Positions 1-62,069 of a stretch of DNA of 62,069 nucleotides are shown piece after piece. A model generated the notes under the pieces. It worked only from the letters and a program-made list of their open reading frames with translations, ran no database searches and was not told where the DNA came from. This stretch comes from Gammaproteobacteria bacterium (GTDB lineage Bacteria > Pseudomonadota > Gammaproteobacteria > Steroidobacterales > Woeseiaceae), in assembly GCA_018677555.1 (NCBI GenBank), contig JAHHOT010000157.1, positions 1 to 62,069 of the forward strand. The letters are read 5' to 3'. The first letter of the stretch is position 1; the number at the start of each line of letters is the position of its first letter. The translations under genes were made by a program, and so were the position numbers.

Positions 1-151
1 GATTACGGTCTTCCAGGAGAATCACCGTCAAGCCGTTGTCGAGCTTGTCGATCTGCGCATTGCCCAGCTCGAGCCCGGCTACGGGAGACGACACAACGGT
101 CAAAAAAATCAAAACAAAAGGGGTCGAACCGATTTTTCTAATGCCGTTCAT
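1..151 (-). CDS. N-terminus of a secreted M16-like (insulinase-family) peptidase, truncated by window edge
   Basis: Reverse strand from 151 reads MNGIRKIGSTPFVLIFLTVVSSPVAGLELGNAQIDKLDNGLTVILLEDRN; signal peptide plus LDNGLTVILLEDRN, typical of the M16 N-terminus. Not in the ORF track (partial). Confidence 0.6.
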   Translation of the reverse strand, partial: MNGIRKIGSTPFVLIFLTVVSSPVAGLELGNAQIDKLDNGLTVILLEDRN

Positions 152-171
152 AAAAGGGGTCGCACCGATTT
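119..171. repeat. Two GGGGTCGMACCGATTT repeat words
   Basis: aaaaggggtcgaaccgattttt at about 118-138 and aaaaggggtcgcaccgattt at about 152-171. Confidence 0.8.
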
Positions 172-306
172 GTTGAATAAAATTTGGCGCGTCAATGGAT
201 CGAACGTCAGCGTGGAGAACGGGTTGGTGCAGCAAATTGTAGTTTCACTCTGCGGATTTAATTTTTTTGCCAAATATCCAGTTTCACCCTAACAATATTT
301 CGTTTA

Positions 307-486
307 TCAGCGTCTCGCCAGTTCTATTTCGATTGCCTCGTGAAACAGGCTGATCGCCTTGCGAGCCATGACAGTCTCCTTCGTCCACGCGGCAGCATCC
401 GCGGCCACACGGCCAGGCAACTCACGATTCTTGATAATCAACGCCTGGTCCTCGCCGGCCAGCACGACATAGGCTGCAGCAACCGG
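307..486 (-). pseudogene. Short open C-terminal fragment of unknown protein (gene remnant)
   Basis: Reverse strand reads PVAAAYVVLAGEDQALIIKNRELPGRVAADAAAWTKETVMARKAISLFHEAIEIELARR*, with an in-frame stop upstream and no plausible full-length start. Confidence 0.3.
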
Positions 487-649
487 CCTATTTTGACCTT
501 TTCACCAACTTTTTGCCGCCCTGCCAGTATTTGGGGACAGGAAAGAAGAACAAGAACCCGACGGTGAAGCGTACGAACGCTGACCGCAAGGCGCCTGACG
601 CCTTGTTGGTTTTGCAGGTACGGACAAGGCAGGACAACGGGAGACCGCT

Positions 650-1651
650 ATGCAAGTGGCCAGATTACCGGAAAACGAAGCCGCCAGAATTGCGACGCTC
701 AGCAGCCTGGACATTCTCGACACGCCTCGGGAAAGCCGGTTTGACCGGTATACCCGCATCTCGACGCAGATATTCGACGTGCCGATCGCACTGATCAGCC
801 TGGTGGATCGCAATCGCCAGTGGTTCAAGTCTGTCGAGGGTTTCGACGGCGAAGAGACGCCACGAGAAATCTCCTTCTGTGGACATGCGATCCTTGGAGA
901 CGACGTATTCGAAGTGCGGAATGCGCGCCGCGACCCGCGATTTCGCGACAACCCCCTGGTGCTCGAAGCGCCCCACATCTGTTATTACGCCGGGTCACCA
1001 TTGCATGCACCCAATGGCCACAAACTCGGGACGTTGTGCCTCATTGACAGGATTCCGCGGCAGTTAAGCGACCACGAGAAGACGATGCTGACGCACCTCT
1101 CAGGGATGGTTGTGGGAGAGATATTGAGAGACTTTTCAGAGAATGCGAACCGGCCCGATTACTCTATTCAAACCATCACTGTAGCGGAATTCTTCGATGG
1201 TATACCGAGGGAAAACGGGCATTCGGTTCTGCTATTCGACATCGACGATGTGCTCTCGGCGCACAGTGACGGCGAGACACAGGTGTCCCCGGGCACGATA
1301 TTCATGGAGCTCCTGCACGACTACTTCCCGACGGCAACATCAATTGCACATGTCGGCGACTATCACTTCTGCGTTCTGCTAAAGCCGAACAGCAGTTTTG
1401 ACGAAGTACGGGCAATCAGCCATCTGTGTTCCGACGCGCGCAAGTTGCTTTGCTTTGCGGACGGCCACGAGTCCCTGACCCCGTTCGTCGGGCGTATTTC
1501 ATGCAGCTCCGGGAAATATGCTTCTGTCGCTGACATGGTCTTCGACGCAGAACAGATGATCCTAAGACATGAGATACCGTCGCCAGCTACAAGAACCGGC
1601 GTGAAGCAATTCCTGAAGAATCTTGTTGCCCGGCCGGGGACGGCATTTTGA
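650..1651 (+). CDS. GAF domain protein with degenerate GGDEF-like C-terminal domain
   Basis: N-terminal GAF signature (NEAARIATLSSLDILDTPRESRFDRYTRIS...FCGHAIL...FRDNPLV...YYAGSPLHAPNGHKLGTLCLID); C-terminal HVGDYHFCVLLKP sits where a GGDEF active site would be. Confidence 0.75.
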   Translation: MQVARLPENEAARIATLSSLDILDTPRESRFDRYTRISTQIFDVPIALISLVDRNRQWFKSVEGFDGEETPREISFCGHAILGDDVFEVRNARRDPRFRDNPLVLEAPHICYYAGSPLHAPNGHKLGTLCLIDRIPRQLSDHEKTMLTHLSGMVVGEILRDFSENANRPDYSIQTITVAEFFDGIPRENGHSVLLFDIDDVLSAHSDGETQVSPGTIFMELLHDYFPTATSIAHVGDYHFCVLLKPNSSFDEVRAISHLCSDARKLLCFADGHESLTPFVGRISCSSGKYASVADMVFDAEQMILRHEIPSPATRTGVKQFLKNLVARPGTAF

Positions 1652-1677
1652 AGCGGCCGTCACGTCATAGGTCGTCA

Positions 1678-1974
1678 CTACTGCCCTTCCCTGTCGGCCG
1701 ATTTATCGCTGTCAATTTCCTCGGCCTTTGTCAGCGAATCCAGCCACGCTGCGTCGCTGTCACCGCCCGGAGAGGTTTTATTTGTATTTTGACCGGACTT
1801 GTTGTTCAGGAAAAAACCGACTGCGAGGAGAACTGCGCCGATGACGACTCCTGTTGCCTGCTGAGCACTTAACGCCGGGACATTGGCGAGACCGATATTG
1901 CCGGCAAAAACAGAAGCCAACAGGATAACGGCGCCAACGACAAGCACGATCATCGCAGAGCTTTGGTTTTTCAT
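1678..1974 (-). CDS. Small two-TM membrane protein of unknown function
   Basis: MKNQSSAMIVLVVGAVILLASVFAG...ATGVVIGAVLLAVGFFLNNKSG; start chosen at MKNQSS inside the longer ORF. Confidence 0.5.
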   Translation of the reverse strand: MKNQSSAMIVLVVGAVILLASVFAGNIGLANVPALSAQQATGVVIGAVLLAVGFFLNNKSGQNTNKTSPGGDSDAAWLDSLTKAEEIDSDKSADREGQ

Positions 1975-2138
1975 TGTTGTCTCCCGACTATCAGATTGCT
2001 TATGCAAATTATAAACGAAATCCACGCGATACAGTCCTGTACAACGATCATGTACACTTTTCCCCAGTTAATCTGTGGTTTGTGACCGGGTGCCGGTTGA
2101 TACAGCAAGCTACCGAGGAAAATGAGAGGTGCCATGCC

Positions 2139-3086
2139 ATGTTCAGAGTATTGTCGATAGCGGCTGCGCTTGTACTGACCCTTGCGGTTTCCCGGCAGAC
2201 GATTGCCCAGGAATCTGAACCAACCGACTGCGCACAGGCAGAGCGCTATCACAGCCTGGCGCAGGAACAGGTCGATGCGAACGACGACGGCCAGGCCGTG
2301 CTCTTGCTGGAGCAGGCAACAGCCGCCTGCCCGAAATACGAGTACTTCCAGGAATTGGGCGAGCTGAGAACGAGAACGGTCAATCAGTTTGATCGGCAAC
2401 TGGCAGTGGATGCTTTTGTACGGTCTCACGCGTTGGCCTCGACAGACAGGCAGCGAGCCCGCGCTTTGTGGAAGTATGCGGCGTTGCTGAACCAGGAGGG
2501 TGATCCGCAGAATGCCGACCCACTTATTCGTGAAGCCCGGCGACTCGATGCAGGCAATGAACAGATCGCCGATCTGGCAGCCGAGATCCAGGAAAAGATC
2601 GAAAACCCCACTCGCGAATTTATTGTTAGAGGCCTGGCATCTTCTCTCTACCAGCCGCTGCAAACCCAGGCGGCGAGCGGTGAAGTGGCGAGCGCCGATT
2701 CAGGTCCAGCAACTGCGGTCGCAAGCAGTGCCGACGGAGCTGGCGCCTCGATCCGTATTCCCATCAATTTCGAGTTCAACAGCACCGCACCCGACTCGGC
2801 AACATCTCGCAATATTGAAATGCTCGCAAGCTCGTTATCTGAACCCGATTTCCAGGATCGTGATTTCATTTTCGTGGGACATGCCGACGTGCGTGGCGAC
2901 GCACAGTACAACAAGTTGCTGTCGCGACGTCGTGCCTATGCCGTCTATGAAATCGTTGTGGGGATCGAGCCGGGGCTGGAGGGTCGGATATCAGTGAAAG
3001 GAATGGGCGAGAGTGAGCCTATCGAGCCAGGCAATACCGAGGAAGCCCACCGGGCGAATCGAAGATTGCAGGTTATCGTCAAGTGA
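2139..3086 (+). CDS. TPR-like/OmpA-family outer membrane protein
   Basis: Signal peptide MFRVLSIAAALVLTLAVSRQTIAQ; C-terminal OmpA domain (INFEFNSTAPDS...IFVGHADVRGDAQYNKLLSRRRAYAVYEIV...GMGESEPIEPGNTEEAHRANRRLQVIVK). Confidence 0.8.
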   Translation: MFRVLSIAAALVLTLAVSRQTIAQESEPTDCAQAERYHSLAQEQVDANDDGQAVLLLEQATAACPKYEYFQELGELRTRTVNQFDRQLAVDAFVRSHALASTDRQRARALWKYAALLNQEGDPQNADPLIREARRLDAGNEQIADLAAEIQEKIENPTREFIVRGLASSLYQPLQTQAASGEVASADSGPATAVASSADGAGASIRIPINFEFNSTAPDSATSRNIEMLASSLSEPDFQDRDFIFVGHADVRGDAQYNKLLSRRRAYAVYEIVVGIEPGLEGRISVKGMGESEPIEPGNTEEAHRANRRLQVIVK

Positions 3087-3106
3087 CGCGACAACGGCTG
3101 GTTCTC

Positions 3107-5014
3107 TCACCGATCAAATGAGCATTCCGTTTCCAGGTAACGCGCAGCGACATCCGTGAATCCCTGATCGTGTGCGAGCTGCATTGCCTCGCAATACTGC
3201 AGAAAGACGGGATCGTCCAGGACGACGATATCGGCAGCCAGCGCATCGCGAAGCCGTGCGGCGTACCAGAACGTTGCCAATGCATATCCGGAATTCATCG
3301 CCGTCTGCAGCGCGGGCAGCAGCCCGGCTGAATCCCGCTCCAGGTAGCCACTTTCAGCCGCAAGGTACAACGTAACGGCTGAAGAAGGGTCATCGTAAGA
3401 TCTCAGTACATCCAGTCGGCCTTCGAGCTTCGCGAGCTCCTCCTGCGCGCCACTGTCTGCCAGTCGCTTGATGTCGAGGGCCTGCCTCAATGATTTCTCG
3501 GCGACCCTCTGCAGGTCGCCCGGCGACACCTGCGGGGACTCGATGGCACTGATAAACCGTCCCAGTTCCTCGTCGGTAGGCAGCTGCAGCCTTTCCAGTT
3601 TTATTGCGGTCTCGACCGGTCCGCTACCGACCTCTATTTCAACGATCTTGCCGTAGTGATTCGGCTCCACTGCCACTACGTTGTGGCGGCCGGCAGCCAG
3701 ATTGGCGAACCCGTCGATCTTCTCATCATCCACATAGAGCGTCATCCACGGCGGATCGGTGTCGAAGTAGTGGTTAGCCGTGGCCGGCGCCGCTTCCTGC
3801 GATGGTGTCAACAGGGCGCGCAGCGGATTGTCGGGTGGGAACGGTGGCTTGCCCAGGGCAGCCAAAGTGAGAATCGCGACCGGCACAAAAACGGCTAATC
3901 CGACAACGATCATCTTGCTGCGCGAACCCGATTCTTCAACAACTTCCTCGTCCACAAGAATCGATTGACGAATAACATCGAGACGATCCCGGCACTCCTC
4001 CGCCGAGGGCCGCCTGTCAGGATCCGGACTGAGACAATCGCACACGAGATCTGCCAGTTCGGGCGAAAATTTCCCAATGTCAGTGCGAACTTGTGCCTCA
4101 ATCTCGACATCCGTCATACGCCGTGGAGGCAGGTCGCCGGTCAACATTTCATAGAGAACCCGCCCGAAGCTGTATATATCGATCCGATTCGTGATGGGTT
4201 CGGCACGAGACTGCTCCGGCGACATATACGGCAACGAGCCAATGACCACGCCGACCGCAGTCAGGGGGTTCGGTTCTGGCAACGCAGATTTGGCAACGCC
4301 AAAATCGCTCAGTACGGGCGTGTTGTCTTCGGTAAAGAGAATATTTGCTGGCTTGAAGTCACGATGAATGACGTCTCTCGAATGCGAGTAGCACAGTGCG
4401 TCGGCCATCTGTCTCGCAACGTCGATCGCCTCTGCTACATCAAGTGCGCCGGATCGCAGCCGATCTTTCAGGTTATCGCCGCCGACTAGTTCCATCACGA
4501 TGTAGGGGGCGTCGTCTTTTTCTCCGCCGGCGTAAACACGGACGATGTTCGGATGACGGAATTTCGCAACGATCTGGGCCTCGTTGCGAAAGCGAGTTCG
4601 AAAGTCGGGGTCGGCGCCAAGCTGCGAACTGATCATCTTGATTGCGACCAGGCGATCCAGCCCGAGATCTTTCGCAAGATAAACCTTGGCCATCCCGCCC
4701 TCGCCCTGGATCCCCTGGACATCAAATCCTTCTATGTCCGGTAACAGATCGCCGGGGGCCAGCTTAAGCGTTGGAGGTTCAATGACGCTTTTTTTTGATT
4801 TCTCGTCGTCAGTCACGTCGGGCCTGTCGATTAGCGTTGTGGCAGTCGAAAAGGCGTCCGTGCAGTATAAGATTTTCTCTCGCCAAATACTAAAGATCGC
4901 GCGGTCAACGGTAAAACATTCTTGACGTATCTGTGCCCGGGAACGCGGTAGAATCTCGTTCTTTCTTACAGCATATGCCCGCGAAAGCTGATCACCTTGC
5001 CAGGATCGAGTCAC
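3107..5014 (-). CDS. Hanks-type Ser/Thr protein kinase with C-terminal extracytoplasmic region
   Basis: GEGGMAKVYLAKD, VAIKMIS, HRDFKPANIL, SDFGVAK, SLPYMSPEQ, then a TM segment (MIVVGLAVFVPVAILTLAAL) and a PEGA-like stretch. Start codon uncertain. Confidence 0.85.
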   Translation of the reverse strand: MTRSWQGDQLSRAYAVRKNEILPRSRAQIRQECFTVDRAIFSIWREKILYCTDAFSTATTLIDRPDVTDDEKSKKSVIEPPTLKLAPGDLLPDIEGFDVQGIQGEGGMAKVYLAKDLGLDRLVAIKMISSQLGADPDFRTRFRNEAQIVAKFRHPNIVRVYAGGEKDDAPYIVMELVGGDNLKDRLRSGALDVAEAIDVARQMADALCYSHSRDVIHRDFKPANILFTEDNTPVLSDFGVAKSALPEPNPLTAVGVVIGSLPYMSPEQSRAEPITNRIDIYSFGRVLYEMLTGDLPPRRMTDVEIEAQVRTDIGKFSPELADLVCDCLSPDPDRRPSAEECRDRLDVIRQSILVDEEVVEESGSRSKMIVVGLAVFVPVAILTLAALGKPPFPPDNPLRALLTPSQEAAPATANHYFDTDPPWMTLYVDDEKIDGFANLAAGRHNVVAVEPNHYGKIVEIEVGSGPVETAIKLERLQLPTDEELGRFISAIESPQVSPGDLQRVAEKSLRQALDIKRLADSGAQEELAKLEGRLDVLRSYDDPSSAVTLYLAAESGYLERDSAGLLPALQTAMNSGYALATFWYAARLRDALAADIVVLDDPVFLQYCEAMQLAHDQGFTDVAARYLETECSFDR

Positions 5015-5026
5015 AAAACACGCCGT

Positions 5027-5698
5027 ATGTATACCTTGCTTGGGCTAATTGCCTGGCTGTGCCTGGCCGGCTGCGCGAGCGAGAAATCATTGCTGGTCGA
5101 GGGCATAAAGTATTTCGACGGCGAAATGCCGGCCGACTTCAGCGGCTTCTGGGTGCGCGATTACGCGCGCAGCGACAACATAAACAAAGTGTTCCAGAAC
5201 GCTACGTACGAGCTGGCCAGAAAAAGGGGCGCCAATGGGCCAGCCGGTCCAATGGCCTCCGAGAGAGACATGTCGCGGCTCATACCCCTGGCCCGCCTGG
5301 TCGAGCTCATCACGAGGACGGACGAACTGACCATCTCGCAGACAGAGTACGAAATTCTCATCGAGCGACGTGATGACTTTGCACTCATGTGCGCGTTTTT
5401 CGATGGCATCGCGAAACCTACAGACAACGCGTTCGGCAAGGAGTCCTGCGGCTGGGATGGTAATCGGCTTGTCTCGGTCACTGACTTTCCGGACGGCTTG
5501 CGCGTGGTTCACAGATTTCAGACGTCCGAGGATCGAAAGCAACTGAGAGTCATCACGACAGCGTCATCCGATACGTCGCCGGTGCCGTTTACCTTGCGAC
5601 ATTTCTACTGGCGCGTGCAAAAGGTTCCGGGCAAATTCGAATGCATCGAAACCCTCAGCATGAAACGCGTGTGCAGCACCGGTGAGCTCGAGCTGTGA
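5027..5698 (+). CDS. Putative lipoprotein, unknown function
   Basis: MYTLLGLIAWLCLAGCASEK has a lipobox; stop overlaps the next start (ATGG/TGATG region 5695-5698). Confidence 0.6.
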   Translation: MYTLLGLIAWLCLAGCASEKSLLVEGIKYFDGEMPADFSGFWVRDYARSDNINKVFQNATYELARKRGANGPAGPMASERDMSRLIPLARLVELITRTDELTISQTEYEILIERRDDFALMCAFFDGIAKPTDNAFGKESCGWDGNRLVSVTDFPDGLRVVHRFQTSEDRKQLRVITTASSDTSPVPFTLRHFYWRVQKVPGKFECIETLSMKRVCSTGELEL

Positions 5699-6807
5699 TG
5701 GTGTCTGTCAAAAGTCGCGTGGCGCTGCTGACCCTCGCGGTTCTGGTCGTTGCGGCGACGGCCTTTGAGGCGGCGGCCCGCGCTGCCACGCCGGTCCCGG
5801 CGAGCAGCGACGGTAGCGTGTTGAACGTGACGATTCCCGTGTTCGACCCCGGAATTCCTGCCGACCCTTCCGTCTTCCGTGACCTGCAGGTGTTTCCCCG
5901 CATTCGCCAGATCGAAGCAATGTTGATGCCGTTTCTGTTGCGCGAGACGCTGGTCAAATCGGGCCGGTGGGGAGCGGTCCGGGTGACAACCAAACCGGAC
6001 GATGCGGAAGAATTGCAGATATTCGGGACGATAGTCCGATCCGACGGCGACTGGCTTGAACTCAGAGTGCGGGCCGTCGATGCGACCGGGAGCACCTGGC
6101 TCGACAAGATCTTTTCCAGCGAAGCGAGCGACGAAACCGCTGCGAGTCATCGCGACCGGGGTACGCCCGAGTTTCAGGCGATCTATGATGACGTCGCCAA
6201 CGAGCTCACAGCGCTCCGCGCTCGCCTGGACGAGGCCACGGTGGCGAACATCAAGGGCACGTCGCTCATGCGTTACGCAGCCGTACTTGCGCCCAGTGCA
6301 TTCAGCGATTACCTCGAACAAAACGACGACGGGACATTTCGTTTGCTGCGCTTGCCGGCACGCAACGACCCCATGCTAATTCGCATCGAAACGGTTCGTA
6401 ATACCGAGTTCCTCATTACGGACACGGTCGATGCCAGGTTCAGGGCTTTTAATAAGGACCTCGCGCGCACCTATCGGGTATGGCGGCAGTACCGGCGCAA
6501 AGTCGCAGACTACGAGGCCTGGAACACGAACTTTGCAGCCGCCGGGCCCGGCGATGCAGAGCGCGGCAGCTGGGAGTCGATCAAGCATCAATACGACGCG
6601 TACAAATACGACCGATTGACGGCCCAGGAACGGGATCGCCTTGCAGTTGCCTTCAATAATGAAGTCGCGACGACGGTCGACGCGATGGAAGCCAGGGTCG
6701 CAGAACTCAACGGCTGGGTGGAACAGGGCTACCCTGAATGGAGCAGGCTGTTAGAGGGCCTGTATGAAATTGAGACTCCCTTGCCGGACACGGGCGCCGA
6801 GCGATAG
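5695..6807 (+). CDS. Secreted protein of unknown function
   Basis: 370 aa ORF with N-terminal signal sequence (VALLTLAVLVVAATAFEAAARA); overlaps the upstream lipoprotein gene. Confidence 0.6.
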   Translation: MMVSVKSRVALLTLAVLVVAATAFEAAARAATPVPASSDGSVLNVTIPVFDPGIPADPSVFRDLQVFPRIRQIEAMLMPFLLRETLVKSGRWGAVRVTTKPDDAEELQIFGTIVRSDGDWLELRVRAVDATGSTWLDKIFSSEASDETAASHRDRGTPEFQAIYDDVANELTALRARLDEATVANIKGTSLMRYAAVLAPSAFSDYLEQNDDGTFRLLRLPARNDPMLIRIETVRNTEFLITDTVDARFRAFNKDLARTYRVWRQYRRKVADYEAWNTNFAAAGPGDAERGSWESIKHQYDAYKYDRLTAQERDRLAVAFNNEVATTVDAMEARVAELNGWVEQGYPEWSRLLEGLYEIETPLPDTGAER

Positions 6808-6911
6808 TCCGGCGGCCCAGGCGAGAATCCGACCGATCGTAGCGGCAGGACTTGAAATCCTCCCATCCAGCCAACATATTAGTCCGTTACTTTAATGTTG
6901 GAGCCAGGTGA

Positions 6912-7793
6912 ATGCTGAAGCGCGTCGCCCTGTTTATAGCCACGAACCTCGCGGTGGTGCTCGTGTTGAGCATCGTCCTGCGGCTTCTGGGCGTCGACCG
7001 GATCCTCGACGAGTCCGGGGCCGGCATCAATTACGAAGCATTGCTCATTCTTTCGGTCGTGATCGGCTTTGGCGGCTCGTTCATTTCGCTTGCGATGTCC
7101 AAATGGATGGCCAAACGCTCGACCGGCGCTCACGTCATAACGAGGCCAAGCAACAGCGCGGAATCCTGGCTCGTTGCCACAGTGGAACGCCTTGCGCGCG
7201 ATGCAGGTATCAAAACCCCCGAGGTGGCGGTCTACGACGCGCCCGACATGAACGCGTTCGCGACCGGCGCCAGGCGCAACAACGCCCTCGTTGCGGTCAG
7301 CACGGGCCTGTTGCGGGGCATGCAGAAAGACGAAGTCGAAGCCGTTCTTGCACACGAAGTTTCGCACGTCGCTAATGGCGACATGATCACGCTCGCGCTG
7401 GTACAGGGCGTTGTCAACACGTTCGTCATATTCCTGTCCCGTATCGTCGGCCACATCATCGATCGCGTCGTTCTGAAGAACGAGCGAGGCTACGGTATCG
7501 GTTACTTCGTCTCCGTGATCGTTGCGCAGCTCGTGCTTGGTGTTCTTGCGAGCATTATCGTGATGTGGGTATCGCGACATCGGGAATTCCGTGCCGATGC
7601 GGGCGCTGCCAGATTGAACGGTAAACGTCCGATGATCAACGCCCTCGCGCGTCTTGACCGCGGTGCGCCCGCTCAACTTCCTGAGTCCCTCGAAGCATTC
7701 GGCATATCCGGCCGCCATGCCGGCGGGATCAAGCGGCTGTTCATGAGCCACCCACCGATCCCGGAACGAATAGCAGCACTCGAAGCGCTTTAA
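6912..7793 (+). CDS. htpX: M48 membrane metalloprotease HtpX
   Basis: [21 protein letters not shown]..., [38 protein letters not shown] (HEXXH), [30 protein letters not shown]. Confidence 0.95.
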
Positions 7794-7952
7794 CTGATAT
7801 GGGAACCGCGCTCTGCTACGACTCCAACTTCAGGTAGATACTGCGTCAAGGGGTCGGCGCTGCTCCAGGTCATTGTTTACGGAGAGTGATCGCCGGTAAG
7901 CGACCGGGCTGGCAACCACAAGCAGACCGAATCGCGAAGGACTCTTGCATCG

Positions 7953-9455
7953 ATGTCGAAATTCATTTCGCTACTTGTTGGCTTGTTTGCCCTACCCTTT
8001 GCAGGCTGTGAGACGCTCGCCGTTGATGCCGATCCTGGACGGACTGAAGTAAGCCGCAGCGCGATTGAGCTTCGCGTCATGACTTTCAATATTGAATGGG
8101 GTGGCGACAACATAGACTTTGATAATGTCATTGAAGCGATTCGGAAATCGCGCGCCGATATTGTTGGAATTCAGGAACCGCTGGGCAATCTTGGTCGTCT
8201 CGCCACGGCGCTCAACTGGTACTCGGACGAGCTCACTTACGTCATCTCAAAGTATCCGCTGCTAACCCCACCGGCAGCGAATGGCTACTACGTCTTTGCC
8301 GAAGTATCGCCGGACAAAGTCGTCGCAGTGGCTAATGTGCACCTCCCGTCAGATCCCGACGGCATGGGAATGGTGCGAGACGGAGCAACAGCGGCCGAGG
8401 TGTTGGCAATTGAACGCGCCACTCGCCTGCCGAAAATTCAACCGTATCTGGGTATGCTCGAACCACTTATCCAGCGCGGTATGCCGGTATACCTGAGCGG
8501 CGACTTCAACGCACCGGCGCACACGGACTGGACTGCCGAGACGGTTGGAGATCGGCCGTTTCTGCGTTATCCGCTAACCTGGCCGGTCAGTTTCGTTACC
8601 GCCGAAGCCGGTCTCAGGGACTCCTACCGTGAAATCTATCCTGACCCGAAGCTCAATCCCGGGCTCACCTGGTGGGCGAGACGCCCACCGCTCGAACTAT
8701 ATTCACCCAACGAAAATGATCCCGAGGAGCGCATTGACTTTCTCTGGCACGCAGGTTCTTCCACGACGATTTCCAGCGAGATCGTTGGTGAAAAGAATTT
8801 TCCCGGGGTAACCATCAGCGTTGAGCCTTGGCCGAGTGACCATCGCGGCGTTGTTTCGCTGTTTTCAGTACTGCCTGCTGATGTGCCGCCGCTTGTCTCA
8901 AGCCGGCGGCGCGTACACAGGATTGGCGATGAGATCGAGATCTCGTATCGGCAGGCTGCAAATAGCCGTATTCGAATTACGCGCTATGGGGAAAAACAAA
9001 ATTCGATACTTGTCACCGAAGAAAAGCTGTCAGGAAGTGGTCAACTGACATTTGCGACCAATGACCTACCCGCGGGCCGCTACATCGCAACCATGTCTGC
9101 GCCGCTTCGGCAAAATGTCAACTGCGAGTTCTGGATCTTGCAGAAAAATGCGGTGCCTGACGTTTCGCTGGCCGGAACTGAATTCAATGCAGGCGAGAGC
9201 ATTGGAGTTAGCTGGCGAAACGGACCAGGATACAGGAATGACTATCTTTCGGTTGTCAAAGTTGGCAGCGATTCAGATTACAGCGGGGGCAGCGCCTGGT
9301 TGTACATCAATGCACTTCCCGCAGGTCGAATCAATTTGGATGCATCCACAGTTGCAGCCGGATGGCCAATCGAACCAGGCAATTACGTTGTGAGGCTCAT
9401 CGAAGACGACGGTAGGGAGGTACTTGCCGAATCCGCCCCGTTTATTATTCACTGA
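7953..9455 (+). CDS. Endonuclease/exonuclease/phosphatase-family protein with C-terminal beta-rich extension
   Basis: LRVMTFNIEWGGDNIDFDNVIEAIRKSRADIVGIQE, YLSGDFNAPAHTDW, ERIDFLWHAG, PSDHRGVV are EEP motifs; lipoprotein-like N-terminus (FALPFAGCETL). Confidence 0.8.
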   Translation: MSKFISLLVGLFALPFAGCETLAVDADPGRTEVSRSAIELRVMTFNIEWGGDNIDFDNVIEAIRKSRADIVGIQEPLGNLGRLATALNWYSDELTYVISKYPLLTPPAANGYYVFAEVSPDKVVAVANVHLPSDPDGMGMVRDGATAAEVLAIERATRLPKIQPYLGMLEPLIQRGMPVYLSGDFNAPAHTDWTAETVGDRPFLRYPLTWPVSFVTAEAGLRDSYREIYPDPKLNPGLTWWARRPPLELYSPNENDPEERIDFLWHAGSSTTISSEIVGEKNFPGVTISVEPWPSDHRGVVSLFSVLPADVPPLVSSRRRVHRIGDEIEISYRQAANSRIRITRYGEKQNSILVTEEKLSGSGQLTFATNDLPAGRYIATMSAPLRQNVNCEFWILQKNAVPDVSLAGTEFNAGESIGVSWRNGPGYRNDYLSVVKVGSDSDYSGGSAWLYINALPAGRINLDASTVAAGWPIEPGNYVVRLIEDDGREVLAESAPFIIH

Positions 9456-9539
9456 TCTGCGCGCGGCATAGCAAGCGCAACGTAGTATGACGGCAGGAAT
9501 TGAATACGAGAGATTTCTCCGCGCTGACTGGTTTCGCTG

Positions 9540-11081
9540 TCACTCCATGGCGAAGTGACGATCGAGCAGCGGGGCCTGTACTCCATGGCCAGAACTGTCC
9601 GTCTCATTGTCCAGTATTTCGACCGTGCGCTCGAAAAGCTGCTGTGCCTCTGCGGGATTGTTCGCAATACAGGTCATGCCGATCTTGCCGTATTGCGATA
9701 ATGCTCCGATCATGTGAAACAACGCGCCGGTGCCCGTCGAAGTCCGGTAACCGAGGCCGTGCCGAGCGACAATTTCGAACAGATCTTCGGGCAACAGGCC
9801 GCGGTAGGTGGCCGATTTGAGGTTGTCGGTCGCGTTGTAGTACTTCAGCTGGCCGTCCGGGCAGATAAACAGGCCGTTCTTCGTATCGAGCTTGCCGCCG
9901 GTCAGAAACTCCAGCGCGTGAAACGGTGGCGTAGTGCCCCCCATCCGCAGGTTTATCTCAATGGCGTTTGCGGTCCAGTCGCCGCCTGCTTCACGACCAA
10001 CAAGGAAGTCGACGCCAAAGCGGCCAACGACTCCTTTCTCTCCCAGCACGCGACCGATCTTCGCCGCCTCCTGTTGCAGCAGCTCACGATATGCATCGTC
10101 GGCCGGAAAGCGGCATCCAAGGTAAGATTGACCGGTCGACCCGCCCAGCAATTGTTCGTGACTCGAGACGAGCGACGGCTGCCCCTGTGGCGAAACCCGC
10201 ATTTGCACGCTGGGTGAACGCGTCTCGCTCGCCGTAACCATCTCCTCGACGATGCCTCCCATTACGCCGAACTTGCGCAGGAAGGATTGGGTGGTTTCAG
10301 TGCTCGACGTCCAGGCCAGTTTGTGAAGTGCTTCGCGCAGTGCGCCGCGGTCCCCGCGCTCAGGCGGATACTCGAAAATACTGTTGCCCTCGCCGCCGAA
10401 TCCTTCGTTCAGCTTGACCACTGCCTTCTTAACGGCAGGACGCTGTTGACCCAGCTCCAGCAACGCGTCGACGATCTCGTCCTCACTGTGCAGGTCTTCG
10501 CTGCCAGCCGGATAGCGCACGCCCGCCTCCGCGAATACCCGGCGATTGCCGGATTTCGTACCGTGGCCAAGCAGGCTCGGGTCCAGGCCGTTCAGCGGCA
10601 GCTCGAGCGCAACCGCCAGTCTTCGCTCCAGCGGCGTCGAGTTGTAACAGGTCAGGTACGCGTGCTTCGTATCGCCGACGAGTTCTCGCATGCGTTGCAC
10701 GAACCGTGGCCGTTCGAGCACCTTTTCAGTCAGTGGCCGTGCACTGGCGTCGCAAACCGACAGCACGTGCAAACGCTGCCGCGCATGCTGCGTCGGCACG
10801 CCTTCGAGCATGTCGAGATAGTATTCAACAATGTCAGGATGCACCGGCTGGCTGGTCACGTAAATCAGGCGCGCATTCGGGTTTCGCAATCGAATCAATG
10901 CGAACAACAAGCGCTCTTCGTAATATGCGGCACCCGTTACTTTGGACAGTTCTTCCTGGTTGACACTCAACGACGGGACGATGACCGACGTGTGCTTGTA
11001 AGTGGGATCGCTGGAGAGCGCTGTCCATATATCTGGCAAGCGCTTCTTCAGAGTCTGGAATTGTTCGGCGTCGCTAGTCAT
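9540..11081 (-). CDS. PGM1-like peptide ligase (ATP-grasp)
   Basis: LSVNQEELSKVTGAAYYEERLLF, YVTSQPVHPDIVEYYLDML, LTEKVLERPR, LTCYNSTPLERRLAVAL, AVVKLNEGFGGEGNS, EINLRMGGTTPPF; matches my memory of PGM1-related ligases (pheganomycin type). Confidence 0.75.
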   Translation of the reverse strand: MTSDAEQFQTLKKRLPDIWTALSSDPTYKHTSVIVPSLSVNQEELSKVTGAAYYEERLLFALIRLRNPNARLIYVTSQPVHPDIVEYYLDMLEGVPTQHARQRLHVLSVCDASARPLTEKVLERPRFVQRMRELVGDTKHAYLTCYNSTPLERRLAVALELPLNGLDPSLLGHGTKSGNRRVFAEAGVRYPAGSEDLHSEDEIVDALLELGQQRPAVKKAVVKLNEGFGGEGNSIFEYPPERGDRGALREALHKLAWTSSTETTQSFLRKFGVMGGIVEEMVTASETRSPSVQMRVSPQGQPSLVSSHEQLLGGSTGQSYLGCRFPADDAYRELLQQEAAKIGRVLGEKGVVGRFGVDFLVGREAGGDWTANAIEINLRMGGTTPPFHALEFLTGGKLDTKNGLFICPDGQLKYYNATDNLKSATYRGLLPEDLFEIVARHGLGYRTSTGTGALFHMIGALSQYGKIGMTCIANNPAEAQQLFERTVEILDNETDSSGHGVQAPLLDRHFAME

Positions 11082-11096
11082 GAAGGCTGACCGACA

Positions 11097-12317
11097 TCAG
11101 GCCGCATGCACGCGCACTGTCTCGCCGACTTCGTTCAAGATGCGGCGCAGCTCGTCGTAGTCCGGGTGCCGAATACGCATCCAGGCGTTCGCCATGTAAC
11201 CCGCCTCAACCGCTTGCGTTGCTGTTCCCGGCTCCGGCAAGTGCGCCGCAACGATGCAGTCGCCATAGCGCCGGCCTATTTCGTCGACGCCCGAATAGCC
11301 GGTGATGTGACCATCCTGCTCCGGGCGCAGCGCGATCATCCCCGCGGCATACCGTCGTGACGGCTCGTTGCTGGTTTTACCGTGCACGAGCGTACAGGCC
11401 CATTCGAAGTACAGGTCAAACTCGTTGGCCGCGTTGTAGACATCCCATTGACCGACACCGGGCGGCCGGCAACCGATCTCGGAAAACTTGAGACCTTTTG
11501 GCCCGAAGAACCACTCCATGTGTGTTGCCGAGGTCCCGATGTCGAGTATCTTTATAACCTTCCGTGTGAGCGCACGAACCTCTTCATAGCCCGGCGCGTC
11601 GATTCGATTCGTAGCGACCATTTGTGGCGAGATCCAGCGCTTTCGCATTGCCTCGAGAACGTTGGGGTAGTAATGGGTAATGAACTCGTGCCCGACCTCG
11701 CCATTGATCGTCACCGTATCGATGAATCCCTCGTGGCCCTCGATAAATTCTTCGATCGCGACCGCCTGACCGTCGGCCAGCCCCGACTCACGGATGACTA
11801 TTTCCATCTCGTTATCGTCACGAACGCGGAACGTACCGGATGCACCGGCGCCGGCCGGCGGCTTGATTATCAACGGATAACCGACCGCCCCGACGAAATC
11901 GCGTGCGTCCTGCGGTGTCTCCGCGCGCGTTGACTGGGCGCATGGCACGCCGGCCTTGCGCAACGCTTCTTTCATGGCGGGTTTGTCCCGGCACAGGTAC
12001 GCGGTTTTGGTCGATGTGCCGGGAATACCGGTGGCCTCACGAGCATGGGCAGCGGCCATTATGTGTGCTTCGACCGTTGCTTCCAGCCGGTCCACCCAGA
12101 CCTTACCCTGGATCAGCTTCACCGCTTCGATCAGCGACGGCTCATGCACCACCGAGCGCACCTGCACATAGTCGCTCAGCCAGTTTTTCATTTCATCGGA
12201 CAGGTATTCTGCCGGTCGCTCCCCGACCCCGATGACGTTGGCGCCCGCCGCGTGCAGTCCACGAACGAATTCGCGCTGGTTGTACGGAAAAGACGGCTCG
12301 ATAAAAATGACGTTCAT
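11097..12317 (-). CDS. ATP-grasp ligase, paralog A1
   Basis: MNVIFIEPSFPYNQREFVRGLHAAGANVIGVGERP; YPLIIKPPAGAGASGTFRV, THMEWFFGPKGLKFSEIGCRPPG are ATP-grasp motifs. Overlaps the glgA-like stop (12314-12317). Confidence 0.85.
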   Translation of the reverse strand: MNVIFIEPSFPYNQREFVRGLHAAGANVIGVGERPAEYLSDEMKNWLSDYVQVRSVVHEPSLIEAVKLIQGKVWVDRLEATVEAHIMAAAHAREATGIPGTSTKTAYLCRDKPAMKEALRKAGVPCAQSTRAETPQDARDFVGAVGYPLIIKPPAGAGASGTFRVRDDNEMEIVIRESGLADGQAVAIEEFIEGHEGFIDTVTINGEVGHEFITHYYPNVLEAMRKRWISPQMVATNRIDAPGYEEVRALTRKVIKILDIGTSATHMEWFFGPKGLKFSEIGCRPPGVGQWDVYNAANEFDLYFEWACTLVHGKTSNEPSRRYAAGMIALRPEQDGHITGYSGVDEIGRRYGDCIVAAHLPEPGTATQAVEAGYMANAWMRIRHPDYDELRRILNEVGETVRVHAA

Positions 12318-13786
12318 TGTTCATTGCTCAACTGTCGGAACAGTTCCACATAGCGCCCACCCTGGCGCTCCCACGAATAATCCATTGCCATGCCGTTAGC
12401 GACGATCTTCCGCCACAGCGGCCGCCTGTCGTACAGGTCGAGGGCCATATTCATAGCCCACGCGAGTCCGGCTTCATTGTAATCGCGAAACAGGATGCCG
12501 GTCCCTGATTTTTTGTCGGGGTCGATTTGCTGCACCGAATCGGCCAGCCCGCCCGTTTCGCGCACGATGGGAACGGTGCCGTATTTGAGGCTGTACATCT
12601 GGTTCAGGCCGCAGGGCTCGTACAGCGATGGCATCAGGAATATGTCGCTACCCGCCTCGATCCAGTGAGCAAGCTTGTTGCTGAACCCGCGGTAATAGCA
12701 AACGCGACCCGGAAAATGCCGCTGCAGCTCGCTGAAAAAATTCTCGTAGCGGGGCTCTCCGCTGCCGAGCACGACCAGGGCGAAATCCCTCGAGCGTAAC
12801 AACGTCGGCACCACGTTCTGGATCAGATCGATACCTTTCTGGCCGACAAGCCGGCTAATGAGCCCTGCCAAAGGTCGTTGTTTTGCGTATTCCAGGCCCA
12901 TCTCCCGCATCAATGCTTTCTTGCAGGTAACTTTGCCGCGGATATTCGCAGGGGTGTAATTCTGGGGAATCAGGGGGTCGGTTTCAGGATTCCACTCGTC
13001 ATAGTCAACACCGTTGAGGATACCGACCACCGAATCGACGCGCGCGCGCAGCAGATGATTCAGGCCCATCCCGTAGTCGTCGCCGAGAATCTCCCGCGAG
13101 TAGGTCGGGCTCACGGTGGTAATAAGGTCGGCATACATCACTCCCGTTTTGAGGAAGTTGATGACACCGTTCTTCAGGTCATCCTGGTGCAGATGATGCT
13201 CGGCGCCGGTCAGCTGCAACTCGGGCAGGACGTAAGCCGGGAACATGCCCTGGTAACCGATATTGTGAATCGTCAGCACCGTGCGGGTTTTCGCAAACAG
13301 CTTGTCCCAGGCATAAGTGCTACGCAGATACAGTGGAATGAGCGACGTTTGCCAATCGTGGCAGTGGAAAATATCCGGCGCGAACTTCATGCGCTGGCAC
13401 ATCTCGATCGCCGCGCGTTGCAGCAGTAGAAATCGCAGGTGTTCGTCATCGTCCTGGGTGTAGATGCCGGGCCGATGATAAAACTCCGGGCAACGCAGCA
13501 GGTAGATCGGCAGGTCCGTTCCGGGCAATGTCGCCCTGTCAATGGCAAAGGTCTGCTCGCGCGACCCTAACCGGAGCCGCATGTCCGCAAGCTCTTTGAC
13601 AGGTTCGATCGCGATGCCGGACTCGTCGATTCTCGAATAGCGGGGGATCAGGACACGAACGTCATGTCCAGTGCGATGCAGCCAGGCCGCCAGCGCGGAG
13701 CAAACATCGGCGAGTCCACCGGTCTTGGCCAGTGGCGCAAGCTCGGCGCTGGCGAGGCAGATACTCAGTGCTCGTTGATTGACCAA
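12314..13786 (-). CDS. glgA: GT5 glycogen/starch synthase
   Basis: SAELAPLAKTGGLADVC (KTGGL), FHCHDWQTSLIP, TIHNIGYQGMFP, GILNGVDYDEWNP, LISRLVGQKG, LMPSLYEPCGLNQMYSLKYGTVPIVRETGGL. Confidence 0.93.
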   Translation of the reverse strand: MVNQRALSICLASAELAPLAKTGGLADVCSALAAWLHRTGHDVRVLIPRYSRIDESGIAIEPVKELADMRLRLGSREQTFAIDRATLPGTDLPIYLLRCPEFYHRPGIYTQDDDEHLRFLLLQRAAIEMCQRMKFAPDIFHCHDWQTSLIPLYLRSTYAWDKLFAKTRTVLTIHNIGYQGMFPAYVLPELQLTGAEHHLHQDDLKNGVINFLKTGVMYADLITTVSPTYSREILGDDYGMGLNHLLRARVDSVVGILNGVDYDEWNPETDPLIPQNYTPANIRGKVTCKKALMREMGLEYAKQRPLAGLISRLVGQKGIDLIQNVVPTLLRSRDFALVVLGSGEPRYENFFSELQRHFPGRVCYYRGFSNKLAHWIEAGSDIFLMPSLYEPCGLNQMYSLKYGTVPIVRETGGLADSVQQIDPDKKSGTGILFRDYNEAGLAWAMNMALDLYDRRPLWRKIVANGMAMDYSWERQGGRYVELFRQLSNEQ

Positions 13787-13863
13787 GAATTTTTCCTGTT
13801 TTTCTTTTGCTTGGTGCTATGCTGCTTCGCAGACGCCGTGAAAATTACCGAAAATCAATCCAA

Positions 13864-15081
13864 TTGAATGTATTGATATTATCACCCGGCTATCCGGCCG
13901 ACATGCCCGAATTCACCCGCGGCCTCGCGGAGTGCGGTGCAACCGCTTATGGCGTCGGCGACCAACCCGTCTCAGCGCTGCCTGACCTGGTCAGGCGGTC
14001 GTTATCCGAGTATGTGCAGGTGCGATCGCTATGGGACAGTGGCCAGGTCATTTCGGAACTGCATGATCGATTCAAAGGCCGCGAAATCGACCGCATCGAG
14101 TGCCTGTGGGAACCCGGCATCATGCTGGCGGCCGAACTGCGCAGTCACTTCGGGGTTGACGGACTGACGATCGAGCAAGCCCACCGATTTCGCGACAAGG
14201 AAGCCATGAAGCTCGCTCTCGACGAGGCGGGCATACGCACGCCGCGCCACGTCGCGGTGGACAGTATCGCGGCTGCATGGGAGGCCGCTGAGCGAATAGG
14301 ATTTCCGGTCATACTGAAACCGATAGCCGGCGCAGGGTCGGCCGATACCTACCGGATCGACAGCGCAGACGACCTGCGTGCCGTACTGCCTCGTTTGCGG
14401 CATGTTCCATCTGTGTCCGTCGAGGAATTCGTCGACGGTGAAGAATACACTTTTGATACGATTACCATTGACGGCGAAATTGCCTATTACAACGTCGCCT
14501 GGTATCGCCCGCGGCCCCTGATCGCGCGGAGCAACGAATGGATCAGCCCACAGGTCATCGCGCTGCGGGACGTCAGCGATCCGGAACTGGCGGACGGCAT
14601 CCGGATGGGCTTTGACGTTATCAAGGCACTCGAGTTCGGTTCCGGCTTCACCCACATGGAATGGTATCGCAAGGCCGACGGCGAAGTGGTATTCGGTGAG
14701 ATCGGCGCGCGGCCTCCCGGCGCGCACCAGGTGGACCAGATGAAGTTTGCCTGCGACTTCGACGTCTTCCGCAGCTGGGGTTCCGCGATGACCCGCGGCA
14801 GCCTCGATGCGGATATTCAGCGGAAGTACAACGTTGCCACGATTTACAAGCGCGCCCAGGGCCAGGGGCGGATCTCACGCATCGAAGGTACGGAAACGTT
14901 GCAGCAACGCTTCGGCGAACATGTCGTCTGGAACACGCTGTTACCGGTCGGAACACCGCGTCGGAACTGGCTGAATACGCTCGTCTCCGACGGCTTCATT
15001 ATGTTGCGGCATCCCGACCTCGATGAAACCCTCGCCATGGCAGATGCGGTCGGGTCGGAACTCCACTTGTACGCCGGCTAG
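13864..15081 (+). CDS. ATP-grasp ligase, paralog A2 (opposite strand to neighbours)
   Basis: Start taken as TTG 13864 by alignment with A1 (LNVLILSPGYPADMPEFTRGLAECGATAYGVGDQPVS...EYVQVRSL); FPVILKPIAGAGSADTYRI, THMEWYRKADGEVVFGEIGARPPGA. Confidence 0.85.
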   Translation: MNVLILSPGYPADMPEFTRGLAECGATAYGVGDQPVSALPDLVRRSLSEYVQVRSLWDSGQVISELHDRFKGREIDRIECLWEPGIMLAAELRSHFGVDGLTIEQAHRFRDKEAMKLALDEAGIRTPRHVAVDSIAAAWEAAERIGFPVILKPIAGAGSADTYRIDSADDLRAVLPRLRHVPSVSVEEFVDGEEYTFDTITIDGEIAYYNVAWYRPRPLIARSNEWISPQVIALRDVSDPELADGIRMGFDVIKALEFGSGFTHMEWYRKADGEVVFGEIGARPPGAHQVDQMKFACDFDVFRSWGSAMTRGSLDADIQRKYNVATIYKRAQGQGRISRIEGTETLQQRFGEHVVWNTLLPVGTPRRNWLNTLVSDGFIMLRHPDLDETLAMADAVGSELHLYAG

Positions 15082-15091
15082 GCGCGACCGG

Positions 15092-15820
15092 TCAGGCAAA
15101 TTCGTCGAGGTACCTGGGCAGCATTTCGCGCCAGGTATTCCAGTCGTGATGCCACTCCGGACCCCAGGGATCGACCCTGTTGGGTATTCCCCGCGACCCC
15201 AGCACCCGCGCCATCCGCCACGATTCTCCAATATCCTCATAATCACCTTCGCCCGACGGCAGCAGGATCATCCGTGTACGCAGGCGGTTCAGTTGTTCAC
15301 CCTCGAGCTGCGGCAAGTAGTGCAGCGGCGACGAAAAATGAAAATCGAGGTTCATCTTGCCTTCGAGGTACTTCGACAAATCGAAGGTGCCGCTCATCGC
15401 GATCGCCAGTCTGTAGGCATCCGGGTGCCGGCAAACTGTCGCGACGGCGTTGAATGCGCCGATCGATGCGCCTGCAGCGATGATTTCGATATCGTGTGAG
15501 TTGCAATCGGTCCTGATCGCCGGCGTTACTTCCTCGTAGATGAAGCTGTCGAACAGGTTCTGCAAGCGCGAACAGAACCCACCGGAATGCTCACCTGAAA
15601 TCCACGCCCTGCCCGCCACGCTGTCGGTAGAGTAGACCTTGATGCGACCGGCATCGATCAACGACTCGAGCACACGAATCAGATGAAACCGCTCGATCTC
15701 CTCCGCGTCGCCGCCGGCCGTCGGGAACAGCAGCACCGGAGTGCCCAGGTGTCCCCACCGGACAAGCTGTACCTCCTGTTCCAGGCGCGACGAATACCAG
15801 CGTGATTGGTCTTTCTGCAT
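15092..15820 (-). CDS. Esterase-family alpha/beta hydrolase
   Basis: VLLFPTAGGDAEEIERFHLI, IIAAGASIGAFNAV (nucleophile elbow GASIGA), DPWGPEWHHDWNTW; start at MQKDQS adjacent to the upstream stop. Confidence 0.75.
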   Translation of the reverse strand: MQKDQSRWYSSRLEQEVQLVRWGHLGTPVLLFPTAGGDAEEIERFHLIRVLESLIDAGRIKVYSTDSVAGRAWISGEHSGGFCSRLQNLFDSFIYEEVTPAIRTDCNSHDIEIIAAGASIGAFNAVATVCRHPDAYRLAIAMSGTFDLSKYLEGKMNLDFHFSSPLHYLPQLEGEQLNRLRTRMILLPSGEGDYEDIGESWRMARVLGSRGIPNRVDPWGPEWHHDWNTWREMLPRYLDEFA

Positions 15821-15822
15821 GT

Positions 15823-17070
15823 TCAGGCCGCGACTTGCTGCGCGCGCCAATCCTGGATGCGACTCCAGAACAGTTCAGTAAACTCCTCGATTTCATGGTC
15901 CGGATACAAGGCCTCTACCTTCTGCCGGATTGCATCGCGCACGAATTGCGAGCCAAAGAACTCGTCCGCAACCTCATCGAGATGCGACAGGTGCTGCTCG
16001 CAAAATTCATTGAAGCGATCGTATTCGAAGTACTCGAGTGCGATCTTCGAGTAGGACTCGAGCTTCTCCTCGAACGAAATGTCCTGCTCGGCAATCCTGA
16101 AGTACTCGCCCCAATCGAGGTTCGTGTGCATGGAACGATCCGTCGCAGCACAATAAACCGACCACCGCAGGTTGGCGTTGATCAGCCATGGAAAATGATA
16201 GTGCAAGGACGTTACCTGCGAATCCGGGCAGCCGTTCGCAAAATCGATGGGCCGCCAGACCCCGTTCGACCGCAATGCCTCACAGGAATTGAAATCCCAG
16301 CCGAAGAACGCATTGATCACCATGGTCATGCGCGACAACGTGACCTCGTCGGATTCAGAAAGAAAGTCAGCGTCGGTTCGATAGCGGTCATGCAAAGGCG
16401 CCGCCGGATCATAGTTCACGCAACGCCACTGCGGACCAAGCCCGACGCAGCGAACGAACATGTCGTGTGGATCGACAGCCTCCTGCAAATGCATGACGCG
16501 CGTGCCGCTCTGGTTATAGGCCTCGTTCAGAGCCTCGCGGTCCTTGATTGCGGTCACGCCGACCCACGCACCACCATCGTAGGGCTTCATGAATAGCGGG
16601 TAGCCGATCTGGTCGCCAATTTCGCCGAGGTTGAACAGCTTGGCGTAGTTTCGCAGCGTAGGCTGCAGGTCGGGCGACTCGAGGTAGGTCTTGGGCGGCA
16701 CCAGCCAGGTGTCCGGTATCGGGAAACCCAGTCGCATCATTGCACAGTAGGTCGTGTGCTTTTCCATGGACTGGAGGGACCACGGATTATTGAATACGTA
16801 GAGGTCGTCGGTGAGTATTGCTTTTTTGATCCACTCCCGTGACGTGTGGTACCAATGCGTCAGCCGGTCGATTACTACGTCGTACTTGACCGGCTTACGC
16901 AGGTCGAAAGGCTCAATATTGATGCGCTCGACATGAAATCGCTGCGTCTCTCCGTCGACGTCAATCGCAAGGTCGAGTTTCTTCAGTAATGCCTCGTAGC
17001 ACAATGGCCAGCAAATATCCGCGCCGAGCGATAACCCTATGTTTCTTGTTCTTGTTTTCACTTTAGTCAT
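15823..17070 (-). CDS. RimK/D-Ala-D-Ala-ligase-like ATP-grasp protein
   Basis: TTYCAMMRLGFPIPDTWLVPPK, IGYPLFMKPYDGGAWVGVTAI, GWDFNSCEALRSNGVWRPIDFANGCPD (substrate/metal-binding-like segment). Confidence 0.7.
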   Translation of the reverse strand: MTKVKTRTRNIGLSLGADICWPLCYEALLKKLDLAIDVDGETQRFHVERINIEPFDLRKPVKYDVVIDRLTHWYHTSREWIKKAILTDDLYVFNNPWSLQSMEKHTTYCAMMRLGFPIPDTWLVPPKTYLESPDLQPTLRNYAKLFNLGEIGDQIGYPLFMKPYDGGAWVGVTAIKDREALNEAYNQSGTRVMHLQEAVDPHDMFVRCVGLGPQWRCVNYDPAAPLHDRYRTDADFLSESDEVTLSRMTMVINAFFGWDFNSCEALRSNGVWRPIDFANGCPDSQVTSLHYHFPWLINANLRWSVYCAATDRSMHTNLDWGEYFRIAEQDISFEEKLESYSKIALEYFEYDRFNEFCEQHLSHLDEVADEFFGSQFVRDAIRQKVEALYPDHEIEEFTELFWSRIQDWRAQQVAA

Positions 17071-17109
17071 CCCCGTGGAATTTCTCACCACTATAAATTT
17101 TATTCGTCG

Positions 17110-18246
17110 CTATTCATAGACGAACCAAAGGGGTCCCGGATACAGCCAGGACAGGCCGCTGCGCAGCCGGTCACGCCAGTTCTCCCAGTTGTGCGCGTCG
17201 CGCGCCTCTTCGAAGCGCACATTCAAACCCTGAGCCTGGAGCCGCGGAACGAGCGAGCGATTTTCGTAAATAAGCGATTCGTAAATCCCGCAGCTCAGGT
17301 AGATATTCTCTGCGGGACAACCGGGTTGTTCGCGAAATTCGTTCATGAAACGCACGACAGGGTCGAAAACCGGGCCCCGCTGATGCCGCCCGAGGTCACT
17401 GAACGCGAATGAACCGGACTGCAGCAGGAGATTGCCGAACACTCCGGGGAAGCGCCACGCGGCATGCAGCGAAGCCACACCGCCGAAACTCGCACCCATG
17501 ATGCCACGCGCCCGGGCTTCGTCAATCAACGGATACCTTTCAGACATGAATGGCAACAAGTCTTCGGCGAGAAATTTCGCATGTCGCTCATCGCCCGCAT
17601 ATTCCTTGAGCCGATCCGGGGACTGGGTCAGCGCGACGATCATCTGCGGAATCTCGAGCGCGTGAATGAGGTTGTCGAGCACCGTTTGCAAGGACGCAAA
17701 ATTCACGTAGTCGACGCCGTCATGCACCAGCAGAAGTGGGTATTGCCTGTTCCTCCGAAACCTCGCGGGCAGGTATACCTGCACATCACGCGCCTCGTTG
17801 AACGCAGCGCTGCCGACATTGACCGTTTCGATCGCGCCTCGGCGACATTCATCGTTCGGGTAGGTCCATTCCGGACGTTCGTAGCCGTCGGCCTGGCAGA
17901 CCGAATTGGCGCCGAACGGGTCGCGGGCCACGACCTCATTTAACGGGTCGAGGATCAACTGGCGGTTGCCGTTGTTGATGACTTCGAACTTGTACTCGAT
18001 TCGCGAACCTTTTGGCAGCTCGATGGTAGCGGCCCACAGATCGGTACCGCTCAGTGGCTGAAACGGCTGCGCCGTATCCAGCCCGGCAATCCAGCAACGC
18101 AGGAACACCTCCTCGGCCTGTCCGCGATAGACGAATGTGACGTCACTGCCATCGACAAGCGGAAACCCGGTTTCGTGAATAAACGCATCAAGCTGCGCCG
18201 CATCCGGCGTGTTCTTGCGAAACAACTTTCGTAGTGCCGGGTTCAT
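17110..18246 (-). CDS. Fes-like esterase with N-terminal E-set/CBM48-like domain
   Basis: N-terminal VTFVYRGQAEEVFLRCWI...LWAATIELPKGSRIEYKFEV; C-terminal YPLLLVHDGVDYVNF, RGIMGASFGGVASLHAAWRFPGVFGNLLLQSGSF. Confidence 0.8.
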   Translation of the reverse strand: MNPALRKLFRKNTPDAAQLDAFIHETGFPLVDGSDVTFVYRGQAEEVFLRCWIAGLDTAQPFQPLSGTDLWAATIELPKGSRIEYKFEVINNGNRQLILDPLNEVVARDPFGANSVCQADGYERPEWTYPNDECRRGAIETVNVGSAAFNEARDVQVYLPARFRRNRQYPLLLVHDGVDYVNFASLQTVLDNLIHALEIPQMIVALTQSPDRLKEYAGDERHAKFLAEDLLPFMSERYPLIDEARARGIMGASFGGVASLHAAWRFPGVFGNLLLQSGSFAFSDLGRHQRGPVFDPVVRFMNEFREQPGCPAENIYLSCGIYESLIYENRSLVPRLQAQGLNVRFEEARDAHNWENWRDRLRSGLSWLYPGPLWFVYE

Positions 18247-19187
18247 GCCGCGCGCAGCCGCACGATGCGCCCGTCGCGACTAAGGCGCCGCACGGAAACC
18301 GCGGTCGCAACGCGGCTGTTCCTGACCTCCAGTGCAGCGCCATTATCGAGCGCCACGCAGGTGTCCGGGGCAAACCGGCGACAAAGAAGCTCGATGCGCG
18401 AGCGGTCGCGTTCCTGCAGGCGGTGTGACGCGTCCGGGAAATAAACATGGCCGCTCACAAGACCGCAGCCGGTCCCGAATATCTCCGCGTCGCGGCGGCC
18501 TTGGGGACTCCGGTCATGGAACAATACGACGCGCTCGGCGAGCACCATGGCGCCAGCCGACCATGCAACGACGTGGCGATTTGCGAGCAAGCTGTCGACG
18601 CCGAAAAGCCGCAGGCGATTGAGCAACACCGCCACGTTGCCGCCGCTGATCAATACCACGCTGCAACCGTTGATGACCTCACGAATTTCTTCGTGATGCC
18701 TTGCAAGCAGCGGGCTTGATGTCACATTGAACTGCTCACCGAATGGCCTGCCGATAGACTCGGTTCGATGCAGGTGGTGCCGATCCAGCGCGCGAAGCTG
18801 TGCGATCGCGTGGCGTTTCTCCGCCGCGACCATGGCGGCATCACCATCGGCGCGCAGTGTGTGACGCGCGGCAACAGCCAGCTGTTTCAGGCGCAGCCGA
18901 TACAGTCGCTGCTGCTCCTTGAGACGGTTCTGCCGCTCGCGGTGCGCAGCGGCAAGTGCTTCGTCTGTCCGGAATACGTCGTCGGCGCGCGCGTAAAGAC
19001 GCAAATCCACGAGTGGCCTACCGACAATTTCCCGCAGGGTGTCGATATCGTTTTCCGCTTCCTGCCAGCCTGCCGTTATCGTTGCGAACGTGCCCTCCGG
19101 CAAACCAGCTGCCATCATCGCCGCATCGATGTTGTGGGCCGGACTCTGCGGGCCAAGGATAAGTCGCATGCACTGTTCGGTGCTCAC
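18243..19187 (-). CDS. S51/cyanophycinase-like peptidase
   Basis: VVLISGGNVAVLLNRLRLFG, HVVAWSAGAMVLAERVVLF (S51 nucleophile motif WSAGA); overlaps both neighbouring genes by 4 nt. Confidence 0.65.
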   Translation of the reverse strand: MSTEQCMRLILGPQSPAHNIDAAMMAAGLPEGTFATITAGWQEAENDIDTLREIVGRPLVDLRLYARADDVFRTDEALAAAHRERQNRLKEQQRLYRLRLKQLAVAARHTLRADGDAAMVAAEKRHAIAQLRALDRHHLHRTESIGRPFGEQFNVTSSPLLARHHEEIREVINGCSVVLISGGNVAVLLNRLRLFGVDSLLANRHVVAWSAGAMVLAERVVLFHDRSPQGRRDAEIFGTGCGLVSGHVYFPDASHRLQERDRSRIELLCRRFAPDTCVALDNGAALEVRNSRVATAVSVRRLSRDGRIVRLRAA

Positions 19188-20407
19188 GCAAGCTCCACGC
19201 GAATCAGCTTCACGATTTCGGACAGCGAGTCCTCGACCACGCTGGTTTCCGGATGGCGAACAATGACGTAACCGTCGCCCTCGTAGCTATCTGACGGCGG
19301 CTGACCCTCTCGCGGCAGCTTCGCTTCGACCACGAGCTCGCCGAAACGCCGCTGCGCCTCGTCGAGGCCATGAATTGCACGCACTCGCCCCCGGCCCTGG
19401 CCGCGAATGTAGGCTGCACCTGCGGCATAGCGGCGAGGCGGCGGATCGAATTCATCGAATACGACCAGCCTCGGCCAGGCCTTGTAGAAATCAATGTCAT
19501 GCGCATAGGACAGCAACGAGGTAATTTGCGCCCCCGGCGGGCGGGCGCCAACCTCCGAGATCGCAATGCGCCCGTCCATGAGACGAAACCACTCCATGTG
19601 ACTCAAGCCGTTTTCCAGTCCAAGCGCATGCAGGCCCGTTTCTGCCGCCGCACGGATCGGATCGAACTCACTGCCGCTGATGTCCCGCGGCAGCAGCACG
19701 CACCACTGTATCCATGGATTCTCGAGGACTTCGAGTGGCGAAGGTACGTAGCGCGATATCGAGTGCCAGACGAGCTTGCCGTCCAACATGACACTGTCGA
19801 ATGAGAACTCCGTGCCACGCACGAACTCTTCGTACAAGCTGGGATGGTTCGGGTCTGGCGCATAGCGCCCGAGAAACCGTTCCAGCTGTTCGTCGCTGTC
19901 GACCCGATACGTCGCCTTACCACCCGCTCCGGCCGGCGGCTTCACAACCAGCGGATAACCGACATCGCGCGCGAACACACGGGCAGATTCGGGCTCAGCG
20001 ACCAGCGCATGCCGCGCGCAGGACACACCCGCATCGCGCAGGACGGTCTTCATTCTTGCCTTGTCACGGAAATTTCTTGCCGCCTCGGGGTCGAGGCCAT
20101 CGATGCCAAGCGACTCGCGGGCGATCGCCAACGGAACCTGAAGCTGTTCCAGCGTCGCAATATACCGTCGAGCCTTGCCAAAACGTTGCTGCAGCTCGTT
20201 GGCCGCTTGCGCCAGGTTGCCGGGGTCCAGAGCATCGCCGACGCGCCAGTGACCGGCGATGCGTTCGCGGATGTCCGCGGGAAGGTTGTCGACCGGGTCC
20301 TGGCTGACCAGCGTCAGGTCGACCCCGGGCAAATGCGACGCGCCGCGGACGAATCGCAGCGTCGCGTCCAGAAAAAACGGGGCAGCGAATATCACGTGAG
20401 TAGCCAT
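19184..20407 (-). CDS. ATP-grasp ligase, paralog A3
   Basis: Start MATHVIFAAPFFLDATLRFVRGA; YPLVVKPPAGAGGKATYRV, SHMEWFRLMDGRIAISEVGARPPGA; clearly paralogous to A1 and A2. Confidence 0.85.
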   Translation of the reverse strand: MATHVIFAAPFFLDATLRFVRGASHLPGVDLTLVSQDPVDNLPADIRERIAGHWRVGDALDPGNLAQAANELQQRFGKARRYIATLEQLQVPLAIARESLGIDGLDPEAARNFRDKARMKTVLRDAGVSCARHALVAEPESARVFARDVGYPLVVKPPAGAGGKATYRVDSDEQLERFLGRYAPDPNHPSLYEEFVRGTEFSFDSVMLDGKLVWHSISRYVPSPLEVLENPWIQWCVLLPRDISGSEFDPIRAAAETGLHALGLENGLSHMEWFRLMDGRIAISEVGARPPGAQITSLLSYAHDIDFYKAWPRLVVFDEFDPPPRRYAAGAAYIRGQGRGRVRAIHGLDEAQRRFGELVVEAKLPREGQPPSDSYEGDGYVIVRHPETSVVEDSLSEIVKLIRVELA

Positions 20408-20575
20408 AGCAACGCGAGTGTACCCGTAATCGTGCTCAGCTGCGTGGCGCATTGCGGCTCACCAAACCGTTGTAGATTGGAGGTTTGCACGCGCATTGCC
20501 GCCGTCTGTTGCGTTCAGTACGCCTGGCCGATTTATTGTGAGGTATCCGGATTCCCTGAGCACAAGGCTGCGACG

Positions 20576-20597
20576 ACACCTGCATAATTGCAGGTGT
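20576..20597. promoter_or_regulatory. Perfect inverted repeat in the divergent intergenic region upstream of the ATP-grasp operon
   Basis: ACACCTGCA-TAAT-TGCAGGTGT, 9-bp arms and 4-nt loop, between divergent starts 20407(-) and 20684(+). Confidence 0.45.
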
Positions 20598-20683
20598 GCA
20601 AGTATTCTATAAGCGCTTCAAACCATTCGAATATCGCAGGCATCTAAGCGAATACCACGGGCCTGATGTTATAAAGGAGTGCC

Positions 20684-22177
20684 ATGCGAGTTGTCTTCAT
20701 CGCGGCGCTGGCTGCATGCGTTTTTCAAGGCTGCACCAGTGATGATCGCGCGACCGGCGCTGCAGACCTCCTGTTAGCCAATGTTGTTGTCATATCCCCG
20801 GGCGGCGTCCCATCGCCGCGCATGGACGTCATTGTCGAAAACGGCCGCATTCTCTCCGTGGAGAAATCTGCACCACGTCGGAGCGGATTTGCAAGGAAGA
20901 CTATCGACGGCTCTGGAAAATTCCTGATTCCCGGCCTCATCGATGGCCACACCCACTTGAACGAAGTCCCGGGTATGAATTTCGAACACGAGCGCAGCTA
21001 CCCGGACATCTCGTCGGCAGCACGAAGTCAGATTCCGCGAAGTTACCTGTACCATGGGTTCACCACGGTTGTTGACTTGAATTCAACGCCCGGCGTCATC
21101 GAGCAATGGAATTCCCTCGCGGTGCGACCGCAAGCCTACTTTTGCGGCGCTTCGCCGGTGTTCGACGGCTACCCGATGAGCTGGATGCCGAAACCGGCCC
21201 GCTACGACATCATGCCGTACTTCCTGTTCGACGAGTCCCGCTCCGCGGAATTTCCCGAGGGTTTTGATCCGTCGCGCCACACACCGACAGCGGTTGTCGA
21301 TCGAATTCGCGCTGACGGCGGAATATGCGTCAAGACGCACTATGAACGGGGATTCGGCGGGCGCGGCGATCTGCCGGTGCCGACAGCCGCGCTCGTCAAA
21401 GCGCTCGTCGGAGCTGCTCATGCCAAAAAACTCCCGTTGCTGATGCATGCCAACTCGGAGTCTGCGCAGTCATTCGGGGTTGATACGGGAATCGACGCAT
21501 TCGCACATGGAATGTGGACCTGGAACGATCGTTTGCTAACGGAGATTCATACCGACATCGAAGAAATCGTCAACCAGACGATTGTACGAGACATTGCGCT
21601 GCAGCCGACAATTCAGGTTCTGTACGGTGAACAGGATATTCACAACCCGGATTACCTGGACGATCCGCGGCTGAAACGGGTATTGCCGGGCGGACTTATC
21701 GACTGGTATCGAACTGATGACGGGCAGTGGTGGCGACGACGCATGCTGCAGGTTCCGATCGTGTCTCAGCTCGTGGAACAAGGGCTGTGGCAGGAACTTG
21801 ATGCACCGCCCATTGCCCGGGTCTCCGCGGTACTTGAACACTTCGCGAGCAATGGCGGACGCCTGCTGTTTGGCAGCGATACGCCAAGTGATCCGACGTT
21901 TGCGAACCCGCCCGGGTTGAATGGACGTATGGAAATGGACCGGTGGATCGCTGCATCCGTAACCCCGGAACAGCTGTTTCTTGCAGCCACCGTAAACAAC
22001 GCGAATTTCTTCGGCCTGGGTGACGAGATCGGCACGATTGAAGCTGGCAAGCGGGCCGATCTGCTATTGCTCGGAGAAAACCCGCTGGACAGCGTTTCCG
22101 CCTACGACACTATCGAACAGGTCATACTGCGGGGCGTGGTATTGCATCGGTCTTCCCTGGCTGCCGACGCGGACTGA
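20684..22177 (+). CDS. Amidohydrolase family protein (predicted lipoprotein)
   Basis: FIAALAACVFQGCTSDD lipobox; LIPGLIDGHTHLNE, GSDTPSDPTFANPPGL, GTIEAGKRADLLLLGENPLD. Confidence 0.85.
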   Translation: MRVVFIAALAACVFQGCTSDDRATGAADLLLANVVVISPGGVPSPRMDVIVENGRILSVEKSAPRRSGFARKTIDGSGKFLIPGLIDGHTHLNEVPGMNFEHERSYPDISSAARSQIPRSYLYHGFTTVVDLNSTPGVIEQWNSLAVRPQAYFCGASPVFDGYPMSWMPKPARYDIMPYFLFDESRSAEFPEGFDPSRHTPTAVVDRIRADGGICVKTHYERGFGGRGDLPVPTAALVKALVGAAHAKKLPLLMHANSESAQSFGVDTGIDAFAHGMWTWNDRLLTEIHTDIEEIVNQTIVRDIALQPTIQVLYGEQDIHNPDYLDDPRLKRVLPGGLIDWYRTDDGQWWRRRMLQVPIVSQLVEQGLWQELDAPPIARVSAVLEHFASNGGRLLFGSDTPSDPTFANPPGLNGRMEMDRWIAASVTPEQLFLAATVNNANFFGLGDEIGTIEAGKRADLLLLGENPLDSVSAYDTIEQVILRGVVLHRSSLAADAD

Positions 22178-22226
22178 GCACGCTGGTAGTTTGCGCCGGC
22201 GCAGCCGCGCGCTGCCTGATTGTCGA

Positions 22227-23519
22227 CTAGAGCATGAACGCGAGCAATGTCGCGGTACCGAGGAACGAGAAAAAGCCTGCAACGTCGGTAACGGTCGTCA
22301 GAATGATCGATGCTGCTGTGGCCGGGTCCTGTCCAGCCCGGATCAGTATTATCGGCACAACCGCACCGGAAATGCCGGCGGCGATCATCGACATGATCAT
22401 CGCAACTCCAATAACGATAGCGAGGCCGACCGACTGGCTCCACGCAAACACCGCGATACCGCAGGTGAACGCGAGTGCAACGCCGTCGATCGCGCCAACC
22501 TGCAACTCCTTCCACAGCACCTTGCGCCATTCGCGTGTGCCGATCTCGCGCAGCGCGAGGCCACGCATCGTCACGGCAAGTGCCTGCGAACCGGCGTTCC
22601 CGGACTGCCCCGCTACCACCGGCAGCAATACGGCAAGCGCCGTAAACTGTGCGATCAGCGACTCGAAAATGCCGACGACAGCAGCGGCAAGAAACGCAGT
22701 AAGCAGATTGATATGCAGCCAGGGCAGGCGCCGCTTCACCGAGAACACAGCCGGTGACAAGGCCCGCTCGTCAACGCTGACGCCAACCATTTTCTGCATG
22801 CTCTCGATCGCCACGGTTTCGATCGCCTCGAACAGTCTCTGGTAGCGAACGACGCCAAGCAGCCGGCCCTCGACGTCGACAACCGGAAGCGAATCGACCC
22901 GGTACTTGTCCAGTAACTCGACGACCTCGCTGCGAGGCGTGGTAGCGAGGATGCTTGCATCGACGTCCTCGAGCAATTCACTCAGAAGCTGGTCGGACCC
23001 GGCCATCGCCATCGTTTGCATGTCCACCCGGCCGACGAGGTGATTGCCGCGATCCACAACGTAAAGCGTTCGTGTGCGACGTGCTCCCGAACGGCGCAGG
23101 ATATCGAGTGCCTGCGCAACGGTCATGTCGACGCGAATCGTGTCGTAGGGGCGCTCCAGCAGCCGACCGGCGGAGTCTTCATGGAAGTGCTGCAAGCGCT
23201 GCAGGTCACTGCGCACGGAATTGGGCAGAGCCGCCATCAGCTGTTCGCGGGCATCCTCTTTCATGCCGGCGAGCAGTGCGAGCGCCAGCCGTGGCGATGC
23301 GTCCTGCAGCACCGCTTGCTGTTGTTCCTTGCTCAGAGCGCTGAACAACGCGAGGGCTCGCCCTCCGGACATATAGTCCATGCACTTGACCAGCATGGCC
23401 GGATTGATTGCCGCGATATGCTCACGCAACACGCGTTTCGGCAGTTTCTCGATGCAACGCGCGGCGTCGGCCGGCCGTTCGCGCAGGTAAGTTTCCTTGA
23501 GCGCGGCCTGCAGGTTCAC
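22227..23519 (-). CDS. mgtE: MgtE-type divalent cation transporter with CBS domains
   Basis: MgtE_N-like repeats, CBS pair (VVDVEGRLLGVVRY), C-terminal TM region LPVVAGQSGNAGSQALAVTMRGLA...ISGAVVPIILIRAGQDPATAASIILTTVTDVAGFF. Confidence 0.9.
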   Translation of the reverse strand: MNLQAALKETYLRERPADAARCIEKLPKRVLREHIAAINPAMLVKCMDYMSGGRALALFSALSKEQQQAVLQDASPRLALALLAGMKEDAREQLMAALPNSVRSDLQRLQHFHEDSAGRLLERPYDTIRVDMTVAQALDILRRSGARRTRTLYVVDRGNHLVGRVDMQTMAMAGSDQLLSELLEDVDASILATTPRSEVVELLDKYRVDSLPVVDVEGRLLGVVRYQRLFEAIETVAIESMQKMVGVSVDERALSPAVFSVKRRLPWLHINLLTAFLAAAVVGIFESLIAQFTALAVLLPVVAGQSGNAGSQALAVTMRGLALREIGTREWRKVLWKELQVGAIDGVALAFTCGIAVFAWSQSVGLAIVIGVAMIMSMIAAGISGAVVPIILIRAGQDPATAASIILTTVTDVAGFFSFLGTATLLAFML

Positions 23520-24334
23520 GACGATGGTTTCCGTGAGAGAAAGCTCGCAAGCACCGTATCCAGGAGGTACATGAGATCGATCAACAGGTTGAAGAACACA
23601 CCGCTCGGCCCACCGGCCTCGCCGGCCTGCCCACTGGCGGCACGGAATACTTTTTCCCGAGACACGCCGCCCAGAATTCGCTGCCGATGATCCACGACCG
23701 GCAGCCAGTTACGTGTATGCCACACCTCGTCCTTCGCAACCTCCGCAATCGGCACCTCGGGCCTCACGGCCTTTAGCCCGATCACATAGTCGCCAACGAT
23801 GCCAGTGGGCGGATTACTCATTAACAAATGCCATCGGTCGAGCATTCCCTGGTAGCGGCCGGTTTCATCGACAACAACGAGGGGACCAGGTTCGTCCGCA
23901 TCAGCTTCTCGCAACTCCGCAAGCACGTCCGCTGCGAGGGAATTCGAACTGAAGCGCAAAGGAATGTCACCGACCAGTGCGCCAACGCTGTGGGAGGGGT
24001 ATCGCTGGTGCTGCATGAGGCGGCGCCTGCGCCCACGGTCGGTAATGGACTCGACAAGCGCAAGACGTCGTTCCCGAGGCATGCGGCTGAGCAAATTGAC
24101 GGCTTCATCGAACGGCGCATCCGCTAGCCACTGTGCAGGTTGGTGTTGCCCGGAATCCACTAACTGCAGGATTCGCGCCGCGGGTAGCCGCGAAATTATT
24201 CCCGCTTTGCGCGCTGCTGGTAAGCTTTCGATGATTCGCGAGCTTTCCTCGCTGTCGCCGCGCCCGAGCACTCGCGCGAAGGAATCCGGAAACCGGGTTG
24301 CGAAATCGAGGCTCAGGGGATCGATCTCAGTCAT
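23516..24334 (-). CDS. MgtE_N/CBS-like protein lacking the full MgtE channel domain
   Basis: Start MTEIDPLSL; MgtE_N-like RIIESLPAARKAGIISRL, CBS-like segments, only a short hydrophobic tail; 4-nt overlap with the downstream mgtE. Confidence 0.65.
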   Translation of the reverse strand: MTEIDPLSLDFATRFPDSFARVLGRGDSEESSRIIESLPAARKAGIISRLPAARILQLVDSGQHQPAQWLADAPFDEAVNLLSRMPRERRLALVESITDRGRRRRLMQHQRYPSHSVGALVGDIPLRFSSNSLAADVLAELREADADEPGPLVVVDETGRYQGMLDRWHLLMSNPPTGIVGDYVIGLKAVRPEVPIAEVAKDEVWHTRNWLPVVDHRQRILGGVSREKVFRAASGQAGEAGGPSGVFFNLLIDLMYLLDTVLASFLSRKPSS

Positions 24335-24335
24335 T

Positions 24336-25091
24336 TTATTCTGCCGCCGGCTTGTGCAGCACGCTCGTTTCAGCCAAACGCGCGGCCGGTACCCGCACAA
24401 TGCCCTCATCGTTTGCGATATCGATGCCGGTTGCGTGGATGTCGACAACCTCGCCCTCGACTGCATCGACGCGAATGCGGTCGCCGACCGCCAGTCGCGA
24501 CAACTCCCTCCGCGCCAGCAGATTCGCGACGTGCTGCCGCGACCCCAGGGCGAACGCGAGCATCAGCCCACCGCCTGCCACGGCAATGACGATCAGCATC
24601 AATTGCGTAACGAACGAAATATCGACATCGATATGCTGCAGTCCCATGACCACGGCGACGATGAGGATTGCGCCGTAGAGCATGCGCGGCGCGAGCGAGC
24701 TGGCTGTCATGTCTTCACTCAGATTGGCCACAACGTGACTGACAATGAGCCCCACGACATGTCCTGCCACCACGATCATCAGACCAACCAGCAGTTGCGG
24801 CACGAAGGTGATGACGGCGTTCAGCATCGTAGCGATCCCGCCAATACCCAGCACACGCAGCGCGTAGGAAATGGCGAGGATGATGACCATCCAGAAGACG
24901 ATGGTTCGCGCAATCCGGACAAGCCGAGGCGAGATGACGCTCTTCTCACTGGTCGTGAGCCTCGCCGTGCGCCTGTCGAGAAAGTCGAGTATGGCGCCCA
25001 CGGCTACGCTGAGGAGCCGCGCGGCGATGACGCCAAGGACGAGGATTGCGACTGCAACCAGTTCGTCCCGCGCGGCGAGTGCATCAAACAT
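24336..25091 (-). CDS. Mechanosensitive ion channel (MscS-like) protein
   Basis: Multiple TM segments then GSRQHVANLLARRELSRLAVGDRIRVDAVEGEVVDIHATGIDIANDEGIVRVPAARL. Confidence 0.7.
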   Translation of the reverse strand: MFDALAARDELVAVAILVLGVIAARLLSVAVGAILDFLDRRTARLTTSEKSVISPRLVRIARTIVFWMVIILAISYALRVLGIGGIATMLNAVITFVPQLLVGLMIVVAGHVVGLIVSHVVANLSEDMTASSLAPRMLYGAILIVAVVMGLQHIDVDISFVTQLMLIVIAVAGGGLMLAFALGSRQHVANLLARRELSRLAVGDRIRVDAVEGEVVDIHATGIDIANDEGIVRVPAARLAETSVLHKPAAE

Positions 25092-25149
25092 AGTCCGACC
25101 AGTATCTGCGTGTAGAATCGTCCGATCAAGTCATTGTTTTGAGCTATCG

Positions 25150-26148
25150 ATGGAAACTCTAGTTTGGGTAGGCATTTTTGTCTGCCTGTGCCACTCCGCC
25201 ATGTTTTCCGGTCTCAACCTGGCATTCTTTAGTCTCAGCCGCCTGCGCCTGGAAGCCGAAGCGGGCGCGGGAAACCATGCCGCCACCAGGATCCTGGCGC
25301 TGCGGAAAAACTCCAATCGTTTGCTGACTACCATTCTGTGGGGCAACGTGGCCATTAACGTGCTGCTCACACTGCTGTCCAATTCAGTCATGGTGGGCGC
25401 CGTCGCATTCGCTTTCTCGACCATACTGATTACGTTTGCCGGCGAGATTTTGCCGCAGGCCTATTTTTCGCGGAACGCGATGCGCATGGCCTCCCTGTTG
25501 AGCCCGATAATGCGCTTCTACCAGCACGCGCTGTACCCGGTTGCAGCGCCGAGCGCCTGGATGCTCGACCGGCTCATCGGCCAGGAAGAAATCCTCTACA
25601 TGCGCGAGCGGCAGCTGAAAGGCGTCATACAAAAGCACATCGATTCGGACGGCGCCGAGATCGACTTCATCGAAGGACGCGGTGCGCTGAACTTCCTCGA
25701 CATCGACGACGTGCCGATTTCGGATGAGGGCGAGCCAATCGACCCAGTCAGCATTGTCGTATTGCCAACCAAGGTCGACCTGCCCCTGATCCCGAACCTG
25801 GAATCCGCGTCGGACGAATTCGTGGCCGCCGTCAACGCCTCCGGCAGGAAATGGGTCGTACTGACCAATGACAACGGCGAACCGCTACTCATCCTCGATG
25901 CAGATGCGTACCTGCGCGCCGTCATGATCGATGCTTCGTTAGTGGATGCCTATGACTATTGTCACCGGCCCATCGTCATCACTGATCCCGACAGTCCGCT
26001 CGGTCACATCATTGGCGAACTCAAGCGCGGCGCAATGGCCGAGAGCGACGCCGCAATCGACAAGGACATCGTGCTTCTGTGGACACCGAAGCTGAAGAAA
26101 GTCGTCACGGGTGCGGACTTGCTGGGTCGGCTGTTGCGGGGTATTTGA
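25150..26148 (+). CDS. CNNM/DUF21-domain (CorC/HlyC-like) membrane protein
   Basis: VGIFVCLCHSAMFSGLNLAFFSLSRLRLEAEAGAGNHAATRILALRKNSNRLLTTILWGNVAINVLLTLL, GEILPQAYFSRNAMR. Confidence 0.8.
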   Translation: METLVWVGIFVCLCHSAMFSGLNLAFFSLSRLRLEAEAGAGNHAATRILALRKNSNRLLTTILWGNVAINVLLTLLSNSVMVGAVAFAFSTILITFAGEILPQAYFSRNAMRMASLLSPIMRFYQHALYPVAAPSAWMLDRLIGQEEILYMRERQLKGVIQKHIDSDGAEIDFIEGRGALNFLDIDDVPISDEGEPIDPVSIVVLPTKVDLPLIPNLESASDEFVAAVNASGRKWVVLTNDNGEPLLILDADAYLRAVMIDASLVDAYDYCHRPIVITDPDSPLGHIIGELKRGAMAESDAAIDKDIVLLWTPKLKKVVTGADLLGRLLRGI

Positions 26149-26183
26149 CGGTCCGTACCGGAGTTGGCCGGACAACGAGGTAG

Positions 26184-27206
26184 TTACATCAGGCCACGGC
26201 GGCCGAGTTTCTCGTATGCTTCGTCCGTGCCGTCGAACCAGGTGCCGAACAGTTTGTCCGTTGGTGTGCTCACGTGCCCGAAGTTCACGTCGAACAATTG
26301 ATGATGCAGCGTGTGAAAATGCGTGCCGGCCGCGAGCCACAAGCGGCCGAACCGGACTTTTTGAAAGCCGCAGTGCGATACGGCCGGACTCAGGCCCTGA
26401 AAGAACCCGGTTAGCGTGATCACGATCGGGTCCGCCGGCACGATCCACCAGAGCAGGAACACCGTGAAATACAGGAGATGCTCCAGCGGGTGCATCGATA
26501 TGCCGGACCAGGGGCCGGTGTTGACGTTCTTGTGGTGCAGCGCGTGACACAAGCGATACACTGGCCGCCAGTGCAACGGCCGGTGCGCGATCTCGAAGTG
26601 CAGCGCCGACCAGAAGAAGGTTGCGATTAGCATGGCGCCCAGGTAAACCGGCGCCTCGCTCCAGCGTGTGCTGGCGACCGTGCCCGACGCGTAGGCCCAG
26701 ACTGTCGCCGCCTCGTAGGCCGTCCAGATCGTGACGCCACTGACGACACTCCAGAACATATTGTCCTTCACCTGGTCGCGAAACAGGAATCGCCGGCTGT
26801 TTTTCGCCAGCCAGCGCTTGTCGAACTTGTACTTCTTGCCCTGCGCCCTGCGCATGTGCAGGCGCCAATGCAGACCGCCAGCAACCAGCAGCAACAAGCC
26901 GGCGTTACGCAGCCAGAGCAATGCGACCCACCCCGGCTCGACGGTTGCCATGCGTGAGATATCCGGCGTCAGGTAGTGCCATGCGAAGACTGCCAGGCCG
27001 ATGAAAAACAAGCCCGACGGATACAGGAACTCGGCTACGAACCAGCGCGCTATTCGCGATGGCTTTATGGGCCAGCGGTAAATCGGCGGCGGCTCGACTT
27101 TTTCGGCAGGCTGGTAGTATTCAAAGCGGCGCGTAGCGTCTTCCACTTGGGTCACCGTGTTCCCGGGCCATGAGGTGATTCTAGTCGCCCCTTTTCTGTG
27201 TGTCAT
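26184..27206 (-). CDS. Sterol desaturase/fatty acid hydroxylase family protein
   Basis: Histidine motifs HFEIAHRPLHW, LCHALHHKN, HFHTLHHQLFD in a multi-TM protein. Start may be internal (about 27155). Confidence 0.85.
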   Translation of the reverse strand: MTHRKGATRITSWPGNTVTQVEDATRRFEYYQPAEKVEPPPIYRWPIKPSRIARWFVAEFLYPSGLFFIGLAVFAWHYLTPDISRMATVEPGWVALLWLRNAGLLLLVAGGLHWRLHMRRAQGKKYKFDKRWLAKNSRRFLFRDQVKDNMFWSVVSGVTIWTAYEAATVWAYASGTVASTRWSEAPVYLGAMLIATFFWSALHFEIAHRPLHWRPVYRLCHALHHKNVNTGPWSGISMHPLEHLLYFTVFLLWWIVPADPIVITLTGFFQGLSPAVSHCGFQKVRFGRLWLAAGTHFHTLHHQLFDVNFGHVSTPTDKLFGTWFDGTDEAYEKLGRRGLM

Positions 27207-28269
27207 GCCAGCTCGACAAGAGTTGGACCTGCATCTCGTTGCTCATGCCCCAGCCGTTGTGCGGAAAAATCGTGTCGTCAAAGAACGCCGATTGATACCA
27301 ACGCCAGGCGGCGGTGAGCGTCCGCTGCGGCGGGCGCGTTTCGAATCCCTCGTCATGCGCGAGTTTCGCGCTGATCTGGAAAAACCCGGGGTCCTCGTTA
27401 ACGGGAATCCACATCGGGAGCTGCGTGAATGCTTCTACGTCTTGCGAGTACAGAAAATCTTTGGGGACCCATACGAGTTTCGCATCCGACTCCGTTGCTA
27501 TTCGGCTCATGTTCAGAAAATCGGCGAATCGGATTGGCGGTGCCGCCGTATTATAAATACCAGCACGTTTCTGCACCGCCGAGTCGACAATCCATCTCGC
27601 AACATCCCGTACGTCGACGAACTGAACCGGATCGTCGCCCGCGCCGGGAGCGAGCACTTCGTCATTCCTGTAGAAATTCCGCAGCCAGTAGTGCAACGAG
27701 GATCCCGGATCGCGTGGCCCGAAAATTGACGGGCAGCGGGCAACTCCGTGACGCTCGGGGTAAAGAGTGGATACGATTCTTTCGGCGCGAGCTTTTTCGC
27801 CACCGTAGCCGCTTTCACGCAATCGCAATTCCGCGGATTCGTCGACCCAGGGGCGCGCAAAGGACCGGTAGACGGCAATGCTGGAAACGAAAAAGTAGTA
27901 TTCCGCACGCTCTGCGAGAAGCTTCGCCGACGCCTCCACCATCGACGTATCGGCGGGCCACACATCGATAACGGCATCCCAGGTCCGGCCGCGGCCCAAT
28001 GCGCTCAGACCATGCACGCCGTTGCGGCGGTCTCCACGCAGCTTCTCGGTTCCGGGGAACAGCTGCGGCCGCGTTACGCCCCGATTGAACAGAGTGACCT
28101 CGTGCCCCCCGCTGAGAGCAGCCTCGACGATCGCCGGCCCCAGGAAATTGGTTCCGCCCAGAACGAGAATCTTCTGACTGGCCGTAGTTTTGGCCGACCG
28201 TGCAACGACCGGCGCTGACAGAGCGATAGCGGACAGGGCCGCACTGTGAAGAAACGAACGACGATCCAC
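27181..28269 (-). CDS. NAD-dependent epimerase/dehydratase with Tat-like signal
   Basis: GTG start at 28269: VDRRSFLHSAALSAIALSAPVVA then ILVLGGTNFLGPAIVEAALSGGHEVTLFNRG. Confidence 0.8.
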   Translation of the reverse strand: MDRRSFLHSAALSAIALSAPVVARSAKTTASQKILVLGGTNFLGPAIVEAALSGGHEVTLFNRGVTRPQLFPGTEKLRGDRRNGVHGLSALGRGRTWDAVIDVWPADTSMVEASAKLLAERAEYYFFVSSIAVYRSFARPWVDESAELRLRESGYGGEKARAERIVSTLYPERHGVARCPSIFGPRDPGSSLHYWLRNFYRNDEVLAPGAGDDPVQFVDVRDVARWIVDSAVQKRAGIYNTAAPPIRFADFLNMSRIATESDAKLVWVPKDFLYSQDVEAFTQLPMWIPVNEDPGFFQISAKLAHDEGFETRPPQRTLTAAWRWYQSAFFDDTIFPHNGWGMSNEMQVQLLSSWHDTQKRGD

Positions 28270-28414
28270 ACTAAAACCTTTGTCTAGCCGTAACGCGTCC
28301 AGTTTAGGGTCGCCGCGCACCTGCCGCCAGCGAATATGACCAGCGGGCGATGTCGAGGGGCGAACGGACGTAATGTATGCGTAAATCGGGGCGCACGCAG
28401 AGTAGAATTCACTC

Positions 28415-29230
28415 ATGGCGCGCTTTCAAACCTACTCTGCGGCGGGTAAGTGGTTTCTGCTCTGGACTGCGATCGGCTGCGTTTTCTCACTGCAGCTCAG
28501 GTGGTACTACGAGCTACCGTGGTCGACCTCGATTTTCTGGGGGCTGGCGGACTGGTACCTGTGGGGCCTGCTCGCAATTGGCGTGTTTAAAGGTGTGGGG
28601 TCACTCAAAGACCTCGGCTGGCGGGGCCGGTCGCGGCTGATCCTGTACGCGTTAACAGCTCCCGTCCTCGCGGCGATACACGTCGTGCTTACGATGGTGG
28701 TCGGTGGAATCGACGATTTGCCTGGCACAACGAATTTGCCAGGCTATTTCCAGGCCCTGTATGCGAAAAAGCTGACGCTCAATTTGCTAACGTTTGGCGC
28801 AATCGCGGCGGTTTGCGAGCACCTACTCAGTCGCGCGCCGAGGCGGGACGGCTCGTTCCTGGCGAAAGTCGGCGAAACGACCCGCGTTGTGGACGCCGAT
28901 CAGATAATCTGGGGCGAAGTCTTCGGCAACTACGTGAACCTGCACACGAAAGATGGTGTTTGGCCAGTGCGCGAGACGCTGACAAGCATGATGCGACATC
29001 TACCTCCGCAGCAGTTCGTTCAAATCAGCCGCTCCAGGATGGTCAATCTCGATTGCGTCCGCGAGCTAAGTTCGAAATCTGGAAGAATCCGCATCGCACT
29101 GACCGATGGCAGCGAATCACAGGTGGCTCGCCGGCACGGCGCGCGCGTTCGGCAGGCACTGCGCGATTACTGTGTCGCTGGCGTGACAAAACGAAACCAA
29201 TACCCGGTCTCATTGGAGACAGATCTTTAA
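28415..29230 (+). CDS. Membrane-anchored LytTR-domain transcriptional regulator
   Basis: N-terminal TM helices; C-terminal VDADQIIWGEVFGNYVNLHTKDGVWPVRETLTSMMRHLPPQQFVQISRSRMVNLDCVREL. Confidence 0.85.
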   Translation: MARFQTYSAAGKWFLLWTAIGCVFSLQLRWYYELPWSTSIFWGLADWYLWGLLAIGVFKGVGSLKDLGWRGRSRLILYALTAPVLAAIHVVLTMVVGGIDDLPGTTNLPGYFQALYAKKLTLNLLTFGAIAAVCEHLLSRAPRRDGSFLAKVGETTRVVDADQIIWGEVFGNYVNLHTKDGVWPVRETLTSMMRHLPPQQFVQISRSRMVNLDCVRELSSKSGRIRIALTDGSESQVARRHGARVRQALRDYCVAGVTKRNQYPVSLETDL

Positions 29231-29457
29231 TCAACCCATCGCATTGGGCGAGGCGTGAACGATTCACCGACGTTTCGTTGCCGGTGCCGGAAGTACGCTG
29301 GTGCAGGCATCCGGCTGCCGCGCAACGTCACCAGCACTCCCTTTCTGCTACGATTTTAGATGTGCTCTGGCAACCCTTCAGGGATCGCCAGGCTGCAGGC
29401 TCTATGACAACCCCGCATCCGGACTCGCTACCGGTAATTAATTAAGGAGCCGTTCGA

Positions 29458-29823
29458 ATGACAATTGCTTGCGCATATGTGCTCATGGTTCTCGCGGTCG
29501 GTCACGTGACGGTGGGATACGCAATGTATCGTGACGCTATTCATGCACTGTTTCGCGACGGCTATTTCGGCGCAGCGGCCGGTCACCCGGACCGCCTGCT
29601 TGCCTTCTGGTTTATTTTGTTCAGCGCAACCCTGATGTTACTCGGGCAACTGGTTCTGTATTCGGCCAGGACACAGGATAAGACGCTGCTGTTGATTCTC
29701 TCCTTGTACATCGGGCTCATCGGAATTACGGGTGCGCTCGCGCTGCCGCGATCACCGTTCTTGGTCGCCGTGATCATCGCGCCCGTGCTGTTCTGGCAAG
29801 CGGCCGGCAACAACCCGCTGTGA
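29458..29823 (+). CDS. Small multi-TM membrane protein (DUF6463-like)
   Basis: MTIACAYVLMVLAVGHVTVGYAMYRDAIHALFRDGYFGAAAGHPDRLLAFWFILF... Confidence 0.6.
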   Translation: MTIACAYVLMVLAVGHVTVGYAMYRDAIHALFRDGYFGAAAGHPDRLLAFWFILFSATLMLLGQLVLYSARTQDKTLLLILSLYIGLIGITGALALPRSPFLVAVIIAPVLFWQAAGNNPL

Positions 29824-29885
29824 ATGAGACGACTGTCGGTGGATAAGAATGGCCGAAAATCAGTTTGACAATTCGACAACCAATT

Positions 29886-30035
29886 GCATATGCCGCCCGA
29901 GCCTATCGGCAAGCAAGCGATGCGTTCGAACGCGCGCTACCGAATATTGCCGGATTGGGCGGCAGCCTCGCGCAAAACGAGCTTTTCGACGAGATCGCAC
30001 GATCGAGTTTGCGGCTGGATGCGAGCAGACGTTGA
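29886..30035 (+). pseudogene. C-terminal relic of a TPR (TTC38-like) protein
   Basis: Open frame AYAARAYRQASDAFERALPNIAGLGGSLAQNELFDEIARSSLRLDASRR* with no upstream body. Confidence 0.4.
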
Positions 30036-30039
30036 TCCG

Positions 30040-30975
30040 TCACGACCCGGCCAGCCGGGCCCGATCCCCGCGAATTGCCTCCGTCATGAATTCCATGAAC
30101 GCACGTATGCGAACAGTGTCCCGCAAGTCGGTATGTGTTAGCAGCCACAGCCCGCTGGCCAGATCCCTGATCGGTCCGAGTACGCGTGTAAGCTCCGGTG
30201 ACGGATCCGCGAGAATGCATGGCAGGACAGCAAGCCCGCAGCCCGCTTTTGCAGCAGCAAACTGCACACCAAAACTACTGCTTCGATAGATGACGGCTGA
30301 CTCGGGTACCTGGCTTTTCAGCCATCGGATGGCTGGCACTCCGGCAAGGCTGTCATCGCCGGAGATAATGGCGTGTTGCGCCAGGTCCTGTTTTCGGCGC
30401 GGCGCTCGTCGCTCAGCGAGATAGTCGATAGATCCGTAAACGCCCCACGCGACCGTTGCCAGCTCGCGCCCCAACAGGTGCTCAGGCGGATTATCCGCAG
30501 GACGCAGCGCGACATCGGCTTCCCGTCGCGAGAGGTCGAAGAACAGGTTATCCGTCACTACTTCCAGAACGATATCCGGATGCAAGTCGTGAAATCTTTT
30601 GAGGTGCAGGTGAAGAAAAGACTCTGCAAGAGTGTCTGTCGTGGTTAGACGGATCGTGCCGCTCAGTCGGTAATCGCGGCCGACCAGCCGGCGGTTCAGA
30701 TCATCCATTAATTCGCCGACGCGGGCGGCGCGTTCCAGCAAGTCTTCCCCGCCCTCAGTCAGCACGTAACCGGTTGGCAGGCGCTCGAATAAACGAACTC
30801 CGTACGCATTTTCGAGCGCGTTCAGTCTTCGAAATACCGTGGAGTGATTGACCTGCAACTCGCGCGCAGCGCCCGCCAGACTGCCGTGCCGGGCGATTGC
30901 GAGAAAAAACCTCAGGTCGTCCCAATTTTGCAAAAACGCAAGCTCCAATTGCATAAATTTGGAATTGTTATGCAT
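30040..30975 (-). CDS. LysR-family transcriptional regulator
   Basis: NWDDLRFFLAIARHGSLAGAARELQVNHSTVFRRLNALENAYGVRLFERLPTGYVLTEGGEDLL; start chosen at 30975 rather than the ORF-track start 31446. Confidence 0.9.
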   Translation of the reverse strand: MHNNSKFMQLELAFLQNWDDLRFFLAIARHGSLAGAARELQVNHSTVFRRLNALENAYGVRLFERLPTGYVLTEGGEDLLERAARVGELMDDLNRRLVGRDYRLSGTIRLTTTDTLAESFLHLHLKRFHDLHPDIVLEVVTDNLFFDLSRREADVALRPADNPPEHLLGRELATVAWGVYGSIDYLAERRAPRRKQDLAQHAIISGDDSLAGVPAIRWLKSQVPESAVIYRSSSFGVQFAAAKAGCGLAVLPCILADPSPELTRVLGPIRDLASGLWLLTHTDLRDTVRIRAFMEFMTEAIRGDRARLAGS

Positions 30976-31074
30976 TTGAGCACAGGCTAACGTGTACGAC
31001 AAGTCGTCCCGCAGCAGGACTGCCTGGCATCTGCTGCGACGGACGGCAGGTTGAACAATCCAGAGGATGCGAAC

Positions 31075-32547
31075 ATGGCGATCGGTTATTCCGCGGACAT
31101 TCGAAGCTCCAGTCACGGGCCGCTCATAGAGCGCACTATCAAGGCGCTGATCGATGGCAAGTGGCATGGCGCATTGCCGGAAACACCGGACGTGCGTCTG
31201 TCGCTCAAAAACAGCGGCGATGGATTCCATCACAAGATAGGGACGCAGGCCGCTTCGGCGTTTCCTGCCCGGCCAAACCGTTACCACCTGTACGTCAGCT
31301 ACGCTTGCCCGTGGGCGCATCGCACCATCATCTATCGCAAGCTGAAAGCGCTGAAAAATGTTGTGTCGATGTCGGTGCTTCATCCGCGTTGGGCGGGCCC
31401 GGGCGGTTGGTATTTTGCTGACGATCAGCGGAGCACGATCGATCACTGCGGCGGACGCCGCTATCTCTACGAGGTGTACCAGGCAGCGCAGCGGGATTAC
31501 ACCGGCAGGGTTACTGTACCCGTGCTGTGGGACCGCAAGAAAGAAACAATCGTCAATAATCAGTCGGGCGAAATAATCCGAATCCTCAACACGGCTTTCG
31601 ATTCCTGGGGCGACACTTCAGTCGACTTTTATCCTGCCGACCTCCGCAGCGAAATCGATGCCCTGAATGCATGGCTGATACCAAGCATCTGTGCAGCAGT
31701 TTATAAAGTTGGCTTTGCCAGCAACCAGGCAATCTACGACCAAGCGATCGTGTCGCTATTCGAGGCGCTGGACGAAGTCGAGAAACGGCTGTCGCGGCAG
31801 CCATGTCTTCTTGGTCGTCGCATCACCGAAAGTGACTGGCACCTGTTTGCCACGCTTTGCCGCTTTGACGCCGTCTATTTCGGGGCCATGAAATGCAACC
31901 TGCGGCGACTCATCGACTATCCCGCACTGTGTGACTACACGCGGCGAATTTACCAGTTGCCAGGGGTGGCCGACACAGTACGATTCGACCACATCAAGCA
32001 GCATTACTACGATGCGATTGGCGAAATCGATCCGACGATTGTGCCACATGGGCCGCAATCGGATTACCGCAATACACGTGGTCCGGGTGTCGATGCTGAA
32101 GGTACGGGTAGTGACCGACACGAAACGTCGCCGGACCTGTTCCTGAAGGAAGTGCACAGTTTGCACGAGTATCTCGAGCACTGGATGAAGGGCGAGGTAA
32201 GCGATCAAAAGCGCGGCCCTTTGCGACTGGAAAACGCCCTTGCCGACGACTTTCTGGTGATCCACCCGGGCGGGAATCGTGAGGGCAAGTCGGATGTTAT
32301 TCGTAACTTTGCCCGTGCGTATGGCGAAAAGTCAGCTGATTACGCCCTGCAAATCAAAGACCCTTCAGTTCGTATGTTGGCTGATGGCGTCGCCCTTGTG
32401 ACCTACACGGAGTCGCACCGCGGTGAGCCGGGCCGCACTCGGCTCAGCAGTGCCCTGCTCAGACAACGACCCGACCGCGAATCGCTCCAGTGGTTGTTTC
32501 TGCAGGAAACGTATGCTTCCGGTTCCGGAACTGACCGACATGGTTGA
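31075..32547 (+). CDS. Glutathionyl-hydroquinone reductase-like (omega GST) protein fused to a C-terminal SnoaL/DUF4440-like domain
   Basis: YHLYVSYACPWAHRTIIYRKLK (CPWAxR), VPVLWDRKKETIVNNQSGEIIRIL; C-terminal LENALADDFLVIHPGGNREGKSDVIRNFARAYG...VRMLADGVALVTYTESHRGE. Confidence 0.8.
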   Translation: MAIGYSADIRSSSHGPLIERTIKALIDGKWHGALPETPDVRLSLKNSGDGFHHKIGTQAASAFPARPNRYHLYVSYACPWAHRTIIYRKLKALKNVVSMSVLHPRWAGPGGWYFADDQRSTIDHCGGRRYLYEVYQAAQRDYTGRVTVPVLWDRKKETIVNNQSGEIIRILNTAFDSWGDTSVDFYPADLRSEIDALNAWLIPSICAAVYKVGFASNQAIYDQAIVSLFEALDEVEKRLSRQPCLLGRRITESDWHLFATLCRFDAVYFGAMKCNLRRLIDYPALCDYTRRIYQLPGVADTVRFDHIKQHYYDAIGEIDPTIVPHGPQSDYRNTRGPGVDAEGTGSDRHETSPDLFLKEVHSLHEYLEHWMKGEVSDQKRGPLRLENALADDFLVIHPGGNREGKSDVIRNFARAYGEKSADYALQIKDPSVRMLADGVALVTYTESHRGEPGRTRLSSALLRQRPDRESLQWLFLQETYASGSGTDRHG

Positions 32548-32594
32548 CGGAGAATTATCAAAAGCTGGAAATCAGATTTACGAGGATTTCGACA

Positions 32595-33023
32595 ATGAAC
32601 GATCCAAAGAGAGTTGAATACGCAGCGCTTGTCTTGCGCGTTAGTTTAGGTGTTATGTTCTTGATGCACAGCGTGTGGCTGAAGGCCGTGGTTTTCAGCC
32701 TGGCCGGGACTGCAGACTATTTTGTCTCCATAGGGCTCCCCGGTCTTTTCGCCTATGTCGTGTTCCTGGCAGAAACCATTGGCGGCATCATGCTGATTCT
32801 CGGCATACAAACACGTTGGGTGGCAATAGCATTGCTGCCAATCCTGCTTGGGGCAACGTGGGTGCACAGCGAGAATGGCTGGCTGTTTATCAACGACGGT
32901 GGAGGCTGGGAATACCCTGCTTTCCTGGCGGCCGCTACGTTGGTGCTGATTCTGTTGGGCGACGGTGAGAACGCATCGGATTCGAGGCAAGCGAAGGCCC
33001 GACGCACGAAATTCCAAACTTGA
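32595..33023 (+). CDS. DoxX family membrane protein
   Basis: LVLRVSLGVMFLMHSVWLKA...GTADYFVSIGLPGLFAYVVFLAETIGGIMLILGIQTRWVAIALLPILLGATWVH. Confidence 0.85.
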   Translation: MNDPKRVEYAALVLRVSLGVMFLMHSVWLKAVVFSLAGTADYFVSIGLPGLFAYVVFLAETIGGIMLILGIQTRWVAIALLPILLGATWVHSENGWLFINDGGGWEYPAFLAAATLVLILLGDGENASDSRQAKARRTKFQT

Positions 33024-33078
33024 GAGTAATTGACTACGGGCCTATTAAGTGCGCGCTGCCGTTGCCCGGGGCGACCGC

Positions 33079-34008
33079 CTATTGGAATGTGATCTGCACA
33101 CCCAACTGACCACGAATCTGCGACTCGTAGACCTCGGCCTTCAAAAACCATGACAGTCGATCGGTATCCGCGATTGCACCGGAGAACTCGTTGGCCAGCG
33201 CGTGCCCGAAATCGAGAAAATCCTCGGTGAGCGCTGCTCTTGGACCAAAACCCGTCTCGGCGTACGCGTAATAGATATACCAGTCAATCGGCAGGGCGCC
33301 CAGGTTGAATGTGCGTTCCATGCCCGCCACGAACTTGCCGGCATTTGCGCTGGTATTGTGGATTGCTTCGACCGAATAGACCACGTCATCACCGGACTCG
33401 TGGCGTAATTCGACTCGCAGAAATTCGTCATCGAGCATGTGTTCGAAACCAAGTTCGTACGACCAATGCTCTGTCAGTTGCCGGGCGTATTCCAGCTCGA
33501 TAAGATTCAGTTCCTGCGCAGGCGACAGTGCGCGCTGCGCACTCCGGTCACCGAGTTCACCGAGCACAATTTCCCACACGCCCGACTCATGCCGCAGCAC
33601 GCCTCGCAGGCCTTTAAACCAACCATTTTCGGAAAGCCCGGTCGACGACACCCTGCCCTTGTAGGTCGGAATCGTTCCCAGCTCGAGCTTGCCGAGATCG
33701 TTTTCGTATCTCAGAAACAATCGGCGGACATGAATCTCGTCGTCATTTTCGTCGATCGTGTTGTAGGTGGAGCTGTAGTCGGTGCCTGTCGCAATGAATG
33801 TGTGCAGGGAAAGAGCGGGTCCGAACGCGTAGCCGGCTTCTGCTCGCATGCGGTACTGCGAACGCTCGTCGTTCTGACTCGTGTCGTCATAGCGCAGCGA
33901 CACATCGCCATCGAGCTGAAATTCGGCCCGCGCGGGTGACATCACAGCGACGGACAGGACGGCGAGCAAAGCCGGCAGCCGCCATGCACAAGAAGCACTA
34001 ATAATCAT
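33079..34008 (-). CDS. Outer membrane beta-barrel (porin-like) protein
   Basis: Signal peptide LLAVLSVAVMSPARA; alternating amphipathic strands (VSLRYDDTSQN...YRMRAEAGYAFG...), terminal F-Q. Confidence 0.6.
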   Translation of the reverse strand: MIISASCAWRLPALLAVLSVAVMSPARAEFQLDGDVSLRYDDTSQNDERSQYRMRAEAGYAFGPALSLHTFIATGTDYSSTYNTIDENDDEIHVRRLFLRYENDLGKLELGTIPTYKGRVSSTGLSENGWFKGLRGVLRHESGVWEIVLGELGDRSAQRALSPAQELNLIELEYARQLTEHWSYELGFEHMLDDEFLRVELRHESGDDVVYSVEAIHNTSANAGKFVAGMERTFNLGALPIDWYIYYAYAETGFGPRAALTEDFLDFGHALANEFSGAIADTDRLSWFLKAEVYESQIRGQLGVQITFQ

Positions 34009-34216
34009 TGTCCTGAATTGCTCGCGTCATCGCGGGCGCCGGATACTACAAAGTGTCGCGACGGGAGTCCACTTTCCCAGGCGGTTTCCGAAGGACACTG
34101 ATCGGATACGGACCTGGTACATGCGGAGCAAACAAAATGTATTATGGGCGCGCCCGCCGTGGCGGACTTCGTGGCAACTACACCAACACCCGTAATTACA
34201 AACAGGCGCATTCGAC

Positions 34217-35020
34217 ATGGCGTTCTATCAGGAGGAACTCTTGTACAGCATCAATAGCGTAGTGATCGCCGTGGGCCTTTTCCTGCTCATCATGCTCGCG
34301 AACGAAATCGCCTATCGCATTGCGCGCCGCTCGACCACGGACGAGGGCCTGACGACCCAGACGAACGCCATTCAGGCCGGCATACTCGGCTTGCTTGCGC
34401 TGCTGCTCGGATTCTCATTCAACATGGCGTTGCAACGATTCGACGCGCGCAGCACTGCGGCCATCGAGGAGGCAAATGCGATCGGCACAGCGTGGCTGCG
34501 GACCTCGTTGTTGCCCGAACAGTTTGCCTCGGAGACCGGCTCTTTGATCTCGGACTATGTGGATGTGCGCCTTAAAGGCGGCGGAATAGACATGGCGGAT
34601 CCTGTCAAGCGTGACGAGATCGCTGCGCAAACAGTCCGACTGCAGGCTCAGCTGTGGAGAATCCTGACGGATGCCGCGGCGAGCGATTTGACACCGGCCA
34701 AAAGCGGCCTGGTCATCCAGGCCCTGAACGAGATGATCGACGCCTATGGCAAGCGCCAGGCCCAGCTCGACAAACATGTGCCCGAGGTCGTATTGATCCT
34801 GCTGTTCGTGATCTTCATCGTCTCCGGTGGCATTCTCGGCGCCGCATCCGGTCTCGCCGGCGGCCGGCCGCTGCTTGCGACCATGTCGATGTCAGCGCTG
34901 ATCGTTTTGGTCATTTTCATTGTCATCGACCTCGACCGGCCGCGGCGCGGGCTTATTCAGGTCGATCAAAGCAGCATGTTGGCACTGCGGCTGCAGATCG
35001 ATACGGAATTTGCCCGATGA
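34217..35020 (+). CDS. DUF4239/bestrophin-like membrane protein
   Basis: NAIQAGILGLLALLLGFSFNMALQRFDARSTAAIEEANAIGTAWLRTSLLPE. Confidence 0.65.
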   Translation: MAFYQEELLYSINSVVIAVGLFLLIMLANEIAYRIARRSTTDEGLTTQTNAIQAGILGLLALLLGFSFNMALQRFDARSTAAIEEANAIGTAWLRTSLLPEQFASETGSLISDYVDVRLKGGGIDMADPVKRDEIAAQTVRLQAQLWRILTDAAASDLTPAKSGLVIQALNEMIDAYGKRQAQLDKHVPEVVLILLFVIFIVSGGILGAASGLAGGRPLLATMSMSALIVLVIFIVIDLDRPRRGLIQVDQSSMLALRLQIDTEFAR

Positions 35021-35171
35021 CCGGTCGCGTGGGCAACGTCGGCGATTTCGATCATGATACTTTGATTCGCTTGCCCACCAGGTGGGCCTTGATGCAACGC
35101 GGGCATACAGCAACTTTGGTATTATTGGGCTATTCGGCATTTTATCGAACAAAGCAAGGGCACCCCAAAAT

Positions 35172-35552
35172 ATGTTTCCGGCAGAGGATGAGGAACACTC
35201 TGGTCCCAGCGACACGCTCGGCGGCCGCATTGTCTATGCTCGCGAACAGCGAGACCTGACGACGGCACAGCTGGCTCGTCGCGTCGGTGTAACTACCGAA
35301 ACACTCCACGAGTGGGAAACGGACCGGGCGGAGCCCCGTTCCAATCGATTGCTGACGCTTTCCGGCATGCTGAATGTCAGCCCGACCTGGTTATTGACCG
35401 GCGTGGGCGACAGCCCGGTTGATGGCATGAATGAAACCGAAATGATGCGCATCCGGGCCGTTGTCGAACGCATGCGAGAGCGGGTACTGAAGATCGCCGA
35501 CGACCTCGAGCAACTCAAAGAGCGACTTGACTCCTACCAGAGTTACCAGTAA
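35172..35552 (+). CDS. XRE-family helix-turn-helix regulator
   Basis: LGGRIVYAREQRDLTTAQLARRVGVTTETLHEWETDRAEPRSNRLLTLSGMLNVSPTWLLTG. Confidence 0.85.
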   Translation: MFPAEDEEHSGPSDTLGGRIVYAREQRDLTTAQLARRVGVTTETLHEWETDRAEPRSNRLLTLSGMLNVSPTWLLTGVGDSPVDGMNETEMMRIRAVVERMRERVLKIADDLEQLKERLDSYQSYQ

Positions 35553-35646
35553 TCGCGCGTTGTCCTGTTAGCGCGGCCCAATTGGGCGCGCTGCTGTCGA
35601 TGGTTGCCGGGAACGGCGCTCATACCAAGGTCCGGAATCGCAAACC

Positions 35647-36753
35647 ATGAAACTTCGCTACAAGATCATCAACGGTTTCCTGGCCCTGGTTGCGATTGCC
35701 ATAGTCGCGCTCGCGTTCACTATTAGTTATACGTCGGAATGCACTGCACCGCCGGGCGTCGCTGCGGGTGCCGATACCATGAAAGCCGTAGTCTCGCGAT
35801 GTTACGGCGGGCCGGACACGCTCGAATACCTCGATGTGCAAATGCCGGAACCGGGGCCGAAAGACGTCGTCGTCAAGGTCAAAGCCGCAGCAGTGAATCC
35901 GCTGGACTACCATTACATGCGTGGATCCCCTTACCTGATGCGGCTCTCGTCCGGCATCGGCCAGCCCAGCGATCATCGCATGGGAGTCGATTTCTCCGGC
36001 GTGATCGTGCAGGCGGGTAACGAAGTGACCCGGTTCAAGGTTGGCGATGCTGTTTTCGGTGGACGCAATGGCGCCTTTGCCGAATACGTCGTCATGCCGG
36101 GGGATCGTGCTTTAGCGGCAAAACCCGACAACATGAGCTTTGAGGAAGCTGCGGCCATCCCGATTGCAGCAGTTACGGCACTGCAGGCGCTCCGCGACGA
36201 CGGTCGATTGAAATCGGGTGAGAAAGTGCTGATCAACGGTGCGTCCGGCGGTGTCGGAACCTATGCGGTGCAGATTGCGAAAGCGCTCGGTGCGGACGTG
36301 CATGGCGTCTGCAGCACGCGCAATGTCGACATGGTGCGCGCGCTGGGCGCAGACCACGTCTTCGACTACAAGAATGAAAACTATACCGAGAGCGACAACG
36401 AGTACGACCTGATCGTGGACATGGTCGGTAACCATTCTCTGACGGCAAACCGGCGCGTGCTCAAACCACAGGGACGCATGGTGCTCGTCGGCGGCCCCAA
36501 GGGCGACTGGCTTGCACCGCTGATACCACCATTAAAGGCGATGATGTTGTCGCCGTTTGTCGACCAGGAAATCGGCATGATGCTGGCGGTATTGACCGCT
36601 GACGACCTCGACTACCTGGCCAGCCTCATGGCCGACGGTCGACTGACGTCACGGATCGACAAGCGCTATCCATTGCAGGAAACGGCCGAAGCATTGCGCT
36701 ACCTCGAAACCCGTCGCGCCCGCGGCAAGGTGATCATCGCAATGGACCAGTAA
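35647..36753 (+). CDS. MDR-family NAD(P)-dependent oxidoreductase with N-terminal TM anchor
   Basis: N-terminal TM (GFLALVAIAIVALAFTISYT); VVVKVKAAAVNPLDYHYMRG, VLINGASGGVGTYAVQIAKALGADVHGVCS. Confidence 0.85.
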   Translation: MKLRYKIINGFLALVAIAIVALAFTISYTSECTAPPGVAAGADTMKAVVSRCYGGPDTLEYLDVQMPEPGPKDVVVKVKAAAVNPLDYHYMRGSPYLMRLSSGIGQPSDHRMGVDFSGVIVQAGNEVTRFKVGDAVFGGRNGAFAEYVVMPGDRALAAKPDNMSFEEAAAIPIAAVTALQALRDDGRLKSGEKVLINGASGGVGTYAVQIAKALGADVHGVCSTRNVDMVRALGADHVFDYKNENYTESDNEYDLIVDMVGNHSLTANRRVLKPQGRMVLVGGPKGDWLAPLIPPLKAMMLSPFVDQEIGMMLAVLTADDLDYLASLMADGRLTSRIDKRYPLQETAEALRYLETRRARGKVIIAMDQ

Positions 36754-36810
36754 ATGGGGACATTCTGGATTTAATGTATTAGTACGTTAAATCCAGAATG
36801 TCCCCGTTTG
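36753..36810. repeat. Palindromic repeat P1 (BIME/REP-like)
   Basis: GGGGACATTCTGGATTTAA (36756-36774) and exact reverse complement TTAAATCCAGAATGTCCCC (36787-36805); fills the gap between convergent stop codons. Confidence 0.9.
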
Positions 36811-38424
36811 TTAAGAGTGAGCCTGCCGGATCAGGTCGGCTGCTTTTTCGCCAATCAACATCGCGGGAGCATTCGTGTTTGTCGAGACCATGGTCGGCAT
36901 TATTGACGCATCCGCGACGCGAAGCCCCTGCACGCCGCGGACGCGTAGCTTCGGATCGACGACCGCATTCGCGTCGCCACCCATCCGACAAGTACCGACA
37001 GGATGCCACGAGGTCTGCCCGGTCTTTACCGCATAGTCGAACAATGCGAAATCACTAGTCACGTCCGGACCGGGAAGGATCTCACGAACCACGAAATCTT
37101 CCATTTCCGCATGCGCGGCAATTTTTCTGATCAGTTTGAGCCCTGCTACTGTAGCCGCCCTGTCGCTGTCATCATCAAGATAGTTCGGCTGAATGACGGG
37201 ATCTGTCAGCGGATCATTGCAAGCAATGTGGACAGCGCCTCTGGATCTCGGGCGGGTCTGAAAAGAACCCAGGGTAATCCCGGGCCATGCATCCACTCCC
37301 GTACCATCCGCACTATAACGGTCCTTGCCGCTAATGAGTGCCAGCTGGATCTTGGTGTCCGGATGCTCACTGTTCCTGCACGCCCGCATGATCGAATGCG
37401 CCGTCACCGTCGACGTTGTCAGCAGCCCCCGTCGGTGAAACGCGAAACGCATACCTTCTGCGGCCGCAGCAATCTTGCTGTTCAAAATGTCATTAACCGT
37501 ACGCTCGCCGCGGACTTCGAAAGACATGCGGACCTGGAAATGGTCCTGCAGGTTTTCACCCACCTGGTCTCGATCGACCAGTAGTCTGACACCCGCATCG
37601 GCCAGCACCCGCGGATTGCCAATGCCGGAACGCTCCAGGATAGCCGGAGACTCAATCGAACCGGCGCTGAGTATAATCTCGGACCTTGCTGACGCCATTC
37701 GACGAGCGTGCCGGCGCAGGTATTCGATTCCGAAGCAGCGCGATCCATCGAAAAGCAACCTGTCCGCTTTTGCATGCGTTACAACGGTCAGATTTTTTCG
37801 CCGTTGAGCCGCACGCAAATACGCTGTCGCTGTCGAAGAACGCCTGCCATTGCGCATGGAAAGTTGCAGGTGTGCCGCGCCTGCATCGCAGGTTTCATTG
37901 TAGTCACCTGGCTTCGCGGCACCGAGCGCCCGGCACGCGTTAATGAACGCCGTCGATACGGCGGAATCATGCGCCACATTTGAGACCGCGATTGGCCCGC
38001 CGAGGCCGCGAAAATCGGGATTGCCGCCGGGCCGGTTCTCCAGCTTCTTGTAGTACGACAGGATTTGATCGAACCCCCAGCCTTCATTGCCAAGGGCACG
38101 CCACTCGTCCCAGGACTCTTTCGACCCGCGCACATAAACCATGCCGTTGACAGAGCTCGAACCACCGAGCGTTCGACCCTTCGGCCAGTACACTTGCTGA
38201 GTCACCGGCCCGTCACCCCTACTCGTAAAGTACTGCCAGACAAAGTTCGGATTAGTCAGCAGCTTGCCCACACCAAGTGGGATATGAATCCAGACGTGCC
38301 GGTCCGGTCCGCCCGCTTCCAACAACAAAACGTTTTTCGCGGGGTCTTCGCTAAGCCTCGACGCGACTATCGCGCCGGCCGAGCCGGCCCCGATTACAAT
38401 GTAATCGTAGCTAGCGGCCGTCAT
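36811..38424 (-). CDS. GMC-family oxidoreductase (choline/alcohol dehydrogenase-like)
   Basis: YDYIVIGAGSAGAIVASRLSEDPAKNVLLLEAGG, GRTLGGSSSVNGMVYVRGS, SWHPVGTCRMGGDANAVVDPKLRVRGVQGLRVADASIMP. Confidence 0.93.
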   Translation of the reverse strand: MTAASYDYIVIGAGSAGAIVASRLSEDPAKNVLLLEAGGPDRHVWIHIPLGVGKLLTNPNFVWQYFTSRGDGPVTQQVYWPKGRTLGGSSSVNGMVYVRGSKESWDEWRALGNEGWGFDQILSYYKKLENRPGGNPDFRGLGGPIAVSNVAHDSAVSTAFINACRALGAAKPGDYNETCDAGAAHLQLSMRNGRRSSTATAYLRAAQRRKNLTVVTHAKADRLLFDGSRCFGIEYLRRHARRMASARSEIILSAGSIESPAILERSGIGNPRVLADAGVRLLVDRDQVGENLQDHFQVRMSFEVRGERTVNDILNSKIAAAAEGMRFAFHRRGLLTTSTVTAHSIMRACRNSEHPDTKIQLALISGKDRYSADGTGVDAWPGITLGSFQTRPRSRGAVHIACNDPLTDPVIQPNYLDDDSDRAATVAGLKLIRKIAAHAEMEDFVVREILPGPDVTSDFALFDYAVKTGQTSWHPVGTCRMGGDANAVVDPKLRVRGVQGLRVADASIMPTMVSTNTNAPAMLIGEKAADLIRQAHS

Positions 38425-39694
38425 CCTTCAGCATCGGATGCAGGTACGCATCCTCCTTAATGCCGTTCTTGCGCATCGCAAGTCCGTTAAGGCATTGACG
38501 CACTATTGCCTTGGCGTTGAGCATCGTCGTATATCCCGGATCGGAATCGGGTCGCAGCTCGACGAGTTCGAAGCCAACGACGTTCGTTTCGGCGCAAAGA
38601 CGCCGCACAAGCGGCAGCGCTTCGCGCATGTACAGGCCACCGGGTTCCGGCGTCGATGTTCCAGGAATAAATGCCGGATCGATCACGTCGATGTCGAATG
38701 AGATGAACAGGTACTCCGCGCCCATCTTTGCCTCTTCGATCACATCCTGCATCACTGCGTCCCAGCCGCGATGCTCGATTTCGGCCATCATGTGGTAACG
38801 CAAGCCCTGGTCGCGCGCCCAGGATACGGATTTGAGGTCCGTGGAGGTTGGCCCTCTCAGTCCGACCTGCAAAACGTCTTCACCATCGACGATCCCGTCA
38901 TCCAGCAGAGCCCGCACCGGGTTGCCGTGCGTTACCAGGTGCCCGAAGCCGACCGGGGCAGAATCGGCGTGCGCATCGAAATGAATGACGCCTACGTTGC
39001 CTTTGCCGTAAACATCGGCAAGCCCGGCCACATCGGGATACATCAGGGCGTGCGGCCCGCCGATGATGATCGGAATCGTGTGCCGACCTGGCTCGATCTC
39101 CGTCGCCGCTATTTCGCGAACCATGCGGCGGATCTCAGGGATGCTGCGCTCTATACTGAAAGGCTCGCTGGGCGCATCACCGTAATCGACCGCGACCAGT
39201 TCCTGGAACGCTGCTATTCCGGAATCGAGTTCCGGCATCACGAATTCTCCCCACAAGTGGTAAACCTCTGAGCGATGCGGGTTCCGCATCTCTGCCGGGC
39301 CCCAGCTGCGTGCACGTGGGTCGCCCATCATTTCAGCCCCCATGATGGCAACCTCGACCTTGCCCGCTTTGAGATCTTCCGGTGTCAATGCGATGGGAAG
39401 GTGAAAGAACGTCGGAATACCGATCCACGGGTAGTGGCCAAGAAACCGCTGCACGTTGAACGGGCCTGCCTCCCGGCCTTTGTTCAGGTCTTCCCGCATG
39501 CGCTTCCAGACGTTGAAACTCGGATCTTTCGGATTCAACCGGATCGTTGCTTCTTCCTCGGAACCAGCCGCCTGCATCGCGGAAAAGGCATCTGCCTTGT
39601 CGTTATCCTGCGCGCTGACTGACGTCACGCCGATGCAGAAGGCGGCGACCAGGACCACTGTCTTGCTCCTGCAACCTCCCAACCTGCCTTCCAT
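38411..39694 (-). CDS. Agmatinase/arginase-family ureohydrolase with predicted signal peptide
   Basis: VVLVAAFCIGVTSVSAQ signal; IIIGGPHALMYPDV, GVIHFDAHADSAP, FISFDIDVIDPAFIPGTSTPEPGGL. Confidence 0.85.
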   Translation of the reverse strand: MEGRLGGCRSKTVVLVAAFCIGVTSVSAQDNDKADAFSAMQAAGSEEEATIRLNPKDPSFNVWKRMREDLNKGREAGPFNVQRFLGHYPWIGIPTFFHLPIALTPEDLKAGKVEVAIMGAEMMGDPRARSWGPAEMRNPHRSEVYHLWGEFVMPELDSGIAAFQELVAVDYGDAPSEPFSIERSIPEIRRMVREIAATEIEPGRHTIPIIIGGPHALMYPDVAGLADVYGKGNVGVIHFDAHADSAPVGFGHLVTHGNPVRALLDDGIVDGEDVLQVGLRGPTSTDLKSVSWARDQGLRYHMMAEIEHRGWDAVMQDVIEEAKMGAEYLFISFDIDVIDPAFIPGTSTPEPGGLYMREALPLVRRLCAETNVVGFELVELRPDSDPGYTTMLNAKAIVRQCLNGLAMRKNGIKEDAYLHPMLKDDGR

Positions 39695-39699
39695 ATCTG

Positions 39700-41031
39700 C
39701 TACCCCAACGTGTCTCGAATGACCTTGATTATTTCGTTTGCCTCATCCTCGCTCAGCACCAGCACCGGGCGGAATTCGACAGCCCTGGCGTCGTACTCAG
39801 CGGGAACCACGAGTATGCCCGCATCGAACAGCTTTTTTGTCATCGCGATCTGATCCGGGCCCTCCGCCAAAATTCCCATGCACAGGCCGTTCTGGTTTAG
39901 CTCGAAGGGCGCGCCGCGAAAACCTTGCTGGAACTGCTCAGCCAGCGAGGATACATGTTCGAGAAATCCGGGCGCCATGGTCAGATCGCAGACTTTTGCC
40001 GTCGCTACGCAGCCGAGTTCGTTGCCTCCGAACGTCGATGCGTGCGGAAACGTGGTATCGAGAAACCAGTCCCGCATCTCCGGTGCAAACAGAACAGCAG
40101 CGTTTGCCACTATGCCGCCACCAAGGCCTTTCGCGACCGTGGTCACGTCCGGAACAATGCCCTGCTGCTGCCAGAACCAGAAGGTGCCTGTGCAGCCGAG
40201 TCCGGTTTGCACCTCGTCTAGGATCAGTTTCGCCCCACGCTCCCTGCAAATCTTCGAGACTTCCTTGAAATAGTCAGCCTGCGGCTCCGGAAACCCCAGC
40301 TGCGCCGGCGACGCTTCGACCAAAACGCCGGCAGTATCGTCATCTACTGCCCGACGCATTGCCGCCAGGTCATTGTAAGGCACACGCACGAAGTCATCGA
40401 GATCGAGCAGGTAGCGTTCCCGGAATTCGACGTTCTCTCCCGCCGCCATCGTGAAACAGGTACTGCCGTGATAGCAGCCTTCGATGGACACGATTTTCCT
40501 GCGTCGAGTAAAACCGCGAACCGCGCGAATGGCCACCTCGTTTGCCTCTGCACCGCTTGCAGCGAAAGTAACGCCGGTCTGTTGCCCGTCCGTGCTGGCA
40601 ACGAGCTTGTCTGCTGCTTTTGCCTTGTACCCCGAGACCAGGAACAAGTTTCCCACTTCGAGCTGATGAAGCGCTTCTTTTACTGTAGCGAGAATATCCG
40701 GATTTCGGTGGCCCAGGTTATAAAGCGTGCCGTTGCGGTGACAATCCCAGTACCACTTTCGCGAGAATGCATCCTGGACTCGCGCGCCGTTGCGCTGTCC
40801 ATAGTGGATCTCGGTACCAAGCGCACGCATCAGCTTGACCGGCCCGTCGCCGACGAATTCGGCGAAAGCTTTTTCGGTCGTTTTCGCAGAAGGATAAGGC
40901 GGATAGCCGGTATAACTGTGTTTCTCGTCAGGCGAGGGCTTGTTCGTAGCACAGCCCGCCAGGGTCACGGAACCACTGACGGCTGCGAGCGACTTCAGGC
41001 AATCACGCCGATTGATTTCTTTTGATGCCAT
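39700..41031 (-). CDS. Class III PLP aminotransferase with predicted Tat lipoprotein signal
   Basis: MASKEINRRDCLKSLAAVSGSVTLAGCATN; ASGAEANEVAIRAVRGFT, LILDEVQTGLGCTGTFWFWQQQGIVPDVTTVAKGLGGG. Confidence 0.85.
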   Translation of the reverse strand: MASKEINRRDCLKSLAAVSGSVTLAGCATNKPSPDEKHSYTGYPPYPSAKTTEKAFAEFVGDGPVKLMRALGTEIHYGQRNGARVQDAFSRKWYWDCHRNGTLYNLGHRNPDILATVKEALHQLEVGNLFLVSGYKAKAADKLVASTDGQQTGVTFAASGAEANEVAIRAVRGFTRRRKIVSIEGCYHGSTCFTMAAGENVEFRERYLLDLDDFVRVPYNDLAAMRRAVDDDTAGVLVEASPAQLGFPEPQADYFKEVSKICRERGAKLILDEVQTGLGCTGTFWFWQQQGIVPDVTTVAKGLGGGIVANAAVLFAPEMRDWFLDTTFPHASTFGGNELGCVATAKVCDLTMAPGFLEHVSSLAEQFQQGFRGAPFELNQNGLCMGILAEGPDQIAMTKKLFDAGILVVPAEYDARAVEFRPVLVLSEDEANEIIKVIRDTLG

Positions 41032-41109
41032 GGCTGTCAGTCGCTCCCGATGTCCGCGCGATCTTCGGAGTTCGCGCGCCGGCTTAAGCGGGTTCGGCGC
41101 CAAAGTGAA

Positions 41110-43278
41110 TCAAAAGTTTATTCCAGCCGTAACACCGAAAGTGCGCGGCGCATGATAGACCTCCTGGATGTAGCCGAGGTCCGCCGTCAGATCGAATGCA
41201 TATATGCGATAGTGTTCATCCGTCAGATTCTTTGCCCATGCGGCCAGTTCGAATCGCTCGTCCGCACTAACCCATGACAGACGTGCGTTCAGTTTGCTGT
41301 AGGCATCTTCTTTCAGGGCGGGCTGGTTCAGATTGTCGTAGAACACGTCGGAGCTGTAGGTCCCGTCCAGTTGCGCAGCCAGCGAGCTGCCCCCGGCCAG
41401 ATCCCAGGTATAACGTGCCATGGCATTGACACTCAATTCCGGGGCGATAACCATTTCCCGATCGCGTATCGTGCCGCCGGCATCCTGTACATCCTTGACG
41501 GTCGTATCCAGAAAACCCAGTCCCAGCGAAATTTCCAGGTTGTCGCTAGGCAGTCCGACCCACTCTAGCTCCGCGCCCAGCACCTCGGCGTCCGCGTTGA
41601 AAAGGAGCTGGTTCAGGGCCCGGTACACGAAAGCCTGATGGTCCTTGTAATCGTAATAAAAGAGCGCTCCCGTCAGTCTATGGCGACCGCCTGCGAGATT
41701 GGACTTGAAACCGATCTCGAAGCTCGTCAACTCCTCTGGTTTGACCACGTAACTTTCGATCGCGACGGGGCCGAAGCCGGTGTTGAACGTGCCGGATTTA
41801 AATGCTTTGGAAACGCCACCATAGACCATGGTGTTGTCATTGGCGTCCCAGCTGATTTTGGCAAGAAAAGAAACATTCTCGTCGTCCTGGCTGGCCAGGC
41901 CGTCAATCGTGTCGGGATCATAGGGCAGTCCGCCGGGTATGACGCCGATCAGGAATGTCTGATCCATGTCCTTCTCGTCATTGGTGAACCGGAGACCACC
42001 GGTGAGCGAGACGGCGTCCGTCACCTGGAAGGCCACCTGGCCGAATGCAGCCCAGGACTCTGTCTGGGTGTCGAATGCCGTGGTTCCCGACGGCGTCCCG
42101 AAAAACAGGGGTGCGATTGGGCCGGTCAGCGTCTGGCGACCTGCCGTATCGAGGTTGAAGTAGAAGACGCCGAGGTCCCATTGCGCGGAGCCTGTATCAC
42201 CTTGCACTCTCAGTTCCTGGCTGTACTGCTGGGTATCCGATTCGTATTCCGTGACGCAGAAGACCGCTGGTGTACTGTCGCAGTCTTGCTGGATATGTTC
42301 CTTCCTGAAATCCTGGTAGTTGGTCACCGACACCAGGTCGAACGACTCGAAGCTCCACTCGAGACGAGCTGTTCCAGCCGTGAAATCCGATTCCAGCGAC
42401 AGGCCACCGCTGACATTGATGTCGTTGAGATCCGATGTACCAACGACCACGTCCCGGTTCGGCTCGTCGATCACTGCCAGACCGTCGGGCCCGACAAACG
42501 AGGGTGCATATCGGTACGGGTTGCCGCCGTCGTTGTCGTTGCGGGCCGTCTCTACAGACACCAGCAGAGAAGCGCTGTCAGAGAGGTCGAATCGAAGCTG
42601 CGCACGTATAGCAGCGAGATCTGTCTGGTTGGCGTCCGTACCGTCGGGGTTTAGGTTGTTATGAATGCCGTCGTTCTTGTGATAGATGGCGGCAAGTCGC
42701 CCGGCTACCGGCCCGCCCAGTGGTCCACCTGCCGCAAGTTCGGCTTTCAGTTCGCCAAGCGATCCGCCGCTTGCTCTTGCGTAACCCTCGAGTTCGTCCG
42801 TCGGCTTGCGCGTAATGTATTGAACCAGGCCACCCGTCGCATTCCTGCCGAAGAGTGTGCCTTGCGGTCCCTTGAGTACTTCCGCGCGCTCGACGTCGAA
42901 GACCTGGAAGTCCAGGCTGGCCAGCGCGGCTTTGTACACCTCGTCGACATAGACGGCGGACGGGCTCTCGTGATAGTCACGAAAGTCATTCAGGCCGACG
43001 CCACGAATGGCAATATTGGGAATGTTGCCAGCGCCGAATACCGGCGATATTTTCAGCCCGGGCGTATAGTCAGCTATGTCGTTACTGCTTTCGATGCCGA
43101 GTTTTTCTATCGCGTCGCCACTTAATACCGTCACGGCAATCGGTGTGTCCTGAATCGACTGCGCGCGCTTTTGTGCGGTGACAATGATTTCCTCGAGCGT
43201 TGCTTCCTGCGCCGCCGTCTCCCCGAGCAGCGCCAGGCCCGTGGCGATGCCAAGCGTTATTGATATGAACGTTTTCAT
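41110..43278 (-). CDS. TonB-dependent outer membrane receptor
   Basis: Signal peptide MKTFISITLGIATGLALLGETAAQ; EEIIVTAQKRAQSIQDTPIAVTVLSG, plug and barrel, C-terminal APRTFGVTAGINF. Confidence 0.93.
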   Translation of the reverse strand: MKTFISITLGIATGLALLGETAAQEATLEEIIVTAQKRAQSIQDTPIAVTVLSGDAIEKLGIESSNDIADYTPGLKISPVFGAGNIPNIAIRGVGLNDFRDYHESPSAVYVDEVYKAALASLDFQVFDVERAEVLKGPQGTLFGRNATGGLVQYITRKPTDELEGYARASGGSLGELKAELAAGGPLGGPVAGRLAAIYHKNDGIHNNLNPDGTDANQTDLAAIRAQLRFDLSDSASLLVSVETARNDNDGGNPYRYAPSFVGPDGLAVIDEPNRDVVVGTSDLNDINVSGGLSLESDFTAGTARLEWSFESFDLVSVTNYQDFRKEHIQQDCDSTPAVFCVTEYESDTQQYSQELRVQGDTGSAQWDLGVFYFNLDTAGRQTLTGPIAPLFFGTPSGTTAFDTQTESWAAFGQVAFQVTDAVSLTGGLRFTNDEKDMDQTFLIGVIPGGLPYDPDTIDGLASQDDENVSFLAKISWDANDNTMVYGGVSKAFKSGTFNTGFGPVAIESYVVKPEELTSFEIGFKSNLAGGRHRLTGALFYYDYKDHQAFVYRALNQLLFNADAEVLGAELEWVGLPSDNLEISLGLGFLDTTVKDVQDAGGTIRDREMVIAPELSVNAMARYTWDLAGGSSLAAQLDGTYSSDVFYDNLNQPALKEDAYSKLNARLSWVSADERFELAAWAKNLTDEHYRIYAFDLTADLGYIQEVYHAPRTFGVTAGINF

Positions 43279-43385
43279 CAGTTTCCCCCGTGGCATTCCC
43301 GCCACGGTTAAATCTAATCCCCGCCCCACAGCAAGAATTGCGAATACACGACAAGCTGTTGTTTTGAAATGACAAAGAAAATCGG

Positions 43386-44384
43386 CTATTTCTGGTTCGC
43401 ACTTCGCCACGCGCGTGGAGTTGTGCCGTACCAGCGCTTGAACGCGTGATTGAATGCACTTTGATCCGCGTAGCCGAGCATGTATGCGAGGTTGACCATC
43501 GGCAGGTTGCTGGTAGTGAGGAATTCCCGTGCCAGCTCCGCGCGCGATTCGTCCAGCAGTTCAGCATACGTCAGCCCGGCAGCGCTGAGCCTTCGCTGCA
43601 GCGTACGCTGATGCACGCCAATTTGATCGGCCACGACGCCAATTGAGAACTTCCCTGTCGGAATCAGCTTTCGAAGCAGGGACCTGATAGCGCCGTGCAG
43701 GTCCTCGTTCGCGCGCAACACTCGCGAGTCGAGGTAGCCCATCAAGAATTGAAATACTTCCCGGTCGCCAACGGGATTGCGCACATTGAGGTCATCACGG
43801 GCGATGACGAGACCGTCGAAGGGCGCCAGGAAATCGATCTGAGTTCCGAAGTGCCGGTGATATTCGGTTCCAGCGTTCGCGCCGTGACGAATCGCAACGG
43901 CCATTGGCACGTATGTCTCGCCGAGAAACACGCGCAAAAGCTTGATCGCAGTGAGAAGCGATTCCTCCATCCACTGGTCAGCATGCGCCCGGTAGGCATC
44001 CGGCATTACGATGCGCCAACTTACGTTCGATGCATCGGACTGCAGCACGGGCGTAAACCCGGTTGTATGGACCGAAAGGTATCTTGTGATCGACAAAAGT
44101 CCGCTCTCGAGATCGTCCGAGTATTTGAAAATCAGTACCAACGGCCCAAGAAAGCCGAGATCGCGCTGATTGGACAACTGAATGCCGAGCGATTCGCAGC
44201 CTGTGACAATAGCTGCCGTCTGGTAGGCGACCAGGACCGATCGAAACGGAATCCAGTCATCGGATCGACTCAATACGTCAGGATCGAGGCCGGCACGAGT
44301 GAGGATATGGGCAGGGTCGGCGTCGAGCTTGCGCACCAGCTCACCGAAACCCTGCAGGGTGCGTGCGCGGACAAAATGCTGCAT
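43386..44384 (-). CDS. AraC-family transcriptional regulator
   Basis: IGVHQRTLQRRLSAAGLTYAELLDESRAELAREFLTTSNLPMVNLAYMLGYADQSAFNHAFKRWYGTTPRAWR. Confidence 0.92.
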   Translation of the reverse strand: MQHFVRARTLQGFGELVRKLDADPAHILTRAGLDPDVLSRSDDWIPFRSVLVAYQTAAIVTGCESLGIQLSNQRDLGFLGPLVLIFKYSDDLESGLLSITRYLSVHTTGFTPVLQSDASNVSWRIVMPDAYRAHADQWMEESLLTAIKLLRVFLGETYVPMAVAIRHGANAGTEYHRHFGTQIDFLAPFDGLVIARDDLNVRNPVGDREVFQFLMGYLDSRVLRANEDLHGAIRSLLRKLIPTGKFSIGVVADQIGVHQRTLQRRLSAAGLTYAELLDESRAELAREFLTTSNLPMVNLAYMLGYADQSAFNHAFKRWYGTTPRAWRSANQK

Positions 44385-44518
44385 CGCGGACTGCGCCTGA
44401 CATGAACTGTGTCATATATTAACAATTCAATGGCATGCAAATACAATCGAGGTCGGTCGGCTGTTGTTACGCTTGGCCGCGAACATCGAGCGCAGCGAGC
44501 AGGTAGCATGAGGATGCC

Positions 44519-45640
44519 GTGACAGTCACCCGATCCCGTATCGTTCCCGCCATACTCGTTCCAGCAGCGGTCTTTCAGTCCGTGATATTCGGCGGCGCGT
44601 ATGGCACTGGCCGGGAGATCGCCGAGTTTGTCAGCCGCCACGGGCCCTGGGGTGGCATGCTGTCGCTCGCGGTGATCTGCGCGGGCTTCGGCACGGTGCT
44701 GGCGTTGAGTTTCGAGCTGGCCCGGGTGTTCCGGTTGTACGATTACCGCAATTTTCTCAAGCGCCTGATCGGCAGCGCGTGGTGGCTTTACGAGCTGCTA
44801 TTCCTGGTCGCGCTTTTGCTGGTACTTGCAGTGAACAGCTTTGCGGCTGGCAGCATCATCGAGAGCCAGTTTGGAATTCCGCAGCTGCTGGGAATCGGGA
44901 TTCTGTTCGTTGCCGTCGTCTTGCTCAACTTCTTCGGGAGAAAGCTGCTCGAGGGGTCGATGTCATTCTGGATGATCGCGCTAACCGCAGTGCTGGTCGT
45001 ATTTTGCGCTATGACGCTGACCCTGGACGGCGACGCCATTGGGGAGGCGTTCGCTGGATCCTCGATGACGGGCAACTGGATGGTCAGTGGACTTCAGTAC
45101 ACTTTATACAATGTTGCTGTAGTGCCGGTGCTGCTGTATTGCGCGCGTGGCATCGAATCTCGCAGTGAAGCCATAGTCGGCGGGTTCGTCGCCGGAGCAA
45201 TGGGTGCATTTCCTGCGCTGGTTTTCCACTTTACATTCATGGCCGGATATCCGCGGGTGCTCGATGAGGCGCTGCCAACATACTGGATGATCGGGCAGCT
45301 CGGCGTGCCGTGGTTGATGGGGGCCTATGTGGTCGTGCTGTTCGGCATGATCATCCAGACCATGGCCGGCCTCTTACACGGTCTCAATGAACGCATGGAT
45401 GCGTGGTTCATGGAGCAGCGCGGCAGGCTTTGTGGCCGTCGTGCCCATGGCATCATCGCCGCCGCCGTCCTTATAGTAAGCCTGCTGCTGTCCCGATTCG
45501 GCATCACGGACCTGGTGGCAAAAGGCTATGGCAACCTGGCCTGGGGTTACCTACTCGTCTTTGTCCTTCCACTGTTGACGATCGGCGCCTACCGGCTTGC
45601 AAAGGCGTACAGTGTCGCGCCTGGCGTTCGCCCGACCTAA
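44519..45640 (+). CDS. YkvI-like multi-TM transporter
   Basis: VFQSVIFGGAYGTGREIAEFVSRHGPWGGMLSLAVICAGFGTVLALSFELARVFRLYDYRNFLKRLIG; about 10 TM segments; GTG start. Confidence 0.7.
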   Translation: MTVTRSRIVPAILVPAAVFQSVIFGGAYGTGREIAEFVSRHGPWGGMLSLAVICAGFGTVLALSFELARVFRLYDYRNFLKRLIGSAWWLYELLFLVALLLVLAVNSFAAGSIIESQFGIPQLLGIGILFVAVVLLNFFGRKLLEGSMSFWMIALTAVLVVFCAMTLTLDGDAIGEAFAGSSMTGNWMVSGLQYTLYNVAVVPVLLYCARGIESRSEAIVGGFVAGAMGAFPALVFHFTFMAGYPRVLDEALPTYWMIGQLGVPWLMGAYVVVLFGMIIQTMAGLLHGLNERMDAWFMEQRGRLCGRRAHGIIAAAVLIVSLLLSRFGITDLVAKGYGNLAWGYLLVFVLPLLTIGAYRLAKAYSVAPGVRPT

Positions 45641-45927
45641 ATCTTGTACTGAACGCGCACCGCAGCGGCAGCAAGCGGAGTAAACGTTTCTGCAAATGCG
45701 ACGTGTTTAGGGTGTTCCAGGTATGCCTTCCAGTCTCCCTGTGAATCGAAATCGATGACGAGCGCGTAATCGTAGGTGCCGTCCATCAGTCCGAGGTCCG
45801 GACCGAATTCGAAACGCCGGATGCCGTCGACGATCGCTGAAATCTCGGCAAAACCGCGCCCAATCGACTCGATCTCCTCAGCGGAAACTGCGCCGTTGAA
45901 TTTGATGAGGGTAATCTGGCGCAACAT
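45637..45927 (-). CDS. Dabb (stress-responsive A/B barrel) domain protein
   Basis: MLRQITLIKFNGAVSAEEIESIGRGFAEISAIVDGIRRFEFGPDLGLMDGTYDYALVIDFDSQGDWKAYLEHPKHVAFAETF. Confidence 0.85.
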   Translation of the reverse strand: MLRQITLIKFNGAVSAEEIESIGRGFAEISAIVDGIRRFEFGPDLGLMDGTYDYALVIDFDSQGDWKAYLEHPKHVAFAETFTPLAAAAVRVQYKI

Positions 45928-47303
45928 CAGGCGCTCCTCCGCCCGTTTAACACCCTGCGCATCGCCGCATCGACAGTGCTGACGATCATGTCGGCTTCGT
46001 CACGCTTGAGAATGAGTGGCGGGGCAATCAGGAGCACGTTGCAACGACCCGGAATCGTGTTGCTGTTCCGGCCGAGAACCACGCCATTGGCAACGCAGTC
46101 GTTCACGATTGCAGTGACGTGTTCGTCGGCCAGCGGTTCTTTCGACGCTCGATTCTCGACGAGTTCGATGCCCATGATCATCCCTTTGCCGCGTACCTCG
46201 CCGGCGAAGGGGTGATCGGCAAGCACCCTGCTCAGCTCGTTGATCATGTAGCCACCTACTTCGCGCGCGTTGGACGCCAGGTCTTCCCGTTCGACTATCT
46301 CTATCGCCGCGATCGCAACCGCCGATGACACCGGATGGCCACCGTAAGTGTTGATCTGGCGAAAGTGCTTCGTTTCGTCCGGCTCACCGTCGAATTCGTC
46401 GAAGACGTGCTTCTTGGCAACTGTCGCGGCCACCGGCACGTAACCGCTGGCCAGGCCTTTCGCGAACGTGTAGATGTCGGCTTCGGTGCGCCAATGCTCG
46501 AAACCAAACATCGTACCCAGCCGGCCGAAGCCCGAGACCACTTCGTCGAAAATCAACAACACGCCGTATCGATCGCAGATTTCCCGCACCCGCGGGATGT
46601 AGTTGTCGGGCGGCACGAGAACACCGCCACCCGATAGTAATGGCTCCATGATGAAGGCCGCGACGGTTTCGGCACCCTCGTGAAGAATGGTCTCCTCGAG
46701 CTGGCGAGCACACTCCTCGCCGTGCTCCTCGGCGGTCAGTTTCGGATGCGCACGATAGGGGTACGGCGGCATGATGTGAATGAATCCGGTCGGTCCCGGC
46801 TCATAGCCCATCTTCCGTTCCGCCTGGCCCGTTGCGGCCAACGCCGCCATCGTATTGCCATGATACGCCCGATACCGGGAAATTATCTTGTAACGCATTT
46901 GACCGGCGCGGCCAGACTGCAGGTGGTATTGCCGGGCGATCTTGATGGCGGTTTCGTTCGCCTCGGAGCCGCTGCACGAGAAGTAAACGTGACATTCAAA
47001 TCCCAGCATCTGCTGCAGTTTCTCGGCGAATTCGATCACCGGTCCACTGCTCATGAGCGGCGCGAGGTAATTGAGTTCGGCCATCTGGCGCCGCGCAATG
47101 TCACCCAGTTCCTCGCGCCCATAGCCGACGTTGACGCACCACAGTCCGGCGATGGCATCCAGAAACCGGTTGCCCTGCTCGTCGAAGATGTAGCAGCCAT
47201 CGCCCTTGACCATGCGCCTCGGTGTCTGGCCTCGAAGGTTGCGATGCTGCGTCAGCGGTCGCCACAGGTGATCCGGCAGCGCCTCCGGTTTCGCGTCAGT
47301 CAT
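45927..47303 (-). CDS. Class III (omega) aminotransferase
   Basis: YFSCSGSEANETAIKIARQYH, LLIFDEVVSGFGRLGTMFGFEHWRTEADIYTFAKGLASGYVPVAAT. Confidence 0.92.
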   Translation of the reverse strand: MTDAKPEALPDHLWRPLTQHRNLRGQTPRRMVKGDGCYIFDEQGNRFLDAIAGLWCVNVGYGREELGDIARRQMAELNYLAPLMSSGPVIEFAEKLQQMLGFECHVYFSCSGSEANETAIKIARQYHLQSGRAGQMRYKIISRYRAYHGNTMAALAATGQAERKMGYEPGPTGFIHIMPPYPYRAHPKLTAEEHGEECARQLEETILHEGAETVAAFIMEPLLSGGGVLVPPDNYIPRVREICDRYGVLLIFDEVVSGFGRLGTMFGFEHWRTEADIYTFAKGLASGYVPVAATVAKKHVFDEFDGEPDETKHFRQINTYGGHPVSSAVAIAAIEIVEREDLASNAREVGGYMINELSRVLADHPFAGEVRGKGMIMGIELVENRASKEPLADEHVTAIVNDCVANGVVLGRNSNTIPGRCNVLLIAPPLILKRDEADMIVSTVDAAMRRVLNGRRSA

Positions 47304-47364
47304 GCAGGAATCTCCGTGCTGCAACAACGTTCATTGTGGGCCCCTCTCATTGTTCTTGCCGAAC

Positions 47365-49107
47365 CTACTCCGCCGCGGTCTTGACTCGCATTTCGATCAT
47401 TCCCTGCGTAAGCGGCGATTTGACTCCTTGCGTCTGGATATCGATCAACGAGGAAACTTCGGAATTTTTTTCGAGTGCCCGACGGATTGCGCCCTCGAGT
47501 TCCGCTGCCTGGTCGACACGTTCAGCGTATGCCCCACCACTTTCGAAGATAGCAGCGTAATTCACCTCGCGCAGACTGGTAGCGCAAACGCGACCCCACA
47601 TTTCCTTTTGTTGTTCCTGGATCATGCCCCACTGGGCATTGTTGGCCACCAGGATCGTTACCGGCGCGTCGTGGTCTATCGACGTCTCCAGCGGTGTGAG
47701 CCCCGGCGAGAGACCCAGCGATCCGTCGCCGGTGACCAGGACTACGCGGGATTTCGGGAACGCCATTTTCGCCGCCGTAGCATATGCGGGACCGGTTCCC
47801 ATCTGCTCCCAAGGTCCCGGGCTGAGAATGCCCTTGATTTTGTGGCCTTCGGCCGCCCACATGCCGAGTGCGGTCTCGAACCAGCAGGCGATGTCCCCGC
47901 CGTCGATAACCATGATGTCGTCTTCGCCGAGTGATTTCAGCGCTGCGTAACAGACGCGCACCGGATGCACTGGTTCACTGCCAGAATTCACGACCTCGCG
48001 GTACGGTTCACTGCTTTGCGCCCGCGCTTTGGCGATTCGACCCAACCATTCAGGTTCGACCTTGAATACATCTTCCCGGTCGAGTAGTGCTTTGAGGAGC
48101 ACCTGAACGTCGCTGCAGATGCGCATGTCGACGAGCATGTTATTGCTTAGTTCCCGCGCGGTTGCGTTGACCGCGATCATCTTGGATGCCGGATTGAACA
48201 ACGGCGCTTCGCCGAAGTTGAGTGGGAAATCCAGCCGCCCACCGAGGAACAGAATGAGATCGGCTTCTTCGCCGATCAGCCGCGAACACGGGTTCTGATG
48301 ATAGTCGACGATTCCCATGTTCGTCGGATGCGTCATGTCGTAGAGCTTGACGTGGGTGACCGGAACGAACACTGGAATCCGGTATTTCGAAGACAGCGCT
48401 TCGAGTTGACCTTCCGCGTGCGCATACCAAGTGCCCGGTCCTGCGAGGATGACCGGTTTCTTTGCGGCCGCCAGTGCTCCAAGCAGTTCTTCGAGGTCAT
48501 CGGGATTCGGCGCGGGCTTGTGCACCTTGCGGCGTGTCGGATCGAAGCTTCGCTGATTTTCCGCCGCTTCCAGTGAAACGCGGCCGGAAAAGAGGAAGTT
48601 CGTCGGGATCGTTAGCTGCACCGGGCCGGTAGGCTGGTTGATCGCGATATCGTATGCCTTGTCGAAGAACCACGCGATGCGACTGGCGTCGTTGACCTCG
48701 ATGGCGTATTTGCTCATGCAACGGACGACCTCAGGCTGCGGCATCTCTTTGAAGCCGGCGTTGTCGAAGTTGTTGCAATTGGACGATGCGCTGACAAAGA
48801 TAACGGAATCACCGACATAGAACGCTTCCGCAACTGCCGATATGTAGTTGGTAAACCCACTGGGTTCGGCGAGGCAGACAGCAGGCTCCCGCGTCAACCG
48901 CGCGGTCGCAGCCGCCATGAAGCCGGCTTCCAGCTCGTTGCGACAACCAATCACCTCGATGCCGTAATCCATGCAACCCATGTAGACCGGATTGATGAAG
49001 CCGCCGCATACGGAGAAGATGCGCGTAATTCCTTTGTCGGCCATCGCCTTGGCGAGCAGGTGCCCGCCGGCGATTTTGCCGGAGAGCGGTTTGTTGTCCG
49101 GGCCCAT
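47365..49107 (-). CDS. Thiamine diphosphate-dependent enzyme (acetolactate synthase/decarboxylase-like)
   Basis: GITRIFSVCGGFINPVYMGCMDYGIEVIGCRNELEAGFMAAATARLT; GDGSLGLSPGLTPLETSIDHDAPVTILVANNAQWGM (TPP motif). Confidence 0.88.
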   Translation of the reverse strand: MGPDNKPLSGKIAGGHLLAKAMADKGITRIFSVCGGFINPVYMGCMDYGIEVIGCRNELEAGFMAAATARLTREPAVCLAEPSGFTNYISAVAEAFYVGDSVIFVSASSNCNNFDNAGFKEMPQPEVVRCMSKYAIEVNDASRIAWFFDKAYDIAINQPTGPVQLTIPTNFLFSGRVSLEAAENQRSFDPTRRKVHKPAPNPDDLEELLGALAAAKKPVILAGPGTWYAHAEGQLEALSSKYRIPVFVPVTHVKLYDMTHPTNMGIVDYHQNPCSRLIGEEADLILFLGGRLDFPLNFGEAPLFNPASKMIAVNATARELSNNMLVDMRICSDVQVLLKALLDREDVFKVEPEWLGRIAKARAQSSEPYREVVNSGSEPVHPVRVCYAALKSLGEDDIMVIDGGDIACWFETALGMWAAEGHKIKGILSPGPWEQMGTGPAYATAAKMAFPKSRVVLVTGDGSLGLSPGLTPLETSIDHDAPVTILVANNAQWGMIQEQQKEMWGRVCATSLREVNYAAIFESGGAYAERVDQAAELEGAIRRALEKNSEVSSLIDIQTQGVKSPLTQGMIEMRVKTAAE

Positions 49108-49593
49108 TGCCTGGCCTCCGCCTGAAAATTACTAACCGGATACAACTCTGCGAAAGATTCGCCGCCTTTTATTGGTATGTCGTGACGAACTTTTGTTTCT
49201 GTACGACAATGGCGCGTGGTCGGCGCTGCCTGCGGTGGTATCTGTTCGCGGGATTGGTTTGCGAGCAATATTGGACGCCACCATTCCTCACCATCCCGAC
49301 AGCCGAACCGGGCGGATTACGCCTGCCAACGAGCTTGCCGCGACGTCATTTTCTGCGGGCTGTTCCAGGGTATCTTGATCGATTTGATTGCAACGTCGTT
49401 ACAGGCTGCGCAGATTGCGCGACATCTTTCTGAACTCCGTTGGTGCCCGCAAAGCAACAACCAACCCGAACTCATTCGTGTCAATCGATCACCGGCACGC
49501 GGGTAAGTTTTCACTCCTTTCGGCGCAACGTTTAGTTGGTGGGGCTCAATGGAAACTCTCGGTCGACCCGCCGGCATGCACTATAGTAGCGCC

Positions 49594-51717
49594 ATGACGA
49601 AAGAGGCAGGTACGGATAACGAGCAGCCCGGGTCGTCTCTCTTCCGCGAGGGCGACAATTGCTGGAAGGTGAGTCAGGCCGATCGCTTCGGCTGGTGCGT
49701 CGATGGCGAAGACTATTTCGGCGCTGTGAGGGCCAGCATGGGCAAAGCCCGACGTGAGATTCTCATTGTCGGCTGGGATATCGACAGTCGCTTCGAACTG
49801 ATCCGCGACGAAGACGATCCCAACTATCCGAGCGAGCTCTGCGACGTGCTGCAGCAACTTGCCGACGCAAACGAGGACCTCTGCGTGCGCGTGCTGTCGT
49901 GGGATTTCGCGGTGGTATACATGCTCGAACGCGAGCTGCTGCCAGCGCGGGCGTTCGGCTGGCGCAAGAGCAAACGCCTGCATTTCCAGCTCGACAACCA
50001 GCATGCAACAGGTGCGAGCCATCACCAGAAGATCGTCGTTATAGACGGCGCGCTCGCCTTCTCGGGAGGCCTCGATCTCACCAAGTGCCGCTGGGATACG
50101 CGCGCCCACTCCGCGGGCGATCCGAGGCGCCACGATCCGAACGGCGCCGAGTACGGCCCGTTTCATGACGTCCAGGCCGTGGTGACCGGCACGGCAGCGG
50201 CAGACCTGCGCGAACTCGTAAGTATTCGCTGGGAGAACGCCACCGGAGACCCGCTTCCCGACCTCGGTGACGTCGGTGACGGTGACGCGTTGTGGCCAGA
50301 AGGCGTGCCGGTCAGCGCGCGCGGCGTCGATGTAGCGATCGCGAGGACCTGGACTGGCGCCGACGGCAACGAGGGTATTTACGAGGTAGAGCAGCTTTAC
50401 CTGGACATGATCGCTGCGGCAGAACACAGCATCTACATCGAGAATCAATACTTCACGTCGGTCTCGGTCTCCGAAGCGCTTGCAGGTCGGCTGAGGGAGG
50501 AAAACGGTCCCGAGATCGTCATCGTGCTACCCGGGGAAACGTCAGGCTGGCTCGAACAGGCAACGATGGACATACTGCGGAACCGCGCCGTCGCCCGCCT
50601 GCGGGAGGCGGACCATTTCGGCCGGCTGCGCGTTGTCTCTCCGGTCTCGGACGAACTGGTCGACACGACAATTACCGTGCACTCCAAGGTAATGGTTGTC
50701 GACAACCGCATCGCACGTATCGGTTCGGCCAACCTGAGCCGCCGTTCGATGGGTCTCGACAGCGAGTGCGACCTGGTCGTGGCAGACGAGCAGGCCGCGA
50801 CGGACCTGTGTGTGGACCTGCTGTCCGAGCACCTCGGTGCCGAATGCGACGCGGTCGCTGACAGACTTTCCCACGATGGGTTGATTGCAGCAATCGAGGG
50901 CTTCGCCGACGGTAAGCGCAGTCTCGTGCCGCTCGAGATCTCCGCTAACGACATCGAGCAGGCCTTGCTCGAGCCTATCGCAAAAATTGCGGATCTGGAG
51001 AAGCCGATCATCCGGGCAAGCGGCGGCGACGAGGACGCTCCTGCTGCGCGCGGGCCCGTCGCGGGCTGGCTTTTTCTCGGCGTCGTGGGCCTGGCGATCG
51101 CGTTCTGGGTGTACTGGGCGGTGCATGGCAGCGGCGAGGGCTTCAGCTTCGGGGCATTGCTCGGGACCTTGCGCGGACTTGCCGACCACCCGCTGGCGCC
51201 GTTTGCCGTGCTGCCTGCGTTTATTATGGGCAGCCTCGTCATCGCGCCTGTAACCGGCATGATTGCGCTGTGCGCGTTGCTATTCGATCCCTGGATTGCG
51301 TCCGCTGCGGCGCTCGCGGGCACGCTCACTGCTACCGCCGTCAATCACTGGCTCGGCAGCCACTTCCACAGCACGCTGATGCGTCGCGTGCCGGATTCGA
51401 TCACCGACAAGATCAGTTCGCTTGCATCGTCGTCCGACGTATGGACGCTTGCCGGGCTGCGGCTGATCCCGATTGCGCCGTTCACACTCGTTAACCTCGT
51501 CGTCGGTGCTTCCGGCATTCAACTCCGCGATTTCATCGTCGGAACGCTGATCGCAATGACACCCGGCATCGTTCTCATTTGCCTGAGCATCGACCGGGCT
51601 CGTGCGGCGCTCGCCGGCGAACCGGTGTTCGATCCCTGGATCGTTGCGGGCATTGCCGGCGCGGGACTCGCGATGATAGGCCAGCGTGTCTGGAAGAATA
51701 AGCAGCAGCAAGGCTGA
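49594..51717 (+). CDS. Phospholipase D-family protein fused to C-terminal VTT/DedA-like (TVP38/TMEM64) domain
   Basis: Two HKD-type motifs (SHHQKIVVIDGALAFSGGLD; VHSKVMVVDNRIARIGSANLSRRSMGLDSE) followed by a multi-TM VTT-like region (ITGMIALCALLFDPWIASAAALAGTLTATAVNHWLGSHF-type). Confidence 0.88.
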   Translation: MTKEAGTDNEQPGSSLFREGDNCWKVSQADRFGWCVDGEDYFGAVRASMGKARREILIVGWDIDSRFELIRDEDDPNYPSELCDVLQQLADANEDLCVRVLSWDFAVVYMLERELLPARAFGWRKSKRLHFQLDNQHATGASHHQKIVVIDGALAFSGGLDLTKCRWDTRAHSAGDPRRHDPNGAEYGPFHDVQAVVTGTAAADLRELVSIRWENATGDPLPDLGDVGDGDALWPEGVPVSARGVDVAIARTWTGADGNEGIYEVEQLYLDMIAAAEHSIYIENQYFTSVSVSEALAGRLREENGPEIVIVLPGETSGWLEQATMDILRNRAVARLREADHFGRLRVVSPVSDELVDTTITVHSKVMVVDNRIARIGSANLSRRSMGLDSECDLVVADEQAATDLCVDLLSEHLGAECDAVADRLSHDGLIAAIEGFADGKRSLVPLEISANDIEQALLEPIAKIADLEKPIIRASGGDEDAPAARGPVAGWLFLGVVGLAIAFWVYWAVHGSGEGFSFGALLGTLRGLADHPLAPFAVLPAFIMGSLVIAPVTGMIALCALLFDPWIASAAALAGTLTATAVNHWLGSHFHSTLMRRVPDSITDKISSLASSSDVWTLAGLRLIPIAPFTLVNLVVGASGIQLRDFIVGTLIAMTPGIVLICLSIDRARAALAGEPVFDPWIVAGIAGAGLAMIGQRVWKNKQQQG

Positions 51718-51734
51718 CACTCACGGGAACTGAC

Positions 51735-52448
51735 GTGTCTGACGACGGCATACGGCGCACGCGCGTCGCCAGTTACAACGTGCATGGATGCATCGGCACC
51801 GACGGCGTGTTCGCGCCGCAACGTATTGCCGACGTGCTCGCCGTGCTCGATGCCGATTTCATTGCATTACAGGAAGTCGAGGACTGCGAATACAAGGGGC
51901 TCACAGTTTCGCAATTTCTCGTGGATGCCGTCGGCCTGCATGCCGCCGCTCGTACGACGCACAAACGTGCCGGCCTGGACTATGGCAATTTGTTACTCTC
52001 GCGAAAGCAGCCGTTGCAAACCACCTCGCACGATCTTGCTTTCTTGCAACGCGAGCCACGTGGCGCGATCGAGGCCCACTTCGACCTTCACAGTCGAAGC
52101 CTGCGCATTATTGCAACGCATTTCGGCTTGTCGATGAAGGAGCGCCGCGCGCAATTACAGAAACTGCTGCCGCGCCTCGAGAATCGCGAAGCCGATCTCA
52201 CCGTTTTGTGTGCCGATTTCAACGAATGGATACCGTATTCCCGTGTGCATCGCGTGCTACGGCAGGTCATGGGAAATGCCCCGGCGCTGCGGACATTTCC
52301 GTCCCGCATGCCCGCGCTGTCACTGGACAGGATCTACGCGTCGCCGCTTGCGCCACTCGTGAATATCAAGGCAATAGCAACAGGCGATGCGCGCGTGGCA
52401 TCGGATCACCTGCCCATCGTTGCCGACTTCGATCTTGCAAAAATCTGA
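51735..52448 (+). CDS. Endonuclease/exonuclease/phosphatase family protein
   Basis: TRVASYNVHGCIGTDGVFAPQRIADVLAVLDADFIALQEVED, VLCADFNEW, LSLDRIYAS, VASDHLPIVADF. Confidence 0.88.
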   Translation: MSDDGIRRTRVASYNVHGCIGTDGVFAPQRIADVLAVLDADFIALQEVEDCEYKGLTVSQFLVDAVGLHAAARTTHKRAGLDYGNLLLSRKQPLQTTSHDLAFLQREPRGAIEAHFDLHSRSLRIIATHFGLSMKERRAQLQKLLPRLENREADLTVLCADFNEWIPYSRVHRVLRQVMGNAPALRTFPSRMPALSLDRIYASPLAPLVNIKAIATGDARVASDHLPIVADFDLAKI

Positions 52449-52450
52449 AA

Positions 52451-52468
52451 AGGGTCGAACCGATTTTC
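52451..52468. repeat. GGGTCGAACCGATTTT repeat word, 3 nt after a stop codon
   Basis: aagggtcgaaccgatttt directly after stop 52446-52448. Confidence 0.8.
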
Positions 52469-52512
52469 CTGGGGCTGGAACCGGGTGTCGACCGAAACCG
52501 CTAACGCTGGAG

Positions 52513-53025
52513 TTATCCGGCTGCGTCGTTGTCGCGCCTCGTTACTTCGAGAAGAAGTTCACGCAGCAAGCCTGCAAGCATTTTGCGATTCCTGGCGGGC
52601 ATGCCGGACAGCAACTCGTTTGCGTCTTCGAGCCTGGTGCGGATGGCTTTGTCGACGAGATTCTTGCCGCGCTGGGTAAGCCGGACCAGCATCATGCGGG
52701 CGTCGGACTCACCTCTTCGCCGAGTGACCAGCCCGAGTTTCTCCAGCCCGTCGATCCGGGTTGTCATGGCTCCGCTGGACAGGAGTGCGGCATCGGCCAG
52801 CTCGGTACTTGACAGCTCGAACGGCGCTCCCTGGCGCCGCAGCACCGACAGTACATCGTATTCCCACAGCTTGAGCCCATGTTTCTTGAGCGCCGCTGCT
52901 GTACTCCGTTTCTGGAGCTTTGCCAGCATCTGCAGGCGCACCACTACCCCTAAAGCGGAGACGTCAATGACCGGCCTTTCCGTGGCCCACTGCTCGAGCA
53001 GGTCGTCAACAATATCTTGTTTCAT
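52513..53025 (-). CDS. MarR-family transcriptional regulator
   Basis: GLKLWEYDVLSVLRRQGAPFELSSTELADAALLSSGAMTTRIDGLEKLGLVTRRRGESDARMMLVRLTQRGKNLVD. Confidence 0.9.
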   Translation of the reverse strand: MKQDIVDDLLEQWATERPVIDVSALGVVVRLQMLAKLQKRSTAAALKKHGLKLWEYDVLSVLRRQGAPFELSSTELADAALLSSGAMTTRIDGLEKLGLVTRRRGESDARMMLVRLTQRGKNLVDKAIRTRLEDANELLSGMPARNRKMLAGLLRELLLEVTRRDNDAAG

Positions 53026-53088
53026 ACCAACAGGTTACAACGAATCTGACGCCCTATCCGAAGAATTTTGACATAAGAAAATAAATAC

Positions 53089-53130
53089 CTTGACATCAAA
53101 GTAAATTGTTTTATCTTGATATCAAAGTAA
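53089..53130. promoter_or_regulatory. Candidate MarR operator: tandem TTGAYATCAA repeats overlapping a promoter
   Basis: CTTGACATCAAAGTAA (53089-53104) and CTTGATATCAAAGTAA (53115-53130), 26-bp period; TTGACA -35-like element inside copy 1. Confidence 0.65.
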
Positions 53131-53149
53131 TTCATTGCAGGAAAGCGCC

Positions 53150-53437
53150 ATGATAGACCAGCCCTCCCCCGACGAGAATATTCTGCCGGCCGATGAGACC
53201 GACGACTCTGCGGTCCGCTATGCGGATTTTATGAACTTCGCCATTGACGTCGATCACGAGGAACGTGCAGACAAATTCGATACCGTCGCACGACGCAAGA
53301 AGCAGCCATTGAGCGCCCGCCAGCGCGTCGAAATGCTGCAGGAAGAACAATGGTTACAGACATTGATTACAGATCTGGAGAACCTGGATTTTTTTGAAAG
53401 TACCAACGATCGATTCTTCGAAGGACTTTCTCACTAA
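53150..53437 (+). CDS. Small acidic protein of unknown function, divergent from marR
   Basis: MIDQPSPDENILPADETDDSAVRYADFMNFAIDVDHEERADKFD...LEQLITDLENLDFFE-type C-terminus; start placed just downstream of the operator. Confidence 0.6.
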   Translation: MIDQPSPDENILPADETDDSAVRYADFMNFAIDVDHEERADKFDTVARRKKQPLSARQRVEMLQEEQWLQTLITDLENLDFFESTNDRFFEGLSH

Positions 53438-53902
53438 CCTGTTGGCGGCTGCCGGACGTGTTGGCAGCGCTCACGTAAGCGCGAGGAACGAAGCAGCCGC
53501 AGGCTGCGAGAGGCAAGGGGGACCACGGTTCGTCGCGGCAGCCGCCAGCAAGGACCAACAGTAACCCGGTGGGACAACGGAATTGTCTGAGGATGAACAG
53601 TGAACAGGAAGCACATTGGCAACGGTTATCAGGACGCGAAGGATGGAGAACTGGCAATTGTCGGCAGAGAGACCCATCGCGCGACAGTATCACGAGGAAC
53701 ACCGGGCGTCGGATTCGCGCGTGACGGTTCCGAATTGCAGAACGATGCAACAAAACGAATATGGCCACTGCCTCATCACGGCTGGCACCTCTAGGCTGTA
53801 TTTTGTGACAGGTACTCATTGACTTTAGACAGCTTGCTCTCTGATACGCCGGGGCATACAGTCTGGACTCTCCTACTGTCATCCTCGCGGAGGACGACCA
53901 TC

Positions 53903-54286
53903 ATGAAAATCATCATCTCTGCAGTAATGGCTGCTGTCGTGGCCTGCCTGATCGTGGCAATGCCTGCTAACGCCGACACGGATAATCTGCAAACGCTGGC
54001 CAGGATCACGATGACACTGAACCACTATCCATCGGACGCGGAAAAGGCAACGCTGAAAGCAATTGTCGACAGCGACGACAGCAGCGAAGAAGAGGCGTCG
54101 ATCGCAATGGCGCTGTACAACATGCAGCACAAAGTCAAAGAAAAGGACGCCGAACGGCTTATGGACATTGTTGACGATGAAACGTCTAATCCCGTGGCGA
54201 AGGATATCGCCAGTATTCTGCTCGAGGTCAACCATAGCCCGAATGATGCCGACAAGGCCAAGCTCGCCGCACTGGCCAGCAACTAA
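53903..54286 (+). CDS. Small exported protein with internal repeats, unknown function
   Basis: Signal peptide MKIIISAVMAAVVACLIVAMPANA; internal repeat LNHYPSDAEKATLKAIVDSD / VNHSPNDADKAKLAALASN. Confidence 0.65.
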   Translation: MKIIISAVMAAVVACLIVAMPANADTDNLQTLARITMTLNHYPSDAEKATLKAIVDSDDSSEEEASIAMALYNMQHKVKEKDAERLMDIVDDETSNPVAKDIASILLEVNHSPNDADKAKLAALASN

Positions 54287-54288
54287 AC

Positions 54289-54305
54289 GGGGTCGAACCG
54301 ATTTT
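54289..54305. repeat. GGGGTCGAACCGATTTT repeat word, 3 nt after a stop codon
   Basis: ggggtcgaaccgatttt directly after stop 54284-54286. Confidence 0.8.
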
Positions 54306-54334
54306 CTAGCCAGCCAGGCAGTCTGCTTCGACGC

Positions 54335-54392
54335 AAATGGGGACATTCCTGATTTAATGTACTAATACATTAAATCAGGAATGTCCCCATTT
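54335..54392. repeat. Palindromic repeat P2 (BIME/REP-like)
   Basis: AAATGGGGACATTCCTGATTTAATGT (54335-54360) and its perfect reverse complement (54367-54392) with 6-nt loop ACTAAT. Confidence 0.95.
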
Positions 54393-54506
54393 CGTTTCAA
54401 CGAGGCGACCGGCTGTTACTATCTGGATGCCGTCATCGGGCATCCTGGCCTGCTGCGGCGGCCCTCACACAAAGCCGCTTTTTGCCCAAAAAACAACGAG
54501 AAAGCC

Positions 54507-55601
54507 GTGATCAAGAGACTGGTGCTGGTATTGACGCTTCTGACTGCGCTGTTTGGCGCTATTTTCGGCTGGAAATACCTGCAGATGCAGCAGGAAATGG
54601 CAGCCCGGGGCGGCCCGCCGACGCCTGTCGTGTCAACCCGCAGCGTCATGCGCGAAAGCTGGCAACCGGCACTGAACGCCGTAGGGAGTATTACGCCGGT
54701 ACGCGGTGTCGTCATTTCGGCGGAGGTACCCGGAGTTATTCGCAAGATTCACTTCGACTCCAGTGACCGGGTGCCCGACGGCGAACTGCTGGTTGAACTC
54801 GACGCAGAAGTCGATCTGGCCGAGCTCACTGCATTGCGGGCGGACCGCCGTCTTGCCGAGATCACCCGGGATCGCTTCGCAAGAATCTCGACCCAGAATC
54901 TGGGTTCGCGCTCCGACCTCGACCAGTCGCAGGCGTCACTCGATCGCATCGACGCCGAAATTGCGGCCAAGGAGGCGATGATCCGCAAGAAATCCGTGCG
55001 CGCGCCGTTTGGCGGAGAACTCGGAATCCGGCGAATCAATCCCGGGCAGTATCTGCAAGAAGGCGACACCATCACGGAAATCGTGGCGCTCGATCCCGTT
55101 TACGCCGAGTACACGCTTCCCGAAAGAATGCTCGCGGAGCTCGCGCCTGGACAGTCCGTCATCGTGCGCGTGCAGGCGTATGCAGATCGCGTGTTCGAAG
55201 GCAAGATACACGCCATCAGCGCCAACGTGCAGGCAGCGTCACGAAGCGTCGTTGTGCGAGCGTTGATCGCGAATCCGGATCGCGAGCTGCGACCTGGAAT
55301 GTTTGCCGAGGTCGAGACACTGCAGCCGGTTCGGGAAAACGTACTCACGCTCCCCGAACGCGCCGTAACCTACAACACTTACGGTGAATCGGTTTTCGTC
55401 GTGGAAGAAGCCGACGGCAGCCGCGTGGTTCGCCTCGTACAAATCGAAACCGGCCAGGTACGTAACGGCCGCGTCGAAATAACGCGCGGCCTCGAGGCAG
55501 GCACCGAGGTTGTGAGTGACGGCCATAACAAGTTGCGTAACGGCCAGTCGATCAGAATCGACAACTCTGTAGATCCGGATGCTGCGGATCCGCGTGCATG
55601 A
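54507..55601 (+). CDS. RND efflux periplasmic adaptor (membrane fusion) subunit
   Basis: GTG start VIKRLVLVLTLLTALFGAIFGWKYL; VISAEVPGVIRKIHFDSSDRVPDGELLVELDAEVD, VRAPFGGELGIRRINPGQYLQEGDTI. Confidence 0.9.
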   Translation: MIKRLVLVLTLLTALFGAIFGWKYLQMQQEMAARGGPPTPVVSTRSVMRESWQPALNAVGSITPVRGVVISAEVPGVIRKIHFDSSDRVPDGELLVELDAEVDLAELTALRADRRLAEITRDRFARISTQNLGSRSDLDQSQASLDRIDAEIAAKEAMIRKKSVRAPFGGELGIRRINPGQYLQEGDTITEIVALDPVYAEYTLPERMLAELAPGQSVIVRVQAYADRVFEGKIHAISANVQAASRSVVVRALIANPDRELRPGMFAEVETLQPVRENVLTLPERAVTYNTYGESVFVVEEADGSRVVRLVQIETGQVRNGRVEITRGLEAGTEVVSDGHNKLRNGQSIRIDNSVDPDAADPRA

Positions 55602-58600
55602 AATTCACTGACCTGTTCATCCAGCGGCCGGTGCTGGCCAGTGTCGTCAGCTTGCTGATCCTGGTGGTCGGCCTGCGCTCCATTACGGCACTCGAGCTGC
55701 GCGAGTTCCCGGAGATCAGCAACACAGTTGTCTCCGTCACAACCGCCTATCCGGGCGCCAGTAGCGAATTAATGCAGGGCTTCATCACCACGCCGCTGCA
55801 ACAGGCGATCGCCGAGGCCAACGGCATCGACTTCCTCGTCTCACGAAGCTCGCAGGGCGTTTCTGTCATCGAAGCGCACATGGAGCTGGACTACGATCCC
55901 AATGCTGCCGTTGCCGAGATCCAGGCGAAGGTGGCCAGCCAACGTGGCGCCCTGCCGGCCGAATCTGAAGATCCCGTGATCGACTCCACGACCGGTGACC
56001 AGACGGCACTGATGTATATCGTTTTTTTCAGTAAGCAGATGAGCATCTCGCAGACGACTGACTACCTGTTACGCGTCGTTCAACCAAAACTGCAGGCAAC
56101 CCCGGGGGTTGCCAAGGCACAGCTTTTCGGCAGCGGTTCCTTCGCGATGCGCATCTGGCTCGACCCCGAACGCATGTCTGCCCTCAACGTATCCGCGCAG
56201 GATGTCGCGGACGTACTGCGTGCAAATAACTTTCTCGCCGCCGTAGGCCAGACCAAGGGGACCTATGTGCTGAAGAACCTGTCGGCGACGACCGATATCG
56301 CGAACGAGAACGATTTTCGCCGTCTCGTCGTCCGCAAGGACGAGGAGGCGCTTGTTCGTCTTGAAGACGTTGCGCGCATCGAACTGGGTTCGGAGAACTA
56401 CGATTCCGTTAGCTGGCTTGACGGTATTCCCGGCGCTGTTGTGGCTATCGAACCGGCCCCGGGTTCGAATCCTTTGACTGTTGCACGACTCGTTCGCGAC
56501 GAGATGGAGGACGTCAAGGCACAGTTACCCGCAGCACTCACTGCCAACGTGGCATACGACGCCAGCGTCTACATCGAGGACTCGATCAGTGAAGTGTTCA
56601 AGACTCTCATCGAAGCTCTCTTCATCGTGCTCGTGATCATATACCTGTCACTGGGCTCCATTCGCGCTGCGATCGTACCGGCGTTGGCCGTGCCGTTGTC
56701 CCTGGTCGGCGGTGCATTTCTGATGCTGTTGATGGGGTTTTCGATCAACCTGCTCACGCTGCTCGCCCTGGTCCTTTCGATCGGCCTCGTGGTCGATGAC
56801 GCCATCATTGTCGTTGAGAACGTTCACCGCCACGTGCAGATGGGCAAGTCCCGCTTCCAGGCGGCGATCGATGGTGCCCGCGAAATCGGCATGCCGATCA
56901 TCGCGATGACCACGACATTGATTGCCGTCTATGCGCCCATCGGGTTCATGGAGGGATTGGTCGGCACGTTGTTCACGGAGTTTGCATTTGCACTTGCCGG
57001 TGCCGTGCTGGTATCAGGCGTCGTCGCATTGACACTGTCGCCGATGCTGTCCGGCAAGATATTGCACCGCAAGGACGAGCCAGGCAGGTTCGAGGCGGCC
57101 GTCGAACGTTTTTTTCAACGGCTTGCCGCTGCCTACCGGCGCAGGCTGAGCAACACCCTGGATTTCGTTCCGGTAACAATGGTTTTCGCGGGTGTCGTAC
57201 TGCTCAGCATCTATTTCATGTTTGTCACCACGCCGAGCGAGCTGGCACCCGTGGAGGACCAGAGCATCCTGTTTATGTCGGGCCGCATGCCGCAGACCGC
57301 GACTATCGAGTACAACGAGATTTATACCAGGGAGCTGGTCAAGGCGCTGGGCACAATGCCCGAGGAGCACAATACTTTTCTTTTCATGGGAAGAGCCGGG
57401 CCAAACACCGTTTTCGGTGGATTCAAGATGCAGCCACCTTCGGAGCGCGATCGCTTCGTCCTCGAGGTGCTTCCCGACGTGCAGAATGCATTGGACAGCA
57501 TTGCCGGCATGAAGATTGCGGCTTTTGCGCGGCCCAGCCTGCCGGGCGAACGCGGTGGGCTGCCCGTGCAATTCGTCATTCAGTCGAACGACGATTTCGG
57601 CACGCTGGACAGTGTTGCCGATCAGCTCATCGGCGCCGCAATGCAAAGCGGCCAATTCAGGTTCCTGCAGAAAAGCATCGAGTTTTCGCGCCCGCGCACA
57701 ACGCTGGTTGTCGATCGCGATCGCGCAGGCGATCTCGGAATATCAATGGCAGACATCGGGCGCACGCTGTCCACCATGCTCGGTGAAGGCTACGTCAATC
57801 GATTCAACTTCGAAGGACGCAGCTACAAGGTCATTCCGCAACTCGAACGGGAGTTCAGGCTCACCACCGAGTCACTCAGGGATTACTATTTGCCAACTGA
57901 CGCGGGCGTACAGGTGCCGTTGTCGGCGCTCGTTACGCTGGAACGATCCGTCGAGCCCAGTCAGCGCACACAGTTCCAGCAACTGAATGCGGTTACGATA
58001 CAGGGCGCCATGGCCCCTGGCGTGTCGCTGGGCCAGGCGCTGGATTATCTGAATTCGCAGGCGGCGGTGCTCTTTCCGGCCGGCTTTACGGTCGATTACG
58101 ACGGTGAGGCGCGCCAGTACGCCGAACAGGGCAGCGCACTTCTCGTCACCTTCTTCCTCGCGCTTATCGTAATTTACCTGGTGCTGGCGGCGCAGTTCGA
58201 GAGCTGGCGGGACCCGATTATTATTCTTGTCTCGGTGCCGATGTCGATCGCCGGGGCACTGATTTTCATGACGCTGGGGCTGGCGACCGTGAATATCTAC
58301 ACGCAGGTCGGCCTGATCACGCTAATCGGGCTGATTTCCAAGAACGGAATCCTGATAGTGGAGTTTGCGAACCAGCTGCGCGAGCGCGATGGACTTGAGC
58401 GACGTGAGGCGATCGAGACAGCGGCCGCGATCCGTCTGCGACCGATACTCATGACGACCGTCGCGATGATTGTTGCGATGGTGCCGCTGCTACTGGCCAG
58501 CGGCCCCGGTGCCGTCAGTCGTTTCGACATCGGCCTGGTAATCGCGACCGGCCTGGGCGTCGGCACACTGTTCACATTATTTGTCGTGCCCGCGGTGTAT

Positions 58601-58642
58601 ATGGTGTTGTCGTCGGAACATAGTGGGACTGGAAATGGATAG
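55598..58642 (+). CDS. RND efflux transporter permease (AcrB/MexB-like)
   Basis: 1014 aa; FTDLFIQRPVLASVVSLLILVVGLRS, ALVLSIGLVVDDAIIVVENVHRHV, LITLIGLISKNGILIVEFANQLRE. Confidence 0.95.
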   Translation: MKFTDLFIQRPVLASVVSLLILVVGLRSITALELREFPEISNTVVSVTTAYPGASSELMQGFITTPLQQAIAEANGIDFLVSRSSQGVSVIEAHMELDYDPNAAVAEIQAKVASQRGALPAESEDPVIDSTTGDQTALMYIVFFSKQMSISQTTDYLLRVVQPKLQATPGVAKAQLFGSGSFAMRIWLDPERMSALNVSAQDVADVLRANNFLAAVGQTKGTYVLKNLSATTDIANENDFRRLVVRKDEEALVRLEDVARIELGSENYDSVSWLDGIPGAVVAIEPAPGSNPLTVARLVRDEMEDVKAQLPAALTANVAYDASVYIEDSISEVFKTLIEALFIVLVIIYLSLGSIRAAIVPALAVPLSLVGGAFLMLLMGFSINLLTLLALVLSIGLVVDDAIIVVENVHRHVQMGKSRFQAAIDGAREIGMPIIAMTTTLIAVYAPIGFMEGLVGTLFTEFAFALAGAVLVSGVVALTLSPMLSGKILHRKDEPGRFEAAVERFFQRLAAAYRRRLSNTLDFVPVTMVFAGVVLLSIYFMFVTTPSELAPVEDQSILFMSGRMPQTATIEYNEIYTRELVKALGTMPEEHNTFLFMGRAGPNTVFGGFKMQPPSERDRFVLEVLPDVQNALDSIAGMKIAAFARPSLPGERGGLPVQFVIQSNDDFGTLDSVADQLIGAAMQSGQFRFLQKSIEFSRPRTTLVVDRDRAGDLGISMADIGRTLSTMLGEGYVNRFNFEGRSYKVIPQLEREFRLTTESLRDYYLPTDAGVQVPLSALVTLERSVEPSQRTQFQQLNAVTIQGAMAPGVSLGQALDYLNSQAAVLFPAGFTVDYDGEARQYAEQGSALLVTFFLALIVIYLVLAAQFESWRDPIIILVSVPMSIAGALIFMTLGLATVNIYTQVGLITLIGLISKNGILIVEFANQLRERDGLERREAIETAAAIRLRPILMTTVAMIVAMVPLLLASGPGAVSRFDIGLVIATGLGVGTLFTLFVVPAVYMVLSSEHSGTGNG

Positions 58643-58658
58643 GGGCATTTCCTGATTT
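58642..58658. repeat. Degraded half copy of the GGGGACATTCCTGATTT palindrome
   Basis: GGGGCATTTCCTGATTT directly after the RND permease stop, in the gap to the convergent CBS gene. Confidence 0.5.
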
Positions 58659-58674
58659 CTGTATTTCCGCGGAG

Positions 58675-59361
58675 TTAAAGACTGACGGTAGCCGCCGAAT
58701 CCCAGATTTCGGAAAGGCGCTTCAGGAGCACGCTGTGTTCGTGATCAGCGTGGCCACTGCGAACGTAGCGCTCGGCGGCCTGGAAGACCGCATCGAGCCG
58801 CCGGTTGCGTTCATACACCGTTAGAAGAGCATTTTCGAGCTGACCGAGATCATCGCCCCTGGCCGAAGCTTGCTCTATCTCTTTGATCGCGGCGGAGACA
58901 TCAGAATCCGCAGACTGAACGTCGGCGTTCATGCTTGCTCTGCTTCGGATCGAGCCATCTCCGGTCGGAATTTGTCTCAGGAGATGTTCTATAAGGTCGC
59001 TCGATGTAACGATTCCGACCAGGGTTCGATCGGGCTCGATCACCGGCAGCGCGTGAAAGCCACCACTCGACAGTTTGTCGGCGGCTCTGCGAAGATTCTC
59101 GTCCACCGCAAGGACATGCGGACTCACCTGCATGACCTGCCGCACGCGTATTGAATTTAGCACCTCCGCATTCTCTTCGAGTAGCGAGAATCTCAGCAGG
59201 TCCGACGTCGACATGATTCCGACAAGCTTGCCCTGCTCTACAACCGGGAGGTGATTCATATCGTTTGTCTGCAATATCGACCGCGCCTCCACCACGGTCG
59301 CGTAGGGACCGATAGTGATCGGGTCGGTAGTCATGATTCGTTCGATAGATACGTCGCGCAT
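58675..59361 (-). CDS. CBS-domain pair protein
   Basis: IMTTDPITIGPYATVVEARSILQTNDMNHLPVVEQGKLVGIMSTSDLLRFSL and VRQVMQVSPHVLAVDENLRRAADKLSSGGFHALPVIEPDRTLVGIVTSSDLIEHLL. Confidence 0.9.
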   Translation of the reverse strand: MRDVSIERIMTTDPITIGPYATVVEARSILQTNDMNHLPVVEQGKLVGIMSTSDLLRFSLLEENAEVLNSIRVRQVMQVSPHVLAVDENLRRAADKLSSGGFHALPVIEPDRTLVGIVTSSDLIEHLLRQIPTGDGSIRSRASMNADVQSADSDVSAAIKEIEQASARGDDLGQLENALLTVYERNRRLDAVFQAAERYVRSGHADHEHSVLLKRLSEIWDSAATVSL

Positions 59362-59377
59362 ACCCGTCTCCCGGCTG

Positions 59378-59622
59378 TCAATCGGCCAAAGAGCTCAGAA
59401 AGGTGTCATTATCGACCAGATTTCTGAAGGATCCTGTGAGCGACCGCAAGTTTTGGCAGTCTTTCGAATTGTCGATTCGCTCTCCGTCCAATACCGCTTC
59501 GAATCCTTCCAACGCATGATGGGCGTAGCTTGAATACGGGTATTCCCCGGGCGCTTCGGCTAGGCCCGCACGAACGGGGTTTAGTTCAATATACCGCTAG
59601 CAGGCGAGCAGGTACTGGTGCG
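59378..59622 (-). pseudogene. Truncated REP-associated tyrosine transposase (RAYT/TnpA_REP, IS200-like) relic
   Basis: Reverse strand QTHQYLLAC*RYIELNPVRAGLAEAPGEYPYSSYAHHALEGFEAVLDGE...; RAYT-type YIELNPVRAGLxxxPxxYPYSSY motif, in-frame amber, missing N-terminal half. Confidence 0.75.
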
Positions 59623-59631
59623 TCTGCAAAT

Positions 59632-59680
59632 GCGGTTCGAGCCCATTTACAGAGCGTCAAGAATGCGGTTCGACCCTATT
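59632..59680. repeat. Two inverted-orientation GGTTCGANCCC repeat words next to the RAYT relic
   Basis: gcggttcgagcccattt (59632-59648) and gcggttcgaccctattt (about 59664-59680). Confidence 0.8.
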
Positions 59681-60865
59681 TATGATGTTTTTGTCGGCCA
59701 GTGCCTGAATCTCATCGTTCGACAATCCCAGCTCCAGCAGAACTTCCCTGCTATGTTGGCCCAGCCGCGGTGCGTGGCGTTGAAATTCCGGTTGCGAGTC
59801 CGACCATCGATCCGGAATCGCCGTCGCACGTATGCGTCCTTCGCTCGGGTGCATCAGCTCGGGAAAAAAACCGATGGCCTGCAGATGTTCGTCGTCAAAC
59901 AAATCCTCGAGCTCCTTCACCGGGGCATGGGCCAGGTCCGATGCCTTGAACGCCTCAAGCCATTCCGCGGTCGTTCTGCCCGCAAGCGTTTCTCTGACAA
60001 AGTTATAAACCTCGACAACATTCTCACTACGCGACGAAAAGGTTGCGAATGGCTCTTGCTCAAGAAGCTCCGGTTTGCCGACTATTCCCAGGAATTCGGC
60101 CCATTGCTTGTCGTTGTAGAGCATCAGCGCCAGGTAGCCGTCTTTTGTTCGATACGGCCTTCGGTTCGGGTTCACGATTCGCTTGTACCCGGTTTGCTCC
60201 ATGGGTGGGACAAAGGTATGCCCGCCGAGATGGTCACTCATCAGAAACTCGACCATCGTCTCGAACATCGGGATGTTGACGGACTGCCCTTTTCCGCTGT
60301 GCTCGCGATGGAACAATGCCGACACGACAGAGCTGACCACTTTTAGCCCGGTAACCCGATCGCAAAAGTTGGACGGCACGAAAGTCGGCTCCTCCCCGTA
60401 AGCGCGCGCAATGAGACCTGGAATACCCGCCATTGTCTGGATGATGTCGTCGTATGCCGGACGCCCTTCGTAAGGCCCACCTGAGCCGAAGCCGGAGCAT
60501 GTTATGAAAACAAGCTTTTCATTGATTGGCGCAATCTCCTGATAGGTCAGCCCGAGACGGCGCATCGCGCCGGGTCGCATGTTGCTGATCAGCACATCAC
60601 TTTTGCCAACCAGTTTTAACAGGACTTCCAGGCCCTCTTTTTGTTTGAGGTCGAGCACCAGGCTGCGTTTGTTTCTGTTGTTGTTCAGAAACAGGCCGCT
60701 CATCCCCTTCGAGCGGCCCTTACTCGCATATCGAATCACATCGCCGTCGGCCGACTCTATCTTGACGACGTCGGCGCCCATATCCCCCAACTGTTGGGTC
60801 GCATAGGGGCCCATCAACACCGTGGTGAGATCGATGATTTTTATTCCAGTCAGCGGTCCAGCCAC
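59657..60865 (-). CDS. CaiB/BaiF family (type III) CoA-transferase
   Basis: GTG start VAGPLTGIKIIDLTTVLMGPYATQQLGDMGADVVKIESADGD; RPGAMRRLGLTYQEIAPINEKLVFITCSGFGSGGPYEGRPAYDDIIQTMAG. Confidence 0.92.
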   Translation of the reverse strand: MAGPLTGIKIIDLTTVLMGPYATQQLGDMGADVVKIESADGDVIRYASKGRSKGMSGLFLNNNRNKRSLVLDLKQKEGLEVLLKLVGKSDVLISNMRPGAMRRLGLTYQEIAPINEKLVFITCSGFGSGGPYEGRPAYDDIIQTMAGIPGLIARAYGEEPTFVPSNFCDRVTGLKVVSSVVSALFHREHSGKGQSVNIPMFETMVEFLMSDHLGGHTFVPPMEQTGYKRIVNPNRRPYRTKDGYLALMLYNDKQWAEFLGIVGKPELLEQEPFATFSSRSENVVEVYNFVRETLAGRTTAEWLEAFKASDLAHAPVKELEDLFDDEHLQAIGFFPELMHPSEGRIRATAIPDRWSDSQPEFQRHAPRLGQHSREVLLELGLSNDEIQALADKNIINRVEPHS

Positions 60866-61194
60866 ACGTTCCTCCCTTTCGTTCGAACAGTATTGCCCGG
60901 GCCATTCAGGCAAATTTGCCGGGCCCTGCGTTAAAAACATTGTCTCCGATGCGCCGGATGGAGGCCATGGATACGTTCGGCAAAACGTCTGTTTATTGCT
61001 TTGAGCAGGCATTCCCCGCCGAAATCGCCGACAAGGTCAGCTTGTCCGGCTCCATCCTTGTGCGCCCGGAGGACGTCCGACTCTACTCCCTGTATCTCGA
61101 TCCGGCAGTGACTGACAGTGTCGCGGTCTAGCATGAAACTGCAAGTAAGAGTGCGCAATCTGGTGCCGTCACCCGACGTGACGAACGGGCAACC

Positions 61195-61479
61195 ATGAAC
61201 AACGCACTGAAGATACTGAAGGCATCGGTTGTCCTGGCCATGGTCATGAGCGGCTGCGGCCGTTCGGTTGAGTCCGCAGTCGGGAAAAGCGAAGACAAAG
61301 AACACCGCTTGGTTGTCGACACCGCGCGCAGTCACATGCTGTGGGAAATTCCGAACAAATTATCTCGATTGGCGAGGCATGCGTTGACTGTAGTTCGCAA
61401 ACGGACGAAAGGTCGAGGCTCAAAAGTTCGGTTCGACCCCTTATTTTCGACAGCGATTTCGATTAGTACCTATTGCTAA
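61195..61479 (+). CDS. Possible small lipoprotein, 3' end formed by repeat sequence
   Basis: MNNALKILKASVVLAMVMSGCGRSVESAVGKSEDKEH has a lipobox; the C-terminal part reads through a GGTTCGACCCC repeat. Confidence 0.35.
   Translation: MNNALKILKASVVLAMVMSGCGRSVESAVGKSEDKEHRLVVDTARSHMLWEIPNKLSRLARHALTVVRKRTKGRGSKVRFDPLFSTAISISTYC
61428..61445. repeat. GGTTCGACCCC repeat word
   Basis: tcggttcgaccccttatt; reverse complement of the GGGGTCGAACCGA word. Confidence 0.75.
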
Positions 61480-61676
61480 TCGGGCCGGCGTCGCCGATTG
61501 TCTGGATGTGACCGGATCGCCCGCTGCCAAGACGATGGCGATTAATGACCACGCCAGAGGGCATCCGGTTGCCGTGCTTTTCTGGGTCGGGCCTGAATTT
61601 GCGACAACCGTCCGGTGACCGAAAACAGTGAGGAAATCCTTGTCGCTAAATCTGCGGAATTCACTGAGCAATAACC

Positions 61677-62069
61677 GTGCGATACGGTAATGCCAATCGT
61701 CAGCTTGGTTACGAGCTGATCAGCGGAGTGAGTGGACTACTGCTGGCGCTGTTCATGTTCGGGCACACCATGCTCGTCGGGTCTATTCTTGCGGGCGAAC
61801 GCGGCTTCGACTGGGTGGCGACGGTACTCGAGGAGCTATACATCGCACAGCCGACCGTCTTCATAATCTCTGTGTTCTTCCTACTCCACGCTGTGTTCGC
61901 GAGTCGCAAGATTCCGGCGCAACTCGCCGACCGTCGCCGGCTGATCAGGCTCGCCAACGACCTCGCCCGAGCCGGGAACAAAAGGCCACCGGCGGCTACA
62001 GAACTCTCGCCGCTGCAATCGCACGTCGAATCCGTGCTTTGGATCTGGCAGGTGCGCACAGGCTTGGTG
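61677..62069 (+). CDS. Fumarate reductase/succinate dehydrogenase cytochrome b subunit-like, truncated by window edge
   Basis: GTG start; VRYGNANRQLGYELISGVSGLLLALFMFGHTMLVGSILAGERGFDWVATVLEELYIAQPTVFIISVFFLLHAVFASRKIPAQ...ESVLWIWQVRTGLV; FrdC-like GHxxxVSS/GSIL and WxWQVRTG. Not in the ORF track. Confidence 0.7.
   Translation, partial: MRYGNANRQLGYELISGVSGLLLALFMFGHTMLVGSILAGERGFDWVATVLEELYIAQPTVFIISVFFLLHAVFASRKIPAQLADRRRLIRLANDLARAGNKRPPAATELSPLQSHVESVLWIWQVRTGLV

Follow-up and report, generated by a model that had tools for sequence, protein, structure and literature searches.

The described systems closest to the locus considered here include the bacterial glycogen operon (glgBCAPX), with which it has GlgA in common; we know of no classical glycogen operon that contains peptide ligases or CE1 esterases. 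Other relatives are BesA/PGM1 ligases, which belong to natural-product clusters, L-amino acid ligases, S51 peptidases, enterochelin esterase (Fes) and CBM48-bearing CE1 feruloyl esterases, as well as RimK, the enzyme that adds glutamate to ribosomal protein S6, and LysX/ArgX, which act on the LysW carrier. Neighborhoods of ATP-grasp, GCS2, and peptidase/esterase genes were reportedly predicted in the amidoligase survey of Iyer et al. 2009 (Mol Biosyst 5:1636), which is not known to draw a link to glycogen. In line with the original prediction that no characterized pathway has the present combination, no published pathway with this gene set was found in the open-access literature, a scope that leaves the survey outside.

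The window, i.e., the whole stretch of 62,069 nt that was analyzed, comes from a sediment bacterium and contains nine tightly packed genes, eight on the minus strand and one on the plus strand. They encode five peptide-bond-forming ATP-grasp enzymes, two CE1-type esterases, the glycogen synthase GlgA, and an S51-fold protein. All nine previously claimed genes were found as open reading frames at their positions, with assignments backed by Pfam/NCBIfam, and the three claimed 4-nt overlaps between neighbors are real:

G1, 9540-11081, minus strand: BesA/PGM1-like ATP-grasp ligase, possible gamma-glutamyl ligase (PF18105 PGM1_C, PF18604)
G2, 11097-12317, minus strand: L-amino-acid-ligase-like ATP-grasp, A1 (PF02222)
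G3 (GlgA), 12314-13786, minus strand: canonical ADP-glucose-type glycogen synthase, GT5 (TIGR02095)
G4, 13807-15081, plus strand: L-amino-acid-ligase-like ATP-grasp, A2 (PF02222/PF13535)
G5, 15092-15850, minus strand: small esterase (PF00756, E = 2.5e-9)
G6, 15823-17091, minus strand: RimK/LysX-like ATP-grasp (AlphaFold model with Foldseek matches to ArgX/RimK)
G7, 17110-18246, minus strand: CE1/enterochelin-esterase-like hydrolase with an N-terminal E-set, Enterochelin_N (PF00756, E = 1e-22)
G8, 18243-19187, minus strand: S51/GATase-like fold protein (PF03575, E = 1e-9)
G9, 19184-20452, minus strand: L-amino-acid-ligase-like ATP-grasp, A3 (PF02222; LAL_C2, 1.8e-5)

The widest gap between neighboring genes is approximately 20 nt, and the start of G5 overlaps G6 by 28 nt. 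Since G4 sits on the opposite strand, reading away from GlgA and toward G5, the block is not one operon but two minus-strand units around G4. The true start of G9 is likely the second ATG at 20407, as originally predicted, which fits the conserved part of the protein better than 20452. The conserved part of G4 begins near residue 21, and its true start is therefore probably downstream of the listed TTG.

A scan of genome contigs with G6 yielded 485 relatives, and the loci of the 80 best were inspected. Full-length partners at these 80 loci are G7 (77 loci), G5 (68), G8 (53), G2 (48), and GlgA (39). The core trio G7-G6-G5, usually accompanied by one ligase (G2) and G8, recurs among them in Gamma- and Alphaproteobacteria, Myxococcota, and Planctomycetota. 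Complete nine-gene synteny was observed at five loci (L034, L036, L049, L066, and L067) and also at L026 from the searched genomes. Versions of the system are carried by a closed genome of the same family (G005, L026) and by named Microvirga strains. Scattered homologs, which the original prediction had named as evidence against itself, were not the pattern found: synteny is strong and crosses phyla, and judging from these comparisons the genes have not come together by chance. Two arrangements count against a single conserved system coupled to glycogen, namely the GCS2-G7-G6-G5-G2 set of Alphaproteobacteria, which stands apart from the glycogen operon, and the locus L118, which keeps G2-GlgA-G9 and lacks the core trio. 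Sister systems, which combine a GATase and a circularly permuted ATP-grasp with either GCS2 or G1, have no local glycogen genes. Among 200 evenly drawn Pseudomonadota, G6 was found only in the window's own genome, and the system is therefore patchy rather than universal. Spread by plasmids was rejected, as none of 72,556 plasmids matched G6, and so was anti-phage defense, given that the eight non-GlgA proteins had no PADLOC match.

The synthase G3 matches TIGR02095 over its full length with 532 bits (subfamily cut-off, 328), and almost all cluster-linked GlgAs fall into one clade of the tree (support 95/98). In several gammaproteobacteria (L039, L044, L049, and L067), full glg genes are interleaved with the block or adjoin it; the superoperon at L039 has the order glgC-glgP-glgX-[G9-G8-G7-G6-G5]-(G4 reversed)-GlgA-G2-glgB-G1, and that at L044 is the same without glgC. 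Canonical GlgA is present in all 16 Woeseiales-order genomes with G6 vs. 8 of the 44 without it (p = 5e-9; p = 2e-4 at the genus level). Within Woeseiaceae, GlgA lies inside the block, so that physical linkage by itself accounts for part of the co-occurrence; a cleaner test comes from those Myxococcota whose GlgA is unlinked. In the latter phylum, GlgA accompanies G6 in 42/42 genomes vs. 48/99 genomes without G6 (p = 7e-11, shared ancestry ignored), and the corresponding counts for GlgC are 42/42 and 47/99. GlgA is kept with G6 even where the two are unlinked. It was also found in 18 of 19 further G6 genomes, and the one exception carries pieces of glgA on two contigs; G6 was therefore seen only in genomes that have GlgA. 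The tie to GlgC is looser in the Woeseiales order (14/16 vs. 19/44, p = 0.003), where two G6 genomes have no full GlgC match, one of them being 85% complete. A general storage lifestyle as the source of the GlgA co-occurrence was not supported by the PHA synthase control in the same order (6/16 with G6 vs. 10/44 without, p = 0.33). From these sequence comparisons, we consider it very probable that the conserved system is real and functionally tied to glycogen, and they suggest that a pathway not yet described links this polymer with peptide chemistry.

The first ligase, G1, was originally described as PGM1-like; it does have the PGM1_C domain, but its closest solved relative is BesA, the L-propargylglycine--L-glutamate ligase (8yi6, E = 8e-48). 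Its match to the BesA model NF042917 (E = 1.2e-48) scores 166 bits, far below the equivalog cut-off of 750, so that the relation would be one of working alike only. G1 resembles BesA/PGM1 ligases in fold, PGM1_C domain, and full-length similarity, whereas its neighbors are glycogen genes and other ligases, not a natural-product cluster. At the 80 best G6 loci, G1 (10 loci) and GCS2 (20 loci) are mutually exclusive. The paralogs G2, G4, and G9 form three separate orthologous clades, each crossing phyla, with G2 being the most widely kept; its closest PDB entry is the L-amino acid ligase 4wd3 (E = 1.2e-13). All three share with L-amino acid ligases (4wd3, BacD) the ATP-grasp core, the ATP-site motif KP.xGAG, and the metal-site E residues, but have E-(I/V)-G-x-RPPG in place of the metal-site E-x-N, and the block differs further in keeping three ancient paralogs together.

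G6 has marginal Pfam matches only, and its TIGR00768 (RimK family) score of 19.5 bits is below the cut-off of 143.4. In its AlphaFold model (mean pLDDT 86.5), the protein adopts the fold of RimK/LysX/ArgX (Foldseek E of about 1e-10). From these enzymes it differs by an identity of approximately 15%, a DxxN metal motif, a predicted extra C-terminal helical domain (approximately residues 328-421), and the lack of an adjoining carrier gene. The G6 signature comprises K169 and IDFANGCPD, with about 100 residues invariant in a 43-sequence set.

The alignment of G5 has a conserved GxSxG (S129) and H235, and a PDB sequence search gave no useful match for this protein. G7 scores 81 bits against PF00756, has invariant S253 and H352, and matches enterochelin esterase 2b20 at the profile level (E = 8e-25). 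Enterochelin_N (PF11806) was detected in 30 of 34 G7 members, the match of the window's own G7 being just below the cut-off. Matches to CBM_20 (three members) and CBM_48 (one member) are weak (E of about 0.003-0.006); the E-set is of a kind related to glycogen-binding modules, but the case for glucan binding by it is weak, which counts against the glycogen-coupled reading. Fes and CBM48-bearing CE1 feruloyl esterases share the E-set plus alpha/beta-hydrolase architecture of G7, but G7, unlike Fes, has no siderophore genes beside it and sits in a glycogen-linked block. No signal peptide is apparent by eye on G5 or G7, and both are apparently cytosolic.

G8 exceeds the PF03575 cut-off (38.6 vs. 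23.9 bits), and a PDB sequence search at E = 0.01 gave no useful match. Its AlphaFold model (pLDDT 92.5) matches peptidase E, cyanophycinase, and pseudo-CphB in Foldseek, so that the S51 assignment is by predicted fold only. Although the fold and the nucleophile elbow (G-x-S-A-G-A-like) resemble those of S51 peptidases, including dipeptidase E, cyanophycinase, and pseudo-CphB, the model of G8 has a two-helix insertion at 76-152, and the nucleophile is Ser in 47 of 54 members (Ser210 in the window), Cys in six, and Thr in one. The position that a manual motif alignment to S51 reference sequences makes equivalent to the catalytic His (DQHF/NPHF motif) is Asp252 in the window and His in only 15 of 54 members, being mostly Asp, Gln, or Asn. 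Because this position is not conserved and the nucleophile varies, G8 is probably not an ordinary peptidase. Of the predicted ligase-glucan locus, the link itself is backed by glycogen-operon interleaving and GlgA/GlgC co-occurrence, whereas trimming by an ordinary S51 peptidase is not.

We tentatively propose, with somewhat less than even confidence, that the nine genes form a single biosynthetic system, conserved and coupled to glycogen metabolism, in which the ligases make a peptide and the esterases act on alpha-glucan. G1 would make a gamma-glutamyl amide, a step taken over by a YbdK/GCS2 ligase in other lineages, and G2, G4, G9, and G6 would add amino acids to it at the expense of ATP, extending or capping it and yielding a short, probably gamma-glutamyl, peptide. 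G5 and G7 may transfer an acyl or peptide group to hydroxyls of the GlgA-made glucan, or remove it, and G8, with its altered catalysis, may have a role in processing or sensing the product. That the glucan itself is decorated is plausible but falls a little short of an even chance; ATP-grasp ligases usually form amides, not sugar esters, which counts against it. Nearly as likely, and carrying perhaps a third of our belief, is a free gamma-glutamyl peptide or amide (an osmolyte, nitrogen store, redox or signaling compound) whose genes adjoin those of glycogen through common induction in carbon excess or stress. The L-amino-acid-ligase, BesA-like, RimK-like, and GCS2 families all form peptides, and the alphaproteobacterial sets and sister systems lying away from glycogen genes fit such a product; by itself, however, it leaves unexplained the presence of GlgA in every G6 genome (in one case as fragments), the specific GlgA clade moving with the block, and the position of glgB and glgA between ligase genes.

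The nearness of the G6 fold to RimK and LysX/ArgX would also suit protein tagging, with G6 and partner ligases modifying a glycogen enzyme or carrier and the hydrolases reversing it, but the gaps, none much wider than 20 nt, leave no space for a carrier gene and two esterases are hard to place, which makes this improbable. A polyamide store of the cyanophycin type, which the S51 protein would depolymerize, was one option of the original prediction and accords with the several ATP-grasps and the cyanophycinase and pseudo-CphB matches of G8; we regard it as very improbable, since Pfam/NCBIfam found a Mur-ligase domain in none of the nine proteins, and hence no CphA-type synthetase, the catalytic His position of G8 is not conserved, and G8 is missing from many core-bearing loci. 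Still more doubtful, to the point of being hardly credible, is a siderophore or RiPP/graspetide cluster: G7 is enterochelin-esterase-like and ATP-grasp enzymes also cyclize graspetides, but the block has no intergenic room for a precursor peptide gene and no transporter or receptor, neither esterase shows a signal peptide by eye, and what is conserved is linkage to glycogen genes.

Bacterial glycogen is usually seen as a plain glucose store involving about five enzymes. A further possibility, which we rate as rather unlikely, is that in many glycogen-storing bacteria it is chemically modified and bears either amino acids or a gamma-glutamyl peptide of short length. The enzymes attaching these groups would be ATP-grasp ligases and CE1 acyltransferases/esterases, all encoded alongside the glycogen genes; if true, the product would be a previously undescribed storage or stress polymer of the peptide-glucan type. 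The system yields a short list of testable genes and, if the proposed coupling holds, would mean that a branch is missing from the current picture of storage metabolism in Woeseiaceae of marine sediments, in myxobacteria, and in alphaproteobacteria of soil.

The nine-gene block (G1-G9, 9540-20452) is conservedly co-inherited and associated with glycogen genes. An ORF check confirmed the nine reading frames of the original prediction with their coordinates and short overlaps; eight lie on the minus strand and G4 alone on the plus strand, divergent from the glycogen synthase GlgA (G3) and convergent with G5. Domain searches identified G1 as a BesA/PGM1-like ligase, G2, G4, and G9 as three L-amino-acid-ligase-like ATP-grasps, GlgA by a TIGR02095 match of 532 bits, G5 and G7 as PF00756 esterases, and G8 as an S51-fold protein, and gave G6 marginal matches at best. 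The AlphaFold model of G6 (43 input relatives, mean pLDDT 86.5) matches the structures of RimK, LysX, and ArgX at approximately 1e-10 and has an additional C-terminal helical domain. Every enzyme of the block is a member of a known family. The downstream flank (20684-22177 and 22227-24466) contains an amidohydrolase and two ORFs that, judged by eye, resemble a split MgtE-type transporter; MgtE-like ORFs adjoin the block again only in locus L053.

G6 retains an invariant lysine (K169) and the metal motif IDFANxCPD, G2, G4, and G9 the ATP-site and metal-site acids, and both esterases the serine and histidine. The metal motif of L-amino acid ligases is usually E-x-N, whereas that of G2, G4, and G9 is E-(I/V)-G-x-RPPG. 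An Enterochelin_N E-set domain occurs in 30 of 34 G7 members, and a few show weak starch-binding-domain matches. The predicted S51 peptidase stands as to its fold, but G8 was not accepted as a working peptidase, for two reasons. Its nucleophile varies (47 of 54 members have Ser, 6 Cys, and 1 Thr), and at the site matched by eye to the S51 catalytic histidine, only 15 members have His and the window's G8 has Asp.

Scanning GTDB genome contigs yielded 485 relatives of G6, and the best 80 (87 to 63% identity) underlie the locus counts. Their hosts are Woeseiaceae and other Gammaproteobacteria, Alphaproteobacteria (Rhodobacteraceae, Microvirga, Geminicoccaceae), Myxococcota, and Planctomycetota; a few records are labeled Gemmatimonadota, Eisenbacteria, or Acidobacteria, and some of these rarer labels belong to short metagenome-assembly contigs and should be treated with care. 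G7 is full-length in at least 77 of these 80 loci, followed by G5 (at least 68), G8 (53), G2 (48), GlgA (39), G4 (30), G9 (28), and G1 (10), all lower bounds because many contigs stop within the block. Neighborhood comparison bore out the proposed co-occurrence: the complete set recurs in the window's order in five loci (L034, L036, L049, L066, L067), and partial sets recur across phyla. The order is shuffled in Myxococcota and Planctomycetota, and Alphaproteobacteria have a reduced G7-G6-G5-G2 block, often adjoined by a YbdK/GCS2 ligase. One assembly (G042) carries two different G6 clusters, on contigs C57 and C110 (L028, L030). A 97% complete genome keeps G2-GlgA-G9 together (L118, G035:C3:34000-52000) with no G6 found there, which suggests two separable modules.

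In the tree, G2, G4, and G9 form three distinct, well-supported clades, each crossing several phyla, so the three-ligase set predates the divergence of these loci. Of the best 80 of 485 loci, 10 have G1 and 20 have GCS2, and none has both (p = 0.06, with lineage as a confounder). Members of both families can form gamma-glutamyl amides, and together with this mutual exclusion, that capacity suggests that the two substitute for one another. Three Myxococcota loci (L144-L146) look like a sister system: a shorter G6 relative (28-33% identity) accompanies a GATase-like ORF and varying partners, namely a G5-like esterase, a circularly permuted ATP-grasp, a YbdK/GCS2 or G1/BesA-like ligase (the latter at 43% identity), and a subtilase, with no glycogen genes found locally. 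These loci support G1 and GCS2 as recurring partners of the G6 branch. An extra purD-like (GARS_A) ATP-grasp gene adjoins G1 in L034, L036, L052, and L053 and lies upstream of G9 in L042; none was found adjoining G1 in the window. In six myxococcal loci (L068, L074, L102, L105, L107, L109), the G7-G6-G5 core is adjoined by an AstE/AspA-type deacylase and a GCS2-like protein of 660-730 aa with CBS domains, as if the ligase were adenylate-regulated.

Glycogen genes surround the block in L039 (glgC-glgP-glgX-G9-G8-G7-G6-G5-(G4 reversed)-GlgA-G2-glgB-G1) and, without glgC and as far as its contig goes, in L044; a glgP-glgB-glgC-malQ block adjoins G9 in L049 and L067. Among same-order relatives, canonical GlgA (TIGR02095 score over the cut-off) occurs in 16/16 genomes with G6 versus 8/44 without (p = 5e-9; genus level, p = 2e-4; kinship ignored), partly through linkage, since the Woeseiaceae GlgA sits within the block. 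PHA synthase, a storage-lifestyle control, showed no association in these relatives (6/16 versus 10/44, p = 0.33). In a sample of 141 Myxococcota, the 42 with a strong G6 match all have GlgA and GlgC, often on contigs separate from G6; among the remaining 99, 48 have GlgA and 47 have GlgC (kinship ignored). In an additional set of 19 genomes spanning several phyla, a few of which also belong to the former samples, GlgA exceeds the cut-off in 18 and is split into two fragments on different contigs in the 19th.

Nearly all block-linked GlgAs fall into one clade (support 95/98; 42 of 46 rows linked) comprising Gammaproteobacteria, Myxococcota, and Planctomycetota, with alphaproteobacterial housekeeping GlgAs outside. 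Several Woeseiaceae without G6 have a different, lower-scoring GT5 near glgC. Besides G3, the window's genome carries a GT5 of this lower-scoring type as well (G000:C154:5022-6545), so that G3 seems to be an extra glycogen synthase accompanying the block.

Functional coupling of the block to glycogen is very probable. The ATP-grasp and GCS2 ligases would build a short gamma-glutamyl-type peptide or amide. The resident GlgA would supply an alpha-glucan, and the CE1-type enzymes G5 and G7, lacking an evident export signal, may couple the peptide or amide to the glucan's hydroxyls or release it from them, with G8 as a putative processor or sensor of the product. Such decoration of the glucan itself is proposed tentatively, as a quite conceivable outcome; a free peptide metabolite co-regulated with glycogen is only slightly less likely. 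Multi-amidoligase neighborhoods have been predicted before; our search of the open-access literature, outside which the main survey of such neighborhoods lay, found no publication on this gene combination with glycogen genes. If the product is modified glycogen, there is a real chance that the block represents a categorically new system.
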